Shown: positions 1-64,000 of the stretch, one piece after another
How positions within the stretch are numbered: position 1 is the first letter of the stretch
Layout of the letters: each line of letters begins with the position of its first letter
Assembly: GCF_000014005.1 (NCBI RefSeq)
Contig: NC_008009.1
Span: 3,658,001-3,722,000, forward strand
DNA from: Candidatus Koribacter versatilis Ellin345
Lineage (GTDB): Bacteria > Acidobacteriota > Terriglobia > Terriglobales > Acidobacteriaceae
Length of the DNA: 64,000 nucleotides
Direction of reading: 5' to 3'
Translations under genes and position numbers: made by a program
Notes under the pieces: generated by a model
What the model was told of the DNA's origin: nothing
Databases searched by the model: none
What the model saw: only the letters and a program-made list of their open reading frames with translations

Positions 1-1332
1 TACATGAAGCATGGAATCCCGGACGGTGATGTCAAAGCCGCCGCTGTACCTGGCACCATCGATGCGATCGTCACCCTGCTGAAGCTCTACGGAACAAAAA
101 GCTTCGAGGAGGTCGTACAGCCGACGCTGGCCATTCTGGATGCCGGCGGTCCTACTTGGTATATCGATACCGGCAGCGGCGAGCGGATCGAAACGGGCGT
201 GCACTGGCAGGCTGACCTGGCCGTGACTTATCGCAAATTGGTGGACTCGGAAAAGGCCGCGAAAGGTACGCGGCAGCAGAAATTGCAGGCAGTCTCGGAT
301 CGCTTCTATCGCGGCGATATCGCTGACGCCCTGGAAGCCTGGTATATCGAAAAGGGCGGATTCCTGCGCAAGCAGGATTTGGCCGCGCACAAGACTCCGG
401 TCGTGGATCCGCTCAAAACCACATATCGCGGCTACGAGGTATATAAGGCTGGTCCTCTGACGCAGGGTCCATATCTCTCCCAGACACTGCGGCTGTTGGA
501 AGGTTTCGACCTGAAGAAGATGGGCTTCAATTCGGCGGATTACATCCACACGGTGATTGAAGCGGAGAAGCTGGCGCTGGCCGACCGCGATGAGTATTAC
601 GGCGATCCGAACTACGCGAAAGTGCCGATGCAATTGTTGCTCTCAGATCAGTACACCAATATGCGACGCGAGCTGATCGATCCGAAGCGGGCATCTCTCG
701 AGCTCCGGCCCGGCGATCCTTACAATATGAAAGCGACCAGGCCGCCCACGATCACCGGTCCATGGCATGGAGGAACCACGGTGATGTGTGTAACAGACAA
801 ATTTGGCAACGTCATCGCGGCGACTCCGAGCGGGCTGTCGAGCACAGCGGGCGTGGCCGGACGCACAGGTATCATTCATGGAAGCCGGCTCAGCAGCCTG
901 AACACATTTGCCGGAACTCCCAACGTCATCCAAGCTGGCAAACGGCCACGAATCACGCTGAGCCCCACGCTGCTTTTCCGTGACAACCACCCGGTGATGG
1001 CGATCTCCGTAGCGGGCGGCGATCAGCAGGATCAGGCGGCCATCCAGGTCATCCTTGACTACGTGGAATTCGGCATGAAGCCCGAGGAGGCGTTTAGCGC
1101 GCCTCGCTTCTCCACCACGCATTTCATCAGTTCCTTCAGCCAGGAGCGCGCCGAGTTGGGCAGCCTGTCTCTCCCGAACGCTCTGCCTGAAGAAGTGCAG
1201 GCCGATCTGAGGGCTCGCGGGCACGTGATTACCATGAGCCGCGAAGCAGTAGGTGGAGTGGCGCTGATCGGCATTGACCCCAAGGCCAAACAGGCTACAG
1301 CCGTGGGCCCGGCCGCCGGCGAGATGGAATAG
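1..1332 (+). CDS. ggt: gamma-glutamyltransferase, 5' end missing
   Basis: Gamma-glutamyltransferase family protein (N-terminal-nucleophile hydrolase), which cleaves or transfers the gamma-glutamyl group of glutathione-like compounds, usually in the periplasm. The frame is open at the window edge, so the visible 443 codons are the C-terminal three quarters of a protein that normally has about 550-600 residues; signal peptide and N-terminus lie upstream. Counting from the Met at position 4, T258-T259 followed by VMCVTDKFGN aligns with the autoprocessing site that starts the small subunit (TTHxSVVDxxGN in known enzymes), so T258 should be the nucleophile. The residue after TT is Val where His or another polar residue is usual. 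A Gly-Gly pair (SVAGGDQQ) fits the oxyanion/substrate loop. It is followed by a palindromic repeat and no obvious partner gene. Family assignment is firm; substrate is not known. Confidence 0.9.
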   Translation, partial: YMKHGIPDGDVKAAAVPGTIDAIVTLLKLYGTKSFEEVVQPTLAILDAGGPTWYIDTGSGERIETGVHWQADLAVTYRKLVDSEKAAKGTRQQKLQAVSDRFYRGDIADALEAWYIEKGGFLRKQDLAAHKTPVVDPLKTTYRGYEVYKAGPLTQGPYLSQTLRLLEGFDLKKMGFNSADYIHTVIEAEKLALADRDEYYGDPNYAKVPMQLLLSDQYTNMRRELIDPKRASLELRPGDPYNMKATRPPTITGPWHGGTTVMCVTDKFGNVIAATPSGLSSTAGVAGRTGIIHGSRLSSLNTFAGTPNVIQAGKRPRITLSPTLLFRDNHPVMAISVAGGDQQDQAAIQVILDYVEFGMKPEEAFSAPRFSTTHFISSFSQERAELGSLSLPNALPEEVQADLRARGHVITMSREAVGGVALIGIDPKAKQATAVGPAAGEME

Positions 1333-1370
1333 ATTCTGGTTGAGTATTGTGGGCTATTCGATTAAGCAAA

Positions 1371-1430
1371 AACTACCACTACCTATTTTGGCACCGTCCG
1401 ATTACTTGCGAGAAGGCGATTTACCGATAG
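1371..1430. repeat. palindromic intergenic element, copy 1
   Basis: First of four related elements between 1.37 and 4.49 kb. The core (1374-1423) shares a run reading TACCACTACCTATTTTGGCA, then CCG, then GATTACTTGCGA and GATTTACC with copy 2. It lies 31 bp beyond the stop of the minus-strand permease gene. Outer arms are more degraded than in copies 2 and 3. Confidence 0.75.
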
Positions 1431-1461
1431 CTATCGCGCAGCTCACGTCAATAATGCTTGG

Positions 1462-2271
1462 TCATTCAGTAATATCGCGATTGTTCAGGCGTACCACCGC
1501 CCACAAGTACAACAGGGCAGGAGGTAGCACATTGGCTAGGCCGAATCTCCATAACGGCTCCCGGAGGTTCGGAAGTTTATCGACGGGGAAGGCTTTTGTG
1601 ATTAACGGTGCAATCGGATAGTAAAGATATCTGAACGAGAGATAAGGAGCCAGCCCCGCTCTCATCGGCATGAAATTCAGAAAAAGAAATACTATTAGCG
1701 AGAGCATCACGGTGACGAATGCCTCTAGCAGTGTGCGCCTCAGCAATGCAAGGGAAGGTACGAGCCAGATAAAGCAAGCTGAAAAGAAGAGCAATCGTAA
1801 AGAAAACGACCAGACCGCGCCCGCCGATGCCCAGCCGATGTGCTGCCAACTACCGGCAAAACCAGACCAGCACACGAGTGTTGATATATAGATGACGACA
1901 ATCAGCAGACCATGGAGGCCGACCGCAATCAACTTGGAATTGGCGTAGGATGTCCGCGAGCACGGAAAACTGCAGCCGATCTTAATCATCCCGTATTGGC
2001 TATCGACCGCTACGCAATACGTTGCCATAACCATCAGTAACATCTGAATTGCGAACATCTTTTCCCACGATGCGAAGAACAGGAAAGGAAGAAATGCGCT
2101 CCAATCCTCCAGAGCCACATGTGATCTTAGATCTTCACCTTTAAGAAGGTCGTACGCTATCAGACTTGTGAAAGTAATCACGGCAATCGCGCCATAACTC
2201 GTAAATCGAAAGTGCCAAATTTTCACAAATTCCGCCTGGATTGAGCGCCGCATTGTGCTGCGGCTACGCAT
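1462..2271 (-). CDS. ABC-2 type transporter permease
   Basis: Integral membrane half of an ABC exporter, 269 residues, with about six hydrophobic segments (near residues 25-42, 60-85, 112-135, 150-170, 180-200 and 238-258). The stretch around residues 95-110 (YGMIKIGCSFPCSR) resembles the conserved loop of BcrB/NatB-type permeases. The ATG at 2271 is preceded by AAGG eight bases upstream, and the gene overlaps the end of the ATPase gene by 8 bp, so the two are translationally coupled. Base composition is clearly lower in GC (a sampled 60-base line is 47%) than the surrounding chromosome, which suggests acquisition. Exported substrate cannot be inferred; similar pairs export peptides, antibiotics or sodium. 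Confidence 0.75.
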   Translation of the reverse strand: MRSRSTMRRSIQAEFVKIWHFRFTSYGAIAVITFTSLIAYDLLKGEDLRSHVALEDWSAFLPFLFFASWEKMFAIQMLLMVMATYCVAVDSQYGMIKIGCSFPCSRTSYANSKLIAVGLHGLLIVVIYISTLVCWSGFAGSWQHIGWASAGAVWSFSLRLLFFSACFIWLVPSLALLRRTLLEAFVTVMLSLIVFLFLNFMPMRAGLAPYLSFRYLYYPIAPLITKAFPVDKLPNLREPLWRFGLANVLPPALLYLWAVVRLNNRDITE

Positions 2272-3172
2272 TGCAGACGCCTTCCCTCGAAAACTGCTCG
2301 ATATATTGCTGTTCTAATCCGCCTTCGTCGTGTCGCATTTCAAGCAATCCGAGTCCAGCGAGCACAATAGATTTGGCCAAGTCCGCTTCCCTTGGCCCCT
2401 CTAGGCACACTCGGACATCAGTCTCGGAGCTCTGATGACTCGCTACATAGTCGAGTGTTCCCAGTAGCGTCAGGAGCGCGGATTGATTCGAGGTTTTCAC
2501 GCGCAATACCGGTTTGATTGGTGTGTCTCGAAGACTCGTCTCGGCAATGATCTTGCCAGACTGAATCGATACAACTCGATCGCATACGCGTTCAATTTCG
2601 TGGAGCAGGTGGCTTGAGAGGAGAATGCCAATTCCTCGCTCATTCGCCAGCCGTCGAAGCAACGCACGAAACTCTATTACTCCAATTGGATCAAGTCCAT
2701 TTGTCGGTTCATCCAGAACGAGATACTGAGGGGAGCCGATCAGTGACATCGCTATGCTGAGCCTCTGCTTCATTCTGGTCGAAAATTGTGAGCTGCGCTT
2801 TGAGTCATCAGCTAGACCGGCGCCGGAAAGAGCAGAACGAACGCTCTCCTCCACATCGACTCCAGCGACACGCGCCACATATTCCAGGTGACGGCGTGCG
2901 TTCAACATCGGGTATCTTGGCGCGGCGTCCACAGTGCCACTGACCCTCCGAAGAAACTCAACGCGACTTTTGTTGAGAGATATTTCATCGGCCAGTATTT
3001 CGCCGCCGTTTGCGGTGATCAGGCCGAGGATAACGCGCATGGTCGTTGACTTATCTGCTCCGTTGGGGCCGACCAATCCGACGATTTCACCTTGGGATAT
3101 CGAAAAAGACACGTCAGATACCGCAACGTTTCGTCCATAGGCTTTCGCAACGTGCCTGATTTGCAATGTCAT
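2264..3172 (-). CDS. ABC transporter ATP-binding protein with altered Walker A
   Basis: ATPase half of a BcrA/NatA-type exporter, 302 residues. Walker B reads YLVLDEPTNGLDP, the signature region is FSTRMKQRLSIA (the LSGGQ site is as degenerate as is common in this subfamily), and an H-loop follows (LLSSHLLHEIE). The Walker A loop at residues 35-43 reads GPNGADKST: the glycine directly before the catalytic lysine is Asp40 (codon GAT where one base change gives GGT). That glycine is almost invariant because it packs against the nucleotide phosphates, so ATP binding may be impaired or the copy may be decaying. The rest of the frame is intact and the permease overlaps it by 8 bp. Could be a natural variant, a recent mutation or a sequencing error. 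Confidence 0.85.
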   Translation of the reverse strand: MTLQIRHVAKAYGRNVAVSDVSFSISQGEIVGLVGPNGADKSTTMRVILGLITANGGEILADEISLNKSRVEFLRRVSGTVDAAPRYPMLNARRHLEYVARVAGVDVEESVRSALSGAGLADDSKRSSQFSTRMKQRLSIAMSLIGSPQYLVLDEPTNGLDPIGVIEFRALLRRLANERGIGILLSSHLLHEIERVCDRVVSIQSGKIIAETSLRDTPIKPVLRVKTSNQSALLTLLGTLDYVASHQSSETDVRVCLEGPREADLAKSIVLAGLGLLEMRHDEGGLEQQYIEQFSREGVCNA

Positions 3173-3316
3173 TCAATTTGTCGTTTCTTTCCGTCTGAAG
3201 GTCGCTGAAGATGTCCGTCTCAAGTCGGATTCTGGACTCGACAAGATCAACCGAAAGTGGTCTCTTGAGTCAGGCACAGACCTATTGAAAGGCCGCTAAG
3301 GGCCGCTTTGCAAGAT

Positions 3317-3400
3317 AACTGTTGGGAACAGCCCTTACCACTACCTATTTTGGCACCGCCCGATTACTTGTGGTAAGGGGATTTACCAGCAGTAAATCGA
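3317..3400. repeat. palindromic intergenic element, copy 2 (best formed)
   Basis: Imperfect palindrome of about 80 bp. Inner arms CCCTTACCAC (3332-3341) and GTGGTAAGGG (3370-3379) are perfectly complementary; a second small hairpin GATTTAC/GTAAATC sits at 3380-3398. The outer left part (TAACTGTTGGGAACAGCCC) matches the reverse complement of the right part at about 14 of 19 positions. The 405-bp gap 3173-3577 holds this element and otherwise nothing I can support, apart from a short hydrophobic frame ending at 3460. Confidence 0.8.
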
Positions 3401-3577
3401 ACCACCCAGTTCGGCAGGCGATGCCATGCATGTCCGTAAAAACGTCCGCCTGTGAAAGTTCATCCCGCTATTGGCCAGAAGGCGCTCCAGATTTTGTCGG
3501 TGCTACTTGCGAACACAGTAAACTGCGCAAGGAGAGCGACTCCACAGTTAATAAGACAGGCCGTCCAGTGATTGGGG

Positions 3578-3982
3578 CTACAGGCACTTTGGTACTTGTT
3601 TTTCCATGTATTTCGCTCGAAAGTGCACGTTCCACATGCCCGCACGAGGTATTTTGACTGTGAATGCGCCTGTAACTTCCTCTATGCTGACAGTATCGAA
3701 AATAATCGTCCCTTGTGACTCCTTGCATTCGCCTTCGTCCGGGCAGAAGCGTGCGGTCATCGGAAGAGCTGAGGCATCATTGCTCTTTGACCTTGGAAGT
3801 CCTCCCAAGACGTTAACGATAAGCGTACCTTCTCCACCTCCCACAAGTTTGAGTTGAAATATTTCTTCAGGTGGACAAGTAATGCGAAAAGCGCCGATCA
3901 TCTCCATTCTTTCAACTTGCGCGAACATTTGAGTTGCGACGAATAGAACCGCTGAGGCAAGTAATAACGAATACTTAGGCAT
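3578..3982 (-). CDS. small secreted protein, unknown function
   Basis: 134-residue protein with a clear signal peptide (MPKYSLLLASAVLFVATQMFA, cleavage near residue 21). The start at 3982 is chosen because AAGGA lies about seven bases upstream; the longer frame (to 4084) would run into palindromic repeat copy 3. The mature part has two Cys pairs in short loops (FCPDEGEC and the terminal KCL, plus ITCPPEE), which could form disulfides, and alternating hydrophobic strands suggestive of a small beta-sandwich. No family was recognised. It lies alone between two palindromic elements in the lower-GC segment. Confidence 0.6.
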   Translation of the reverse strand: MPKYSLLLASAVLFVATQMFAQVERMEMIGAFRITCPPEEIFQLKLVGGGEGTLIVNVLGGLPRSKSNDASALPMTARFCPDEGECKESQGTIIFDTVSIEEVTGAFTVKIPRAGMWNVHFRAKYMEKQVPKCL

Positions 3983-4003
3983 GTAGTCTTTCCTTGTCAT
4001 TAT

Positions 4004-4087
4004 TTGCTGCTGGTAACAGCCCTTACCACTAGTAAATCGTGCCACATCGGGTTTACTTGCGATATGGGGATTTACCGCCAGCAATGG
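4004..4087. repeat. palindromic intergenic element, copy 3
   Basis: Imperfect palindrome: left end TTGCTGCTGGTAACAGCCC and the reverse complement of the right end (TTGCTGGCGGTAAATCCCC) agree at about 14 of 19 positions. It contains GTAAATC and GATTTAC arms facing each other across the centre. It starts 8 bp after the stop of the 4094-4393 gene and overlaps only the artefactual upstream extension of the secreted-protein frame. Confidence 0.75.
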
Positions 4088-4093
4088 ACGCCA

Positions 4094-4393
4094 TCAGGGA
4101 TGTGCCGCGAGGAACCAGCGCACTTCGACCATGATTAGCACGAACCAAAGAGTAAGCGTCATCGCGATATTCCAACTAATCTGCTTTCGAACTGAACTGG
4201 ATGGATAGAACCGCGAATGCAGTCGCCACGGTTCATAGCGCTGCCCTCCCCACAACCCCAGCCAATTCAGCGTCGAGTATCGTCGTTGGGGGTTCTGTTG
4301 GTTAACTTCCGTGACGAGCCGGTGGATGTATTTCCACGGCCGAAGGTAAAAAATTGCCGCGACAGCAAATAACACAATGCCAGTCAGTTGCAT
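4094..4393 (-). CDS. small two-TM membrane protein, unknown function
   Basis: 99 residues with two hydrophobic segments, near residues 3-18 and 73-91, joined by a polar, arginine-rich loop (residues 20-70) with several aromatic residues. The loop would most likely face the cytoplasm by the positive-inside rule. No family was recognised. It lies between palindromic elements 3 and 4 with no other gene in the interval. A short Trp/Tyr-rich protein of this kind is often annotated only as hypothetical; coding status rests on frame length and the two well-defined TM segments. Confidence 0.5.
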   Translation of the reverse strand: MQLTGIVLFAVAAIFYLRPWKYIHRLVTEVNQQNPQRRYSTLNWLGLWGGQRYEPWRLHSRFYPSSSVRKQISWNIAMTLTLWFVLIMVEVRWFLAAHP

Positions 4394-4415
4394 CGGCTTC
4401 GCATCCTAGCAGCAG

Positions 4416-4487
4416 ATTGTTGGCGATAACAGCGCTTGCCACTACCTATTTTCCCTCACCGGGATTACTTTGCGATAAGCTCGGTGG
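4416..4487. repeat. palindromic intergenic element, copy 4
   Basis: Diverged copy sharing GATAACAGC, GCCACTACCTATTTT, GGGATTACTTTGCGATAAG with the others. The right outer arm is lost. A separate inverted repeat (ACTTCTCGCGA and TCGAGAAGT) follows at 4492-4515, downstream of osmC on the minus strand and could act in transcript 3'-end formation. Confidence 0.65.
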
Positions 4488-4534
4488 CCCCACTTCTCGC
4501 GATTTTCGAGAAGTAGGAATGTGATTGCCTGACC

Positions 4535-4939
4535 CTACACTGCCGACAAACTCTTCACCACCAACTCAATCTTCGGCGGATGCAACAGCGTGTTGTGAAT
4601 CAGGCAATGATGCACTGCCCGCTCCACGCCCGCCCGATGCTCCTCACTGAGTTCCACTGGCGCATCCACTTCGATCGTGAATATTCCCAACCGCGGCGGT
4701 TCCTTCAACTTCTCGGCCGTCACCCGGACTTTCGTTCCCTCGGTCGCCAGCTTGAACTTCTTTAAATATTGCGCTGCGTAAAATCCGGCGCAGGATGCCA
4801 GCGATGCCAGCATCAGTTCCGGCGGCGTCATCCCTTCATCGAACCCGCCATTCTCTGCTGGTTGGTCGCATACGATGGTGTGCTGCCGCGCCTTGATTTC
4901 GAACTGCACGCTTCCCAGATGATTGACTGTGACTTCCAT
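4535..4939 (-). CDS. OsmC family peroxidase
   Basis: 134-residue OsmC/Ohr-type protein, a thiol peroxidase family that reduces organic or fatty-acid hydroperoxides in the cytoplasm. Cys50 (in LASLASCAGFYA) and Cys112 (in VHHCLIHNTL) occupy the two conserved redox positions; the Glu41 of the PPEL motif precedes the first as in the family. Length is typical. It is the last gene of a three-gene operon: membrane rhodanese, ECF sigma factor, OsmC, with gaps of 31 and 15 bp. The context suggests a sulfur or peroxide stress unit. OsmC versus Ohr subgroup is not decided here. Confidence 0.88.
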   Translation of the reverse strand: MEVTVNHLGSVQFEIKARQHTIVCDQPAENGGFDEGMTPPELMLASLASCAGFYAAQYLKKFKLATEGTKVRVTAEKLKEPPRLGIFTIEVDAPVELSEEHRAGVERAVHHCLIHNTLLHPPKIELVVKSLSAV

Positions 4940-4954
4940 GGCCGTTTCCTTTCT

Positions 4955-5467
4955 CTACTTCCCTGTTAACGCCGCATCGATCTGCTCGCGCAACCCACGT
5001 CGCGCCCGATGCAGCCGCGACTTCATCGCCGATAACGAAATCTTCAACCGCTGTGCCACTTCCTCGCCCGGCAACTCCTGGATATCGCGCAACTCGTAAA
5101 CTTCGCGGTCCACTGGCGGCAGCGCCGCCAACGCCGCTGCCATTACACTCTTCATCTGCCGCATCGCCAACTTCGCATCCGCTGGCTCTTCCGGCGACGC
5201 AATCTGCCTGCCTTCATCCTCGAGCGCCGAGAGCTGCAGCAGCGGTGCGAGCGCGTGTTGCTCCTTCACCTGCCAGCAAATCCTTCGCGCAATAATCGCC
5301 AGCCATCCGCGGAATGCCTCCGCATCCCGCAACTTCTCAAGGTTGCGATATGCCTTGAGCAAAGCCTCGATCAGCACGTCTTCCGCGTCTTCGCGATTAC
5401 CGCATACCCGGATCATCTGCCGATAGACGGCGTCTTTGTGCTCGTTCGCGAGCTCCTCAAAATCCAT
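4955..5467 (-). CDS. ECF sigma-70 family RNA polymerase sigma factor
   Basis: 170-residue extracytoplasmic-function sigma factor. Region 2 spans roughly residues 5-70 (NREDAEDVLIEALLKAYRNLEKL for the core-binding and -10 part, FRGWLAIIARRI for 2.4) and region 4 roughly 110-160 (LPPVDREVYELRDIQELPGEEVAQRLKIS, helix-turn-helix ending SAMKSRLHRARRGL). No anti-sigma factor with a zinc-binding HxxxCxxC motif is adjacent; the neighbours are a membrane rhodanese upstream and OsmC 15 bp downstream. A membrane-anchored thiol protein could take the sensor role, but that is inference only. An autoregulatory promoter would be expected before the rhodanese gene at 6047. Confidence 0.9.
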   Translation of the reverse strand: MDFEELANEHKDAVYRQMIRVCGNREDAEDVLIEALLKAYRNLEKLRDAEAFRGWLAIIARRICWQVKEQHALAPLLQLSALEDEGRQIASPEEPADAKLAMRQMKSVMAAALAALPPVDREVYELRDIQELPGEEVAQRLKISLSAMKSRLHRARRGLREQIDAALTGK

Positions 5468-5498
5468 CCTTCGATCTTTTCATTGGCCTGACGCCAAC

Positions 5499-6047
5499 TC
5501 AATCCTTCACTGTGCAAACCGTACCGTTCCCGTTCCGAATTGCACTCAGCTTGGAGCCGCGGTTCCACGGCATCCTTGCCAGTAGTTCACCCATCGCGCA
5601 GAAGTCCGTCAATCCCGCAAACGTCAGCCCCGCCCCAACGAAGGCGCTCAGAAACACAAACCGGGGATGCACGGTCAACGACGCCACCACTCCCGCGAGC
5701 ACAAGAACCCCTGCCCCAAACCGCACCTGGCGTTCCAATGACCACCGCGTCTTCGCGTTTACCACCACCGAATTTCCCGCGCGATACCACGCATCCATGC
5801 CGCCGGCCAGCACCGCTACATCGCTGCGGCAAGGCGCGATCAAGTTCGCCGCGATCTTTGCGCGGGTGCCGCCTTTGCACACCAAAACGATCGGCCCTGG
5901 ATCAACGTCCTGAATGCGTGACTCGATCTGGTCCAGCGGCACATTCACCGCCTGCGCAATGTGCCCTGTCGCGAACTCGGATGGCGTACGAACATCCACA
6001 ATCTGCTCACCTCCCGATAGTTCTGACGTTTCGATCAGCTTGAACAT
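5499..6047 (-). CDS. membrane rhodanese-like protein (YgaP type)
   Basis: 182-residue protein joining a rhodanese (sulfurtransferase) domain at residues 1-95 to a C-terminal hydrophobic hairpin (about 118-160) of the DUF2892 kind, the same layout as E. coli YgaP. The active-site loop reads CKGGTR with Cys57 as the expected persulfide carrier. The start at 6047 follows AGGAG by about six bases; the 11-residue longer frame has no such support. It heads the rhodanese-sigma-OsmC operon. The catalytic side would be cytoplasmic. Likely role: moving sulfane sulfur or sensing thiol state at the membrane. Confidence 0.85.
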   Translation of the reverse strand: MFKLIETSELSGGEQIVDVRTPSEFATGHIAQAVNVPLDQIESRIQDVDPGPIVLVCKGGTRAKIAANLIAPCRSDVAVLAGGMDAWYRAGNSVVVNAKTRWSLERQVRFGAGVLVLAGVVASLTVHPRFVFLSAFVGAGLTFAGLTDFCAMGELLARMPWNRGSKLSAIRNGNGTVCTVKD

Positions 6048-6165
6048 TTCTTCTCCTATTGAGGGAGAGCGCCCGCGCAACCCAAAGGATTCGCGGACGA
6101 AGAAATATTTTGGTGGGGGCGAACTCTTCCGTTACTCTCGGAGCACTTCACTTCGGAGCAATCCT

Positions 6166-7197
6166 TTGCGTGTCATTGCCCTCCTCGGTCCGCGTGCCGA
6201 CGAGGCCCTCGTTAAGAAATTCGACTTGCCGGGCGTCAACATCTTTACCGGCAACGATATGGATCCCACCGACCGTCCGGGCGCAGCCATCGTCCTTGGC
6301 GGCGACGGCACCCTCCATCGTCACCTCGCCCCTCTGGTCGAAAGCCGCACGCCGTTTCTGCACGTACCGCTTGGCGGCGGCAACGACATCGCGCGCTCCC
6401 TCGGCATTCACAGCGTCCACGACGCCCTCAATGCCTGGAAGAAGTTCGTCAGCGCGGGCACCAACGTTCGCGAAATTGATGCCGGCACCATCACCCACTT
6501 GAAATCCGAGCTTCCCGACGAGCCCCTCCAGTCCGACGACGCCTGGACCCGCGAACTCGAAGCCAGCCAACTCGATCCCGCGAACCATCTCGCAGTCCTC
6601 GGCCCCAAGATCATGGAGTCGCAGCTCCGTCACCTCATCGAGCAGCGCCAGCATCTTGCCGCGTTGCCGAGCTATTTCTGCGGTGTCGCCGGCGTCGGCT
6701 TCGATAGTGAAGCCAACCGCCGCGCTAACAATATGACGTCATGGCTGCGGCGCCACGGTGGCTACACGCTGGCGGCCGCACGCACTCTCTTCTCCTACAA
6801 GCCCGCGCGCATCACGGTCTCGCTCCCCGCGCCCAAGTGGGCGCCCACCGACGATGGCTGGGTCGCGAAAATCGACGAACCCGCCTTGCTCTGCGCTGTC
6901 GGCAACACTTCTAGCTACGGTGGAGGCATGCGCCTCACCGCGAAGGCCGAAATGGACGACGGAGAACTTGACGTCTGCTTCGTTCGCGGCGTGGGCCCGT
7001 TGACCGTCCTGCGCTTCTTCCGGCGCGTCTTTTCGGGAACGCATCTCTCGCTCAAATACATCGAGTACCTCCAGACCGACCGCCTTAGGATTTCCACCGA
7101 GAAGCCCATGCCGATCTATGCCGATGGAGAATATGTCTGCGAGACGCCGGTAGAACTGACAGTCGTTCCGCGGGCTTTGCGGGCAATTGGCCCTTAG
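6166..7197 (+). CDS. diacylglycerol/lipid kinase family protein
   Basis: 343-residue soluble kinase of the DAGK catalytic family (YegS/BmrU/DgkB-like), phosphorylating diacylglycerol or a related lipid with ATP at the membrane surface. GGDGT at residues 45-49 is the nucleotide-binding motif, and GGGNDIA at 70-76 is the second family signature. The start is set at TTG 6166 because GGAG lies seven bases upstream and homologous proteins begin with this RVIALLGP-type strand; the frame is open back to 5914 but that part is antisense to the rhodanese gene. It is transcribed divergently from the rhodanese operon across only 118 bp, so both promoters must share that space. Confidence 0.85.
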   Translation: MRVIALLGPRADEALVKKFDLPGVNIFTGNDMDPTDRPGAAIVLGGDGTLHRHLAPLVESRTPFLHVPLGGGNDIARSLGIHSVHDALNAWKKFVSAGTNVREIDAGTITHLKSELPDEPLQSDDAWTRELEASQLDPANHLAVLGPKIMESQLRHLIEQRQHLAALPSYFCGVAGVGFDSEANRRANNMTSWLRRHGGYTLAAARTLFSYKPARITVSLPAPKWAPTDDGWVAKIDEPALLCAVGNTSSYGGGMRLTAKAEMDDGELDVCFVRGVGPLTVLRFFRRVFSGTHLSLKYIEYLQTDRLRISTEKPMPIYADGEYVCETPVELTVVPRALRAIGP

Positions 7198-7272
7198 CCC
7201 GCCATCAAAGTGGGGACAAAACGCATTTCGCCAGGGACTTCCGCTTCAAAAGGATTCCCTTAACACGAAAAT

Positions 7273-7306
7273 TTGGAAACCTTTTCCAACAATCACGGTC
7301 TATACT
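7273..7306 (+). promoter_or_regulatory. inverted repeat and -10-like box upstream of the TonB-like gene
   Basis: TTGGAAA (7273-7279) and TTTCCAA (7283-7289) form a perfect 7-bp inverted repeat with a 3-bp spacer. A TATACT box follows at 7301-7306, 17 bases before the start codon. The -35 spacing is not canonical, so this may be an operator over an activator-dependent promoter. Low confidence as a functional site. Confidence 0.35.
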
Positions 7307-7322
7307 TTTAACAACAACGGCT

Positions 7323-8219
7323 ATGTCGACGTCCGCCCTGGAAAAACCGACTTTACCTGATCCTGAGGTTCCCCCAGCAGATTCGGGCTACCGCCTGACG
7401 ATGCTGGACGCGGAAAACAGCTACGCCGTCGATCGCAAGTCCTTCTACTATTCGTACGCGATCAATATGTTCACGGTCCTCCTCGTCATCTGGGCGAGCC
7501 ACTGGACCTTCACCCACAAAGAAGTCCTTCAGAAGCAGGTTTCGACCCTGGCTACCGACATCGGCGAGTATCTCCCGATGCCCGTCGGCAACAAGGCCAT
7601 GGGCGGCGGTGGCGGCGGCGGCGATCGCGACAAACTCGCGGCCCCCAAGGGCGCAGTACCCAAGATCAAGACCGACATTCAAATCACGCCTCCTGCGGTC
7701 GTCGTCCGCAATGAAAACCCAAAGCTCGCCGTGGAACCATCCGTCGTGGCGCCGCCGAATATTCCGGTGCTGAAGACCGGTGATCTCGGCGATCCGCTCG
7801 CGAAAATCATGGGTGCCCCATCCAACGGAACCGGCGCTGGTGGCGGCATTGGCAGCGGTTCGGGTGGTGGCGTCGGATCGGGACGCGGACCGGGTGTGGG
7901 ACCGGGGTGGGGTGGTGGCTACGGCGGCGGAGTTTATCGCGTGGGAAATGGCGTGAGCGCACCGGTCGCGGTTTATGACCCGGAGCCGGACTACTCCGAA
8001 GAAGCGCGCAAGGCGAAATATCAAGGCGTGGTGGTTCTCGCGGTTGTGGTTGGACCGGACGGAAGAGCGCATGACCCGCGGGTGCAACGCTCGCTGGGCA
8101 TGGGTCTTGACGAGAAAGCCATTGAGAAAATCAAAGAGTGGAAGTTCGAACCGGCGAAGAAAGACGGCGTGCCGGTGGCGGTGATGGTCAGCATCGAAGT
8201 CAGTTTCCACCTCTACTAA
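7323..8219 (+). CDS. TonB-like energy transducer
   Basis: 298-residue inner-membrane protein. A single TM segment lies at about residues 42-62, followed by a periplasmic region with a polyglycine run (near 92-100) and a long Gly/Ser/Pro-rich stretch (about 170-210). The C-terminal TonB domain (about 216-298) contains YDPEPDYSEEARKAKYQGVV and the WKFEPAKKDG(V)PV signature. Such proteins couple the proton motive force, through ExbB/ExbD, to outer-membrane receptors; no exbBD or TonB-dependent receptor is in the window. The cytoplasmic N-terminus of about 40 residues is longer than in classical TonB, as is common in Acidobacteriota. Monocistronic, closed by a strong terminator. Confidence 0.88.
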   Translation: MSTSALEKPTLPDPEVPPADSGYRLTMLDAENSYAVDRKSFYYSYAINMFTVLLVIWASHWTFTHKEVLQKQVSTLATDIGEYLPMPVGNKAMGGGGGGGDRDKLAAPKGAVPKIKTDIQITPPAVVVRNENPKLAVEPSVVAPPNIPVLKTGDLGDPLAKIMGAPSNGTGAGGGIGSGSGGGVGSGRGPGVGPGWGGGYGGGVYRVGNGVSAPVAVYDPEPDYSEEARKAKYQGVVVLAVVVGPDGRAHDPRVQRSLGMGLDEKAIEKIKEWKFEPAKKDGVPVAVMVSIEVSFHLY

Positions 8220-8238
8220 ACAAGTTCAAAAAGGCGCT

Positions 8239-8266
8239 GGCGCGGGCAATCCGCGCCTTTTCTTTT
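8239..8266 (+). terminator. intrinsic terminator after the TonB-like gene
   Basis: Perfect 7-bp stem GGCGCGG/CCGCGCC with loop GCAAT, followed by TTTTCTTTT. It lies 20 bp beyond the stop codon. Confidence 0.9.
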
Positions 8267-8545
8267 CCAGGTTAGCGGGAAGAAACAGGGAAAACTGCAG
8301 GTAAAACCCGAAGTTTATGAGTTAGTTAACAAAATTTTCTAAGTGCTTATTTACTGCGGACTTAGAAATCGGACTGCTCTACAAGGACTCGGTTTTGCCG
8401 GCGGTTTCGTCGCCTCGAAAGCCGTGAAAAGCGATCGTAAAACCAGAAAAGTGGTCGTGTCGCGCTGTTTGCCGCAAAGGTGGTACATGCGGGGTGAAGG
8501 GTTTTGTTTACTGACAAGTACATGGGCTTTCGACGGGCGGTAAAA

Positions 8546-8675
8546 GCAGATTCTTCGTCGCTGCGCTCCTCTGAATGACAAGGGAGAGTTGGGCGGGGGA
8601 TCGTGCAGCTCGGCTGGCGCGAGGCGGTAACAGCAGATCCTTCGTCGCTTCGCTCCTCAAGGATGACAGGAGAGA
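8546..8675. repeat. two units of the 86/87-bp intergenic repeat
   Basis: Two copies of the element beginning GCAGAT(T/C)CTTCGTCGCT, at 8546 and 8633 (87 bp apart), each with GCTCCTC and GA(A/T)TGACA downstream. The same unit is tandem at 13255-13474 and in two further loci. In the other strand it reads as the CHxEExSDEES type peptide seen in many annotated spurious proteins. The rest of the 507-bp gap 8220-8726 holds the terminator and nothing else I recognise. Confidence 0.85.
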
Positions 8676-8726
8676 GTCGGGCGAGGGATGGAGAGGTTTG
8701 GGCTGGCCGTGAGAGAGTTGGACGGC

Positions 8727-9095
8727 TCAGACTTCAAGCCAGCGGCAGGCTTCGGCTACGGTCCGGAAGACCTCAACCTGGGTGCCGGTGTGCGTGAGCT
8801 GGTGATAGGTCTGCATCATTCGGCCGACCCCGAAGAAGGCCGGGTTCACCGCAACCAGTGCTCTCCTGGAAGTGGGTGAGAACACGCTGCGGGTGGCGAT
8901 GGTGCGTATTTCTTCCGCCGACAACTCGATCAGTTCCGCTTGCAACGACTCGATGAGCTGATGGTAGGTACGATCGAACTCGGGATCCGCGAGGAGCTTG
9001 TCCTGGTGCGCGCGAGCCTCGGCATACGTAAGGACGCCCGTGATCGTACTGAGCACAAGGCGGCGTTCTTTATCGATCACGTAACGAATCGGCAT
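8727..9095 (-). CDS. STAS/SpoIIAA-like hypothetical protein
   Basis: 122-residue soluble protein with the alternating strand-helix pattern of the SpoIIAA-like/STAS fold: IRYVIDKERRLVLSTITGVLTYAEARAHQDKLLADPEFDRTYHQL and a central run STRRALVAV then a GRMMQTYHQL helix. Proteins of this shape (about 120-140 residues) are frequent in Acidobacteriota and Myxococcota and are of unknown function; some bind lipids or act as regulators of kinases. It lies 87 bp downstream of a minus-strand histidine kinase gene and could be co-transcribed with it. No serine typical of an anti-anti-sigma phosphosite stands out. Confidence 0.65.
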   Translation of the reverse strand: MPIRYVIDKERRLVLSTITGVLTYAEARAHQDKLLADPEFDRTYHQLIESLQAELIELSAEEIRTIATRSVFSPTSRRALVAVNPAFFGVGRMMQTYHQLTHTGTQVEVFRTVAEACRWLEV

Positions 9096-9182
9096 CTTTT
9101 CAGGTTGGCCACGAAGGCGGGTTTGGGAAGTTTAGCTTTACCGACGAGCTGCTGTCATCCACTACCCGAAGAACACAACCGG

Positions 9183-10208
9183 TCAATGGTCATGATTGAA
9201 CGGCACGGAACATTCAACGGTGGCTCCCTGGCCGGGGACTGAGACGAGCGCGAGAGTACCGTGAACGAGGTTGGTTCGTTCGCGCATACTCAGCAATCCG
9301 ATGCCGCCTGCCAGCTTTGCCTGCTCGACATCGAAACCGATGCCGTTGTCGCGAATGACCAACTTAAGCTGATCTTCCGTGCTAGAGAGCTGAACCGTAA
9401 CGTTGGTGGCGCGGCTGTGTTTGGCGATGTTGTGCAGCGCCTCCTGGGTAATGCGGAGCAGGCAAAGGGAGGTCATGTTGTCGAGCTTCTGGGGCAGATC
9501 GACGAGTTCACAATCCACAGGTATCTTCCATTGCTTCGAAAACTCGCGGCAAGCGCCCTGGATGGCACGGGACAATCCGAGGTACTCGAGACTTGAAGAG
9601 TGCAGTTCATGCGCCATCTTCGAGATTCGTCGCACGACTTCTCGAAGGTCATCGGCCAACGCTGGCGCATCGGGATGGCGTTTGCCGGGCTCGTTGGAGA
9701 CCGGCTTTCCAGCGCGCTCCATCTGGAAGGTCAGGATCATGAGGGACTGACTGATGTCGTCGTGGAGTTCGCGGGCGATGCGGGCACGCTCGGCTTCCTG
9801 AGCGGTGACGAGGCGCTCCGCGAGTTCGCGACGGGCATGTTCCGCCTGCTTCTGCCCCTCAATATCGATGCAATAGCCAAGCAGCCCATGATGATCGCCA
9901 ATCGTCACCGGGGTAGCCATATCGCGCATCCAACGATAGTTTCCGGAGGCATCTCTCAGGCGATACTCGGCGGCATGCCCCTCACTTTCATTTGTACGCG
10001 CCGCTCGCAGGGGTAAGAGATCATCAGGATGCACACAGGCGATCCAACCTTCACCGATGGACTCCGCGAGGGTGCGCCCAGTGAGTTTTAACCAGGCGGG
10101 ATTGAAATGACTCCGTTGCACGAGCGAGTCTCCCGCCCAACTCGGAATGGGTGAGCTTTCCAAGGCCGGCAGAACCACACTCGCCATCTTGTCCGCGAGA
10201 TTTTCCAT
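9183..10208 (-). CDS. PAS-domain sensor histidine kinase (NarL-type HisKA_3)
   Basis: 341 residues without TM segments, so a cytoplasmic sensor. The PAS domain covers about 12-118 (HPDD at 60-63 and WMRDMATPV are typical PAS_3 features). A dimerisation/phospho-acceptor helix (ERARIARELHDDISQSL) places the phosphorylated His at 149. The HATPase_c domain includes ITQEALHNIAKHSRA (N box), RDNGIGFD (G1) and GGIGLLSMRER (G2). The partner should be a LuxR/NarL-type response regulator, but none is adjacent; the nearest genes are the STAS-like protein and a divergently transcribed Ser/Thr kinase. The ligand is unknown. Confidence 0.88.
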   Translation of the reverse strand: MENLADKMASVVLPALESSPIPSWAGDSLVQRSHFNPAWLKLTGRTLAESIGEGWIACVHPDDLLPLRAARTNESEGHAAEYRLRDASGNYRWMRDMATPVTIGDHHGLLGYCIDIEGQKQAEHARRELAERLVTAQEAERARIARELHDDISQSLMILTFQMERAGKPVSNEPGKRHPDAPALADDLREVVRRISKMAHELHSSSLEYLGLSRAIQGACREFSKQWKIPVDCELVDLPQKLDNMTSLCLLRITQEALHNIAKHSRATNVTVQLSSTEDQLKLVIRDNGIGFDVEQAKLAGGIGLLSMRERTNLVHGTLALVSVPGQGATVECSVPFNHDH

Positions 10209-10400
10209 AAACGTGACGAATGTTCTTTCGTTCTTTATTACAAAGCAGCCTTCGCGTCATTTCAACGAAATAGTAGAGGGATCATTTTGCGATTTCTTTC
10301 GATTCGCTTCGTGGTTTTTCCTTGGGTGATAATGGGCATCGTTTTGTCGCGCCGCTAGTATCCACTGCCGTATTAAACTCCTGTAGATCCTCAGCCATTC

Positions 10401-13232
10401 ATGGAAGGGCTCTCCATAGCGCATTACCAGGTCCTGGAAGAGATTGGGTCTGGTGGGATGGGCGTTGTCTACAAGGCGCAGGACACGCGGCTTGGACGTT
10501 TCGTCGCGCTGAAATTTCTTCCCGAAGAGTTTGCCAACAACCCTGAGGTGCTCGCCCGGTTCCGGCGGGAAGCGCAGGCTTCCTCGGCACTGAACGACCC
10601 GAACATCTGCACCGTCCACGACATTGTCGATTACGAAGGCCGCACCTTCATTGTGATGGAGTACCTGGAAGGGGCGAACGTCCGCGAACGGATCAAAGAG
10701 CGCGGCCCTTTCGCGATCGAAGAGTTCTTTCGGATCGCAATCTCAATTACCGAGGGGCTGGCAGACGCGCATCGACACGGCATTTTGCACCGTGACATTA
10801 AGCCCGCGAACATATTCATCACCGACCGTGGCCGGGTGAAGATTCTCGACTTTGGCCTGGCGAAGATGGGCATCCAGCAGCTCGGCACAAATACCGGCGA
10901 TGACGATGACGCGACCAAGACGCGCGGGTGGGCTTTTGGAACGGTCGCCTACATGTCTCCGGAACAGGCGCTCGGCAAGCCGCTGGACCAACGCTCGGAT
11001 ATTTTTTCGCTGGGCACGGTTTTTTTCGAGATGCTCGCCGGTATAACGCCGTTCGAGGGCGAGACCACCGGCACCGTGTTCCTCGCGGTGGTGCAGAACA
11101 CGCCCGTCATTCCGGTGCAGGAGATCCCCAATACTCCTGCCGGGCTGAAACGAATCGTTGGGAAGTGTCTCGAAAAAGACCGCGAAAAGCGCTACCAAAG
11201 CATGGCGGAGCTTCGCGACGACCTGGTTCGGGTGCAACAGGATCCGGAAGCAGAGCCTGTTGTGGCGCCGGATCCGCACGCCAGAGTTGCGAACAAATCC
11301 GGTAGTTTTACGCTGACGCTCGTCGTCGCGATGATTGCGGCCGTTCTGATCGTGGCGGTGCTCTTCCTGCGTTATCGGAGCAGCAGCGGGCTGCACTCGC
11401 AGGACAAGATCGTAATCGGCGACCTCGCGAACCTTACCGGCGACGCGACCTTCGATCGCACGCTGCGACCAGCATTAGTCGTGAGCCTGGCGCAATCGCC
11501 ATTCTTCAAGATCGCAACGGATCGCGAAATGACGGACACCTTGAAGAGGATGGAGAAACCACCCGACACGGCGTATTCGCGCGACGTGACCCGCGAGATA
11601 TGCATTCGGAATGGTGGCAAAGCGTTCCTCTCCGGCTCCATTCGCCAGGACAGAGAACGCTACGCAGTGATGCTGGAAGGCGTTGGCTGCAGCGACAGCA
11701 AAGTGATCGCCACTGCGACGACGGCGGCGAAGGACAGCAACGGAGTGATCGCTGCGCTGGGTAGTGCCGCGGAACAGCTTCGCAAGAAGATGGGTGAGTC
11801 GTTGCCATCGTTGCAACAGTTCGATAAGGCGCTGCCGGATGCGACGACAGCGTCGTTGCCGGCCCTGCAGGCATTGGCTGCGGGGGCGCTCGCAACCAGG
11901 CAAACCAGCAGCGTGGCTGCAATTCCCTACCTGCAGCGTGCGGTGGAACTGGACCCGAATTTTGCCAGTGCTTACTTCAGCCTGGGATCGGCGTACTACA
12001 ACTCGCGACAACAGGATTTGGCGAGCGCGGCAATGACCAAGGCGTTCGAACTGCGCAATCGAGTGACGGAGCGCGAACGCTTCCAGATTGAAGCGGCTTT
12101 TTATCGCAATGTGACGGGTGAGCTTTCCAAACAGATTGCGACGTGCGAGCAGGCGATCCAATCGTATCCGGACGACCCTGTGTTTTACACCTTTCTCGGC
12201 CTTGCGTACCTGCGATCGGGCAATCACCAGGAGGCGGCACGCAGTCACGAGGCGGCGCGGCGTCTGGCTCCGGATAAGTTTTATCCGTACTCAAATTTGA
12301 TGGCAACGTATTTGTACTTGAGCAAATGGGACGAGGCCAAACTGGCCTATGACGAGGCGCGTAAACGCAACCTGGACAACGAGGCGATGCGCGAGAACCG
12401 CTACCTGATTGCGTTCTTCGAGAACGATGAAGGCGGGATGCGCGAGCAACTGGATGCGGTAAAAGGGCGCGCGAATTACGAAGACCGCGTGGTGCGATTG
12501 GCGGCAGACACCGAGAGCTACCACGGGCGCTACAAGAACGCGCGGGAGATGGACCGTCAGGCGCGCGGAGCGGCGGGGAAAGATAACGCGAAAGACCGGG
12601 TGGCGGAATACCTGGCGGTGCCAGCGTGGCGTGAGGCCGAAATCGGAAACCGGAAAGATGCGATTCGCCTGGCGACGGAGGCGTTGACGGACACCGATGA
12701 TCCGCACGTCGAGGCCATCGCGGCGATTGCGTTAGCGCGCGCCGGAGATTCAGCGGCGGCCGCGGCAGTAGCTGATCGCCTGGCGAAAGAGCATCCGCTC
12801 GATACGAGCATCCAAAGCTCCAACATTCCGACGATTCGCGGCATCATCGCGTACAACCAAGGCAAGTACGAGGACGTGATCGCCACGCTACCCGTCTCTA
12901 CGCTGGAAATCGGTTCCGTCTTCCCGAGTGGAACTGAAGCGACCTACATTCGAGGGCTTGCGTATTTGAAGCTGCAGAAAGCGGACGAGGCCGCGCTGGA
13001 GTTTCAGAAGATGATTGATCATCCGGCCGCAGTGGGGAATTTCGTGAACCTCGCGTTGGCGCATTTGCAGCTGGCACGCGCCGAACGAATGCGTGGCAAG
13101 ACCGAAGAAGCGCGGCGTGCGTACCAGGATTTTCTGGCGCTCTGGAAGGATGCCGATGCGGACCTGGCGCCTTTTCGGGAGGCGAAGGCAGAGTATGCCG
13201 CGGTGAGTGAACCGATTCCGGGAAAGCCGTGA
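10401..13232 (+). CDS. Ser/Thr protein kinase with TM helix and TPR array
   Basis: 943-residue membrane-anchored Hanks-type kinase. Kinase domain about 9-285: glycine loop GSGGMGVVYK (16-25), Lys38, HRDIKPAN with catalytic Asp132, DFG at Asp150, and an SPEQ-type APE site. A single TM segment lies at about 303-324, so the second half is extracytoplasmic: a TolB-like region (about 335-475, IVIGDLANLTGD) and then TPR-type helical repeats from about 490 to 920. This architecture is abundant in Acidobacteriota. It stands alone between repeats and shares a 190-bp divergent promoter region with the histidine kinase. Substrates cannot be inferred. Confidence 0.9.
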   Translation: MEGLSIAHYQVLEEIGSGGMGVVYKAQDTRLGRFVALKFLPEEFANNPEVLARFRREAQASSALNDPNICTVHDIVDYEGRTFIVMEYLEGANVRERIKERGPFAIEEFFRIAISITEGLADAHRHGILHRDIKPANIFITDRGRVKILDFGLAKMGIQQLGTNTGDDDDATKTRGWAFGTVAYMSPEQALGKPLDQRSDIFSLGTVFFEMLAGITPFEGETTGTVFLAVVQNTPVIPVQEIPNTPAGLKRIVGKCLEKDREKRYQSMAELRDDLVRVQQDPEAEPVVAPDPHARVANKSGSFTLTLVVAMIAAVLIVAVLFLRYRSSSGLHSQDKIVIGDLANLTGDATFDRTLRPALVVSLAQSPFFKIATDREMTDTLKRMEKPPDTAYSRDVTREICIRNGGKAFLSGSIRQDRERYAVMLEGVGCSDSKVIATATTAAKDSNGVIAALGSAAEQLRKKMGESLPSLQQFDKALPDATTASLPALQALAAGALATRQTSSVAAIPYLQRAVELDPNFASAYFSLGSAYYNSRQQDLASAAMTKAFELRNRVTERERFQIEAAFYRNVTGELSKQIATCEQAIQSYPDDPVFYTFLGLAYLRSGNHQEAARSHEAARRLAPDKFYPYSNLMATYLYLSKWDEAKLAYDEARKRNLDNEAMRENRYLIAFFENDEGGMREQLDAVKGRANYEDRVVRLAADTESYHGRYKNAREMDRQARGAAGKDNAKDRVAEYLAVPAWREAEIGNRKDAIRLATEALTDTDDPHVEAIAAIALARAGDSAAAAAVADRLAKEHPLDTSIQSSNIPTIRGIIAYNQGKYEDVIATLPVSTLEIGSVFPSGTEATYIRGLAYLKLQKADEAALEFQKMIDHPAAVGNFVNLALAHLQLARAERMRGKTEEARRAYQDFLALWKDADADLAPFREAKAEYAAVSEPIPGKP

Positions 13233-13254
13233 GTCGTGTGGCTCGTTTAAAGAG

Positions 13255-13474
13255 AACAGCAGATTCTTCGTCGCTTTGCTCCTCTGAATGACAATAGAGA
13301 GTTATGCCGGGATGGGAGTGATCGAGCTCACGCTCGGCAGAACAGCAGATTCTTCGTCGCTTTGCTCCTCTGAATGACAAGAGAGAGTGCTGCGGGGATG
13401 GGTGTAGTGGGGCTCACGCTCGGCAGAACAGCAGATCCTTCGTCGCTTCGCTCCTCAGGATGACAGGAGAGAGT
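13255..13474. repeat. 86-bp tandem direct repeat, about 2.5 units
   Basis: Units start at 13255, 13341 and 13427, exactly 86 bp apart. Each begins AACAGCAGAT(T/C)CTTCGTCGCTT and continues GCTCCTC, ATGACA, then GGGATGGG and CTCACGCTCGGCAG. The third unit is followed by a diverged flank (GTGTGGGCTGGCCGCGA) that reappears in the 17.8-kb copies. Fills most of the gap 13233-13530. Confidence 0.9.
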
Positions 13475-13530
13475 GGTGCGAGGGAGAGTGGAGTGTGGGC
13501 TGGCCGCGAGGCATTCTGGGGCTACTTCAT

Positions 13531-14115
13531 CTAGCGTGCGGGGCGCGAGCCGGTGATGAGGATGTCTACCAGGCGCTTGGCGCTTTGTTGCCAATCGGGG
13601 GTGGTGGCGACGTTGGCGACTCCGATGAGCGCGCGGAGGAGATCGAAGGGCACGATGTCTTTGCGGATGTCGCCACTCTCGACAGCTCGTTTCACGAGAG
13701 AGTTGATGGCGCCCTCGATGAGGCCGCGCGAACATTCATAGAGCTTCGAGGGACCGCCGACCATCGAGTTTAGCGCAGGAGCGATGATGTGCTTGGCGGC
13801 GATGTAATCCACGAAGAGCAGCATCCACGCGCGCAGGGCGTCGACCGGGGGCTTGGTTTCGCTGAAGCGACGCTCGGCGGCGGCGAGCTTCTCGACCTCG
13901 CTCTGATAGACCGCGCAGATCAGGTCATCGCGGGTAGGAAAGTGTCGGTAGAGCGTACCCGGTCCAACGCCGGCTTCTTTGGCGATGTCGTCGAGACTGG
14001 CGTCGGCGCCATGGCGGGTGAAGGCCTCTTTGGCGATTTCGAGGAGGCGCTCGCGATTGCGGAGCGCGTCCGTGCGGGGCTTGCGAGGCGCGGGCTTGGA
14101 AGTCTTGGTTGGCAT
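13531..14115 (-). CDS. TetR family transcriptional regulator
   Basis: 194-residue one-component repressor. The N-terminal helix-turn-helix (about residues 20-66) carries the family pattern RERLLEIAKEAFTRHG, SLDDIAKEAGVGPGTLYRHFPTRDDL. The C-terminal part is a ligand-binding helical domain of the kind seen in SDR- or redox-linked TetR proteins. It is divergent from an NAD-binding epimerase-like gene, and the 214-bp gap contains three overlapping GGAG/CTCC palindromes (14199-14249) that are good candidate operators. It therefore probably represses both itself and the epimerase-like gene until a small molecule binds. Confidence 0.92.
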   Translation of the reverse strand: MPTKTSKPAPRKPRTDALRNRERLLEIAKEAFTRHGADASLDDIAKEAGVGPGTLYRHFPTRDDLICAVYQSEVEKLAAAERRFSETKPPVDALRAWMLLFVDYIAAKHIIAPALNSMVGGPSKLYECSRGLIEGAINSLVKRAVESGDIRKDIVPFDLLRALIGVANVATTPDWQQSAKRLVDILITGSRPAR

Positions 14116-14135
14116 ATGACACTTCTGCGGAGATA

Positions 14136-14177
14136 GTCTTTCGACTCCGTCGTTTCGCGACTCCGCTCAGGATGACA
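14136..14177. repeat. partial copy of the dispersed GACTCCGTCG...GATGACA repeat
   Basis: TCGACTCCGTCGTTTCGCGA followed by CTCCGCTCAGGATGACAG resembles the core of the 86-bp repeat family with an extra GCGACTCC insertion. It sits in the TetR/epimerase gap before the operator palindromes. Confidence 0.6.
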
Positions 14178-14198
14178 GCTACTGGTAAATATCTTGCA

Positions 14199-14249
14199 AC
14201 CGGAGACTGTCTCCGGTTATCTTATCTCCTAAATCGGAGATATCCTCCG
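14199..14249. promoter_or_regulatory. triple palindrome, likely TetR operator
   Basis: ACCGGAGAC-T-GTCTCCGGT (14199-14217) is a perfect 9-bp inverted repeat. TATCTCC (14223-14229) pairs with GGAGATA (14236-14242). CGGAG (14235-14239) pairs with CTCCG (14245-14249). All share the GGAG/CTCC half-site. Position between the divergent tetR-like and epimerase-like genes is typical of an autoregulated TetR operator. Confidence 0.7.
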
Positions 14250-14329
14250 TTTTATTCGATGAGGGGCCTGGCCGTCAATATTCACAATATCTGCGGCCTT
14301 GGGGCGTCTTCCTAAAAGAGGGACTCGGC

Positions 14330-15217
14330 ATGAAGGTTTTTGTTACAGGCGCGACGGGATTTGTGGGCTCGGCAGTAGTGCGGGAACTGCTTGATGCGGG
14401 ACACAAAGTGCTGGGGTTGGCGCGGTCGGACGCGAATGCAGAGGCGCTGAAAGCGGCAGGCGCGGAGGTGCATTGCGGGTCGCTGGAGGACGCGGAGAGT
14501 TTGCGCAGCGGGGCCGCCCAAGCAGATGGAGTGATCCACTGTGCGTTCATCCATGATTTCGCGAATTACGGACCGGCGGCGGAGAAAGATCGCGTTGCGA
14601 TTATCGCGTTGGGTGAGGCGCTGGCGGGATCGAAGCGCCCGCTGATCGTGACGTCGGGGACGCTGCTGGTGGAGCGGAAGGGCGAGTTCGCGACCGAGGA
14701 CGAGGGGTCGACTTCCAACTTTCCGCGGAAGTCGGAAGATGCGGCGACGGCGCTTGCGGAGCGCGGGGTGCATGCATCCGTAGTGCGGTTGCCGCCCAGC
14801 GTGCACGGCGATGGCGACCACGGCTTCGTGCCGATGCTTGGAAAGATCGCGAAAGAGAAGGGCGCGGCTGCGTATGTGGGAGATGGTTCGAACCGCTGGC
14901 CAGCGGTGCATCGACTGGACGCGGCGCGGTTGTACCGGCTGGCGCTGGAAAAGGCATCAGTGGGAGCAAGGTATCACGCGATCGGGGATGCGGGTGTTCC
15001 CTTCCGCCAGATTGCCGAAGTTATCGGAAGGCGGCTTAAGGTTGCCGCGGTCTCGAAATCGGTTGAAGAAGCGGCACAACATTTTGGGTGGATGGCCATG
15101 TTCGCGGGCATTGACGGCCCGGCATCGAGTGCGAAGACGGAAGCGGCATTGGGCTGGCGCGCACAACAGCCGGGACTTATTCAAGACATCGATAGGCCGG
15201 AATATTTCGGCCTGTAG
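14330..15217 (+). CDS. NAD(P)-dependent epimerase/reductase (atypical extended SDR)
   Basis: 295-residue Rossmann-fold oxidoreductase. TGATGFVG at residues 6-13 binds the dinucleotide. The usual catalytic YxxxK is not evident: the region after the TSGTLL strand reads PRKSEDAATALAERG, so this is an atypical SDR (NmrA/YwnB-like or a flavonol-reductase-like enzyme) and may reduce a small carbonyl compound or only bind NAD(P). An AGAGGGA sequence precedes the ATG by about eight bases. It is the probable target of the divergent TetR regulator, which suggests inducible detoxification. A small gene follows 12 bp downstream. Confidence 0.82.
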   Translation: MKVFVTGATGFVGSAVVRELLDAGHKVLGLARSDANAEALKAAGAEVHCGSLEDAESLRSGAAQADGVIHCAFIHDFANYGPAAEKDRVAIIALGEALAGSKRPLIVTSGTLLVERKGEFATEDEGSTSNFPRKSEDAATALAERGVHASVVRLPPSVHGDGDHGFVPMLGKIAKEKGAAAYVGDGSNRWPAVHRLDAARLYRLALEKASVGARYHAIGDAGVPFRQIAEVIGRRLKVAAVSKSVEEAAQHFGWMAMFAGIDGPASSAKTEAALGWRAQQPGLIQDIDRPEYFGL

Positions 15218-15229
15218 AAAGTGGGATTC

Positions 15230-15460
15230 ATGAATCCGTGTTTGGAATTGAATGGGATGGCGGAGCGGGAGTTGACGAGCTTCTATGCCGCGGTGAAGAA
15301 AATGTTTGGACGTGAAGAGGCGGAGCGCAGCGCGAAGGAGTGGATCGGCGAGATCTCGTCAGCTGCGCGAGTGCCGCGATCGCTGCGGGAGTGGCGAGAG
15401 ATTTCGGTGAATGTGGCGAAGAGAGTAGCGCTGCGATTGGAGACGGTGGGAGCAGCGTAG
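15230..15460 (+). CDS. small conserved-looking hypothetical protein
   Basis: 76 residues, mostly helical and charged (ERELTSFYAAVKKMFGREEAERSAKEWIGEI), without signal or TM. The ATG at 15230 is used; a GTG at 15221 in the same frame is also possible, and GTGGGA just before the ATG is a weak ribosome-binding site. It lies 12 bp after the epimerase-like gene and is closed by a strong terminator, so the two form one transcription unit probably under TetR control. No family recognised. Confidence 0.55.
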   Translation: MNPCLELNGMAERELTSFYAAVKKMFGREEAERSAKEWIGEISSAARVPRSLREWREISVNVAKRVALRLETVGAA

Positions 15461-15487
15461 GAAGACGGTAAGCATGTCGGTAAAGCA

Positions 15488-15513
15488 GGGCGCAAAAGTA
15501 TGCGCCCTTTTTT
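15488..15513 (+). terminator. intrinsic terminator
   Basis: Stem GGGCGCA/TGCGCCC with loop AAAGTA followed by six T, 28 bp after the small gene. Confidence 0.92.
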
Positions 15514-15698
15514 ATTTGTTTTCCAGACGGATATTGGTACACGCGCGACGCGAAGAAGGACAGTTTGCGATAGGTGCTATTCGGTCGCACCTAACTTGAT
15601 GTATTGTTCCCGACTATTCCACAGTCATAAGCACACTACACGGAAATACAGGGCCAGTACGTGTTTCAGCGAGCTGTGCTGAGCAAGAGGAGTTTTCG

Positions 15699-16928
15699 AT
15701 GCGGGTGTCCGCGTGGTGGATTAGTTGGATTTTAGTTTCTGCAATGGGGGCGGCGAGTGGACAGGCGCTGCCGGCGGACGTCGCGCAGAAGCAGGCGGCG
15801 GCACAGGAAGAGGCATGCAACGCGTCGCCTCCGAGCACGGAGTACGACAACGGCGAGGTGCCGGGCACCAAAGACTATGTGCGGATGAACAAAGAGGTGG
15901 CGCTGGGCGGGACGTTAACGGTTCCGGTGCAAGGGCTGGATACCTGGTCGAAGTGCGCTGCGAACGATCCACATAAGCTTAGGCTGTTTCTGGCGGGTCA
16001 CATGTTGCCAGACCTGGAGCCAACATTGGTTGCGCCGGCGCAAAACTACATCAACTTTCCATTGAAGATCCAGACGGCGCAGGACGATCAGAGGCAGCGG
16101 TGGGTGGCGCTGCTCTCGGAGGCGCGGCGGTCGGGCGGGAAGATTGCGGTAGGCGTGGGGGTGCAGCAGGATGAGCCGTTCGTGTCTGATGCGTTCGTAA
16201 CGCTGCGGATCTATCCGAAGCTGCTGACGATTTCAGTGCTTGCGCTGATCGTGGCGCTGCTGGTGCTGCTGGTGGTGATCGCGATCCGGTCCGACGTATT
16301 GCGCGATACGAGTTCCGATATCCCGAAGCTGCCGTTACGGCTTCCCTACAGTTTGGGCCGGGTGCAGATGGCGTTCTGGTTCTATCTGACAGTGGCGTCG
16401 TATCTGTACATCTGGTTGATGACGACGGACAAGAACAGTTTGACGACGTCAGTGCTGACACTGATCGGGATCAGCGCGGGGACTGGATTGAGCGCGGTGA
16501 TTGTGGACCACCAGAAAAGCGATGATGCGAAGACGACGCGCGCGGTGCTGATGACGGAGATTGGCGCGCTGCAACAGCGGATCAAGGATTTGGCGGCGGC
16601 AGCACCGGCAGCGGGCACGGACGCGGCCAAGGAATTGAGTATAAAGCAGGACTTGTTGGCAGTGGCGCAGAACAAGTTGTTATATGCGCCGCCGGTGTCG
16701 TCGGCGCCGTCGTCGATGGGGTTCTTTCGGGACATTGTTCGCGATGGTTGTGGCGTGAGCTTTCACCGATTTCAGATTGCGGTGTGGACGCTGGTTCTGG
16801 GGATCATCTTTGTACGCGCGGTTTATGGCGATTTGGCGATGCCGGACTTCAGCGGGACTTTGCTGGGGCTGATGGGAATCAGTTCGGGGACGTATTTGGG
16901 ATTCAAGTTCCCGGAGACGCCGAAATAG
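15699..16928 (+). CDS. membrane protein with internal duplication, unknown function
   Basis: 409 residues: signal peptide (1-22), a periplasmic domain of about 150 residues, a TM segment near 178-200, then two similar membrane modules. Module 1 (218 to about 268) begins SLGRVQMAFW and ends VLTLIGISAGTGLSA; module 2 (354 to about 404) begins SFHRFQIAVW and ends LLGLMGISSGTYLGF. The shared pattern S-x-x-R-x-Q-x-A-x-W, then a TM, then L-x-G-I-S-[AS]-G-T suggests an ancient duplication. A coiled-coil-like linker lies between them. AGGAG precedes the ATG by six bases. No function can be assigned. Confidence 0.75.
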   Translation: MRVSAWWISWILVSAMGAASGQALPADVAQKQAAAQEEACNASPPSTEYDNGEVPGTKDYVRMNKEVALGGTLTVPVQGLDTWSKCAANDPHKLRLFLAGHMLPDLEPTLVAPAQNYINFPLKIQTAQDDQRQRWVALLSEARRSGGKIAVGVGVQQDEPFVSDAFVTLRIYPKLLTISVLALIVALLVLLVVIAIRSDVLRDTSSDIPKLPLRLPYSLGRVQMAFWFYLTVASYLYIWLMTTDKNSLTTSVLTLIGISAGTGLSAVIVDHQKSDDAKTTRAVLMTEIGALQQRIKDLAAAAPAAGTDAAKELSIKQDLLAVAQNKLLYAPPVSSAPSSMGFFRDIVRDGCGVSFHRFQIAVWTLVLGIIFVRAVYGDLAMPDFSGTLLGLMGISSGTYLGFKFPETPK

Positions 16929-17038
16929 GCAGGATTTCGGCCACTCGATGCGCGCGGAAGGTCGTATCGCGATTGAACTGAAGTGCAAGAGACCGTGGTC
17001 ATCTGGATGGCGGCGGTGGGGGCGACTAGCATCAAGGT

Positions 17039-17701
17039 ATGCCCGTGAATGTCCTGGTTTGTGGAACGACTGCCGAGGCGCAACTGGTACGAGAAGGCCT
17101 GGCCAACCTGGGCATTGACAGCTTTGCATGTGCCGATGCTGGCGCCGCGCTGGCGCGCCTGCGGCGCAGGAAATATGCAGCAATCGTGGTAGACACCTCC
17201 GCCGAATCCATGGGGAATGGGTTCCTCACGACGATTCGCGAACTTCCCTCGACGCGCAGTTCGATCGTGATCGCGGTCTCGTCCGCGGAAGAATCGCGAC
17301 TGAGTTTTAAGCGCGGTGCCAATCTCGTCCTCGAACAACCGTTGAGTGACTCAAGTATCGCGCGAGGACTGCGAGTCGCGCATTCATTGATGCTGCGCGA
17401 GCAGGACCGTTATCGGCGCTTGAAAGTAGATCTGCCCGCAAACATTGATGTGGGCGGCGGGAGAGTTACTGAGGCTTCGGTTGCCAACTTGAGTGAAGGT
17501 GGCATGGCGATCCAACTTCCCTGCCAGGTCGCGAGCGGAACTGCGATCGGTTGGGCACTCAATTTGCCGGGTGAATCCAAGCATCTGGCAGGGATCGGTA
17601 ATGTGGTGTGGAGCGACGACACGGGCAAGGCCGGTGTGATGTTCACCGGGCTTACGGGTAGCGATAAAGAGATGTTGTCGCGGTGGCTGCGGAGGCAGTA
17701 G
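17039..17701 (+). CDS. pseudo-receiver plus PilZ domain protein
   Basis: 220 residues. Residues 1-115 have a receiver-like fold (MPVNVLVCGT, IVVDTSAES with Asp52, VIAVSS), but the acidic pair near the N-terminus is absent and the conserved Lys-Pro is Gln-Pro (LEQPLSD), so phosphorylation is doubtful. Residues about 120-218 are a PilZ domain, a c-di-GMP receptor module: NLSEGGMAI fits (D/N)xSxxG, GNVVWSDDTGKAGVMFTGL is the usual C-terminal strand, while the basic stretch RYRRLK stands where RxxxR is expected and seems imperfect. A GTG at 17045 has better ribosome-binding-site spacing (AAGG) than the ATG at 17039. Confidence 0.8.
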   Translation: MPVNVLVCGTTAEAQLVREGLANLGIDSFACADAGAALARLRRRKYAAIVVDTSAESMGNGFLTTIRELPSTRSSIVIAVSSAEESRLSFKRGANLVLEQPLSDSSIARGLRVAHSLMLREQDRYRRLKVDLPANIDVGGGRVTEASVANLSEGGMAIQLPCQVASGTAIGWALNLPGESKHLAGIGNVVWSDDTGKAGVMFTGLTGSDKEMLSRWLRRQ

Positions 17702-17762
17702 CGCTTCTCGCTACGCGTGCGGGACGGCTGAAGCCGTGCCTTTTCACTTTTGGCGCACGTTA

Positions 17763-17927
17763 AAGAAACAGCAGATCCCACGTCGCTACGCTCCTCTGGA
17801 TGACAAGAGAGAGTAGTGGGGATGCGGGCGGTAGTGTGGGCTGGCCGCGACGCATTTGCAGGGGCTGAAGCCCCTTTTTCTTTTGCGGCTTTTCGGCACG
17901 GCTGAAGCCGTGCCCTGATACAAAGCC
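17763..17927. repeat. composite dispersed repeat, copy A, carrying a terminator hairpin
   Basis: About 165 bp. It joins the AACAGCAGAT core to GGGGCTGAAGCCCC + TTTTTCTTTT (17861-17884, a rho-independent terminator on the plus strand) and to GGCACGGCTGAAGCCGTGCC with CTGATACAAAG. Nearly identical to copy B 230 bp downstream. A short related palindrome (GACGGCTGAAGCCGTGCC) is at 17723-17740. Confidence 0.92.
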
Positions 17928-17992
17928 GCTTCGATACGAGTTTTTCAGCAGCCTGTGAAGTCGTGCTCTTTCACTTGTGACGCGCTCTTGAG

Positions 17993-18157
17993 AAGAAACA
18001 GCAGATCCCGCGTCGCTTCACTCCTCTGGATGATAAGAGAAAGAAGTGGGGATGCGGGCGGTAGTGTGGGCTGGCAGCGACGCATTTACAGGGGCTGAAG
18101 CCCCTTTTTCTTTTGCGGCTTTTCGGCACGGCTGAAGCCGTGCCCTGATACAAAGCC
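17993..18157. repeat. composite dispersed repeat, copy B
   Basis: Direct repeat of 17763-17927 at an offset of exactly 230 bp with only scattered differences, including the same GGGGCTGAAGCCCC + T-run (18091-18114). Together the two copies fill the 482-bp gap 17702-18183 between the PilZ gene and the efflux operon; no gene is visible there. Confidence 0.92.
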
Positions 18158-18183
18158 TGAAGACAGGGCCGAAGCAAACCGGT

Positions 18184-19782
18184 TTAGTGGGCCATGCCTC
18201 CGCCGCCTTTTTCGTTGTGCTTGGGTTTGCGCATTAGGAGGATTAGCGGGAGGCAAATGAAAAAGAGCCCGGAGAGGATTTGGAAGGCGCGGATGAACGA
18301 GAGCATCATGGCCTGCTGCATGACCATGCCCCACAGGGAGTGGTAGGCCTGCAGGCCGGCGGAATGGGCGTCCATGCCTTTCGACATGAACATGCCACGT
18401 GCGCCGGCCATCATTTGCTGGACCTTGGGGTTGTACGAGCTCATGTTGTGGACGAGGTTGTTGTAGTGGAGCTGCTGGCTGCGCGCGACGATCGTGGTCG
18501 TCATGGCGATCCCGATGCTGCCGCCGATGTTGCGCATGAGGTTGAAGATGCTGGTGGCGTTGCCCATGTTTTCGGGGGCGATGGGATCGTTGGTGATCGT
18601 CGTGAGCGGGACGAAGAGGAGGCCCATGGCGGCGCCCTGGATGAGTTGCGGCCAGAAGAAGTCCCAATATCCGGCCTGGGTATTCAACAACGATAAGAAG
18701 TAGAGGCTGCCGCCGGCGGTGATCAGGCCAGTGGCTAAGAGCTTGCGTGGCTCGACAAATCCCATGAGCACGCCGACTAGAGGCATGAAGAGGAACGACC
18801 CGAGACCTCTTGGGAGGACGGCGAATCCGGCTTCGAGCGAGCTATAGCCCATGAGTGTTTGTAGCCAGATGGGGATCAGCACCGTGCTGCCGTAGAGCAC
18901 GAAGCCGAGAATCGTCATGAGAAAGACACCGGTGGCATAGGTTCGCACTCTAAAGACACGCAGGTCTACGATGGGGTGCTCCGCCATGAGTTCGCGCATG
19001 ATGAACAAGATCAAGCCGACAACCGTGAGCACGGCGAGGGTGGTGATGAAGTGCGAGCCGAACCAGTCGTCTTCCTGGCCCTTGTCGAGCATGACCTGAA
19101 GTGAACCAATGCCGACGATTAAGAAGCCGATTCCCCAGTAATCCACGACGTCAGACGAGCGTTTGATGTAGGGCGGGTCGAAGATGAACCACTGCGACAT
19201 CATGGTGGCGAGCAAGCCGACGGGCAAGTTGATGTAGAAGATCCAGCGCCAGCTATAACTGTCGGTGATCCAGCCGCCGAGCATGGGGCCAAGCATGGGA
19301 GCGACGACGATGCCGAGGGCCCAGATGGCCATCGCCTTCCCGCGCTTCTTGCCAGGGAAGGCCTCGAGCATGATGGCTTGGGAGAGCGGTTGGAGACCTC
19401 CACCGGTGGCGCCTTGCACGACGCGGAAGAAGATCAGCGATGACAGGTTTGGCGCCATGCCGCACGCGACGGAAGCGAGCGTGAAGCCGATGATGGAAGA
19501 CATGAGGATGCGCTTGCGGCCGAAGTGGTTCGCAAGCCATCCCGTCATGGGAAGGATGATGGCGTTGGCGACGAGATACGAGGTGAGGACCCACGTTGAC
19601 TCGTCAACGCTGGCGGAGAGATTTCCCGCAATGTGCGGCAGCGACACGTTGACGATGGTGGTGTCGAGCACCTCCATGAAAACGGCCATCATCACCGCGG
19701 CGGTTACCCACCACGGATTGATTTCGCGAACGCCGCCTGCCTCTGTTGCCAAAACGCCCGGAGGCGCAGTTGTTGCCGACAC
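18184..19782 (-). CDS. DHA2 family (EmrB/QacA) drug efflux transporter
   Basis: 532-residue major facilitator with 14 predicted TM segments, proton-coupled exporter of the EmrB type. Conserved motifs: DTTIVNVSLPHIAG (TM1, motif D1), STWVLTSYLVANAIILPMTGWLANHFGRKRI (motif A loop) and PMLGPMLGGWITDSYSWRWIFYINLP (motif C and following). The start is placed at GTG 19782 because GGAGG lies five bases upstream; the frame extends only four codons further. It is the third gene of a TolC-EmrA-EmrB-like operon, 82 bp after the membrane-fusion gene. The C-terminus is His/Lys/Gly-rich (KPKHNEKGGGGMAH). Confidence 0.92.
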   Translation of the reverse strand: MSATTAPPGVLATEAGGVREINPWWVTAAVMMAVFMEVLDTTIVNVSLPHIAGNLSASVDESTWVLTSYLVANAIILPMTGWLANHFGRKRILMSSIIGFTLASVACGMAPNLSSLIFFRVVQGATGGGLQPLSQAIMLEAFPGKKRGKAMAIWALGIVVAPMLGPMLGGWITDSYSWRWIFYINLPVGLLATMMSQWFIFDPPYIKRSSDVVDYWGIGFLIVGIGSLQVMLDKGQEDDWFGSHFITTLAVLTVVGLILFIMRELMAEHPIVDLRVFRVRTYATGVFLMTILGFVLYGSTVLIPIWLQTLMGYSSLEAGFAVLPRGLGSFLFMPLVGVLMGFVEPRKLLATGLITAGGSLYFLSLLNTQAGYWDFFWPQLIQGAAMGLLFVPLTTITNDPIAPENMGNATSIFNLMRNIGGSIGIAMTTTIVARSQQLHYNNLVHNMSSYNPKVQQMMAGARGMFMSKGMDAHSAGLQAYHSLWGMVMQQAMMLSFIRAFQILSGLFFICLPLILLMRKPKHNEKGGGGMAH

Positions 19783-19864
19783 CCAAACCTCCAACGGTCA
19801 GTAACTCAAAGATCATCGCTCTGTGGCGATTCCCTCTTTGTGGGAGCGACCGTTGTGACTTTTC

Positions 19865-21097
19865 TTACTTCGAATCTGTGAGGACGGTCGGGACTACCGA
19901 CAATCCGGGACGGAGCATGTGCTGCGGGTCCTGGCCCTTTTCGAAGACGATCTTCACGGGCAGGCGCTGCACGACTTTGACGTAGTTTCCAGTTGCGTTC
20001 TCCGGTGGCAGCAGGCTGAAACGCGCGCCGCTGGCGCCAGCGAAGCTGTCGAGATGGCCGTCGAAGTCTTTGTCGAAGGCATCGACGTGGATCTTGACCT
20101 TCTGGCCGATCTTCATTTTCTTCAACTGGTCTTCTTTGAAGTTTGCGGTGACCCAAACGTCGTCAAGATCAATTAACGCGGCGAGAGGCTGGCCAGGAGA
20201 AACGGTCTGGCCGACTTCGACGGTGCGATTGCTGATGATGCCGTTGGCAGGAGCGCGAACCGCAGTGTAGCCAAGATTGAGTTGCGCCTGGTTGACGGCG
20301 GCTTGCTGACGCTGGACCTGCGCCTCGGCAGAACCAACCCGGGAGCGCGAAACCAGGACCTGTTGCGGCGCGGTGCCGGCGGTCTGGAGCTGGGCCTGCG
20401 CCTGCGCGACGTGGCTCTGCGAAGCGGCGAACTGCGCCTGCGCGGCATCAACCGTGGCTTTCGCGGCCTGTTCGGCGGCGACGGCGGAGTCGTACTGCTG
20501 ACGCGAGATCTCGTCTTTCTGGACGAGCATTTTGGCGCGTTCGAGATCCTTGGAGAGCTTGTCGTAGTTGGCCTGGGCTTCAACGACGCGTGCCGACGCA
20601 GCATCTACGTCCTTCTTTGAGGCAGCAAGGTTCGCCTTTGCGGTGTCGAGGCTGCCACCGGTGCTGATGGTGGTGATCGGCACGCTGGTGCGAGCGCCTT
20701 CGGCGGTGGCAATGGCATCGCCGAGATCGGCTTTCACGCGGGAGAGCGCGACTTCATAGTCCTTGGGATCGAGCTGGACGATGAGGTCTCCGGCGTTCAC
20801 CACCTGATTGTCCGTGACGTTCAGGGTGACGACGGTGCCGCTTACGCGCGAGCTGATGGGCGTGAGGTGGCCATCGATCTGGGCGTCGTCGGTACTCTCG
20901 CGAACGGTGTAGTAACGCCACACGAAGACTGCACCGACGATGAGGGCGATGAGGACGAGCAGGAAGATCCAGCGCGCCGCGGGATTGCGCTGGAAGAAGC
21001 TGCGCGGACGCTCGGGACGTTCGGTCTCGGGATCGTGGTGCTCTTCTTCACGCGCGGATTTCGGTTTTTCTAGTTCTTGATTCTTGACTTCGGGCAC
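19865..21097 (-). CDS. EmrA/HlyD-type membrane fusion protein
   Basis: 410-residue periplasmic adaptor of a tripartite exporter. A TM anchor at about 45-65 follows a charged N-terminus; a lipoyl half (SSRVSGTVVTLNVTDNQVVNAGDLIVQLDP), a long Ala/Gln-rich coiled-coil hairpin (about 110-255) and the second lipoyl half with ANGIISNRTVEVGQTVSPGQPLAALI follow. The GTG start lies 2 bp after the TolC-like gene's stop, with GGAGGGAAG overlapping that gene's end. It bridges the DHA2 pump and the outer-membrane channel. Confidence 0.92.
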   Translation of the reverse strand: MPEVKNQELEKPKSAREEEHHDPETERPERPRSFFQRNPAARWIFLLVLIALIVGAVFVWRYYTVRESTDDAQIDGHLTPISSRVSGTVVTLNVTDNQVVNAGDLIVQLDPKDYEVALSRVKADLGDAIATAEGARTSVPITTISTGGSLDTAKANLAASKKDVDAASARVVEAQANYDKLSKDLERAKMLVQKDEISRQQYDSAVAAEQAAKATVDAAQAQFAASQSHVAQAQAQLQTAGTAPQQVLVSRSRVGSAEAQVQRQQAAVNQAQLNLGYTAVRAPANGIISNRTVEVGQTVSPGQPLAALIDLDDVWVTANFKEDQLKKMKIGQKVKIHVDAFDKDFDGHLDSFAGASGARFSLLPPENATGNYVKVVQRLPVKIVFEKGQDPQHMLRPGLSVVPTVLTDSK

Positions 21098-21099
21098 GC

Positions 21100-22593
21100 T
21101 TACTTCCCTCCGAGGAAATTCATCACCGCGGTCTCGGCGACGCCGACGGCGCGCACTAAAGAGAGCTTGGCGAAGTTATGAGCGTAGAGACTGGAAATGT
21201 AGTTCTCGTTGGCAACGGCGACGGCCTGCTGGGCCTGGATGACTTCAAGATTGTCCGCAACGCCGGCTGAGAACCGGTCCTGCGACTGCTCGAGCTGATC
21301 GTGCGCGAGCTTTACGGTGCTGCCGGCAACATCAATCTGCTCGGCGGCGGTTTGCACGTCGAGGAATGCGGTACGCAGATCGTATTCGATCTGGCCGCGC
21401 AAGTTCTCGAGCTCCGAGTTCCGTTGCTTGAGCAGAGCGTCAGCTTGCGTGATGTCTCCGCGCGCGCGTCCACCCTGGAAGATCGGAATGTTGATTCCGC
21501 CCGCGGCCGTGAAGGTCCCGTTGGCCTGGGTGAAGTGCGGACCGATGACGCCGTAATCGCCATTGATGGCGACGGTGGGTATGCGCTCGCCGACTGCGGC
21601 TTTGCGCTGATCTTCCGCGGCTTTTACGCGCGCCTGCGCAGCTTTGTAGTCGGAGCGATTGTCATAGGCGCGCTTCAACTCGTCGTCGAAGCTGACGGGA
21701 GGCAGCGGGGCGTATGGAATTTTGTCGGAAAGAGCAAACTGCTGCGCGGTGGGCAATCCGATGACGCGAGCGAGGCTTAGTTTCGAACGTTCGAAATCGT
21801 TCTTGGCGGCGAGGAGTCGTTGCTGCTGCGATTGCATCTGGACCTGGGCGCGAAGGACGTCGATGGCAGGAATGACGCCGGCGGTATGCAAGTTCACCGC
21901 GCGGTCGTAGGTGGCTTTCGCCGTTGTGAACTCAGCTTGCGCGGCATCTACACGAGACGTGGCGGCGACAGCTTGCAGATAACTTGCACCAGAGACGAGG
22001 ACAACGAGATCGCGGGTGTTGCGATAGTCGAGATTGGCGGCCTTGAGATTCTCATCGGCAGCGTGATTGTTCTGAAGCGCTGTGTAATTGAAGACGCTTT
22101 GCGTGAGGTAGGTACGCGCGTCGAAATAGGCGAACGGACCGATGACGAGTTTGCCGCCGGTGAGGGTCGCGGGAAATCCGAACTGCGCGAGCGAGACCTG
22201 CTGAACGGCACCACCGACGCGGGCGGACAGATTGGGGAGGAGCTCGGCGAGGGCCCGGATCTTCGCGCCACGAGCGGCCTCATTGCCCTCGGTGGAGAGG
22301 AGGACACCGAGGTTGTATTTCAGGCCCATCTGAATGGCGTCTTTAATGCTGAGGTTGAGGACGTCGCCTGTGGGCTTGAGCACAACCACGGAGCCGGACA
22401 ATGGGCTTCCACTGAGCGATTGCGACGGAGACTGGGCAGCGGGCGACTCGGCGGGGGAAGCGGTTAAACCGCCGCCGGGAGCCTGGGAGTTGGCAGAAAC
22501 GGCTATCCCTAAGCAAATAAAGGCAATTAGAGCAAGATTCAACCGTTTGGTTAATTTCCAGAAACAGCTTTTTGGATTAACTGAAAAACTCAC
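21100..22593 (-). CDS. TolC family outer-membrane efflux protein
   Basis: 497 residues with signal peptide (cleavage near residue 36) and two outer-membrane-efflux (OEP) repeats rich in Ala/Gln helices (for example NLRGQIEYDLRTAFLDVQTAAEQIDVAGSTV near 395-425). Trimeric TolC-like channel. GTG start at 22593 with GGGGGAAG just upstream. First gene of the three-gene efflux operon; the promoter must lie in 22594-22900, where no regulator gene is found, so control is by an unlinked factor. Confidence 0.9.
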   Translation of the reverse strand: MSFSVNPKSCFWKLTKRLNLALIAFICLGIAVSANSQAPGGGLTASPAESPAAQSPSQSLSGSPLSGSVVVLKPTGDVLNLSIKDAIQMGLKYNLGVLLSTEGNEAARGAKIRALAELLPNLSARVGGAVQQVSLAQFGFPATLTGGKLVIGPFAYFDARTYLTQSVFNYTALQNNHAADENLKAANLDYRNTRDLVVLVSGASYLQAVAATSRVDAAQAEFTTAKATYDRAVNLHTAGVIPAIDVLRAQVQMQSQQQRLLAAKNDFERSKLSLARVIGLPTAQQFALSDKIPYAPLPPVSFDDELKRAYDNRSDYKAAQARVKAAEDQRKAAVGERIPTVAINGDYGVIGPHFTQANGTFTAAGGINIPIFQGGRARGDITQADALLKQRNSELENLRGQIEYDLRTAFLDVQTAAEQIDVAGSTVKLAHDQLEQSQDRFSAGVADNLEVIQAQQAVAVANENYISSLYAHNFAKLSLVRAVGVAETAVMNFLGGK

Positions 22594-22938
22594 GTTCTTC
22601 CCCCAAGGGAATCTACCGCTGAGACACGGACGGCGCAGGAGTACGACGGCGTAGAAGGCCCAACAAATTAAGGTAAAGGCCGACGCGACCTATCGTCAAC
22701 AAAGGCAGCGCGAATGCGCAGAGGCCGAGTGCCAGAGCGGGTCTTACTTACCCGCGTAGCAAATACGCAAATATTGGATGTGGAATTGGGATGGGCGGGT
22801 GCAACTCTTTTTGAATGATTCCGAAAGTGTGATCGCCGACGTAAAAGCCGCTGGATGGAGGTTCGTTTCGGGGTGCAGATCGCGTGATAGCATCGGATTT
22901 GGTGGCGCTCCGTGTGGAGCGATAAGGGACGATTTGGC
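22594..22938. other. divergent intergenic region, efflux operon / epimerase
   Basis: 345 bp without a convincing gene. It should hold both divergent promoters. The only clear structure is a small hairpin CGCTCC-GTGT-GGAGCG at 22906-22921, directly before the epimerase ribosome-binding site, which could influence its translation. No riboswitch or operator was recognised. Confidence 0.5.
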
Positions 22939-23907
22939 ATGGCGCTTTACCTGGTGACCGGCGCGGCCGGTTTTATCGGCCGTTCAATTGCGCAGCAACT
23001 GCTGGCAGGTGGCGCAGCGGTGCGCGGGATCGACAATTTTTCGACGGGAAAACGCGGCAACCTCGTAGGACTCGAAGGGATGGAGTTCATCGAGGGAGAT
23101 ATCACCGATCCGGCTGCAGTGGGGCGGGCTTGCGACGGAGTGGAGGTCGTGTTTCACGAGGCAGCGCTGGCTTCCGTTCCACGATCGGTTGCCGATCCGC
23201 TTGCCACCAACCACGCCAACGTGACTGGGACATTGCAATTGCTGCAGGCGGCGCATCGTGCCGGAGTGCGGCGCGTGATCTACGCGGGTTCGTCGTCGGC
23301 GTATGGCGATACGCCGACCCTACCGAAGAACGAAGAGATGCTGGCGAATCCGATTTCGCCCTATGCGGTGTCGAAACTGACAGGCGAGTACTACCTGCGT
23401 TCTATGTACGCGGTACATGGAATGGAGACGGTGACGATCCGCTACTTCAATGTCTTTGGACCCTACCAGGATCCGGGCTCGCAGTACTCGGGAGTGCTGG
23501 CGAAATTCATTCCGCAAATGCTGCGCGGCGAAACGCCGACGATTCACGGCGATGGCGAGCAGAGTCGCGACTTCACGTACATCGAAAACGTGGTGAAGGC
23601 GAACATTGCGCTGGCGAATGCGCCGGCAGAACGGGTGGCAGGCGAAGTGTTCAACGTCGCTACCGGAACTCGCATCTCGCTGAATGAAACCGTCGCGTTG
23701 TTGCGCGAGATGACTGGATATACGGGGGCGGTGCATCATGGGCCGGAGCGCAAGGGCGACGTGAAACATTCGCTGGCGGACATCAGCAAGGCGAAGCGGG
23801 CGTTTGGATTTGAGCCGACCGTGATGTTCCCCGCGGGATTGCATCGCACGGTGGAGTGGTATCGGAAGGCGCTGGCGGAAGATGCGGTGGAGACGGCACG
23901 AAAGTAG
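22939..23907 (+). CDS. NAD-dependent nucleotide-sugar epimerase (extended SDR)
   Basis: 323-residue extended SDR of the UDP-glucose/UDP-GlcNAc 4-epimerase group (WbpP/GalE-like). TGAAGFIG at residues 6-13 binds NAD; SSSAYG and YAVSK supply the catalytic Ser/Tyr/Lys; RYFNVFGPYQDPGSQYSGVLAKFI is the typical substrate-loop region. The ATG at 22939 has AAGGGA about ten bases upstream; nine extra codons upstream lack support. Product would be a nucleotide sugar for surface polysaccharide or glycan. It is followed 110 bp later by a class III aminotransferase, but their cooperation is not evident. Confidence 0.88.
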   Translation: MALYLVTGAAGFIGRSIAQQLLAGGAAVRGIDNFSTGKRGNLVGLEGMEFIEGDITDPAAVGRACDGVEVVFHEAALASVPRSVADPLATNHANVTGTLQLLQAAHRAGVRRVIYAGSSSAYGDTPTLPKNEEMLANPISPYAVSKLTGEYYLRSMYAVHGMETVTIRYFNVFGPYQDPGSQYSGVLAKFIPQMLRGETPTIHGDGEQSRDFTYIENVVKANIALANAPAERVAGEVFNVATGTRISLNETVALLREMTGYTGAVHHGPERKGDVKHSLADISKAKRAFGFEPTVMFPAGLHRTVEWYRKALAEDAVETARK

Positions 23908-24017
23908 TTATTCTTCGGGCTTGGATGAATAATTCTTCATATTCATGAAGAGGCGCCCGCGAATTCCATGTTGTAACGTCTAATTTGGCAGACAGCCTTG
24001 TCTGCGAGGAAAGACGT

Positions 24018-25367
24018 TTGCCGATCGTTTCGACGTCCACGAGTTATGCGGAGCGAGTGAACCCGCAATGGGTGCGTCTGCTCGACGTGCTCCAGATGAA
24101 TGTGTCGTACGAGCGCTGCGTGGGAACCGAGCTCTTCACCACCGACGGCGGACGGATCCTCGATTTTCTTTCCGGCTATTGCGTGCACAACACAGGGCAC
24201 AACCATCCGCGGATTGTGGCGGCGCTGGTGGATGAGTTGCAGCGCAATGGGCCCAACATGCTGCAGAGCCACGTTCCCGAGATGGCGGGTGAACTCGCGG
24301 AGAAACTCTGTGACCGCGCGGGCGGAGGACTGACCAAAGTCTTCTTCAACAGCTCCGGCAGCGAAGGCGTGGAAGCGGCAATTAAGTTTGCGCGGGCACG
24401 CACCAAGCGCAATGGACTGCTCTACGCACAAAACGCATTCCACGGACTGACGTGCGGAGCGCTGTCGCTGATGGAAGGCACGACCTGGGCGAAGGGCTGG
24501 GGGCCGCTGCTACCGGAAACCAAAGCAGTTCCCTTCGGCGATCTTGAGGCGCTCGAGTCACAACTGAAAACGAAGAAGTACGCGGCGTACATCGTAGAGC
24601 CGGTGCAGTCGGAGGGCGGAATTCGCGTGCCGGCGGAAAACTACCTTCGCGAGGCGCAGGCGTTGTGCCGCAAGTACGGCAGCTTGTTCGTGCTGGATGA
24701 AGTGCAGACCGGAATGTATCGCACCGGAAAATTTCTGGCAGGACACCACTTCGGCACGGAGCCGGACATGGTCATCCTGGCGAAGGCGCTGAGCGGAGGG
24801 TTGATTCCCGTGGGCGCCGTACTGATGACCGAAGACGTCTACGACGCGGTGTATGGTTCCATCGATCGCGCCATTATTCATACATCCACCTACAGCGAGA
24901 ACGGGCTGGCGATGCGAGCGGGACTCACGACGCTCGAGGTTCTCGAAGACGAACAGCTGGGGAAACGCGCGCTGGTTGCGGGCGCAGCGCTGCGTGGGCA
25001 GCTGCGGGATGCGCTGTCGTCTTATGAGATGGTGAAGGACATACCGGGTATCGGGATGCTGAGCGGGATCGAATTCAAGGCGCCGAGTTCCCTCACCTTG
25101 CGGCTCGCGTTCGAGGCGTTCCAGCACATCCATCCGGGACTGTTCGGGCAGATGGTAGTGATGCGCATGTTCAAGAACGAGCATATTCTGACCCAAATCT
25201 GCGGGAACAACTTCATGGTGTTGAAGGTCGCTCCACCCCTGAATGCGACCGATGCGGAGATGGACACCTTCGTGGCAGCGATCAGCCGGGTTATGGACGT
25301 GGTCCATTCTTCGAAAACTTTTTGGGGAGATGCGCTTGCATTGGCCCGCAGAACAGTAAATATTTGA
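24018..25367 (+). CDS. class III PLP-dependent aminotransferase
   Basis: 449-residue fold-type I aminotransferase (ornithine/acetylornithine/GABA aminotransferase superfamily). The PLP-binding lysine is Lys256 in VILAKALSGG; FVLDEVQTGMYRTGKF carries the Asp that contacts the pyridine nitrogen; SSGSEGVEAAIK binds the phosphate. The start is taken at TTG 24018, preceded by GAGGA at seven bases; an in-frame TTG at 23985 is less likely. Substrate is not determined: the C-terminal part (HIHPGLFGQMVVMRMFKNEHILTQICGNNFMVLKVAPPL) resembles a subgroup annotated broadly as aspartate-aminotransferase family or diaminobutyrate-like. It precedes a two-component system by 60 bp. Confidence 0.85.
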   Translation: MPIVSTSTSYAERVNPQWVRLLDVLQMNVSYERCVGTELFTTDGGRILDFLSGYCVHNTGHNHPRIVAALVDELQRNGPNMLQSHVPEMAGELAEKLCDRAGGGLTKVFFNSSGSEGVEAAIKFARARTKRNGLLYAQNAFHGLTCGALSLMEGTTWAKGWGPLLPETKAVPFGDLEALESQLKTKKYAAYIVEPVQSEGGIRVPAENYLREAQALCRKYGSLFVLDEVQTGMYRTGKFLAGHHFGTEPDMVILAKALSGGLIPVGAVLMTEDVYDAVYGSIDRAIIHTSTYSENGLAMRAGLTTLEVLEDEQLGKRALVAGAALRGQLRDALSSYEMVKDIPGIGMLSGIEFKAPSSLTLRLAFEAFQHIHPGLFGQMVVMRMFKNEHILTQICGNNFMVLKVAPPLNATDAEMDTFVAAISRVMDVVHSSKTFWGDALALARRTVNI

Positions 25368-25427
25368 TCCATCCGCCTGCAGTGAACGCTTCGAGGAGTG
25401 CAATCGCGCGGAACGAAGAGGTTCGGA

Positions 25428-26105
25428 GTGCGTCTGCTGGTCGTTGAAGACGATTTAGCCATCCAGGAGTTTCTCAAGCGTGCTTTGGTGGAAGCCGGTT
25501 ACCAGGTGGACGTGGCGGCCGACGGCCGCACCGCCGAGAAGCTTGCTACGGAAGGCATTCACGATGGGCTCATCATTGATCTGGGTTTGCCCGACATTGA
25601 CGGTCTCGACTTGATCGCGCGCACCCGGGCGCAAGGAAATTCCGCGCCGGTGCTGATCCTCTCCGCTCGCCGATCGGTGGATGAACGCGTGCGCGGCCTG
25701 GAACAAGGCGGCGACGACTACCTCACCAAGCCATTCGCTCTCTCGGAGTTGCTGGCGCGCTTGCGTAACCTATTGCGCCGCGCGAGCCCCGGGCAGCATG
25801 AATCGACGCGGCTGCGGATTGCGGACCTGGAACTCGATTTAGTGCGGAGAGAGGCGAAGCGCGGTGCAAATGTGCTGCAACTTACGCCCCAGGAGTTCGC
25901 GTTGCTGGAATACTTGTGCCGCAACACCGGCCGGGTGGTAACACGCACAATGATCCTGGATCACGTTTGGAAGATGCGGATTGATCCGGCAACCAACGTA
26001 GTGGACGTGCACATCTACAGGCTGCGAAGCAAGGTGGACCGCGACGCACCGAAGGCCCTGATCCACACCATTCGCGGAGTCGGGTATGTTCTCAAAGATT
26101 CTTAG
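25428..26105 (+). CDS. OmpR/PhoB family response regulator
   Basis: 225 residues. Receiver domain 1-115 with acidic pair VVEDD near residue 6, phospho-acceptor Asp in LIIDLGLPDIDG (about 50) and the KP pair in YLTKPFAL. The winged-helix effector domain (about 125-222) includes LTPQEFALLEYLCRNTGRVVTRTMI and VVDVHIYRLRSKV. The start is the GTG at 25428 with AAGAGG six bases upstream; the upstream GTG at 25398 directly abuts its Shine-Dalgarno and is rejected. The gene overlaps the sensor kinase gene by 20 bp. Confidence 0.92.
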   Translation: MRLLVVEDDLAIQEFLKRALVEAGYQVDVAADGRTAEKLATEGIHDGLIIDLGLPDIDGLDLIARTRAQGNSAPVLILSARRSVDERVRGLEQGGDDYLTKPFALSELLARLRNLLRRASPGQHESTRLRIADLELDLVRREAKRGANVLQLTPQEFALLEYLCRNTGRVVTRTMILDHVWKMRIDPATNVVDVHIYRLRSKVDRDAPKALIHTIRGVGYVLKDS

Positions 26106-27516
26106 CCGTCCGAAGGACACCGCGGCGTGGCGGCTTTCGATCTGGACGACGATTGCCTTCGCAGCGGGCAGCGCGATCGCGTTTGGGATCGTGTATTACA
26201 TGGTGTCGCTGGGCATTCGCGAACGCAGCGACCAGTGGCTGGTTGGCGAATCGGAGACACTGAAGGAAGTTTCAGATGCGACGCCGCGAGACAATCTTTA
26301 CCAGCGCGTAATTGAAGAAACCGCGCAAAACGCAGCCCACGAGATTCCGGGTGAGCACGAAACCGAGGACGAGAACCGGAACTCGGTGTTCTTTTTGCAA
26401 ATCGACAACCTTGGGGAGCCGCTGTGGTATGGCCCGGAGAACAGCCGCGACCGATTCGTTGAAGCGGTCCGAGGTCTTCAACCGGGTTCGCCGCAGACAC
26501 TGAAAATTCCTGAAAATGTGGTTCCCTATCGCGTGGTGGTACAAGACCTCAAATCCGGCGGCACAATCTACCTGGGACTTTCCGATATTGGCGCCGTAGA
26601 ACTGCTGCACCGGCTGATGCGCGGATTCTTCATTGTGTGGATCGGCATGGTGCTGCTGGGATTGATGATCTCGTATCTCAGCGCCCGCCGAACGCTTTTA
26701 CGCGTGGAGACGATCACGCAGACGGTGTCGCGCATTGGCAGCGAGGACCTGAGCGCCCGGCTGGCGGAGGCGCACAATGCCGATGAAATCGCGCGGCTGG
26801 CGCAGACTTTTAACCGCATGCTCGATCGCATCCAGGCATCTGTGAACCAACTGCGAACGGTCACCGGTGCGGTCGCGCACGACATGAAGAGTCCGGTAAC
26901 GTCCATCCGCGGCAAATTGGAAGTTGCCTTGCTCGAAGGCAGCGCGGCGGATTGGCGTGAGCCAGTGGCGGAAGCGGTAGAGGGCCTTGACCGGCTGTCG
27001 CAGTTCATCAATACAACGCTCGATCTTGCCGAGGCGGAAGCGGGAGCCTTGCCGCTGCGAAAAGAGCCGGTGGACTTCGGCGCGCTAGTGGAACAATTCG
27101 TTGACATCTACACGCCAGCGTTCCACGAAAATCATCACCAGGTTCACGTGCAGATACACGAGCCGGTAACGGTGGACGTGGACGTGAGTCTAACCAACCG
27201 CATGCTTTCGAACCTGCTCGACAACGAGATGGCACACCTGCCGCCGGGCTGCAAGATTGACATTGAAGTGATGGCGCGCGAGCAGCAGGCAGAGCTCGTG
27301 ATTCGCGATGACGGTCCGGGCTTCCCTGCTGAGTTGAAGGCGCACGCGTTCGAACGGTTCGTGAAGGGCAAAGAGTCCAAGGGACACGGACTGGGCCTGG
27401 CGTTCGTAGATGCCGTGGTGCAGGCACATGGCGGAAATGTTGAGATTGAAGACACCCCGGGTGGGGGTGCAACGATTCGAATCTTAATGCCGCTGGTGGC
27501 CGTGAGCGTGGGATGA
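26086..27516 (+). CDS. membrane sensor histidine kinase
   Basis: 476 residues: TM1 about 17-38, an extracytoplasmic sensing domain of about 140 residues rich in acidic residues (EIPGEHETEDENRN), TM2 about 180-203, HAMP (about 203-255), HisKA with phospho-acceptor His265 (TGAVAHDMKSPVTSIRGK), and HATPase_c with NLLDNEMAHLPPG, RDDGPGFP and GHGLGLAFVDAVV. The N box reads DNEMAH where DNAxxH or DNAxKY is usual. Partner of the overlapping response regulator; the following 27513 gene overlaps its stop by 4 bp and belongs to the same operon. Confidence 0.92.
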   Translation: MFSKILSRPKDTAAWRLSIWTTIAFAAGSAIAFGIVYYMVSLGIRERSDQWLVGESETLKEVSDATPRDNLYQRVIEETAQNAAHEIPGEHETEDENRNSVFFLQIDNLGEPLWYGPENSRDRFVEAVRGLQPGSPQTLKIPENVVPYRVVVQDLKSGGTIYLGLSDIGAVELLHRLMRGFFIVWIGMVLLGLMISYLSARRTLLRVETITQTVSRIGSEDLSARLAEAHNADEIARLAQTFNRMLDRIQASVNQLRTVTGAVAHDMKSPVTSIRGKLEVALLEGSAADWREPVAEAVEGLDRLSQFINTTLDLAEAEAGALPLRKEPVDFGALVEQFVDIYTPAFHENHHQVHVQIHEPVTVDVDVSLTNRMLSNLLDNEMAHLPPGCKIDIEVMAREQQAELVIRDDGPGFPAELKAHAFERFVKGKESKGHGLGLAFVDAVVQAHGGNVEIEDTPGGGATIRILMPLVAVSVG

Positions 27517-28343
27517 AGCTTGGCGCGATCTTATTAACGATGGCAGTAGTCGGCGCGACCGCAGCGCCTGCAGTTGCGATTTGCGGAGCTTCGTCGCAGG
27601 ACATCGAGATCGGGTATCGCCAGATGTACAACCTCGATTTCGCCACCGCCCACAAGACCTTTGCGACCTACGAGAATGCGCATCCCGACGATCCGCTGGC
27701 ACATGTATCGAATGCCGCGGCCTACTTGTTCGGAGAGTTCGATCGCATGCACGTGTTGGAAATCGAACTTTTCGCCGACAATTCGCACTTCGAGAAACGA
27801 GAGAAGGTCGCACCCGATCCGGCAACGCGCGATGCCTTCGAGCATGAACTGGCCGTGGCAGACGGGATCTCGATGCGTCGCCTGGCGAAGTCGGCAAACG
27901 ATGCTGAGGCGCTGTTTGCGCAGATCCTTGCGAACGGCCTGCGCGGCGATTACGAAGCGCTCATCGAAAAGAAGAACCTGGCGAGCTTGACCTACATGAA
28001 GGCCTCGCGCGGGAAGGCGGAGCAGTTGCTGTCGCTCGATCCGCATTGCTATGACGCGTATCTTGCGGTGGGCGTGGAGAACTATCTGCTGGGCATTAAT
28101 CCGGCACCGGTGCGCTGGGTGCTGCGCATGACCGGCGCGCAAACCGACAAAGCTGACGGTATCCAAAAGCTGCAACTGACGGCTGAGAAGGGTGACTACC
28201 TTGCGCCTTTCGCCCGCTTGCTGCTGGCTGTGGCCGCGGTGCGAGAGAAAGATCCGGTGCGCGCGAAAGAGTTGCTATCTGGACTCGCGCAGGAGTTTCC
28301 GCAGAACCATTTGTATGCGGCACAGTTGGCGAGGATTCATTAG
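27513..28343 (+). CDS. secreted TPR-like protein of a two-component operon
   Basis: 276 residues with signal peptide (cleavage near AVA-IC, residue 22, so a Cys-proximal mature N-terminus but not a standard lipobox). The mature part has helical hairpins of TPR type: QMYNLDFATAHKTFATYENAHPDDPLAHVSNAAAYLF, KASRGKAEQLLSLDPHCYDAYLAVGVENYLLG, DYLAPFARLLLAVAAVREKDPVRAKELLSGLAQEFPQNHLY. Its ATG overlaps the kinase stop (ATGA), so it is translationally coupled to the sensor. It may be a periplasmic ligand-binding or output protein of this system. No named family recognised. Confidence 0.7.
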   Translation: MKLGAILLTMAVVGATAAPAVAICGASSQDIEIGYRQMYNLDFATAHKTFATYENAHPDDPLAHVSNAAAYLFGEFDRMHVLEIELFADNSHFEKREKVAPDPATRDAFEHELAVADGISMRRLAKSANDAEALFAQILANGLRGDYEALIEKKNLASLTYMKASRGKAEQLLSLDPHCYDAYLAVGVENYLLGINPAPVRWVLRMTGAQTDKADGIQKLQLTAEKGDYLAPFARLLLAVAAVREKDPVRAKELLSGLAQEFPQNHLYAAQLARIH

Positions 28344-28494
28344 CGGCATTCGCGCGATCGTTCTTCCCTTCTCGTATTAGACCAAGGTATCGGTTCTGCG
28401 ACCAACAGCGTTGCCCGCTCATCTTTCCTCAAGCAGTATCTGCAACAGCCGGACTCGACAATTTCACATTCAAGAAACTTGAGAGGGGAACCGC

Positions 28495-29325
28495 GTGGAT
28501 ACGATCACTACGAAGGATGGCGTCAGCATTTTTTTCAAAGATTGGGGGCCAAAGGAGGCCCAGCCGATCGTTTTTCATCACGGATGGCCGCTGAGTGCCG
28601 ATGACTGGGACACGCAGATGCTCTTCTTCCTCGGCCACGGTTTTCGCGTGATCGCGCACGACCGTCGCGGGCACGGACGCTCGACACAGACCGACACCGG
28701 CAACGAGATGGACACGTATGCTGCCGACGTAATCGCGCTCACGGACAAGCTCGATCTCAAGAACGCGGTGCACATTGGACACTCGACGGGTGGGGGCGAA
28801 GTGGTGCACTACGTGGCGCGCGCTAAACCGGGGCGTGTGGGAAAGATGGTGATCATCGGCGCGGTGCCGCCGGTGATGTTGAAGTCGGAGAAGAATCCCG
28901 GCGGCACACCGATGGAAGCGTTTGATGGGTACCGCGCGGCCCTCGCCGCGAACCGCGCACAACTTTACATCGACATTCCAACCGGGCCGTTTTATAGCTT
29001 CAACCGCCCGGGAGCGAAGGTGATCCAGGGCGTGATCGACAACTGGTGGCGACAAGGCATGATGGGCGGCACCAAGGCGCATTACGACTGCATCAAGGCG
29101 TTTTCCGAAACCGACTTCACCGACGATCTCAAAAGCATCACCGTGCCTTCACTGGTGATCCATGGCACGGACGACCAGATTGTGCCGTACGCGGATTCTG
29201 CGCCGCTTTCATCGAAACTGCTGAAGAATGGCAAGCTGAAAACGTATGAAGGCTTTCCGCATGGGATGTGCACGACGCATGCGGATGTGGTGAATCCGGA
29301 GTTGCTGGCGTTTATTAAGAGCTAG
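28495..29325 (+). CDS. alpha/beta hydrolase, cofactor-free haloperoxidase type
   Basis: 276-residue alpha/beta hydrolase close to non-heme chloroperoxidases and aryl esterases. Catalytic triad: Ser97 in GHSTGG, Asp226 (HGTDDQIVP) and His256 (GFPHGM). The oxyanion region is HHGWPLSADDWD, and HDRRGHGRS follows as in the family. In vivo such enzymes are usually esterases or lactonases, with the peracid/halogenation activity a side reaction. GTG start with GAGAGGGG about six bases upstream. Monocistronic as far as can be seen. Confidence 0.92.
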   Translation: MDTITTKDGVSIFFKDWGPKEAQPIVFHHGWPLSADDWDTQMLFFLGHGFRVIAHDRRGHGRSTQTDTGNEMDTYAADVIALTDKLDLKNAVHIGHSTGGGEVVHYVARAKPGRVGKMVIIGAVPPVMLKSEKNPGGTPMEAFDGYRAALAANRAQLYIDIPTGPFYSFNRPGAKVIQGVIDNWWRQGMMGGTKAHYDCIKAFSETDFTDDLKSITVPSLVIHGTDDQIVPYADSAPLSSKLLKNGKLKTYEGFPHGMCTTHADVVNPELLAFIKS

Positions 29326-29407
29326 CCCCGCTCGTTCTCCTGGCCCCTTCCGATCGAGTCATTCTCTCCTGATTCGGTTGGCTGGGGCCGTCTCTCGTGC
29401 GACTGAT

Positions 29408-29986
29408 CTACTGCGAGATCTTCTCTGTCCCCGAGATCGACATCTGCACTTCTTTGTTTACGCGCAGAATGAACGTGCTGGGGTCTTTCATGCCCCATTT
29501 CACGAATGGGATTTCGAATTGGGTTTGCATCTGGAGTTGGGTGCCGTTGATCTGTGCGGGGACGGTGAGGGTGAGGTCGTGATCGGCGCCGTGGATGCGG
29601 AAGATGCCTTGCACCTGCACTTGCGACGCGCCTGACATGGCGAGGTGCCCGATGACTTTGCTCGGAGTGAAGGTCGCATCGGGAAAGCGGTCGCTTTGCA
29701 GGATTTCTTTGTGCATCTTGTGGTCGCGGGTGTCGTTGCCGCTCTGGCCGCTGGGGACGTCGACTACGAGTTGGCCGCCGGCTGCGCCGGTAGCGGGATC
29801 GAAGTGAATGCTGCCGCTCTTCAACTTGAACGTGCCGTGGACAGTGTGAAGGACGTCGGCGAGGGTGAAGTCGACTTTCGTAGTGGCGGGGTCGAAGTCG
29901 ATACGGACTTCGGCAGGCTTCTGCGCAACAGCCGCGGATGCCGCGAGGAGCAGGATGGGAAGCAGCAGCCGTCGTGCGTGGATCAT
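29408..29986 (-). CDS. YceI family periplasmic lipid-binding protein
   Basis: 192 residues: signal peptide (MIHARRLLLPILLLAASAAVAQ), then a YceI lipocalin-like barrel with FDPATTKVDFTLADVLHTVHGTFKLKSGSIHFDP, HKEILQSDRFPDATFTPSKV and VPFVKWGMKDPS-type C-terminal strands. YceI proteins bind long amphiphiles such as polyisoprenoid quinones. The ATG at 29986 overlaps the stop of the flavoprotein gene (ATGA) and has AAGGAG upstream. As third gene after a type III polyketide synthase and a flavoprotein, it may carry the hydrophobic product. The longer open frame to 30457 is an artefact. Confidence 0.9.
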   Translation of the reverse strand: MIHARRLLLPILLLAASAAVAQKPAEVRIDFDPATTKVDFTLADVLHTVHGTFKLKSGSIHFDPATGAAGGQLVVDVPSGQSGNDTRDHKMHKEILQSDRFPDATFTPSKVIGHLAMSGASQVQVQGIFRIHGADHDLTLTVPAQINGTQLQMQTQFEIPFVKWGMKDPSTFILRVNKEVQMSISGTEKISQ

Positions 29987-31104
29987 GCTTCTCCTTGCGT
30001 GTACAACATGCGCCAGCCGAGGGTGAGCGCGCGTTCGAGGCCGAAGTCGCGGAGCTTTGATTCGCCAACGTGGATGCTGAGCATTTGAGCGAAGAGTTCG
30101 GGGCGCGATGACAGAGCACGCAGCGTGCGATGGCGTAACCAGCGCCGGTTGCCCATCGATAGCATCAGCATCGACATACGGCGGGCCGGTTTGCCGATCT
30201 CGATATGCGCACGGGCATAGGATGCGAGCGAGCCGGATTGCATGGCCTCGACAACTGCGACTGCCTGGCGGAAGCCGAGCGACATGCCTTCGCCGGTGAT
30301 GGCATCTACCGAGCCAGAAGCTTCGCCGACGAGCGCGATGTTGCCGGCGCAGACCGTGTCGAGCTGGCGGGTGAGTGTGATGGCTCCCTGCTCGCGGCTG
30401 CTGGCGTTCGCGCCCGAGAGTTTTTCTGCGAGCTCTGGGAAGAACGTTGAAAGACAACTGAGCCGGAGGTGCGGATCGGCGGTGATGAGCGCTACGCAGA
30501 CTTGATCCTCAGCTACGGGCGTGACGTAGACCTGGCCGTGGTCACTCCAGTAGACCTCAACGTAGTCGGTCCACGGGGTGAGAGCGAAGTGCTGGCGGAA
30601 GCCGTAGCGGCGGAGTTCGGTTTGCGTGCGACCGATTTGCATGCGCTCGCGCACTTGCGATGCCTGGCCGTCGGCACCGATGATCCAGTCGCATCTGACT
30701 TCTTCGTCGTTCAGCGTGACACGACCGTCGGCGATCGCGGAGACGCGTGTGCCCCAGCGCAGATCGACACCGGCTTCTTCTGCGCGCTGGGTGAGCAGAT
30801 CGTGAAGGACGGTGCGGCGCACGCCGTAGCCGACGCCGCGCGGGAAGGTTGCGTCGACCGAGGTCTCGCCTTCACGGAAGCGGATACCGCGGAATTGAAA
30901 CGCGTTTTCCACGGGAATGGTGACGCCGACGGCGGCGAGTGACTCCAGACCGTCGGGCATGAGGCCTTCGCCACAGGCCTTGTCGATGGGCGGCACGGCG
31001 TGATCGGCGAGCATAACCTTCATGCCCGCATGGCGTGCGGCGATTGCGGTGGCCAGGCCAACTGGGCCGCCGCCGACGATGACGACATCGGTGCGCGTGC
31101 TCAT
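29983..31104 (-). CDS. FAD-dependent oxidoreductase of the type III PKS cluster
   Basis: 373-residue flavoprotein of the geranylgeranyl-reductase / aromatic hydroxylase group. GGGPVGLATAIAARHAG (about 11-27) binds FAD; the CGEGLMP motif (about 48-54) and DWIIGADGQASQVR and NIALVGEASGSVDAITGEGMSLGF complete the pattern. It starts 4 bp after the stop of the type III polyketide synthase gene and its own stop overlaps the YceI start, so the three are one operon. In phenolic-lipid clusters such as Streptomyces srs, a flavoprotein hydroxylates the resorcinol to a quinol; a similar tailoring role is plausible. The expected methyltransferase is absent here. Confidence 0.85.
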   Translation of the reverse strand: MSTRTDVVIVGGGPVGLATAIAARHAGMKVMLADHAVPPIDKACGEGLMPDGLESLAAVGVTIPVENAFQFRGIRFREGETSVDATFPRGVGYGVRRTVLHDLLTQRAEEAGVDLRWGTRVSAIADGRVTLNDEEVRCDWIIGADGQASQVRERMQIGRTQTELRRYGFRQHFALTPWTDYVEVYWSDHGQVYVTPVAEDQVCVALITADPHLRLSCLSTFFPELAEKLSGANASSREQGAITLTRQLDTVCAGNIALVGEASGSVDAITGEGMSLGFRQAVAVVEAMQSGSLASYARAHIEIGKPARRMSMLMLSMGNRRWLRHRTLRALSSRPELFAQMLSIHVGESKLRDFGLERALTLGWRMLYTQGEA

Positions 31105-31108
31105 CGGC

Positions 31109-32158
31109 TTACCACACGAGCAGCACGAGCTCGGCGCAGAAACCGGGGCCCATGGCTGCAAGGACACTGAGCGTCCCGGGAGCGGGACGCTGGTGGTGAT
31201 AAATGTTTTCGAGCACCACGAGCACCGAAGCCGACGAGAGATTGCCAACTTCGCTCAAGCATTTCCAGGACGGAGCGAGTGCGCCTTCGGGAAGTTCCAG
31301 CGATTGCTCCGTTGCCTCGAGGACCTTCGGGCCACCGGTGTGCATGATCCACGTGGCGATGTCGGAGCGCTTGAGATCGAACTCGGCGAGGAAGCTGTCG
31401 ACATCACCTCGCAGGTGATCGTGGACCATCGTCGGAACGTCTTGCGAGAGGACAATGCGGAAGCCCTTCTCGGAGATGTCCCAACCCATGACGTCTTGCG
31501 TGTCGGGATAAAAAACCGAGCGCGTCGCGACGACACGCGGGCCGTGCTGGGCTTTGTCTTTGCCGGAGATGATGACGGCGGCGGCGCCATCACCAAAGAG
31601 ACCGGACGAGATGAGGTTCGCGACGGAGAGGTCGTCGCGTTGCCAGGTGAGCGAGCACAACTCGACGGACAGCAGAGCAACGTGATGATCGGGATAGGCT
31701 TTGACGTAGTCAGCGGCGCGCGCGATGCCGGCGGCGCCAGCGACGCATCCGAGACCGAAGATGGGGATGCGCTTGATGTTCGGCGAGAGCTTCATCTTGT
31801 TGACGAGACGCGCATCGATGGAAGGCGAGCACATGCCGGTGACAGAAACGAAGAAGAGCGCGTCGAGTTCGGTGGCGGAAATTCCGGCGCGATGCAGCGC
31901 GCGGCAGAGAGCTTTCTCGCCGAGTTGTTCGGCAACGCGGATCCACGCATTGTTGGAGTCGCCGAAGGTCAGCATGTTGTCGTATTCGGGAATAGTGAGC
32001 GCGAGGTGGCGATGATCTACACCAACGCGCGAGTGCAACCGCTCCAACACCTGTGGCTTATCGAGCTTGTCCGCCCAATTTTTTCCCAGCGCTTGGAAGA
32101 TTTCCTGCTGGCTATACCGGTTCGGCGGAAAGGCCGTGGCCACTCCAGTGATTCGCAT
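31109..32158 (-). CDS. type III polyketide synthase
   Basis: 349-residue chalcone-synthase-superfamily enzyme. The Cys-His-Asn triad is intact: Cys138 (FGLGCVAGAAG), His273 (IMHTGGPKV) and Asn306 (GNLSSASV). Length and sequence style match bacterial alkylresorcinol/alkylpyrone synthases (BpsA, SrsA, ArsB/C type), which extend a long-chain fatty acyl starter with malonyl-CoA; the Ala/Gly residues after the Cys are compatible with a long acyl tunnel. It is the first gene of a PKS-flavoprotein-YceI operon, suggesting a membrane-associated phenolic lipid or quinone-like product. Starter preference cannot be read from sequence. Confidence 0.92.
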   Translation of the reverse strand: MRITGVATAFPPNRYSQQEIFQALGKNWADKLDKPQVLERLHSRVGVDHRHLALTIPEYDNMLTFGDSNNAWIRVAEQLGEKALCRALHRAGISATELDALFFVSVTGMCSPSIDARLVNKMKLSPNIKRIPIFGLGCVAGAAGIARAADYVKAYPDHHVALLSVELCSLTWQRDDLSVANLISSGLFGDGAAAVIISGKDKAQHGPRVVATRSVFYPDTQDVMGWDISEKGFRIVLSQDVPTMVHDHLRGDVDSFLAEFDLKRSDIATWIMHTGGPKVLEATEQSLELPEGALAPSWKCLSEVGNLSSASVLVVLENIYHHQRPAPGTLSVLAAMGPGFCAELVLLVW

Positions 32159-32330
32159 CCTGCCCCTGGTCTCCTGAACTGCATTGGATGTTTAACAGAC
32201 GAGAGAATCGTAGTAGCTCGCTAATTCCGAGGTCGTGACGATTCGTTCATGAAAGTTCCGCAGTGTGATGATAAGACGTTGCAACGAATGTTTCGCCTCA
32301 TTGAAACTGATATATGACAAAAGGTTCACA

Positions 32331-32364
32331 AACAAAATAAAAAAGGCGACACCTTGGTGTCGCC
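32331..32364 (-). terminator. intrinsic terminator of the ilv operon
   Basis: Perfect 9-bp inverted repeat GGCGACACC/GGTGTCGCC (32345-32353 and 32356-32364). Read on the minus strand it is followed by TTTTTTATTTT. It lies 34 bp past the ilvC stop. The rest of 32159-32398 should hold the promoter of the polyketide operon; no clear -35/-10 pair is proposed. Confidence 0.92.
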
Positions 32365-32398
32365 TTCCCAGTTCCGGAGTTGGAGCGTGAGCGGTTGG

Positions 32399-34023
<1,625 letters not shown>

Positions 34024-34033
34024 AATGTCTTCC

Positions 34034-35749
<1,716 letters not shown>

Positions 35750-35751
35750 GT

Positions 35752-37473
35752 CTACTTCGTACTCCCGGCTAAGGTCTTGTTTTCGATGGTGGAGCCGGTA
35801 ACGGCCCCGAACGACGCCGACGAAACGGTGCTCGCATACTTGGCGAAGACGCCGCGCTTGTATCGTGGCTCCGGCGCGCGCCAGTTGCGGAGGCGCGCTT
35901 CGAGTTCTGCGTCGGTGAGGTGGACGCGCAGTTCGCGGCGTTCCACGTCGAGAGTGATGATGTCGCCATTGCGTACCACAGCGATCGCGCCGCCATTCGC
36001 GGCTTCGGGCGCAACGTGGCCCACGCTCAAGCCGCGGGTAGCGCCGGAGAAACGTCCGTCGGTGATGAGCGCGACGGTCTCGGCGAGTTCGGTGCCGGCG
36101 ATGGCCGCCGTCACGCCAAGCATTTCGCGCATGCCAGGGCCGCCCTTCGGGCCTTCATATCGGACCACGACCACTTCGCCCGCCTGGATGGTGCGGTCTT
36201 CCACGCCCGCAAAGGCTTCTTCTTCCGACTCGAAGACGCGAGCGGGGCCTTCAAAGAAGAGCTTCTTGTGTCCGACGAGTTTGACCACGCAGCCTTCGGA
36301 TGCGAGGTTGCCTTTCAGGATCATGAGGCCGCCGGTAGCTTTGATGGGATCGGTAAGCGGACGAACCACTTCCTGGCCCGGCGTTTCTTTCGCCTGCTTC
36401 GCTTCTTCGGCGATGGTCTTACCGGTGACAGTCAGTGCGTCGGCGTGCAGCAGGTTCGCTTCGAGCAGGCGTTGCGCGACGAGCGGAATACCGCCGGCAT
36501 CATGAAGATCGGTGGCGGTGAAGCGGCCAGCGGGCTTGAGTTCGCAGAGCAGTGGCGTGCGCGAACTGATCTTGTCGAAGTCTTCGATGTTCAGTTCGAC
36601 GTCCATTTCGTGCGCGATGGCGAGCAAGTGAAGAACGGCGTTGGTCGACCCGCCGGAGGCGGCGACGCTGGCGATTGCGTTTTCGATCGCCTTGCGCGTG
36701 ATGATTTGGCTGGGGCGGATGTCGCGGCGGACCAGTTCCATGACGAGGTGTCCGCAGCGTCGTGCGACCTGCTGCTTCTCTACGGTCATCGCCGGGACGC
36801 TGTTAGCGCCCATCGGCGAGATGCCGAGGAATTCGCCGCACATGGACATGGTGTTAGCGGTGAATTGTCCACCGCAGGCGCCGGCGCCGGGACAGGCGTT
36901 GTGTTCGAGTTCTTCGAGATCAGCGTCGCTCATTTTGCCGCGCGCATGCGTACCGACTGCCTCGAAGACGTCTTGAATCGTGACCTTCTGAGCATGGAAT
37001 TTGCCGGGCGCGATGGAGCCGCCATAGAGCATGAGACCCGGGATGTCGAGGCGCTCGAGCGCCATGATGGTCCCGGGGATGGTTTTATCGCATCCCGATA
37101 GGGCGATCAGGCCGTCGAAAAGATTGCCGCGCGCGACGAGTTCGATGGAGTCGGCGATGACCTCGCGGCTGACCAGCGACGCCTTCATGCCTTCCGAGCC
37201 CATGGTGATGCCGTCAGAAATGGAGACGGTGTTGAACTCCATTGGCGTACCGCCGGCTTCGCGAACGCCCTGCTTGATGTGCTCGGCGAGCTCACGAAGG
37301 TGCAGGTTGCAGGGACCGATTTCGATCCAGGTGTTGGCGATGCCGATGATGGGCTTACGAAGGTCTTCCGGGGTGAACCCGGCGGCGCGCAGCATGGCGC
37401 GGGCTGGGGCGCGGTTGGGACCTTCGGTAATGGCGTCGCTACGCTTGTGTGGCTTTGGGGATTTTTCGGTCAT
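35752..37473 (-). CDS. ilvD: dihydroxy-acid dehydratase
   Basis: 573-residue IlvD/Edd-family Fe-S dehydratase, third common step of branched-chain amino-acid synthesis. Cluster and Mg ligands: Cys in [10 protein letters not shown] (about 126), Cys in [16 protein letters not shown] (about 199) and the N-terminal CNLHL region (about 53); the C-terminal region has [22 protein letters not shown]. First gene of ilvD-ilvB-ilvN-ilvC. A hairpin with U-run (37496-37529) stands 23-56 bases upstream of its start codon, suggesting transcription control within the leader. Confidence 0.97.
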
Positions 37474-37495
37474 AGGGAGCCTGAAAGTGAGTACC

Positions 37496-37529
37496 TATAA
37501 AAATGCGCTCCCCGAGACAGCGAGAGCGC
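37496..37529 (-). terminator. possible attenuator hairpin in the ilv leader
   Basis: On the minus strand GCGCTC (37529-37524) pairs with GAGCGC (37510-37505), followed by ATTTTTATA, directly before ilvD. A TTGACT -35-like box is at 37640-37645 on the same strand. The untranslated leader would be about 130 bases. No short frame enriched in Ile, Leu or Val codons was found between them, so the signal, if regulatory, is of another kind. Confidence 0.4.
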
Positions 37530-37678
37530 CGTGCAATCGTTAGCTTGCGAAAACTCTACGCCCGGCACTTCCATTAGGCAAACTTATAATTTTTCTGAAA
37601 AGCATCAGACATTTTAATCCATAAGCAAAAGCAATGGAGAGTCAAAGTTTCATGATTCGTGAACTTTGGCGGCCGGGC

Positions 37679-37708
37679 TTGACGAGCGGGGCGGGATTCG
37701 GGCATCAT
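37679..37708 (+). promoter_or_regulatory. predicted promoter of the aromatic leader / DAHP synthase
   Basis: TTGACG (37679-37684, 5 of 6 to consensus), 18-base spacer, CATCAT (37703-37708, 4 of 6). Transcription would start near 37715, only about ten bases before the leader-peptide ATG. It overlaps the region upstream of the divergent ilv operon. Confidence 0.5.
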
Positions 37709-37724
37709 CCCAGTACTCGAAGCC

Positions 37725-37826
37725 ATGCGTAACTACTTTTATCCGTCGTTTACCTGGCGCTCCTACCGATTTTACGGGGAGCGGCGCGACGGATTGTTGG
37801 CTTCAGACAAGTTCCTAAATACCTGA
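37725..37826 (+). CDS. aromatic-rich leader peptide upstream of DAHP synthase
   Basis: 33-codon frame starting ATG CGT AAC TAC TTT TAT and ending ACC TGA. Aromatic residues are Y4, F5, Y6, F9, W11, Y14, F16, Y17 and F30: eight among the first 17. The stop is 26 bases before a perfect 9-bp hairpin with a U-run (37853-37883), and DAHP synthase starts 93 bases after the stop. This is the architecture of trpL/pheL-type ribosome-mediated attenuation, in which stalling at Phe/Tyr/Trp codons lets RNA polymerase pass the terminator. Codons 19-22 (37781-37790, GCGGCGCGAC) could pair with GCCGC of the terminator's left arm or with GTCGCG of its right arm. The ribosome-binding site is weak (GAAG). Not in any family known to me. 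Confidence 0.72.
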   Translation: MRNYFYPSFTWRSYRFYGERRDGLLASDKFLNT

Positions 37827-37852
37827 TCTGAGAAGCACCAAGAATCCAAACG

Positions 37853-37883
37853 AGCCGCGACCCACAAGTCGCGGCTTTTGCTT
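37853..37883 (+). terminator. attenuator terminator before DAHP synthase
   Basis: AGCCGCGAC (37853-37861) and GTCGCGGCT (37868-37876) form a perfect 9-bp stem with loop CCACAA, followed by TTTTGCTTT. It lies between the leader peptide and the synthase gene, so it can only act as an internal (conditional) terminator of that transcript. Confidence 0.85.
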
Positions 37884-37919
37884 TGCAGGGCGTTTTCTCA
37901 GAACACCGAGGAGAGAGAA

Positions 37920-38954
37920 GTGATTATCAATATGTCGTCTGCAGCCACAGAATCGGAAATCAACCACGTGATCGACCGGGTGAAAGAGCTCGGCTACCAG
38001 GCGCACGTAACGCGTGGCACCGAGAAGACGATCGTCGCCGCCGTTGGGAGTTCCGGCAACCGCGAACAACTGGCGGCGCTGGAGGCCGCGCCGGGCGTGG
38101 AGAACGTGGTCGTCATCGCGCACCCATTCAAGCTCGTCAGTATGCAGGTGAAACAGAAACGGACCGTGGTGAACGTGGGCGGCGTGCCGATTGGCGGTGA
38201 GGCTTGCGTGCTTATGGCGGGGCCGTGCTCGGTGGAGTCGCGAGAGCAATTGATGACCGTGGCCCATGCGATCGCGGCGGCCGGGGCAACGATGCTGCGC
38301 GGCGGCGCATATAAGCCGCGGACCTCGCCGTACGAGTTCCAGGGGCTGGGGACGGAGGCGCTGAAGCTGCTGCGCGAAGCGTCCGAGGCAACGGGTCTGC
38401 CGGTCGTCACAGAAGTGATGAGCACCGAGGATGTGGACCTGGTGGCGGAGTACGCGGACATGCTGCAGGTGGGCGCGCGCAATATGCAGAATTTCTCGCT
38501 GCTGCGACGATTGGCGAAATGCGAGCGGCCGATTTTGCTGAAGCGGGCGCCGTCGGCAACAGTGAAGGATTGGCTGCTGGCGGCGGAGTATCTGCTGGCG
38601 GGCGGCAATAGCCAGGTGGTGCTGTGCGAGCGCGGGATTCGCTCGTACGATCCCGACATGCGAAACACGTTCGACCTGGCGGCGATTGCGCTGGCGAAAC
38701 AGTTGTCGCACTTGCCGGTTGTCGCCGATCCGTCGCATGGGACCGGACGACGCGATCTGGTGCCGATCATGGCGCGCGCGGCGGTGGCGGTTGGCGCGGA
38801 TGGCGTGATCGTCGAAGTGCATCCGTGCCCGGAGAAGGCGCTGTCGGACGGACCGCAATCGCTGACCCTGCCGGAGTTCGAGAAGATGGTGCAGTTGCTG
38901 GGGCAGCCGCTGCGTAGGCATCTGCGGCAGGAATTGAAGGCGGCGACAGCGTAG
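37920..38954 (+). CDS. aroF: 3-deoxy-7-phosphoheptulonate synthase (DAHP synthase, type I-beta)
   Basis: 344 residues. Catalyses condensation of phosphoenolpyruvate and erythrose 4-phosphate, the first step of the shikimate pathway. Residues 1-70 are the ferredoxin-like regulatory domain found in Thermotoga-type enzymes, where Phe/Tyr inhibit. The catalytic barrel contains [10 protein letters not shown] (metal Cys), [33 protein letters not shown] and [13 protein letters not shown] (metal His). The start is GTG 37920, with GAGGAG six bases upstream; the open frame extends to 37878 but overlaps the attenuator U-run. Control appears to be two-layered: transcription attenuation by the aromatic leader and allostery. 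The gene symbol follows the common aroF/aroG usage; subgroup naming is arbitrary. Confidence 0.95.
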
Positions 38955-38966
38955 ATTCTCTCCGCG

Positions 38967-39002
38967 GCGGGAGGCGATCGCGGTATATCGCCTCCCGCTT
39001 TG
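38967..39002 (+). terminator. intrinsic terminator of the DAHP synthase gene
   Basis: Perfect 12-bp stem GCGGGAGGCGAT/ATCGCCTCCCGC with an 8-base loop, followed by TTTGTTG, 12 bp after the stop codon. The T-run is short but the stem is very stable. Confidence 0.85.
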
Positions 39003-39058
39003 TTGCAATCGGGCAGCGCTCTGTTTAACATCCCGTTCACTTCACATCCGAGGCACGA

Positions 39059-39520
39059 ATGGATCCCATCACCCTGAAGGTGAATGGCCGCGACCGGCAG
39101 GTCACGGTCGCACCCGACACACCGCTGCTCTGGGTACTGCGCGACACACTCGAATTAACCGGCACGAAGTTTGGCTGCGGCGTGGGCCAGTGTGGCGCGT
39201 GCACGGTGCACGTGGATGGCGATGCGGTGCGCTCGTGCACCACGCCGGTGTCTCAGGCGGTGGGAAAGAAGATCACGACGATCGAAGGGCTATCGGCGGA
39301 CTCGACGCATCCGCTGCAGGTGGCGTGGGTGGCGGAAGATGTACCGCAGTGCGGGTACTGCCAGTCGGGTCAAATCATGCAGGCGGCGGCGTTGCTGGCG
39401 CAGAAGCCGCATCCGAGCGAGACGGAAGTCATCGAGGCAATGAACGGAAACTTGTGCCGGTGCGGGACGTATCACCGCATTCGCAAGGCGATCGCGCGGG
39501 CGGCGGGAGGTGCGCGATGA
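39059..39520 (+). CDS. iorA: isoquinoline 1-oxidoreductase-type alpha subunit (2Fe-2S)
   Basis: 153-residue small subunit of a molybdenum hydroxylase. The plant-type [2Fe-2S] cluster uses C40, C45, C48 and C60 (CGVGQCGAC and SC); the second cluster uses the CGYC and CRC motifs ([17 protein letters not shown]). Electrons from substrate oxidation at the molybdopterin subunit pass through it. GAGG lies about six bases before the ATG. Its stop overlaps the start of the large subunit (ATGA). Confidence 0.92.
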
Positions 39521-41634
39521 GCCCTGTATCGCGACGCGACTTTTTGACGACGAGCGCTACGGCGGCGGCAGGGTTGGTGGTGGCGCTCCATCTGCCGTTG
39601 TCGAGTGAGGCAGAAAGTGCGGAGTTTGCGCCCAACGCTTACGTCCATATTTCGCCTGAAGGCAAAGTGACGATCGTGGTGGCGCGCTCGGAGATGGGGC
39701 AAGGGGTGAGGACTTCCCTGCCGATGATTCTTGCGGAGGAACTCGATTGCGACTTCTCGCAGATTGCGATTGAGCAGGCAGGCGCGAGCACGTTGTTTGG
39801 CGACCAGACAACCGGGGGAAGCGCAAGCGTGCGGACCTGCTGGGATCCAATGCGGAAGGCCGGGGCGCAGGTGCGCGCAATGCTGGTGAGCGCGGCTTCG
39901 GCGCATTGGAAAGTCGATTCGTCAGGTTGCACGACGGAGAATGGCTTCGTGATTCATGCGGCTTCAAATCGAAAAGCGAGTTATGGATCGCTGGTCGGGG
40001 CGGCGGCGAAGTTGCCAGTTCCCGCAGAGCCGAAGCTGAAAGACGCGAAGGATTTCAAACTGATCGGCAAGCCGAAGCAGCGTCTGGATACGAAGTCGAA
40101 GACGAACGGGTCGGCGATCTTCGGAATCGATTTCAAAGTGCCGGGAATGAAATATGCGGTGCTGGTGCGGGCGCCGAAGTTTGGCGCGACAGTAAAGAGC
40201 GTGGATGACGCTCGCGCCAAAGGCGTGGCGGGCGTGACCCACGTGGAGAAGATTGGCGACTCGGCAGTCGCGGTAGTGGCGGATTCGGTGTGGGCGGCGA
40301 TGTCGGGGCGACGCGCACTGAAGGTCACGTGGAACAACGGAGAGAACGCCACGCTGGATTCGGAAGCGGTATCGCAGTCATTGCGTGAGGCGGCGAAGAA
40401 AAAGGGCGTGGCGCTGTTCAATGCCGGAGATGTGGCGAAGGGCGCGGGCAAGAAAGTTGAAGCGGAGTTCGAGACGCCGTTTCTTGCGCATGCGCCTTTG
40501 GAGCCGGGAAACTGCACCGCACAGTTCCGCGGCGATTCCTGCGAATTGTGGGCGCCGACGCAGGTTCCGCAGGATGTGCGCGATTCCGTGGCAGCGGCTC
40601 TGAATCTCAAGCCGGAGCAGGTGAAGGTCAACGTCACGCTGATGGGCGGCGGCTTCGGGCGCAGGCTTGAACACGACTACGGCGTGGAAGCGGCGCTGGT
40701 ATCGAAGGCCGTCAATCTGCCGGTGAAGGTGATCTGGACGCGCGAGGACGATATGAAGTACTCGACGTATCGTCCGGTGAGCCTGCACCAGATCAGCGCG
40801 CACGTTGGCGCGGATGGGTATCCGACGGAGCTCACGCATCGGATCATCTCGCCTTCGATTAGCCGGCAAAAGGGGACGAAGCTGGATGACGGGATCGATC
40901 CCGATCTGAAGGATGAGGGCGCGTTTATCTATCCGGTGGCGAATGTGCTGCTGGAATATGTGGACCTCGATACCGCGGTTCCGTTGGGCTGGATGCGCTC
41001 GGTGTATGCGTCGCAAGTGGCGTTTGCGAATGAGTGCTTCCTTGATGAACTGGCGGAGGTAGCGGGAAAGGACCCGCTGGAGTATCGGCTGCACTTGCTG
41101 CGCGAAGACAAAGAGATCAAGTTCTGGGACACGACGTGGAGCACGGCACGGATGCGCGGCGTCTTAAAGCTTGCGGCGGAAAAGGCCGGGTGGTCGAAAC
41201 CGGTGGCCAGCGGGCGTTTTCGTGGGATCGCGGCGCATGCTTGCTTTGGTAGCTACGTGGCGGAGGTCGTGGAGATCTCGCGCAACGAGGACCAGCCGAA
41301 GATCGAACGCGTTGTTGTCGCGGCGGATTGCGGGACGGTGGTGAATCCGAACATCCTGGAGCAGCAGTTGCACAGCGCGGTGGTGTTTGGGCTGACGCAG
41401 ACGCTCTATGGGAAGATCACGGTGCAGGGGGGCGCGATTGCGCAGGCGAATTTTGGAGACTATCAGTTATTGCGGAATGCGGACATGCCGGTGATTGAGA
41501 CGCATTTTGTGGAGAGCAGCGAGGCGCCGTCGGGGATTGGGGAGCCTCCGGTGCCACCGATGGCGCCGGCGTTGTGCGGGGCGATTTATGCGGCGACGAA
41601 GAAGAGAGTGAGAGCGTTGCCGATTTTGACGTAG
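39517..41634 (+). CDS. iorB: isoquinoline 1-oxidoreductase-type beta subunit (molybdopterin)
   Basis: 705-residue molybdopterin-binding subunit of the xanthine-dehydrogenase superfamily. A Tat-type signal ([20 protein letters not shown], residues 5-24) directs folded export to the periplasm. [40 protein letters not shown]-like and [13 protein letters not shown] motifs bind the cofactor; Glu676 in [11 protein letters not shown] is the catalytic base position. No FAD subunit or cytochrome subunit and no cofactor-maturation gene (coxI/xdhC) is linked, so electrons must go to an unlinked acceptor. Substrate (aldehyde or N-heterocycle) is unknown. The open frame upstream to 39190 is a shadow of iorA. 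Confidence 0.92.
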
Positions 41635-41637
41635 CTG

Positions 41638-41703
41638 GGGCTAAAGCCCCGATTCTTTTATTGGGCCTTTTCGGCACGACTGAAGTCGTGCCCTGATACA
41701 AAG
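41638..41703. repeat. dispersed repeat, 3' half
   Basis: GGGGCTAAAGCCCC hairpin, then CTTTTCGGCACGACTGAAGT, CGTGCCCTGATACAAAGACC. It matches the second half of the 17.8/18.0-kb composite repeat without the AACAGCAGAT half, with compensatory changes keeping both palindromes. Confidence 0.85.
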
Positions 41704-41742
41704 ACCATTTCCCGAGCTCAAGCTCGGGGCTACCTCAAGGAC

Positions 41743-43026
41743 ATGAACTATACAGAACGGAATTTTTGGCTGGATACGGTGGAGATGCCGCGCGGCAGTG
41801 ATGTGCCGGTGCCGGAGCGCGCGGATGTGGCTGTGATTGGCGCGGGGTTCACTGGACTGTCGGCGGCTCGTACGCTGGCGAAACTCGGTGCGCGCGTGGT
41901 GGTGCTCGAGGCGGAGACGGTCGGCTGGGGAGCGAGTTCGCGGAACGGCGGCATGGTGCTAACCGGGATGAAGCTCAGCAACGAAGTTCTGCAGAAGCGT
42001 TACGGCTTCGAGGCGACGAAGCGGATGTATGACGCGTCGCTGGCCTCGATTGATTATGTTGAGCAAGTGGTGAAGGAAGATCAGATCGAGTGCGACTTCT
42101 CGCGCTGCGGACATCTTGAGGTGGCGAACAAACAATCGCACTTCGATGCGTATGCGCGCGTCGCGGAGATGACCGCGCGCGATTTCGGGCACACCCTGCA
42201 CATCATTCCGAAGAGCGCATTGAAAAGTGAGATTGGCGCCGAGATGTATTTTGGCGGGATGGTGGATGAGGACAGCGCTGGCGTGAACCCGGCGCGTTAC
42301 GTGGCGGGACTGGGGCTTGCAGCGCTGAAGGCCGGCGCGTGCGTGTTCGAGCGGGCGCGGGTGCAGAGCATCGACCGCGTCGGCAGCGGCTTTCGGCTGA
42401 CCACCTCGAAGGGGACGATCGAAGCCAAGGATGTGCTCATCGCGACCAGCGGGTACACAGGAAAGCTCTCGCGACCGCTGCTGAAGCGGGTGATTCCGAT
42501 TGGGTCATTCATCATCGCGACCGAAAAGATCGATGCTGCGCTGGCGAATGAACTTATCCCGCACAATCGCATGGTGTACGACTCGCTGAATTTTCTGCAC
42601 TACTGGCGGCGCACACCAGACGATCGGATTCTCTTCGGCGGGCGCGCGGCGTTCTTTCCGGAGACGTCGAACACGATCCGCAAGAGCGAAGAGATCCTGC
42701 AACGAGACCTGGTGGCGATCCACCCACAGCTCAAGAATACGAAGGTGGAATACGCGTGGGGTGGAACACTCGACTTCACATTTGACGTGATGCCGCATGC
42801 GGGAGAATTTGATGGCGTGCATTATGCGCTCGGCTATGCGGGGCACGGTGTCGCGATGGCGACGTACCTTGGCATGCTGATGGCGGAGAAGCTTGCAGGT
42901 AAGGCTGATCGCAATCCATTCGCAGGGATTCCCTTCCCTGGCGCGCCGCTTGGGTTATACAACGGGCAGCCGTGGTTCCTGCCATTTGCGGCCGCGTATT
43001 ACAAGGTGCTGGACTTTATCAGCTAA
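41743..43026 (+). CDS. FAD-dependent oxidoreductase (DAO family, PuuB-like)
   Basis: 427-residue flavoprotein of the D-amino-acid-oxidase superfamily, closest in style to gamma-glutamylputrescine oxidase (PuuB) and related amine oxidases: VAVIGAGFTGLSAARTLAKLGARVVVLEAETVGWGASSRNGG (FAD binding, 28-70), YWRRTPDDRILFGGRAAF, and C-terminal GYAGHGVAMATYLGM. It overlaps the convergent APC permease gene by 8 bp at the 3' ends. The pairing suggests, without proving, that the permease imports the amine that this enzyme oxidises. Cytoplasmic. Confidence 0.88.
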   Translation: MNYTERNFWLDTVEMPRGSDVPVPERADVAVIGAGFTGLSAARTLAKLGARVVVLEAETVGWGASSRNGGMVLTGMKLSNEVLQKRYGFEATKRMYDASLASIDYVEQVVKEDQIECDFSRCGHLEVANKQSHFDAYARVAEMTARDFGHTLHIIPKSALKSEIGAEMYFGGMVDEDSAGVNPARYVAGLGLAALKAGACVFERARVQSIDRVGSGFRLTTSKGTIEAKDVLIATSGYTGKLSRPLLKRVIPIGSFIIATEKIDAALANELIPHNRMVYDSLNFLHYWRRTPDDRILFGGRAAFFPETSNTIRKSEEILQRDLVAIHPQLKNTKVEYAWGGTLDFTFDVMPHAGEFDGVHYALGYAGHGVAMATYLGMLMAEKLAGKADRNPFAGIPFPGAPLGLYNGQPWFLPFAAAYYKVLDFIS

Positions 43027-44359
43027 TGGCCGCTGCGGCTTGATCGGCGCGCGCGGCGCGGCGCGCAAAAAACTTAACTACGGGATACATCAAAGGACCG
43101 AGGGCGAGCGAGAGCAATCCGCCGATGGGATTTTCGCTGGCCGAAAGCGCGATGGCGCCGATGATGAGCGGGGCAATCACGCAATACGCCACACCGGCGA
43201 TTCCCCACGGAATGCGGAAGGGCCGCTTCATGTTCGGATCTTTCGCGCGCAGTCGCCACGCGGCGATGACGGTCATCCACGTAGTCGCAACACGCAGCCA
43301 CGAATAGACAATGATGAGCGCCGAGAGACTCTTCCACGAGAGCGCCGCATAAACACAGGCCGAGCAAATAATCGCGAGCCACGGCGTTTTAAAGCGTGCG
43401 TGGGTTTTCGCCAGGAAACGCGGGAGATAGCCGTCTTCGGCCATGGCGAAGGGCATGCGCGTGGAAGCGATCACGGTGCCATTCAGCAGCGAGACAGCAG
43501 TGATCAACGCAGCGAGGTTCACGGCGAAGCCAAGCCAGTGTCCGCCGATGGCGAAGGCGGCGGTGGAGAAGTAGCCGTCTTTCCATGCGTGCCAATCGCC
43601 GACTGCGGCGAGCGAGAAGAGCGTGGGGAGGAAGTAGGTGGCCATCGCCATCGGCACGGCCCACGCGAGCGCGCGTGGGAATGTGCGCTGCGGGTCTTCG
43701 ACTTCTTCTGCAACCGTCGAGAGCTGTTCGAAACCGGAGTAGAGCCAGAGGCCGAGGGCAAGTCCGACACCGGCAACTTGTTTCGGCGTCGCACCCGGAG
43801 GAATCAATGGCAGGAATGGATTGTGCTGCCACTTCGTCGCGCCCCACACACACATGACGGCGATGGGAGCGAGAATCAATACGCCAAACACAGTAGCGAC
43901 TTTGCCGACGGCATCAATGCCGACGATGTTCACGAACGTGATGACTATGATCATCGCGAGCGCAACCGCAAAGTGTGCCAGCGGTGCTTTGAGTTGCGGA
44001 AAATAGAACTGCATGTAGTCGGCGAACATGACCGCGTACACGCCGCCGAGAATGAAAGACGCGCACCAGTTCCACCATCCGGCGAGGAAGCCCCAGAAGT
44101 CTCCGAAGGCCGCGCGGGACCAGCGGTAGAAGCCGCCTTCCACGGGCATCGCGGTCGTCAGTTCAGCGGAGACGAACGAGACCGGGATGCACCAGAAAAA
44201 CGGGAGCAGCAGGTGGTAGATGAGCGTCATGCCGGGGCCGGAGGTGGTGACCTGGCCTTCGAGCCCGAAGGGTCCGCCGGTGGTGTACGAGTACATCACG
44301 AAGACGAAGGGCAGCAGGCTGGCGCGCTTCATCGCGGTCTTCGCGGCGGTTTGACTCAT
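43019..44359 (-). CDS. APC family amino-acid/polyamine permease
   Basis: 446 residues, about 12 TM segments, amino acid-polyamine-organocation superfamily. The N-terminal helix breaks as YTTGGPFGLEG, the residues that bind the substrate's amino/carboxyl groups in the family; PVEGGFYRWSRAAFGDFWGFLAGWWNW follows, and EEVEDPQRTFPRALAW is the typical TM6/7 loop. Substrate class is amino acids or polyamines. Convergent with and overlapping the PuuB-like oxidase. No ribosome-binding site is obvious before the ATG at 44359. Confidence 0.9.
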   Translation of the reverse strand: MSQTAAKTAMKRASLLPFVFVMYSYTTGGPFGLEGQVTTSGPGMTLIYHLLLPFFWCIPVSFVSAELTTAMPVEGGFYRWSRAAFGDFWGFLAGWWNWCASFILGGVYAVMFADYMQFYFPQLKAPLAHFAVALAMIIVITFVNIVGIDAVGKVATVFGVLILAPIAVMCVWGATKWQHNPFLPLIPPGATPKQVAGVGLALGLWLYSGFEQLSTVAEEVEDPQRTFPRALAWAVPMAMATYFLPTLFSLAAVGDWHAWKDGYFSTAAFAIGGHWLGFAVNLAALITAVSLLNGTVIASTRMPFAMAEDGYLPRFLAKTHARFKTPWLAIICSACVYAALSWKSLSALIIVYSWLRVATTWMTVIAAWRLRAKDPNMKRPFRIPWGIAGVAYCVIAPLIIGAIALSASENPIGGLLSLALGPLMYPVVKFFARRAARADQAAAAIS

Positions 44360-44440
44360 TGGGTGTCGCGAATTGTAGCAAACAGGTAGACGACCCCACT
44401 CCGCGGGGGATGCCAGAGTGGGTTGGCCTTTCCGGCGAAA

Positions 44441-44809
44441 CTATTTTCCGATGATGATGACGTGCCCGCCGCCATCAATCGCTATCCCCTTACTTTTTGA
44501 CTTCTTTGACCTCTTTCTCTTCCTGGACGCGGTAGTCAGCAAAACGTTGTAAAAGCATTTGTCGCCGTTATTCGCGTGCGTAAGATCGGCACAGAATGTG
44601 AGGCTTCCGTTCGCCGGCAACACGGGGCCGACAAACACGTGGTCGTCGTTACGTCGGTTCCACAGCTCAATCAAATACTCCACGCTGTCGAGGTTCACGA
44701 ACGCGATGCGCCCGCTGATCGGCAGGTCTACCTGCGATAACGAGGGCACTCCGTTGGTAATCGTGACTACGATCGTGGTTGCCAGCGGAAAAATCTTGCG
44801 TTTTGCCAT
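44441..44809 (-). CDS. small protein following the TPR kinase, unknown function
   Basis: 122 residues, no signal or TM. The first 95 residues are beta-rich (VVTITNGVPSLSQVDLPISGRIAFVNLDSVEYLIELWNRR, VGPVLPANGSLTFCAD); the C-terminus has a Lys/Arg/Ser-rich segment (RKRKRSKKSKSKG) and ends in hydrophobic GGHVIIIGK. AGGAG precedes the ATG by six bases. It lies 24 bp after the Ser/Thr kinase gene and is probably co-transcribed; the Ser-rich basic tail is a conceivable kinase substrate. No family recognised. Confidence 0.65.
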   Translation of the reverse strand: MAKRKIFPLATTIVVTITNGVPSLSQVDLPISGRIAFVNLDSVEYLIELWNRRNDDHVFVGPVLPANGSLTFCADLTHANNGDKCFYNVLLTTASRKRKRSKKSKSKGIAIDGGGHVIIIGK

Positions 44810-44833
44810 TAGATAGCTCCTGTCGAAAAAAGC

Positions 44834-47470
44834 TCATTTCGGATTACTTCGGAACCCGGGGTCCTTGAGAAGCTGCTGCAATTCGGGCCGGACTTGCAAA
44901 TCATCGAGACTGTTGCCGTTTTTCAGGCTTTTCTGTGCGAAATCGATGGCGCGCTTGCGGTCGCCGAAATCTTCGTACACTTCAGCGGCGTCGGCGAGCA
45001 CGGTGGAATCATGGGGCTGGAGCCCGAGGGCGGCATCGATCTCGCGCATTGCATTGGTTCGATCGCCGGCCTTGGCGTAATGCGTGGCAAGTGAGGAATG
45101 GGCGTTGGCATCCTCGGGATGCGCGACGACGTAGGGTTTAAGAAGTGCGAAGGTATGGGCGCGGCTGTCGGCGGCACCGACGTCATCATGCATCCACTGC
45201 AACATGACGGTGAGGTTCGCCCACACTTCATAATTCTGATCGTTCATCGAGAGCGCTTTGCGCGTGATGTCAACGCCTTCGGCATAACGCTTCTGGCTCA
45301 TATAAAGACGACCGAGATTGGCGTAGGCAGCATAAGACGGCGAGAGGTCAAGGGAGCGGCGCAAAGCCGTTTCGGCCTCTTTTTGCGAGGCGGGATCGCC
45401 GATGAGCAACAACACTCCAGCGACATTGCTATAAGCAGCGGAATTGTCGGGCGTGAGATCGAGCACGCGCCGGAACTGCGCAATCGCTTCCGGATAGCGT
45501 TGCTGGCGAACGTAGAAAGAACCGAGCGCGTTATAGCTGTCCCAATAATCAGGCCGCAGAAGGATTGCCTGTTTAAAGCCGGCTTCCGCGTCGGCGGTGC
45601 GTCCGGCGCGCTCGTACTCGCGCGACAGGCCCTTTACGGCTTCTGGATCGCGTGGATTGATCGCGAGCGCTTTCTGATACTCCTGCAAGGCGAGGTCATG
45701 TTGACCAAGCGCAGACTGTAACCACGCCAACGAAACGTGCGGTGCGGCAACGCGGTCGTTCAATTGCATCGCGTGCTGCAGGTTCGCAAGCGCCTGGTCC
45801 ACCCATTTCTGCTTGGGATCGACGACGTTCTTCAGGCGATAGCACTCGCCGAGAGAAGCAAAGCCCAGCGCAAATTGCGGATCGAGGTGTATGGACTGGT
45901 TGAGGTCTTCAATGGCCTGGTCGAGATTGCCGGCTTTGTCGTAACGCTGCATGTAGCCGAGCGCTCTCAGGTAGAGCTCGTACGAGGCAGGCGAACCGCG
46001 GCCGCCAGTGGCTCGCAGCATCTCCGTTGAGAGCTTGATGTTCATCAATCCGGCGAGGCGGACGACAGCCTCATCCTGAAGCGCGCCAATGTCGCCAGTT
46101 CGGTCTTCGAGAGTCGCTGAGCCGATCTGCCGCAGGTTGCGAGCGTCAATGAGATCCACGCGGAGGCGAACGTCATCACCGTTGTGCTGGATGCTTCCCT
46201 TCACTACGAGACTCGCACCGAGGACTTTGGCGGCGGCGGTGGGGTCGGAGATCTTGTGGGCGCGAACTACGCTGGCCGGGACGACCCAGAGCGTCTGCTT
46301 GCCGGCGCTGAGATTGGAAAGCTCACCGGTCAAGGAATCCATTAAGCCGGCAGCAATGGCCTCGTTGCTGGGATCGCCGGAGGCGTTGTCGAAAGGGAGC
46401 ACGGCGATGTGCTCCACCGTATTGGAGGGAATCACGGTGTTGAGCCGGGTGCGAACCGATGGCAGCAGCAAAGCGACGACGACCGCAACGAGTAGGACGA
46501 TCGCCGCATACAGAACACGCTTCGATGTCTGGCGCTGCTGCGTGTTCCAGCGCGCTGTCGATGCATGCTCGGCCAATTGTTTGAGCTCTTTTGCGCTGAT
46601 GGCATTGCTGCGGGTTGGACTGTCGGTGTCTGCACCCCGCGCGGATGCTGCGAGTTCGTCGTTCGCAGCCACGAGGGCTGCGAGGAATTCCTTCGCCGTC
46701 GGATAGCGGTGTTCCGGCTGCTTTGCCAAGGCGCGGTAGGCGACAGGAGCCAGCGCTTGCGGCAGAAGTTCCATGCCTGCGGGCGGTAGATTCACGATCG
46801 CGAACGCAATCGCGGTGGTGTTCTCCCGAATGAAAGGATAGGAGCCGGTGAGCAGTTGCACGAGGATGATGCCAAGGGCCCACACGTCGCAGGCCGGCGT
46901 GATCGCTTCGCCAAGCACCTGTTCAGGAGCCATGTACGGCAGAGTGCCTGAGGTGTGCATGCTCTGCGTCATGGCGGAGCTGCTGACGACGCGAGCAAGA
47001 CCGAAGTCCACGATCTTGGCGACATTGTCGGTGGTAAGGATGATGTTGGAGGGCTTGACGTCGCGATGGACGATATTGCGGGCGTGGGCGGCTGCCAATC
47101 CGCGAGCAACCTGGCAAACGATATCCAGGGGATGCGCACCGGCGGCACCGCTGTCCATGGCCTGCGCGAGGGTCTGGCCTTCGTAATACGCCATCACGAT
47201 GAACGGATGCTGATCCGGCGTTTCCTCGATCCCGTAAATCGCGCCGATGTTCGGGTGATCGAGCGTGGAGGCCGCGCGAGCTTCCTGCAATAGATTGCGG
47301 CGATCACGATCACTGAGGGCGGTATCGGAGGGGAGAAACTTCAGGCAGACGGTGCGCTGGAGCTTGGTGTCGAGCGCTTTGTAGACCACACCCATCCCAC
47401 CGGCGCCGAGCTTTCCGAGCACGCGGTAATGACCAATGTTTTCGCCTGTGGCCGGGGCTGGGGAGGTCAT
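44834..47470 (-). CDS. Ser/Thr protein kinase with TolB-like and TPR domains
   Basis: 878-residue membrane kinase. Kinase domain about 14-280 with GAGGMGVVYKA, VCLKFLP (Lys), HRDVKPSNI, DFGLARV and MAPEQ. TM segment about 318-340 (VLYAAIVLLVAVVVALLLP). Outside: a TolB-like/adenylate-cyclase-associated domain (HIAVLPFDNASGDPSNEAIAAGL... VVKGSIQ, about 355-490) and then TPR repeats from about 500 to 870 (e.g. DRVAAPHVSLAWLQSALGQHDLALQEYQKALAINPRDPEA). The ATG at 47470 is preferred over the in-frame GTG at 47479; neither has a strong ribosome-binding site. A small protein gene follows 24 bp downstream. Confidence 0.9.
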   Translation of the reverse strand: MTSPAPATGENIGHYRVLGKLGAGGMGVVYKALDTKLQRTVCLKFLPSDTALSDRDRRNLLQEARAASTLDHPNIGAIYGIEETPDQHPFIVMAYYEGQTLAQAMDSGAAGAHPLDIVCQVARGLAAAHARNIVHRDVKPSNIILTTDNVAKIVDFGLARVVSSSAMTQSMHTSGTLPYMAPEQVLGEAITPACDVWALGIILVQLLTGSYPFIRENTTAIAFAIVNLPPAGMELLPQALAPVAYRALAKQPEHRYPTAKEFLAALVAANDELAASARGADTDSPTRSNAISAKELKQLAEHASTARWNTQQRQTSKRVLYAAIVLLVAVVVALLLPSVRTRLNTVIPSNTVEHIAVLPFDNASGDPSNEAIAAGLMDSLTGELSNLSAGKQTLWVVPASVVRAHKISDPTAAAKVLGASLVVKGSIQHNGDDVRLRVDLIDARNLRQIGSATLEDRTGDIGALQDEAVVRLAGLMNIKLSTEMLRATGGRGSPASYELYLRALGYMQRYDKAGNLDQAIEDLNQSIHLDPQFALGFASLGECYRLKNVVDPKQKWVDQALANLQHAMQLNDRVAAPHVSLAWLQSALGQHDLALQEYQKALAINPRDPEAVKGLSREYERAGRTADAEAGFKQAILLRPDYWDSYNALGSFYVRQQRYPEAIAQFRRVLDLTPDNSAAYSNVAGVLLLIGDPASQKEAETALRRSLDLSPSYAAYANLGRLYMSQKRYAEGVDITRKALSMNDQNYEVWANLTVMLQWMHDDVGAADSRAHTFALLKPYVVAHPEDANAHSSLATHYAKAGDRTNAMREIDAALGLQPHDSTVLADAAEVYEDFGDRKRAIDFAQKSLKNGNSLDDLQVRPELQQLLKDPGFRSNPK

Positions 47471-47551
47471 TTGGCGCACATCTTATGTTGGGGATTGGGG
47501 ATAGTCAATCGAGGGATGCTGCTGCTTGCCGATTGCGGAAGGGGTTCCGAC

Positions 47552-49384
47552 CTACGAACGTGTGGTTTCTTCGGCGCGGAAGTGCGCGAGTATCGCTTCG
47601 GCTTGGGTGCGGTTCACCACGGCTTCGAGGCTGGTTGCATTCGCCGTGCGGATCGACTGAATGCTGCCGAAGTGGCGGAGCAGGCGCTTCATGGCTTGTT
47701 CGCCGATGCCAGGGATTTCCAACAGCTCGTTGCTGCGGTCGCGGATTTCGCGGCGTTTGCGATGGAAAGTGATCGCAAAACGGTGGGCTTCGTCTCGGAT
47801 GAGCTGGATGATGTGCAGCACCGGCGAGTGGTGGTCGATGCGGATAGGTTCGTCTTCGCGGCCGTGGACGTAGATGATCTCTTCGCGCTTGGCGATCGAC
47901 GCGAGCGGCTGGTTGGTAATGCCGATGGCTTCGAGGGCGCCAGCCGCGGCGTGGAGTTGGCCGACACCGCCGTCGATGAGGACCAGGCTCGGCATTGGTT
48001 GGTTCTCCTCGACGATGCGCTTGTAGCGACGGGTTACGACCTCGCGCATGGAAGCGAAGTCGTCCACACCTTGCACGGTCTTGATGATGAATTTCCGGTA
48101 GTCGGACTTTTTCATCTTGCCGTCTTCCCACACCACCATGCTGGCTACGGTCTCGGCGCCCTGGATGTGCGAAATGTCGAAGCACTCGATGCGGTTCGGC
48201 AATTCGGGCAGCTCGAGCGTGTCTTGCAGGACAGACTTGAGGACGTCGGTCTGCGGGCGCATAACACGGAAGCGCTGGTCGTAGGACTGCTTGGCGTTCT
48301 GAGCAACGAGGTCGATGAGTGAGCGCTTGTCGCCACGCTGCGGGACATTGATATCGATCTTGCGGTGCATCTGCTCGCTGAGAATCTCGCAGAGGGCTTC
48401 GCGGTCTTCGAACTCTACCGGGACGTAGATGGTGCGAGGCACGTACTTGTTGTCGAGATAGATCTGTTGCAAGAGCGTACTGAAAAACTCACCGGTGTTG
48501 AGGCCGCCAGTGGCTTCCATTTCACCGAGGTCTTCGAAGAAGAAATCGCGGCGGTCGAGGACCTTGCCTCCGCGCATGTGGAAGAGGTTCACGGCGACCA
48601 TGTGGTTCTCGTAGTGGTAGCCGAAGACATCTGCGTCGTCGCCCTCGGCGGCTGCGATGCGCTGCTTCTGGTGCAGGTCTTCTACGGTTGTGATCAGGTC
48701 GCGATACTTCGCCGCCAGTTCAAACTGCATGCCTTCCGCGGCTTTATTCATGCGCGCGGTGAGCGACTGCTTCAAGTCGGAGTGACGGCCTTCGAGAAAG
48801 AGCTTTACGTCTTTTACGGCTTCGCCGTATTGCACTTCATTCGTCAGACCTTCGACGCATGGGCCGAGGCAGCGCCCGATGTAGTGCTGCAGACACGGGC
48901 GCGGATGATATCGACGGAGATCGATATAACAGCTTGGGACGAGGAAGTTGCGGTGGATCAAGTCCACCACGCGATAGGCGAGGTTCGCCGGAAAGAACGG
49001 ACCGTAGTATTCGGAGCCGTCTTTCTTCAGGCGGCGGGTGACATAGACGCGCGGCCACTTCTCGCCCATCGTCAGCTTGATGTAGGGATAGGTCTTGTCG
49101 TCGCGCAGAAGGATGTTGAAGCGGGGCTTCTTCTGCTTGATGAGGTTGTTCTCGAGAGCGAGGGCTTCTTTCTCGTTATCGACGACGATGTACTCGACGT
49201 CCACCGCCTCGCGCAGGAGACTGCCGGTCTTGGAGTTTTCGTCGGCCCCGCGAACGAAATACGACCCCACCCGCGAGCGCAGGTTCTTAGCCTTCCCCAC
49301 GTAAATGATCTCGCCCTCGGCGTTTTTGTAGAGGTACACGCCGGGAGAGGTAGGGAGGGTACGGATTTTCTGGTGGAGATCCAT
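47552..49384 (-). CDS. uvrC: excinuclease ABC subunit C
   Basis: 610-residue nucleotide-excision-repair endonuclease. N-terminal GIY-YIG domain (SPGVYLYKNAEGEIIYVGKAKNLRSRV, 14-40) makes the 3' incision; a Cys-containing linker (CYIDLRRYHPRPCLQHYIGRCLGPC), UVR domain (about 200-240) and RNase H-like C-terminal nuclease domain (ECFDISHIQGAETVASMVVWEDGK, LVLIDGGVGQLHAA) follow, ending in a helix-hairpin-helix (IPGIGEQAMKRLLRHFGSIQSIRTA). Family length and domain order are normal. Monocistronic. Confidence 0.97.
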   Translation of the reverse strand: MDLHQKIRTLPTSPGVYLYKNAEGEIIYVGKAKNLRSRVGSYFVRGADENSKTGSLLREAVDVEYIVVDNEKEALALENNLIKQKKPRFNILLRDDKTYPYIKLTMGEKWPRVYVTRRLKKDGSEYYGPFFPANLAYRVVDLIHRNFLVPSCYIDLRRYHPRPCLQHYIGRCLGPCVEGLTNEVQYGEAVKDVKLFLEGRHSDLKQSLTARMNKAAEGMQFELAAKYRDLITTVEDLHQKQRIAAAEGDDADVFGYHYENHMVAVNLFHMRGGKVLDRRDFFFEDLGEMEATGGLNTGEFFSTLLQQIYLDNKYVPRTIYVPVEFEDREALCEILSEQMHRKIDINVPQRGDKRSLIDLVAQNAKQSYDQRFRVMRPQTDVLKSVLQDTLELPELPNRIECFDISHIQGAETVASMVVWEDGKMKKSDYRKFIIKTVQGVDDFASMREVVTRRYKRIVEENQPMPSLVLIDGGVGQLHAAAGALEAIGITNQPLASIAKREEIIYVHGREDEPIRIDHHSPVLHIIQLIRDEAHRFAITFHRKRREIRDRSNELLEIPGIGEQAMKRLLRHFGSIQSIRTANATSLEAVVNRTQAEAILAHFRAEETTRS

Positions 49385-49616
49385 AACTGTAGGTCTTAGG
49401 AATTAGGAGTTAGGTTTTAGGCCATTCGATCTTGCGATTTCGGCCTGCACCTGTTGCTGCAGGAATCAGCCAGCAATCACAGGTCTTTTCTAATTCCTAA
49501 TACCCAAGAACCTAATGCCTGTTTTCATCACGTAAAAATTCTACGACGGACGCCGGAATTCCTTGATTCCGCTGATCTTAGGCGTCGTAACTCATTGATA
49601 AATAACGTTTCAGGAA

Positions 49617-49632
49617 TGGCACGGAGGTTGCT
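49617..49632 (+). promoter_or_regulatory. sigma-54 promoter upstream of the OmpA-like lipoprotein
   Basis: TGGCAC-GGAGG-TTGCT matches the sigma-54 (RpoN) -24/-12 consensus TGGCAC-N5-TTGC(A/T) at every defined position, with correct spacing. It lies 90 bp upstream of the ATG at 49723, giving a leader of about 80 bases. The remainder of the 338-bp gap 49385-49722 has short AT-rich runs with facing TTAGGAATTA/TAATTCCTAA arms (49398 and 49490 regions) and no gene. Confidence 0.75.
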
Positions 49633-49722
49633 ATTCCCTATGTGACGGCAGGGTAGCAGAACCTCCCCCATTACCTTGGTTCGCCTCTGGCCAGCGGAAA
49701 GTCTCTAAGGAGCCCTGAAGCT

Positions 49723-50451
49723 ATGAACCGGATTTCGATGGTAGCAGTTCTGATTGCAGGCGTAATGCCCTTCACCGTGGGCTGCGCAACGAAGAAGTAC
49801 ACCCGCGAGCAAGCTGCGCCGATTATCAACAAGACCAATGAATTAGATGATCTGACGGCCAAGAATAGTCGCGATATTAAGGACACGGATCGTCGCGCGC
49901 AGTCCGGAATTGCCGACGCCCAGGCGAAGGCCACCACCGCCGACCAGCATGCAGTGCAGGCTGGCCAGCAGGCCGATGCAGCCAACAAGAATGCCACCCA
50001 AGTGAACGGGCAGGTTGCGTCACTCGCCGGTACGGTGGAGAACCTCGACAATTACAAGCCGGTGGCCGAGAGCTCGGTGCACTTCGGCTTCGATAAGGCT
50101 GACCTGACCAAGAAGGCGAAGGACGCCCTTGACCAGCTTGGGGGACAGTTTTCGAGCACCAAGCACTTCATCATCGAAGTGGAAGGCAGCACCGATTCGA
50201 CTGGCGATGCCGACTACAACTATCAGCTGAGCAAGCGCCGCGCCGATGCGGTGATCCAGTACCTGGCGGACAAGTACCAGATTCCAGCGCACAAGATCTA
50301 CTTGATCGGCCTGGGCAAGGACAAGCCGGTGGAGAAGAATGCCACCAGCGAAGGCCGCGCCAAGAACCGCCGCGTGGATGTCCGCTTGATGACCAACACC
50401 GGCGACCAGCAGCAGAACGCTTCTGCGAACACACCGCAGGGCGGAAAGTAA
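49723..50451 (+). CDS. OmpA family peptidoglycan-binding lipoprotein
   Basis: 242 residues. Lipobox FTVGC places the lipidated Cys at residue 21. Residues about 35-110 are an Ala/Gln/Asp-rich coiled coil (TAKNSRDIKDTDRRAQSG, ADQHAVQAGQQADAANKNATQVNG). The OmpA C-terminal domain (about 118-228) has FGFDKADLTKKAK, EGSTDSTGDADYNYQLSKRRADAVIQYL and GRAKNRRVDVRL, which binds peptidoglycan. Layout is Pal- or Lpp-OmpA-like: it links outer membrane to cell wall across the periplasm. AAGGAG lies about 10 bases upstream. Driven by a sigma-54 promoter, which points to regulated envelope adaptation. Confidence 0.92.
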   Translation: MNRISMVAVLIAGVMPFTVGCATKKYTREQAAPIINKTNELDDLTAKNSRDIKDTDRRAQSGIADAQAKATTADQHAVQAGQQADAANKNATQVNGQVASLAGTVENLDNYKPVAESSVHFGFDKADLTKKAKDALDQLGGQFSSTKHFIIEVEGSTDSTGDADYNYQLSKRRADAVIQYLADKYQIPAHKIYLIGLGKDKPVEKNATSEGRAKNRRVDVRLMTNTGDQQQNASANTPQGGK

Positions 50452-50483
50452 CGACCTAAGTCAGCTAGATTGGGTGAGGGAGA

Positions 50484-50510
50484 GGGCACGATCTTCGGAT
50501 CGTGCCCTTT
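50484..50510 (+). terminator. intrinsic terminator with UUCG loop
   Basis: Perfect 10-bp stem GGGCACGATC/GATCGTGCCC closed by a TTCG tetraloop and followed by TTTGTG, 32 bp after the OmpA-like gene. Confidence 0.88.
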
Positions 50511-50516
50511 GTGTTT

Positions 50517-51860
50517 CTACGGAGCAGGGGTGCAGCCCGGCAGTAGATTGCTGGGTGAGAGCGTCGTCAGCGTGGTTTCGTCTGGGAAGCTGTACGCGCC
50601 GAGTCGTGCGGGTGAGGGCGACTCGAAGGCGAACCACGGGAAGAGAGCTTCGTTCTGCAGATGGTAGGTGCGGTTGTTGAGGCCGACCGAGTAGGTCACG
50701 TTGTTCGACAAGACCTCGATGACGTCGCCGGTTTCGAGATTGTCCTGGCAGAGGCCGAAGCCGGTATTGGGATCGAGCGAAAGCCACCACGGCGTCCAGT
50801 TATTGACGAACGGATCGTTGAAGGTTTCGGAGATCTCGTGGCTCATCGCGGTGATGTCCTGGAAGCCGCCGTTGAACAGCCCAGGTGAGATCCAGCTTGA
50901 GTAATCCATCACGTAGAGGCGCGGTAAATTGCCGTTGCTCGGGACTCCAGGCTCGAAATCGTATTCGTGGAAGCCGAGCACGCAGCAGGAACCGGTGCTG
51001 AGGTCAATCAAGTACACGTTATTGAACAGGAACGAAGTGAGGTCGCGGGTGCGCATGTCGCCCGCGAGTTCGGCGGCGCCGATCACGGTAGTGTTATCCA
51101 CCGGGAATGTGGGAGGAAAGAGCGCTGCGGTGAAAGTGTTGTTGTCAACCAGCAGGAACTCGCAGCAGGTGCCGTCAGCGTTGAGCGCATAGAGCACATC
51201 GGACTCAGGAATGGACATGGTGCGGGTGCGCTTCAAGCGGGGAGACATCAGCGTGTGCCAGCCGCTCTCAGATTCCCAACCGTGGCCGTGATGGAGGCGG
51301 TCCCAGAATTCGGCGCGCTGCATCTGGTCGTTGAACTGTCCGAAGCCGGAGGTGTAGGGGAATGGCTCAAACAGCGGCGATCCGAAGACAGCGTTGACGA
51401 TGTCAGGAGTGACCTTTTGAATGAGAGGCGCGCCGGTATCAGGATCGTGTACGACGTTGCCGCTCGCATCCACGACCTGCAACGTTACGGGAATAATGGG
51501 AGCGTTGATGACGGTGGTGCGATGCGATTCAGGCGCGTTGCCGACCATCGCATACGGCCAAACGGACTGCGGATTACCGGCGTTGTCGAAGCCGGGCTCG
51601 GTAAAGGAGTCGGTCCAGTTCTCGAGCGTGTCCACGCCGCTGACGCCGGAGTTCGCGCGTACTGCGCCGTTCTTCTTCAGAACAGCATTCTTCCCGGCCT
51701 GCAGGCCGCTCTTGGGTGCGAACTTCTTCAGGTAATCCTTGGAAACCTTGCGGGTGTGCAGATCAACCTGGTTCGCTGCGAAGGCTGGTGCGGTGAGCAG
51801 CGAGCCGAGTGTAAGGGCTAACAACGCGGAGGAAACTTTAAGCAAGGCCAGCTTAGACAT
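50517..51860 (-). CDS. secreted protein with HExxE motif, unknown function
   Basis: 447 residues with signal peptide (cleavage after APAFA, residue 28). The motif MSHEISETFNDP at about 338-350 (His341, Glu342, Glu345) resembles the HExxE zinc-site helix of a group of secreted proteins in soil bacteria and fungi; a third ligand is not obvious. Four Cys pairs (TCCEFL, SCCVLG, LCQDN, GCTPAP) suggest disulfides. NFDxxPxxYxSGFGQFNDQMQRAEFWDRLHHGHGW and TVIGAAELAGDM are further conserved-looking stretches. Convergent with the OmpA-like gene across 65 bp. Likely an extracellular metal-dependent hydrolase, but not assigned to a family. Confidence 0.7.
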   Translation of the reverse strand: MSKLALLKVSSALLALTLGSLLTAPAFAANQVDLHTRKVSKDYLKKFAPKSGLQAGKNAVLKKNGAVRANSGVSGVDTLENWTDSFTEPGFDNAGNPQSVWPYAMVGNAPESHRTTVINAPIIPVTLQVVDASGNVVHDPDTGAPLIQKVTPDIVNAVFGSPLFEPFPYTSGFGQFNDQMQRAEFWDRLHHGHGWESESGWHTLMSPRLKRTRTMSIPESDVLYALNADGTCCEFLLVDNNTFTAALFPPTFPVDNTTVIGAAELAGDMRTRDLTSFLFNNVYLIDLSTGSCCVLGFHEYDFEPGVPSNGNLPRLYVMDYSSWISPGLFNGGFQDITAMSHEISETFNDPFVNNWTPWWLSLDPNTGFGLCQDNLETGDVIEVLSNNVTYSVGLNNRTYHLQNEALFPWFAFESPSPARLGAYSFPDETTLTTLSPSNLLPGCTPAP

Positions 51861-52044
51861 TCATTCTCCTTTGCTGGTGGAAGCTGCAATGTGAGCCTGG
51901 AAAGTTTTCGAGCGGGGAAACAACCTTCAAAGTTGCCGGGAAGCAACCCTGATAAGTGCAAGGAAAGTACCACAGAGTGGGAACGGACGAGAAGAAATCG
52001 ACGCGATAAGGCGACGAATTTACAAAGTCAAAAAGGCCGAACGG

Positions 52045-53436
52045 TTAGCGAGTGCCGAGACCGATGACCATGGACATATCCTTGGGATAGACGACATCCT
52101 GTCCACGAGTGATGAAGTGGTCGTAAACCGAGAAGCCAGCGCCATAGAAGCCGAAACTCGAACTCACAGCCCTCGAATGGACCACCGCGCTCATTACGGC
52201 ACCCACGAGCCGGAACCCGGAGGCTCCGTTGGCAGCTGCCGCGCCGGTACCGCCCCCGTCGGCCGAGGCCTTACCGGCATCGCGATCGCCGAAAGCCGAG
52301 GTCGCTAGAGCGACCTGGAACGCCGTGACGAAGTAGCGGGTGCGTGGCGTCGTGACTTGCGCTCCGCCCTCGGCATCGAGCGCGAGATTTTCGCCACGGG
52401 AGACTTCGACACCTTCGAGGTTGGACTCGATCTTCTGCTCCAATCCGCTGGGCAGTTCGACCTCATGGAACAGAATGCGAAGCTGTCCGTTGCGTTTGAG
52501 ACTGCGCGCTTTGTGCGCTTCAAGCACAGAGCCAGTCAGCCGCGAACCAACCGGAAGCAACAGTTGATTCGAAACTACCAGGGGCTCCGTGAGTACTGCT
52601 TCCACCGGATCGCCTTTTTTCGCGGTCGCCGAAGTGAGCGGAGTTGTGAGACGCGCGTGTACCACCCCTCCGGATGCAGGCATGGATGCTATGCCGGCCA
52701 GTTTCTCGGCGCTGACCTGTTCGGAACCAAACGAGAGAGGCTGGTTGAGATCGGCATCGAAGGCAGTACCAGCATCGAGATACTGGTGGTGCAGCGGTGA
52801 TTGCGCTTCGGCGAGACGCTCGAGTTTGTGCACCTTGCCGGGCTCGTGCAGTTGCTGCATCGCCGTGTTCCACTCGCGCTTGGCCTCGGCTTCTGCCTCC
52901 GCGATGTTGCGCGACAGTGGGTTCTTATGCGCCTGCTCTTTTTCCGCGGGCGTACGCGCGCTAGCGCTCACGAATTGCAGAACGCCGGCAGAGGCAAGAG
53001 AGACCGTGGTATCGATGGGAAGTTGGCGTCCGTCGGCCAGAACGATTTGGTTGAACGTGATGTGCACCTGGTGGGTTGGTGTGAAGTTAGCGTCGAGAGC
53101 AGCGAGTGTCCGCGTCTTCTTCGGCACGCTCTCAATCTGGGAGACGACGCCGATGGCCTCTGCGCCGCGCGGAATGACAATCTGATCGAATGCGTAGATC
53201 GGCTCGACGACCTTTCCGTGAATCGCCTGCCCAACCTTCTGGACCTTCACTTCGTGGTCGAGAGCGATCTTGATCGGTGTGCCAATGGGAACGGTGAGTT
53301 CAATACTTGACGTTTCTGCAACCGGCACTGGTACAGCAGCGACCGGCGGCATCTCAGGACGTATGGACAACGTTTGTGCCGGCAGAAATGCCGCGCACAG
53401 ACCGAACGACCCAACTGCAAAGAGAAAACGCTTCAT
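52045..53436 (-). CDS. secreted protein with two TrbI-like barrel segments
   Basis: 463 residues with signal peptide (cleavage near residue 20). Two similar segments occur: VPIGTPIKIALDHEVKVQKVGQAIHGKVVEPI (about 42-75) and ARLTTPLTSATAKKGDPVEAVLTEPLVVSNQLLLPVGSRLTGSVLEA (about 260-310). Both resemble the beta-barrel core of TrbI/VirB10-like and related envelope proteins common in Acidobacteriota. The Gly-rich C-terminal third (GGGTGAAAANGASG) is low complexity. The ATG at 53436 is used; the eight extra codons upstream have no ribosome-binding site. Function unknown; no secretion-system genes are nearby. Confidence 0.65.
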   Translation of the reverse strand: MKRFLFAVGSFGLCAAFLPAQTLSIRPEMPPVAAVPVPVAETSSIELTVPIGTPIKIALDHEVKVQKVGQAIHGKVVEPIYAFDQIVIPRGAEAIGVVSQIESVPKKTRTLAALDANFTPTHQVHITFNQIVLADGRQLPIDTTVSLASAGVLQFVSASARTPAEKEQAHKNPLSRNIAEAEAEAKREWNTAMQQLHEPGKVHKLERLAEAQSPLHHQYLDAGTAFDADLNQPLSFGSEQVSAEKLAGIASMPASGGVVHARLTTPLTSATAKKGDPVEAVLTEPLVVSNQLLLPVGSRLTGSVLEAHKARSLKRNGQLRILFHEVELPSGLEQKIESNLEGVEVSRGENLALDAEGGAQVTTPRTRYFVTAFQVALATSAFGDRDAGKASADGGGTGAAAANGASGFRLVGAVMSAVVHSRAVSSSFGFYGAGFSVYDHFITRGQDVVYPKDMSMVIGLGTR

Positions 53437-53567
53437 GGAGAACCCGCCTGCGCCTTGCAACCCACGAACAAGGCATGGCCCACAACTAAGGCCGAGGATG
53501 TTGCATTGACGGCTATTCTACCTGAGCGATAGCAGCACTAAGATGACAGTTCCGTCAGAGGATGCCT

Positions 53568-54188
53568 TCAGCAGCGCTCATACTTCCAGTTACGCGCCTT
53601 CCCTTCCGGCAGCCATTCGAGCATTTGTTGCACGCGGCGATTGCGAGTCTCCTCGGTTTTCGCCTCGGTGATCCACTCTACGTATTCCTTTTTATGGCTG
53701 TTGGAGAAGCCGTCCCACGTGGCTTGCGCCTTTTTGTTCTTCTTGATTGCCGCAGTGATGAACGGCGGGACGACGACGTCCTTCTTTTCTTTTGACGGCT
53801 TTGGCCGCTCCACCGAAATGCCTTCGTCGTCGAGGCGCTTGGCTTCTTTCAGGTAGCCCAAAAGTGTTTTCTTGGGCGGGAGATCGTTGAGCGAACGAAG
53901 TTTGCCGAAGCCACCCATGCCGTCTTTTTCTTTTGGCCCGGGAAGGAACAGCGAGCCCTTCCAGAAGTTCAGCGCGCAATGCTCTTTGAACGACGCCATC
54001 CCGGCATACATGCCTTTGTAGGTGAAAGCCGGCATGCTCCACTTGATGGTCTCTTCGACCTCGGGGCAAGCCTCGTGCACGAGTTCGCGAATGTAACGAA
54101 GGATCGGCTGGGCGAAGTCGGCAGACTTCTCGATGTAGGCGTCAACGCGTTTGTCTCTGGTTCCCATGGCGCAGGTATTTTCGAGCAT
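53568..54188 (-). CDS. YdeI/DUF1801-type protein
   Basis: 206 residues, soluble. The DUF1801 part (about 10-120: SADFAQPILRYIRELVHEACPEVEETIKWSMPAFTYKG and MASFKEHCALNFWKG) is followed by a YdeI/OmpD-associated C-terminal segment (VVVPPFITAAIKKNKKAQATWDGFSNSHKKEYVEWITEAKTEETRNRRV...). Function is not established; relatives have been linked to stress and cationic peptide resistance. The start at 54188 has GTGGAA upstream; an ATG at 54167 is also possible. The longer open frame (to 54845) is antisense to the mannosidase gene and rejected. Confidence 0.85.
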   Translation of the reverse strand: MLENTCAMGTRDKRVDAYIEKSADFAQPILRYIRELVHEACPEVEETIKWSMPAFTYKGMYAGMASFKEHCALNFWKGSLFLPGPKEKDGMGGFGKLRSLNDLPPKKTLLGYLKEAKRLDDEGISVERPKPSKEKKDVVVPPFITAAIKKNKKAQATWDGFSNSHKKEYVEWITEAKTEETRNRRVQQMLEWLPEGKARNWKYERC

Positions 54189-54314
54189 GGTCAGTTCCAC
54201 GCGCAATCGGAATTTCGAAAACACGAGACCGCGTGTGTCGGGTATTCTTGCTAGCTGCTTTTGTTCGCCCGAAGCAGAGTAGTTTGGGACATTCTCATCC
54301 GCGGAGTTCAGCCG

Positions 54315-57300
54315 ATGCGCCGCATCTGTTCTTTCGTTCTCGCTCTCGTAATCTGTTCGATCTTCTCCGGCATACTGTTCGCGCAAACCCCAGCCCCGAA
54401 GCCGGTTACGAAGGCCAAAGCTGACCTCAGCAAGCCGTCGGTCTACGTAGTCGGTTACGCGCACCTCGATACCGAGTGGCGATGGGAGTATCCGCTGGTG
54501 ATTCGCGAATATCTCTCGAAGACAATGCGCAATAACTTCGCGCTCTTCGAGAAATATCCGGACTACATCTTCAATTTCAGTGGCGCAAACCGTTATCGGC
54601 TGATGAAGGAGTATTACCCCGAGGATTACAAGCGCCTGCAACACTACGTCGCGGCGGGAAGGTGGTTCCCTGCCGGCTCTTCCATGGAAGAAAGCGATGT
54701 GAACTCGCCGTCTGCGGAGTCCATCTTCCGGCAGGTGCTCTACGGAAACGAATTCTTTCGACGCGATTTCGGAAAAGCGAGTTCGGAATACATGCTGCCG
54801 GATTGCTTCGGCTTTCCTGCTTCGTTGCCCAGCATCCTTGCGCACGCCGGCGTGAAGGGTTTCTCCACGCAGAAGCTGACGTGGGGATCGTCGGCCGATG
54901 CCGGCGGATGGGATTCGCCCGAGCGCACGCCGATGGGTACGCCGTTCAACGTTGGCCTGTGGGAAGGACCCGACGGCAAGAGCGTGATCGCCGCTTTTAA
55001 TCCAGGAAGCTACGCCGCTGATCTCTCCACTGACCTAACGAAACCTCTACCTGAAGGCACACGCTCGACGCGCGGCAAGACCGAAGAAGCGCATCAACTC
55101 TGGCTGTTTCAGGATGACTGGGCGCGGCGCGTGGCGCGCAATGGCGAAGTCACCGGACTCTTTACCGACTACCACTACTTCGGCACCGGCGACATTGGCG
55201 GCAGTGCGACGGAGCGCTCGGTGCAACTGCTCGAAGCCATGCTCCACAAAAGGCCGTTCGCGCTTCCCGCCTACACCGGCCAGGAACAGTGGACAACGTT
55301 CGGTAAAGAAGCGCTGGTTGGCGACGGCCCGGTGCGCGTGATTTCTGCAACCGCCGACCAGATGTTCCTCGACATCGGCAATAACACCGCGAAGCTGCCA
55401 CGCTATAAGGGCGAACTCGAACTCACCAACCACTCCGCGGGATCGCTCACCTCTGAGGCTTACCAGAAGCGCTGGAACCGCAAGAACGAACTGCTCGCTG
55501 ATGCGGCGGAGAAGGCTTCCGTCGCGGCGGCGTGGCTGGGTGGGCGCGTGTATCCGCAGAAGCGCCTGAACGATGCCTGGACACTGGTGATGGGAGGCCA
55601 GTTCCACGACATCATGGCCGGCACCGCAACGCCGCAGTCGTACAACTATTCATGGAACGATGATGTGATCGCGATGAACCAGTTCGCCGGCGTGATGCAG
55701 GATGCCGTCGGCACCGTCGCGGCGGCGATGGATACACGCGGTGATGGCATACCAATCGTTGTGTATAACCCGCTGAATGTGTCACGCGAGGATCTTGTGG
55801 AAGCAACAACTCTGCTTGGCGATGGCGACGCCCGCGTGATTGGCCCGGATGGAAACGAAGTGCCTTCGCAGCGCGACGGAAACAAAGTAGTGTTCGCAGC
55901 AAAGGTCCCGTCTGTGGGCTTCGCTGTTTATCACGTGCAGAGCGGCGGAAATTCGCTTTCAGAATTGAAAGTCACGGAGTCCTCGCTTGAGAACGCGCGC
56001 TATCGCGTGCAGATCGATGCGAATGGCGATGTCAGCAGCATCTTCGACAAGAAGCTCAATCGCGAACTGCTCTCGGCTCCGGCGCGACTTGCGTTCCTGA
56101 CGGAGAATCCCGCGCAGTGGCCGGCGTGGAATATGGATTACGAAGATCAAATGCGGCCGCCGCGAGCATATGTCTCTGGTCCGGCAAAAGTGCGGATCGC
56201 AGAACGTGGACCGGCGCGAGTGGCGCTGGAGATCGAGCGCGAGGCCGAAGGTTCGAAGTTCGTGCAGACGATTCGGCTTTCCGCAGGCGATGCCGGCAAT
56301 CGCGTGGAGTTCACCAACGAGATCGATTGGCAAACCAAGGAATCGGCGCTGAAAGCTGTCTTCCCGCTGGCGTTCAGCAATGAGAACGCAACGTACAACT
56401 GGGACGTCGGGACGATCGAGCGTCCGACGAACACGCCGAAGAAGTTCGAAGTACCGTCGCATCAGTGGTTCGATCTCACCGACAGGAGCGGCAACGGTGG
56501 CGTGACGATCCTCTCCGATTGCAAGTACGGGTCCGACAAGCCTGACGATCACACGCTGCGCTTGACTCTCATCTATTCGCCCGGGCTCGGCGGCAAGCAG
56601 AGCGACTACGCGGACCAGACGACGCAGGATTTTGGCCACCACCAGATCGTCTATGGGCTCTCGGCACATGACGGAGACTGGCGGAAGGCGCGCACCGACT
56701 GGCAAGGCTATCGGCTGAATCAGCCGCTGATTGCGTTCGTCGTGCCGCAGCATGAAGGCGCGCTGGGGAAGCAATTCTCGCTGGTCTCAGTGGACAACCC
56801 GTCCATCCGCGTTTTGGCTTTGAAGAAGGCCGAGAACTCCGGGGACATCGTGGTGCGGTTGGTTGAAACCGATGGCCGCGACACGAAGAACGTGCACACG
56901 AAATTTGCTTCTGCGATCTCCTCCGCGAGAGAACTCAACGGCCAGGAGCAACCGCTGGGTGCCGTGAGTGTCAGCAATGGTTCCCTGGAGACTTCCTTCA
57001 CGCCGTACCAGCTACACACGATTGCGGTGAAACTCGCGCCTTCAACTGCGCACGTTGCGCCCGCGAAATGGCAAGCGGTCGCGCTGAATTACGACACCTC
57101 GGTCGCGAGCTTCGAGGGCAAGCCCGCCGAAGGCTGCATGGATTGCTCGTGGAACGAGCCTGCCGCAGATGGCCAGGGGCACGCGTATCCAGCCGAGATG
57201 TTGCCGGCGTCGATCGCGTTCCAGGGCGTGGAATTCCGCATCGCGCCGAGTGGCAAGAATGATGCAGTCATCGCGCGTGGACAAGCCATCTCCCTGCCTG

Positions 57301-57758
57301 TGGGCGATTTCACGCGCGCCTACGTGCTCGCATCGGCAATCGGCGACCAAAGCGCCAAGTTCAGAGGCGTCATGCAAGCTTTCAAGATTCCTGACTGGAC
57401 TGGCTTCGTCGGCCAATGGGACAACCGCAAGTGGAACATTCGCAAAGAAACCGTTCCGGCGAAAGGCAACGATCCGGAGTACGTGCGCACCGTGATGGAC
57501 TTCACCGGCAAAATTACGCCGGGCTTTATCAAGCGCGCCGATATCGCGTGGTACGCATCGCATCGCCACGATACGAATGGCAGCAACGAACCCTATTCGT
57601 ATTCGTACCTGTTCGCGATCCCTATTGACTTCCCACCAGGCACAGAAACACTCACTCTGCCCAACAACGACAAAGTCCGAATACTCGCTATCACCGTGAC
57701 CAGCGACCATGCGGCCGCGCGACCGGTGCAGCCGCTCTACGACACGCTTGAACACTAG
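54315..57758 (+). CDS. secreted alpha-mannosidase, glycoside hydrolase family 38
   Basis: 1147 residues. Signal peptide (MRRICSFVLALVICSIFSGILFA, about 1-27). The catalytic domain has the zinc site GYAHLDTEWRW (His50, Asp52), the nucleophile Asp163 in MLPDCFGFPASL, and GGQFHDIMAGTATPQSYNYSW (second zinc His-Asp). The C-terminal beta-sandwich domains follow to the end (LNGQEQPLGAVSVSN region is typical). It removes alpha-mannose from glycans with retention of configuration. A signal peptide makes it periplasmic or secreted, so it probably acts on environmental mannans or glycoproteins. CGGAG lies eight bases before the ATG. Its 3' end overlaps the convergent small acidic gene by 4 bp. Confidence 0.93.
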   Translation: MRRICSFVLALVICSIFSGILFAQTPAPKPVTKAKADLSKPSVYVVGYAHLDTEWRWEYPLVIREYLSKTMRNNFALFEKYPDYIFNFSGANRYRLMKEYYPEDYKRLQHYVAAGRWFPAGSSMEESDVNSPSAESIFRQVLYGNEFFRRDFGKASSEYMLPDCFGFPASLPSILAHAGVKGFSTQKLTWGSSADAGGWDSPERTPMGTPFNVGLWEGPDGKSVIAAFNPGSYAADLSTDLTKPLPEGTRSTRGKTEEAHQLWLFQDDWARRVARNGEVTGLFTDYHYFGTGDIGGSATERSVQLLEAMLHKRPFALPAYTGQEQWTTFGKEALVGDGPVRVISATADQMFLDIGNNTAKLPRYKGELELTNHSAGSLTSEAYQKRWNRKNELLADAAEKASVAAAWLGGRVYPQKRLNDAWTLVMGGQFHDIMAGTATPQSYNYSWNDDVIAMNQFAGVMQDAVGTVAAAMDTRGDGIPIVVYNPLNVSREDLVEATTLLGDGDARVIGPDGNEVPSQRDGNKVVFAAKVPSVGFAVYHVQSGGNSLSELKVTESSLENARYRVQIDANGDVSSIFDKKLNRELLSAPARLAFLTENPAQWPAWNMDYEDQMRPPRAYVSGPAKVRIAERGPARVALEIEREAEGSKFVQTIRLSAGDAGNRVEFTNEIDWQTKESALKAVFPLAFSNENATYNWDVGTIERPTNTPKKFEVPSHQWFDLTDRSGNGGVTILSDCKYGSDKPDDHTLRLTLIYSPGLGGKQSDYADQTTQDFGHHQIVYGLSAHDGDWRKARTDWQGYRLNQPLIAFVVPQHEGALGKQFSLVSVDNPSIRVLALKKAENSGDIVVRLVETDGRDTKNVHTKFASAISSARELNGQEQPLGAVSVSNGSLETSFTPYQLHTIAVKLAPSTAHVAPAKWQAVALNYDTSVASFEGKPAEGCMDCSWNEPAADGQGHAYPAEMLPASIAFQGVEFRIAPSGKNDAVIARGQAISLPVGDFTRAYVLASAIGDQSAKFRGVMQAFKIPDWTGFVGQWDNRKWNIRKETVPAKGNDPEYVRTVMDFTGKITPGFIKRADIAWYASHRHDTNGSNEPYSYSYLFAIPIDFPPGTETLTLPNNDKVRILAITVTSDHAAARPVQPLYDTLEH

Positions 57759-58006
57759 ACGTCGCGGTTTTGGTCGTTGCGATATTCGGCGGGGATGTCG
57801 TCCTCGGGGAGTTCGTGCGTGGTCACCTCGGCCTCATCCGCGGGCTCCGCGTCTTCCGCGCCGAGCACAGCTTCGGCCTCGAAGGCGTTCGATTCTTCGA
57901 GAAGCTCTTCGACGCTTTCGTCGTTAGCGTCGGTCAAATCGGAGATGTCCTGCTGATCACCGGACTGGCCGGCGGAGTTGGGCCCGAGTTCGCGCTTGGA
58001 TGGCAT
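57755..58006 (-). CDS. small acidic, disordered protein
   Basis: 83 residues with about a third Glu/Asp (SDLTDANDESVEELLEESNAFEAEAVLGAEDAEPADEAEV), no signal, TM or Cys; probably unstructured. The ATG at 58006 has GGGAG eight bases upstream, a better start than the one six codons upstream. The stop overlaps the GH38 stop by 4 bp on the other strand. Such proteins are often unassigned; a partner-binding or stress role is possible but nothing supports one. Confidence 0.6.
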   Translation of the reverse strand: MPSKRELGPNSAGQSGDQQDISDLTDANDESVEELLEESNAFEAEAVLGAEDAEPADEAEVTTHELPEDDIPAEYRNDQNRDV

Positions 58007-58119
58007 GATTTTTCTCCCGTGCATAAGATGCGGTCTTCACCGCGCGGGTTACGAAATTAACCAGGAATTCGGGACATAGGTCGTCTGCTACCATCGTCTG
58101 CGATACTTCGCAATTTCCT

Positions 58120-59016
58120 ATGGATTCTCTGAACTACAACCATCTTCACTATTTTTGGACGGTAGCTCGACTGGGTAGCATCAGCCGCGCAGCTACGGAA
58201 CTCGATGTCTCGCAGCCGACGATCAGCGAGCAGCTTCGAAAGCTGGAAGAGACCCTCGGGACGGAACTCTTTTTGCGCGTCGGACGCGGGCTACGGCTGA
58301 CCGAGGCCGGAGAGCGCACCTTCCAGTACGCCGAGAGAATATTCGCCCTCGGACAAGAAATGCGGGCGGCGCTGAAGGGCGAATCACCGGCAAAGGCAGT
58401 TCGTCTGGCGATCGGCATCACGCACGCTGTCCCCGAAATCGTCGCGCATCAGATCATTGCGACGGCGCTGAAGTCGAAGCACCAATTGCATCTGATCTGT
58501 GTGAGAGACCATCCGGAGATGCTGTATGCGAAGCTCGCCACGCAACAGCTCGACGTTGTGCTGTCTGATAGTGCCGTTCTACCAAACGTGAGCGTTCGTG
58601 CTTACCATCACTTCGTACAGCAATCGGGAACGTCGTTCTTTGGAACACGCGCAGCGCGGCCGAAGAGCAGGAACTTCCCTGCAAATCTCGATGCTTTACC
58701 GTTCCTCATGCCCGGCGCCGGCAACAACCTGCACCGTTGTTTGCAGAGCTGGTTTTCGGAGAAGAAGTTGCGGCCACAAATTGTCGGGGAGTTTTCCGAC
58801 ACTGCTCTGCTTAGTCTTTTCGGGCAACAGGGTGTTGGCTGCTTTGCGGCGCCCTCCATTGCGGAGCGCGAGATTCGCGAACGCTATAAAGTTGAGGTGC
58901 TCGGGCGCACCCGCGAGATCACGACGCAGTACTACGCCGTCACGACGGAGAAAAAGTCGAAGCATTCGGGAATTTTATCGATTCTTAGCCCTGCGGGGCG
59001 TCGCGAAGAAAGATAG
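58120..59016 (+). CDS. LysR family regulator, NhaR-like
   Basis: 298-residue LTTR. The N-terminal helix-turn-helix (about 3-62: LNYNHLHYFWTVARLGSISRAATELDVSQPTISEQLRKLEETLGTELFLRVGRGLRLTEAGE) is characteristic of NhaR, the Na+/H+-antiporter regulator. The effector domain differs from the amino-acid-type LTTRs and includes LHRCLQSWFSEKKLRPQIVGEFSDTALLSLFGQQGVGCFAAP. The probable targets are not adjacent: a DUF2721 membrane protein follows 36 bp downstream and may share the transcript. No nhaA is in the window. Confidence 0.85.
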   Translation: MDSLNYNHLHYFWTVARLGSISRAATELDVSQPTISEQLRKLEETLGTELFLRVGRGLRLTEAGERTFQYAERIFALGQEMRAALKGESPAKAVRLAIGITHAVPEIVAHQIIATALKSKHQLHLICVRDHPEMLYAKLATQQLDVVLSDSAVLPNVSVRAYHHFVQQSGTSFFGTRAARPKSRNFPANLDALPFLMPGAGNNLHRCLQSWFSEKKLRPQIVGEFSDTALLSLFGQQGVGCFAAPSIAEREIRERYKVEVLGRTREITTQYYAVTTEKKSKHSGILSILSPAGRREER

Positions 59017-59052
59017 AGTAGTCACGGCAGGATTCGAGCACCAGGGTCCTAT

Positions 59053-59538
59053 ATGAACGATATTGCGAGGTTGTTCCAGGCTTTCGTTGCGCCCTCGATC
59101 TTCGTCTCTGCGACGGCGCTCCTGATGCTCTCCGTCAATGTCAGACTGATGGGGATCGTCAGTCGTCTGCGGCAGTACGTGCATGCCCGCCACGAGGCGG
59201 CGAAGGCCGGCCGGTCACTGGAAGCAGAGGCTTATACAGCGCAAATCGAGTCCATAGAGCGGCGCGCCGAATTGATCCGCCGCTGCTTTCTGTCGGCTCT
59301 CATTTCGTTGTGCTGCTCCATCACCTCGTGCCTGCTCTTGGGCCTCGGGCTCTATCGTCAGCGGGCAGCGATTGCCGCGGTGATCGTCTTCATTGCGGCG
59401 CTCTTCTGTCTGCTCGCCGCGGGCGTGTATTACATGCGCGAGGTGATGGTCTCTCTGAGTTCCGTCCGCGAAGAGTCGCGCGACATCCGCTTTATGGACA
59501 TCCAAGTGATTTCGCGCACCCCCGGCGATCCCCGATAA
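59053..59538 (+). CDS. DUF2721 family membrane protein
   Basis: 161 residues: TM about 12-32, a basic helical segment (GIVSRLRQYVHARHEAAKAGRSLEAEAYTAQIESIERRAELIRRCF), then TM about 84-104 and 109-129 and a cytoplasmic tail. This is the DUF2721 layout; function unknown. It lies 36 bp after the NhaR-like regulator. The stop overlaps the A-run that forms the U-tract of the convergent terminator. Confidence 0.8.
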   Translation: MNDIARLFQAFVAPSIFVSATALLMLSVNVRLMGIVSRLRQYVHARHEAAKAGRSLEAEAYTAQIESIERRAELIRRCFLSALISLCCSITSCLLLGLGLYRQRAAIAAVIVFIAALFCLLAAGVYYMREVMVSLSSVREESRDIRFMDIQVISRTPGDPR

Positions 59539-59563
59539 AAAAGCCCTCGCGACGCGAGGGCTT
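59537..59563 (-). terminator. intrinsic terminator of the FlaA1-type gene
   Basis: AAGCCCTCG/CGAGGGCTT 9-bp stem (59541-59549 and 59555-59563) with loop CGACG. On the minus strand it is followed by TTTTTTAT, 20 bp after the end of the 59583-61484 gene. It may also weaken read-through from the plus strand. Confidence 0.88.
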
Positions 59564-59582
59564 CAGGATTTCCCGCAGACTG

Positions 59583-61484
59583 TTAGTCGGCGGAGGCTGC
59601 CTTGTGCGATGACATGTCTTTGCCGCGCATGACCTCGAAGGCACGAACCGGCGGCTTTGCATACTCGCGGACCGGCGCATACATGTATTGCGGAACGATC
59701 TGCTTCATCTTGGCGCGGACCGCATCTTCCCGCTCCGTCTGTATCAGCCCTTCCAATTCATCGATCATATGGGCAAGTTTCTCGGTCGCAATCATCTGGC
59801 CACGCGTCTTCTGCACCTTCGGAACGTCGGTGGGCTCGACAGACTCGTGGGCATAGAACAGTTCTTCGTAGAGCTTCTCGCCCGGACGCAGACCGGTGAA
59901 GACGATTTCTACGTCTTCCTCAGACTTGCCGGAGAGGCGAATCAGCGCCTTCGCCATGTCCACGATTCGGATCGCCTCGCCCATATCCAGCACCAGGATG
60001 TCGCCATGGCTACCCACGGTGAAGCCTTGAAGCACCAGGGCAACCGCCTCGGGAATGGTCATGAAGAAGCGCGTGATGTCTTTGTGCGTCACCGTGATTC
60101 GGCGGTGGCGCGTAATCTGCTGCTGGAAGAGCGGAATGACACTGCCCTGGGATCCCAGCACGTTGCCGAAGCGCACCGACACGCAATCCATGCCTGTGGT
60201 TGGCCACGACCCGAGGAGAAGTTCACCGACACGCTTGGTGCAGCCCATCAGGCTGCTCGGATTGACGGCCTTGTCGGAGGAGATCAGCAGGAACCGCTTG
60301 CAACCGGCTTTATCGGCGATCCGCATTAAATCTCGCAGGGCGACAACGTTGTTCTGGATCGCTTCCCGCGGATTGTCTTCCATCAGCGGAACGTGCTTGT
60401 ATGCCGCGGCATGGAATACGTAGTCAACCCGGTAGCGCTGGAAGAGATGACGCATTCGCGGAGCGTCGCCGACGTCGGCTACGAAAAACGCCGCCGCATG
60501 CGGGTTCGGGAAATCCAGCAACTCCTGTTGCAGGTTGAACAAACCGGTCTCGTTCTGGTCAACGCAAATCAGCAGAGACGGCCCGTAGCCCTGGATCTGG
60601 CGGCATAGTTCGGAACCGATGGATCCGGCAGCGCCCGTTACCATCACCACCGCGCCGCTCAGCACGTCGCGGACGGCTTCGAGGTCCTGCTTGACCGGCT
60701 CGCGACCGAGTAGGTCTTCGAGGTTTACCGACCGAAGTTCGGTAACGCCGACGTTGCCGGACGCAAGTTCTCCCAGGCTCGGGATAGTCTTGAACCCGAC
60801 CCGGGCGTTGGAACAGATCTGGACGATCCGTCGCATTTCGGCGGCGTTCGCGCTCGGAATGGCAATCAGCACTTCAGTCGCGCCGAATTCCCGCAACACC
60901 CTCGAGAGTTCTTCCACCGTTCCGGCGATCGGCAGCCCCTGGATCTTCACTCCCTGCTTACGTGGGTCATCATCGACAAAAGCGACGGGACGGAAGCCGC
61001 TCTCGGGACGCTGTAGCTCACGGACGAGGAGTTGGCCGGCAAACCCGGCACCCACGATCACGACGCCCTTACCGGTGGATTGGGCCTCGCGCATCGCCGA
61101 TTCCATCATGGCTCGCGAAGCGACCCGAACGCCGCACAGAAGCAGAAGCGATAGCGCGGCTTCGAGCAGATAAACCGAAATTGGAAAGTGGCTATTTCCG
61201 AGTAAGTACCGGATAACAATGGCAAAGACGATCGAACTGGTCGAAACCGCCTTGGCGATATCGAGGGCGTCGTTAACGCCGGTATATCTCCAGTACCCAT
61301 GAAAAAGGTTGAAGCGCGCAAATGCAGCCAGCCGCAGGACGATGAGTATCGGCAGTGCCTGGAGTACGTATTCCAGGTGTGGCAGTCGGAAGTCGAATCG
61401 TAAGGCCCAGGCCGCGAATAGTGAACAGACGACGAGGACGATTTGAAATAGCCCGACAGCCCAAGCTCTTTGCTTCATGAACAT
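59583..61484 (-). CDS. FlaA1/WbpM/CapD-type nucleotide-sugar 4,6-dehydratase
   Basis: 633 residues. Four N-terminal TM segments (about 8-28, 40-58, 78-95, 100-118), a CoA-binding-like Rossmann domain (GKGVVIVGAGFAGQLLVREL, about 140), and the extended SDR catalytic domain from about 285: TGAAGSIGSEL (NAD), FHAAAYKHVPLMEDNP, SSDKAVNPSSLMGCTKRVGE (the Ser/Asp and Met-x-x-x-Lys variant of the YxxxK motif used by UDP-GlcNAc 4,6-dehydratases), and FTGLRPGEKLYEELFY. It makes UDP-4-keto-6-deoxy sugar for capsule, LPS or glycoprotein glycans. A methyltransferase gene lies upstream on the same strand at 61819. Confidence 0.92.
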   Translation of the reverse strand: MFMKQRAWAVGLFQIVLVVCSLFAAWALRFDFRLPHLEYVLQALPILIVLRLAAFARFNLFHGYWRYTGVNDALDIAKAVSTSSIVFAIVIRYLLGNSHFPISVYLLEAALSLLLLCGVRVASRAMMESAMREAQSTGKGVVIVGAGFAGQLLVRELQRPESGFRPVAFVDDDPRKQGVKIQGLPIAGTVEELSRVLREFGATEVLIAIPSANAAEMRRIVQICSNARVGFKTIPSLGELASGNVGVTELRSVNLEDLLGREPVKQDLEAVRDVLSGAVVMVTGAAGSIGSELCRQIQGYGPSLLICVDQNETGLFNLQQELLDFPNPHAAAFFVADVGDAPRMRHLFQRYRVDYVFHAAAYKHVPLMEDNPREAIQNNVVALRDLMRIADKAGCKRFLLISSDKAVNPSSLMGCTKRVGELLLGSWPTTGMDCVSVRFGNVLGSQGSVIPLFQQQITRHRRITVTHKDITRFFMTIPEAVALVLQGFTVGSHGDILVLDMGEAIRIVDMAKALIRLSGKSEEDVEIVFTGLRPGEKLYEELFYAHESVEPTDVPKVQKTRGQMIATEKLAHMIDELEGLIQTEREDAVRAKMKQIVPQYMYAPVREYAKPPVRAFEVMRGKDMSSHKAASAD

Positions 61485-61818
61485 TTGAATTCACCAACTT
61501 GGGATAGCAGCTTACGTCTACCGATTTCGGAGTAAATCGGAGAGTGCGATCGCCTTTAGGGGGTGAAAGGGAACCTCAGGCACTCGCGGCGCGGCCGACA
61601 CTCTTTACGAACTGTCGGCATACTACCATTATTTCGCAACAGAAACCACTAATTCATTCCGTTTTAACAAGTTGGCACAATCCGGGAACAAATTTTATTG
61701 ACTTTTTGTGCCATTTTGCCTTCGTTTCCTAGGTGCCTTGTAGCACTTTAGGGACGCATCGTAATCCGACCCAATGGGAGTAAGTGCTATACCCATCCTT
61801 AGGTCTTGATTCGGCAGC
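61485..61818. other. intergenic region with two inverted repeats
   Basis: 334 bp without a gene. It contains CCGATTT-CGGAGT-AAATCGG (61521-61540) close to the FlaA1-type start, and TGGCACAA (61673-61680) facing TTGTGCCA (61706-61713) in the AT-rich part where the minus-strand promoter should be. Either may be a regulator site; no -10/-35 pair is asserted. Confidence 0.4.
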
Positions 61819-62604
61819 TCACGATTTTGCCTGCATCGCCACGTCGCGTAGAGCGGCGACCCTTTCGGCGGTCGGTTTGCGCGCAGTGCAGATGATCGAA
61901 ACCCCGAATGGCAGGTTTGCGAACCGCAAAAACCAGCGTTCAAAATCAAGGATCCCCACCAGGAACGAGTTGAGCCACTTCGGCAGGATGACGTGCGAGG
62001 TGCTCGGCCGAAGCGATTTCTTGCGCAAATTCTGCACAATTCGCATGAACAGGATCGGGAAGAAGAGCGAAGAGATGAAATATGTTGAGCGCTCCACCTC
62101 GAAGCCGGCATTAATCAGTTTGTTACGAAGTTCGTGAGCCGCATAGCGCCGGCGATGATGCAAGGCCTCGTCATGCTCACTCCACAAGAAACCGTACGCC
62201 GGAACAGAAATTACGAACACGCCGTCTGGCTTCATCACCCGCCAGATCTCGGAGATCGCCTTGAGATCATCATTCACATGCTCAAGCACGTCGAGCGCGG
62301 TAACGATTTCAAAAGTCTCGTCGGCGAACTGGAGGGCTTCAGCGTCGGAAAGTACAAGATTCTGGATATTGCGCTGCCGGCTGAACCGTAGGGCTTCTTC
62401 CGAGGCGTCCGTGCCGAAAACTTCTCCGAATTCCGAGAGCATTTCGTGGTTGAGCCCAGTACCGCAGCCGACATCGAGGATGGTGGTATGCGCTGGGTCC
62501 TTTGAATGCGTACTAACGACTTCACGAATCAGCTTTCGGCGGGCGATGAACCACCAATAGAACGATTCCACGTCATACATCTGCTGATATTCGTGTTCGT
62601 ACAT
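61819..62604 (-). CDS. class I SAM-dependent methyltransferase
   Basis: 261 residues. Motif I ILDVGCGTG (residues 42-50) binds SAM; GTDASEEAL and VLSDAEALQFADETFEIVTALDVLEHV supply motifs II and III of the methyltransferase_11/23 group. The N-terminus EHEYQQMYDVESFYWWFIARRKLI is the signature of a group found in polysaccharide and glycan loci. A hydrophobic segment near 180-200 (YFISSLFFPILFMRIVQ) suggests membrane contact. The start at 62604 has CGAGG upstream. Likely decorates a glycan or lipid carrier together with the FlaA1-type enzyme; not proven. Confidence 0.85.
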   Translation of the reverse strand: MYEHEYQQMYDVESFYWWFIARRKLIREVVSTHSKDPAHTTILDVGCGTGLNHEMLSEFGEVFGTDASEEALRFSRQRNIQNLVLSDAEALQFADETFEIVTALDVLEHVNDDLKAISEIWRVMKPDGVFVISVPAYGFLWSEHDEALHHRRRYAAHELRNKLINAGFEVERSTYFISSLFFPILFMRIVQNLRKKSLRPSTSHVILPKWLNSFLVGILDFERWFLRFANLPFGVSIICTARKPTAERVAALRDVAMQAKS

Positions 62605-62630
62605 CGCCACCTCGGGCACCACTCCGCTAC

Positions 62631-62719
62631 TGGTGCCGGGAGGGGGACTTGAACCCCCACGGTCGGTTAAGACCTGCGGATTTTAAGTCCGCTGCGTCTG
62701 CCAGTTTCGCCATCCCGGC
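62631..62719 (-). tRNA. tRNA-Leu (UAA)
   Basis: On the minus strand the 7-bp acceptor stem GCCGGGA/TCCCGGC, a D-arm, anticodon stem GCGGA/TCCGC with loop CTTAAAA (anticodon TAA), a long variable arm (typical of class II Leu) and T-arm GGGGGTTCAAGTCCCCC are present, ending in an encoded CCA. Length 89 nt. Confidence 0.97.
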
Positions 62720-62878
62720 GCGCGATTCAGCCGTCGGAGTGTGTCGTTACAGTCTCGCATACCGAACCACTGCTGCCAATCGCGACGGAGCATTCCGAAG
62801 GTCATCTATTCGGTACTCCGTCGTACCTGTAAAATCCACTCACTCTTGCACACGCCAACGCCAATATTTCTTGAGGAA

Positions 62879-64000
62879 GTGGGCTCCGACGACCGCTTGT
62901 CGCGCTATACCAAACTCTTCCTTGGTTTGGGATTCCTGCTCGCGCTCTTCGGCTTGTGCTCAGGCGCCATCGCCTCCGCCGACACCTGGTGGCACCTCGC
63001 CACCGGACGCTGGATTCTCGCCAATCACGCCGTACCGCGCACCGACCCGTTCTCTTTTTCCGCTGCGGGAAAACCGTGGGTAGCGCACGAGTATCTGACT
63101 GACATCCTGCTCTACGAGCTCTACCGTTTCGGCGGATTCATCGCCATGGGCGTGGCCAACTCTCTGGTTCTGACTGCCGCGTTCGCCATCATCGCGCACG
63201 CCGCGCGCTCTTCACGATGGCTCGCGTATGCCGCCGCCCTCTTCGCAGCCTTCGCGTCGCGGCCTGCGTTTGCCATACGTCCGCAGTCGTTTTCCCTGCT
63301 CTTTGGCGCAGCGTTTATTTGGATTATCCGCGAGGGCATCGCACGCAAGCGGCCGCGCTGGTTTCTCGGTCTTCCCTGCCTGATGTTGGTTTGGGTGCAG
63401 CTTCATGCCGGATACCTGCTCGGCATCGGCGTCATCGTCATCCTCTTGATCGCCGAACTGCTCGATTTCGCCGTCAAGCGAAGCGAAGGTCATCCGCGCC
63501 AATGGCTCTTACCGTTGCTTGGCGCCGGTGCCGCGTGCATTGCGGTGGTGCCGCTCAATCCCAACGGCTTCACCATGCTCACGTTCCCCTTCTTCGTGAT
63601 GCGTCTGAAGATCACCCAGGACCTCACCGAGTGGCAGCCCGCAAACCTCCACGACCCGCATCTCTATCCGTTCCTCGCGCTGGCGGCCATCACGCTGATC
63701 GCCTTGCTCACCAGCAAGTCCAAATACCGCCCCGGACAATTCTTCCTCTACTTCGGCCTGCTCGCCGCCGCATTGAAGACGGCCCGCAATATCCCGATCT
63801 TCTGTTTATTCGCAGCGCTGATGCTTGCCGATCATCTTTGGACGCCGTCGCAATGGACGCTCGCCCCGAAATATCGTGTTGCGATGGCTGGGATCGTGCT
63901 CGTCGCCGGCGGAGTGTACTGTGCCGAGGCTGCCTCGGCAGGACTCGCCTTCCAGGCATTGGCCGAGAAGAACCTCTATCCCCGCGACGCCGCCAATTTC
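62879..64000 (+). CDS. multi-pass membrane protein, 3' end missing
   Basis: Open frame of 374 codons that runs off the window with no stop. N-terminal segment SDDRLSRYTKLFLGLGFLLALFGLCSG, then ADTWWHLATGRWILANHAVPRTDPFSFSAAGKPWVAHEYL, followed by about six further hydrophobic segments. The D-TWWHL-TG and P-TDPFS patterns are seen in large GT-C-like or O-antigen-ligase-like membrane proteins of unknown function. The start is uncertain: GTG 62879 is used, but GAGGA lies only one base before it; TTG 62846 is in frame upstream. Expected role: glycan handling, if the GT-C resemblance holds. Confidence 0.7.
   Translation, partial: MGSDDRLSRYTKLFLGLGFLLALFGLCSGAIASADTWWHLATGRWILANHAVPRTDPFSFSAAGKPWVAHEYLTDILLYELYRFGGFIAMGVANSLVLTAAFAIIAHAARSSRWLAYAAALFAAFASRPAFAIRPQSFSLLFGAAFIWIIREGIARKRPRWFLGLPCLMLVWVQLHAGYLLGIGVIVILLIAELLDFAVKRSEGHPRQWLLPLLGAGAACIAVVPLNPNGFTMLTFPFFVMRLKITQDLTEWQPANLHDPHLYPFLALAAITLIALLTSKSKYRPGQFFLYFGLLAAALKTARNIPIFCLFAALMLADHLWTPSQWTLAPKYRVAMAGIVLVAGGVYCAEAASAGLAFQALAEKNLYPRDAANF

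Follow-up and report, generated by a model that had tools for sequence, protein, structure and literature searches.

The flavoprotein and YceI genes of a type III polyketide synthase (PKS) operon also stand together as a pair on their own, with the PKS elsewhere, in four genomes, and we regard this as the strongest new finding of the analysis. On the best reading of the sequence comparisons, the YceI protein would belong with what the flavoprotein makes and not with the PKS as such. The operon that prompts this reading lies in the window (the whole stretch of DNA analyzed, 64,000 nucleotides).

The operon in the window and its relatives

An open reading frame check of the window recovered three complete genes on the minus strand, in the order PKS, flavoprotein, YceI, which are listed here with two neighboring features.

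31109..32158 (−): type III polyketide synthase (PKS), 349 aa, triad C138/H273/N306; assigned by Pfam, alignment, nearest structure, and tree
29983..31104 (−): FAD-dependent oxidoreductase, aromatic hydroxylase/geranylgeranyl-reductase fold, 373 aa; assigned by Pfam, NCBIfam, predicted model, and motifs
29408..29986 (−): YceI lipocalin-like lipid-binding protein, 192 aa, signal-like N terminus; assigned by Pfam and predicted model, the signal by eye
27513..28343 (+): TPR-like protein, signal-like N terminus; TPR matches under the Pfam cut-offs
32340..32369 (−): terminator-like hairpin after ilvC, ahead of the PKS operon; such sites are no commoner than in shuffled sequences

The PKS ends at 31109 and the ATG of the flavoprotein lies at 31104, leaving a 4-bp gap (31105–31108), whereas the flavoprotein stop and the YceI ATG share positions 29983–29986, a 4-bp overlap. 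Coordinates, gap, overlap, and triad are exactly those given in an earlier sequence-only reading, and an alignment of 20 sequences, the window PKS among them, shows no variation at C138, H273, or N306. The operon is probably a transcription unit of its own, given the hairpin (32369–32340, minus strand) between ilvC and the PKS; around the operon, terminator-like sites number 5 versus 5.0 in shuffles, i.e., not in excess, and the promoter search returned 1 site versus 1.4 by chance. All three products pass their Pfam cut-offs: the PKS with both Chal_sti_synt_C (73.5 bits) and Chal_sti_synt_N (60 bits; cut-off 27), the flavoprotein with FAD_binding_3 (66 bits; cut-off 22), and the YceI protein with YceI (74.6 bits; cut-off 23.7). 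The genome holds a single match to the type III PKS N-terminal family and three YceI proteins, among which the operon copy scores lowest against the Pfam YceI profile.

To place the operon among its relatives, 150 loci were compared, comprising the window, 69 of 102 further PKS matches from a search of 297 acidobacterial genomes (the closest 56 and 13 chosen from the other 46), and the best 80 of a wider contig search. Reduction of 3 identical pairs left 147 distinct loci, which together with 6 references make up the 153 rows of the PKS tree, a quick LG+G4 reconstruction without bootstrap that carries a long-branch warning. The window PKS falls into a 67-row clade (clade A, support 99) consisting mostly of Acidobacteriota, judging from record titles or handles. 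Clade A and group B form one 116-row clade with support 100 in this six-reference tree, group B being its remainder, with Mycobacterium tuberculosis PKS11, Streptomyces, Myxococcota, and other loci. CylI joins clade A on a long branch, probably falsely, and several clade-A records are titled Proteobacteria, which may reflect misassigned bins or transfers. Homologues of the TPR-like gene, which in the window lies 1.1 kb past the YceI end of the operon, i.e., the end opposite the PKS, are found directly 5' of the PKS in 27 of the 64 clade-A loci with upstream flank.

Linkage of the YceI protein to the flavoprotein

The gene order PKS–flavoprotein–YceI recurs in distant loci, a check that the sequence-only reading had proposed. 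Among the 14 clade-A loci that contain the complete trio (the short-flank locus L112 included), the spacing between PKS and flavoprotein is −4 to 13 bp in 13 and 54 bp in L137, and that between flavoprotein and YceI is −26 to 22 bp throughout, distances that lean small since they are taken from the nearest in-frame start. The flavoprotein was surveyed across the 297 genomes at E ≤ 1e-30, with at most 6 first-look candidates scored per genome, so that some flavoproteins may be missed. It is present in at least 33 genomes, in 27 of which a PKS match lies no more than 5 kb away (a remnant in G023). Of the remaining 6, 4 carry it next to YceI and have their PKS at another site, 1 has no adjoining YceI and its PKS on a different contig, and 1 shows no PKS; 32 of the 33 genomes thus also contain a PKS match, one merely a remnant. 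YceI lies within 1.5 kb of the flavoprotein in 9 of the 33 (a subset transcribed by hand).

In the 4 genomes with separated pairs, the PKS lies 376 kb away in G217 and on a different contig in G112, G147, and G061. These represent three genomic contexts, the G112 and G147 loci being syntenic, and the separated pairs occupy two or three places in the flavoprotein tree. When open reading frames of at least 100 aa were compared among the 4 separated loci and G023 (E ≤ 1e-15), the flavoprotein and YceI were the only ones common to all; their order and strand are the same in all five loci, and in G217 they overlap by 4 bp, as in the window. In a further locus, L098, flavoprotein and YceI form one uninterrupted 613-aa frame, for which a sequencing error is possible. 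Because the pairs persist away from the PKS and are joined in a single frame in L098, YceI tracks the flavoprotein step.

Linkage to the PKS is likewise well above the random level. In the 297 genomes, 13 of the 62 YceI matches have a type III PKS match no more than 10 kb away, versus approximately 0.2 expected at random, an expectation that assumes 4.5-Mb genomes, with YceI rows that are not independent of each other. Coupling of YceI to polyketide genes is frequent, but it is not obligatory. Members of this YceI subfamily are also present in genomes lacking a PKS match at E ≤ 1e-10 (G265, G185, G230, G145, and G171), and in the YceI tree unlinked proteins are interspersed among linked ones. 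In the taxonomic family of the window genome, this YceI is present in 10 of the 18 genomes that have the clade PKS and in 7 of the 13 that lack it (hand count, E ≤ 1e-25); in 4 of those 7, it adjoins a PKS of another type or a remnant, and in L067 and L069 a YceI of the same subfamily adjoins a second, distant PKS type.

The predicted model of the YceI protein (pLDDT 87.1) matches solved YceI proteins overall at Z 13–20, including BcnA (Z 19.6 over 157 residues, rmsd 2.5), TT1927b (Z 18.9), and Escherichia coli YceI (Z 18.8–19.6 for these together). Its N terminus, with an Arg-rich start, a hydrophobic core, and AVA-Q, was judged by eye to resemble a signal segment, and the protein is probably exported to the periplasm. 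Occurrence in PKS-free or unlinked settings is what one would also see if the protein were a general quinone or isoprenoid lipocalin that is merely co-expressed with the operon, for instance in redox or envelope stress, and holds menaquinone or polyprenyl lipids instead of the polyketide. According to PMC9113575, the ligands in known YceI structures are ubiquinone-8 or octaprenyl compounds, and BcnA has been connected with the detoxification of lipid peroxides, both in keeping with such a role. A stress role, however, hardly explains the repeated coupling to the flavoprotein in three PKS-distant contexts and one fusion, and the other two YceI proteins of the window genome (L032 and L033) lie far from the operon protein in the YceI tree. 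We consider a general lipocalin possible, though rather unlikely.

The flavoprotein, the methyltransferases, and the synthase

The flavoprotein is probably a ring hydroxylase, to judge from its fold, its motifs, and its kinship to PKS–methyltransferase–flavoprotein operons. Its predicted model (pLDDT 93.3) matches FAD halogenases at Z 39, squalene epoxidase and p-hydroxybenzoate hydroxylase at Z of approximately 36, and geranylgeranyl (GG) reductases at Z 33–35. Three motifs were followed through 36 aligned flavoprotein rows, GxGxxG, DG (DGxxSxxR), and GD (GDA...), the motifs of FAD group A aromatic hydroxylases. GxGxxG is present in 36/36 rows and DG in 34/36, the window protein having both, whereas GDA[SA]G is found in 31/36 and reads GEASG in the window protein. 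WxWxIP, the signature of flavin-dependent halogenases, and the GG-reductase motif each occur in 0/36 rows. The identities of halogenase and canonical GG reductase were accordingly set aside, although the fold is common to both.

A related proposal is that the flavoprotein is of GG-reductase type and saturates an acyl or prenyl chain, the product being an alkylresorcinol or alkylpyrone altered in its side chain. The best NCBIfam match is indeed the geranylgeranyl reductase family TIGR02032, and one GG-reductase-like fold matches at Z 34.6, but the 122.1 bits of the former fall under the cut-off of 158.8, the structural scores of hydroxylases are at least equal, and the GG-reductase motif is missing throughout. 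Moreover, the third gene of pkq-type operons, likened here by description, is presented in PMC9927152 as encoding an oxidoreductase with the resorcinol as substrate. We therefore find chain saturation improbable and retain ring hydroxylation as the preferred function.

Neighbor counts were restricted to loci with at least 2.7 kb of flank after the PKS and to genes on the same strand within 4.5 kb, annotated with profiles built from these loci; for methyltransferases they cover two families, ICMT and one class I family. Among the 61 sampled clade-A loci, window included, 33 have the flavoprotein, 14 YceI, 13 both, and 0 either methyltransferase family, whereas the 40 sampled group-B loci have a methyltransferase in 35, the flavoprotein in 29, a downstream ligase in 22, and YceI in 6; outside A and B, YceI occurs in 4 of 29 sampled loci. 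No methyltransferase was found among the operon genes and scanned neighbors in the window. The best ICMT match elsewhere in the window genome (L204; 52.7 bits, E 2.7e-15 against the operon-type profile) is not clearly the lost gene, and relocation within the genome, though possible, was not adopted as an account of the absence.

The sequence-only reading had proposed that YceI replaces the methyltransferase, which as a general statement finds no support here. Clade A lacks both methyltransferase families regardless of whether YceI is present, and in 8 loci (L085, L096, L102, L160, L183, L065, L067, and L069) a methyltransferase match accompanies YceI, the matches in L102, L160, and L183 being weak (E 2e-11 to 3e-15); replacement is thus the wrong word, and methyltransferase loss and YceI recruitment look like separate events. 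The 47 of 61 clade-A loci without YceI within 4.5 kb of the PKS could also speak for mere operon drift, in which the three genes adjoin without a common pathway. Drift is very unlikely in view of the excess of YceI matches near a PKS, the same gene order in distant loci, and the flavoprotein and YceI as sole genes common to the separated loci and G023.

As for the synthase, the nearest solved structure is M. tuberculosis PKS11 (314.9 bits), followed by CylI (199 bits), and in the quick tree, with its six references and CylI on a long branch, the window PKS groups with characterized long-chain enzymes through PKS11. In group B, an AMP-binding enzyme in 22 of 40 loci is a probable fatty-acyl-AMP ligase, and an open reading frame with an ACP-like LDSL motif lies between ICMT and ligase in the three loci read (L088, L149, and L174); this arrangement indicates that group-B enzymes are probably fed fatty acyl starters. 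Pfam searches of single representatives gave 91.1 bits for ICMT in L085 and 190.6 bits for the AMP-binding enzyme in L088. The window PKS is likely a long-chain alkylresorcinol or alkylpyrone synthase. A Trp residue distinguishes ArsB from ArsC (PMC9927152). It is highly improbable that the PKS is instead a DpgA-like enzyme using malonyl-CoA only, with a small aromatic product and an incidental YceI, since DpgA, although the top NCBIfam model, scores 192.5 bits, far under its equivalog cut-off of 425 bits, since PKS11 is much closer, and since the sister loci carry the probable ligase. DpgA, a short-starter equivalog, was rejected as an identity on this score. The sequence-only reading would have been refuted had the PKS grouped with short-starter enzymes or had YceI been unlinked in other genomes; as far as these references go, neither is the case.

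Proposed pathway and comparison with known systems

We tentatively favor, at somewhat less than even odds, a pathway in which a lipidic polyketide is oxidized on its ring and held in the periplasm by a YceI lipocalin devoted to it. The PKS, whose class is assigned from sequence, would load a long fatty-acyl starter and extend it with malonyl-CoA, possibly also methylmalonyl-CoA, to an alkylresorcinol or alkylpyrone. As the fold, motifs, and related operons suggest, the flavoprotein would then oxidize the ring to a hydroquinone- or quinone-type head group, and the window pathway would omit a methylation step that is probable in sister operons. The coupled YceI protein, once exported, could bind the amphipathic polyketide lipid in its barrel and carry or shield it between the membranes; the linkage is observed, and the ligand is suggested by likeness to YceI proteins that bind ubiquinone-8 or polyprenyl lipids. 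We further put forward, as a speculation that we doubt ourselves, that an unmethylated alkyl(hydro)quinone on its own YceI serves as a soluble periplasmic electron or antioxidant carrier parallel to menaquinone, with flavoprotein–YceI as a portable finishing-and-delivery cassette in Acidobacteria.

YceI proteins have been crystallized repeatedly with quinone or prenyl lipids, their physiological cargo being unsettled (PMC9113575), and the genome context described here points to one particular candidate, which lends itself to production, deletion, and tracing. Should the proposal hold, a lipid made by a type III PKS would possess a carrier of its own in the periplasm, and a product class would become available for many of the type III PKS genes in Acidobacteriota. 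According to a review (PMC4885859), metabolites were obtained in Ralstonia metallidurans from an acidobacterial type III PKS fragment. In the open-licence papers searched, we found none pairing YceI with a type III polyketide synthase or with alkylresorcinol, and none combining at least three of lipocalin, periplasmic, alkylpyrone, and PKS.

Precedent for a PKS-linked lipid-binding protein, described in other words, exists in the operon of 'Saltatorellus ferox'. According to PMC10896814, it comprises a PKS yielding alkylresorcinols with C15–C17 chains, two methyltransferases, a lipoprotein, and a lipid/isoprenoid-binding protein. Compared by description, it resembles the window operon in linking a PKS to a lipid-binding protein and differs in having two methyltransferases, no flavoprotein in the text, and the binding protein upstream; one of the methyltransferases is named an FAD-dependent oxidoreductase in a table row of the same source. 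L160 and L183, Planctomycetota by title, have a similar layout. For the YceI protein itself, the YceI/BcnA lipocalins share fold and Pfam family; linkage to cytochrome b561 is the general rule for bcnA orthologues (PMC9113575), whereas the window YceI is coupled to a polyketide flavoprotein.

The PKS of the window shares its clade with PKS11, its nearest solved relative. In Corallococcus (L149, L151, and L157), PKSs 54–55% identical to that of the window are followed by ICMT, ligase, and flavoprotein. Unlike the window operon, these loci have the methyltransferase and ligase, and no YceI was found in them; we infer that they are the Myxococcota alkylpyrone clusters reported in PMC12766979. A further parallel in layout is with the srsABC/pkqABC-type operons for Streptomyces phenolic lipids and mycobacterial polyketide quinones (PMC9927152 and PMC5916927), in which a PKS of the same clade stands beside a homologous flavoprotein, as in the window. 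L173, L176, and L178 (Streptomyces and Actinacidiphila), likened to srs/pkq by layout, have the order PKS–ICMT–flavoprotein with a PKS 51–53% identical to that of the window. Taken as PKS plus methyltransferase plus flavoprotein, the srs/pkq type does not include the window operon, which shows no methyltransferase among its genes and scanned neighbors; the two tested methyltransferase families are absent beside the PKS in 61 of 61 clade-A loci, and YceI is coupled in part of clade A. The window operon belongs with the known phenolic-lipid and polyketide-quinone operons, as a variant of them.

Variant arrangements of the flavoprotein–YceI pair

In two loci the arrangement is as follows:

L098, 5447-7288 (-): flavoprotein and YceI as a single unbroken reading frame of 613 aa
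L219 (genome G023), 7754-7918: PKS remnant bearing a stop codon

The flavoprotein–YceI pair of L219 is open, and the PKS next to it is reduced to the remnant. At a further locus, L096, an ORF resembling, as read by eye, a PlsC-type acyltransferase (7780-8658, +) is placed between flavoprotein and YceI.

PKS copies and a recurrent ketosynthase gene

Genome G217 carries 3 copies of the clade-A PKS (L035, L037, and L087), none of which is adjoined by the flavoprotein gene. In Acidobacteriaceae loci (many of L079-L094, L128, and L143-L145), a FabF-like ketosynthase gene recurs 3′ of the PKS, at distances from a few hundred bases up to several kilobases.

TPR-like and two-component genes

Two further features lie in the window:

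27513-28343 (+): TPR-like protein with a signal-like N terminus
25398-27516 (+): two-component gene pair (OmpR-type response regulator, histidine kinase) that overlaps the TPR gene

Among the 64 clade-A loci with upstream flank, 27 encode a homologue of the TPR-like protein 5′ of the PKS; 2 loci outside both clades (L047 and L056) do so as well, and none of 42 clade-B loci does. Homologues of the response regulator (58% to 66% identity) and histidine kinase occur close to the PKS in L067, L069, and L132, and the pair at 25398-27516 is a possible regulator.
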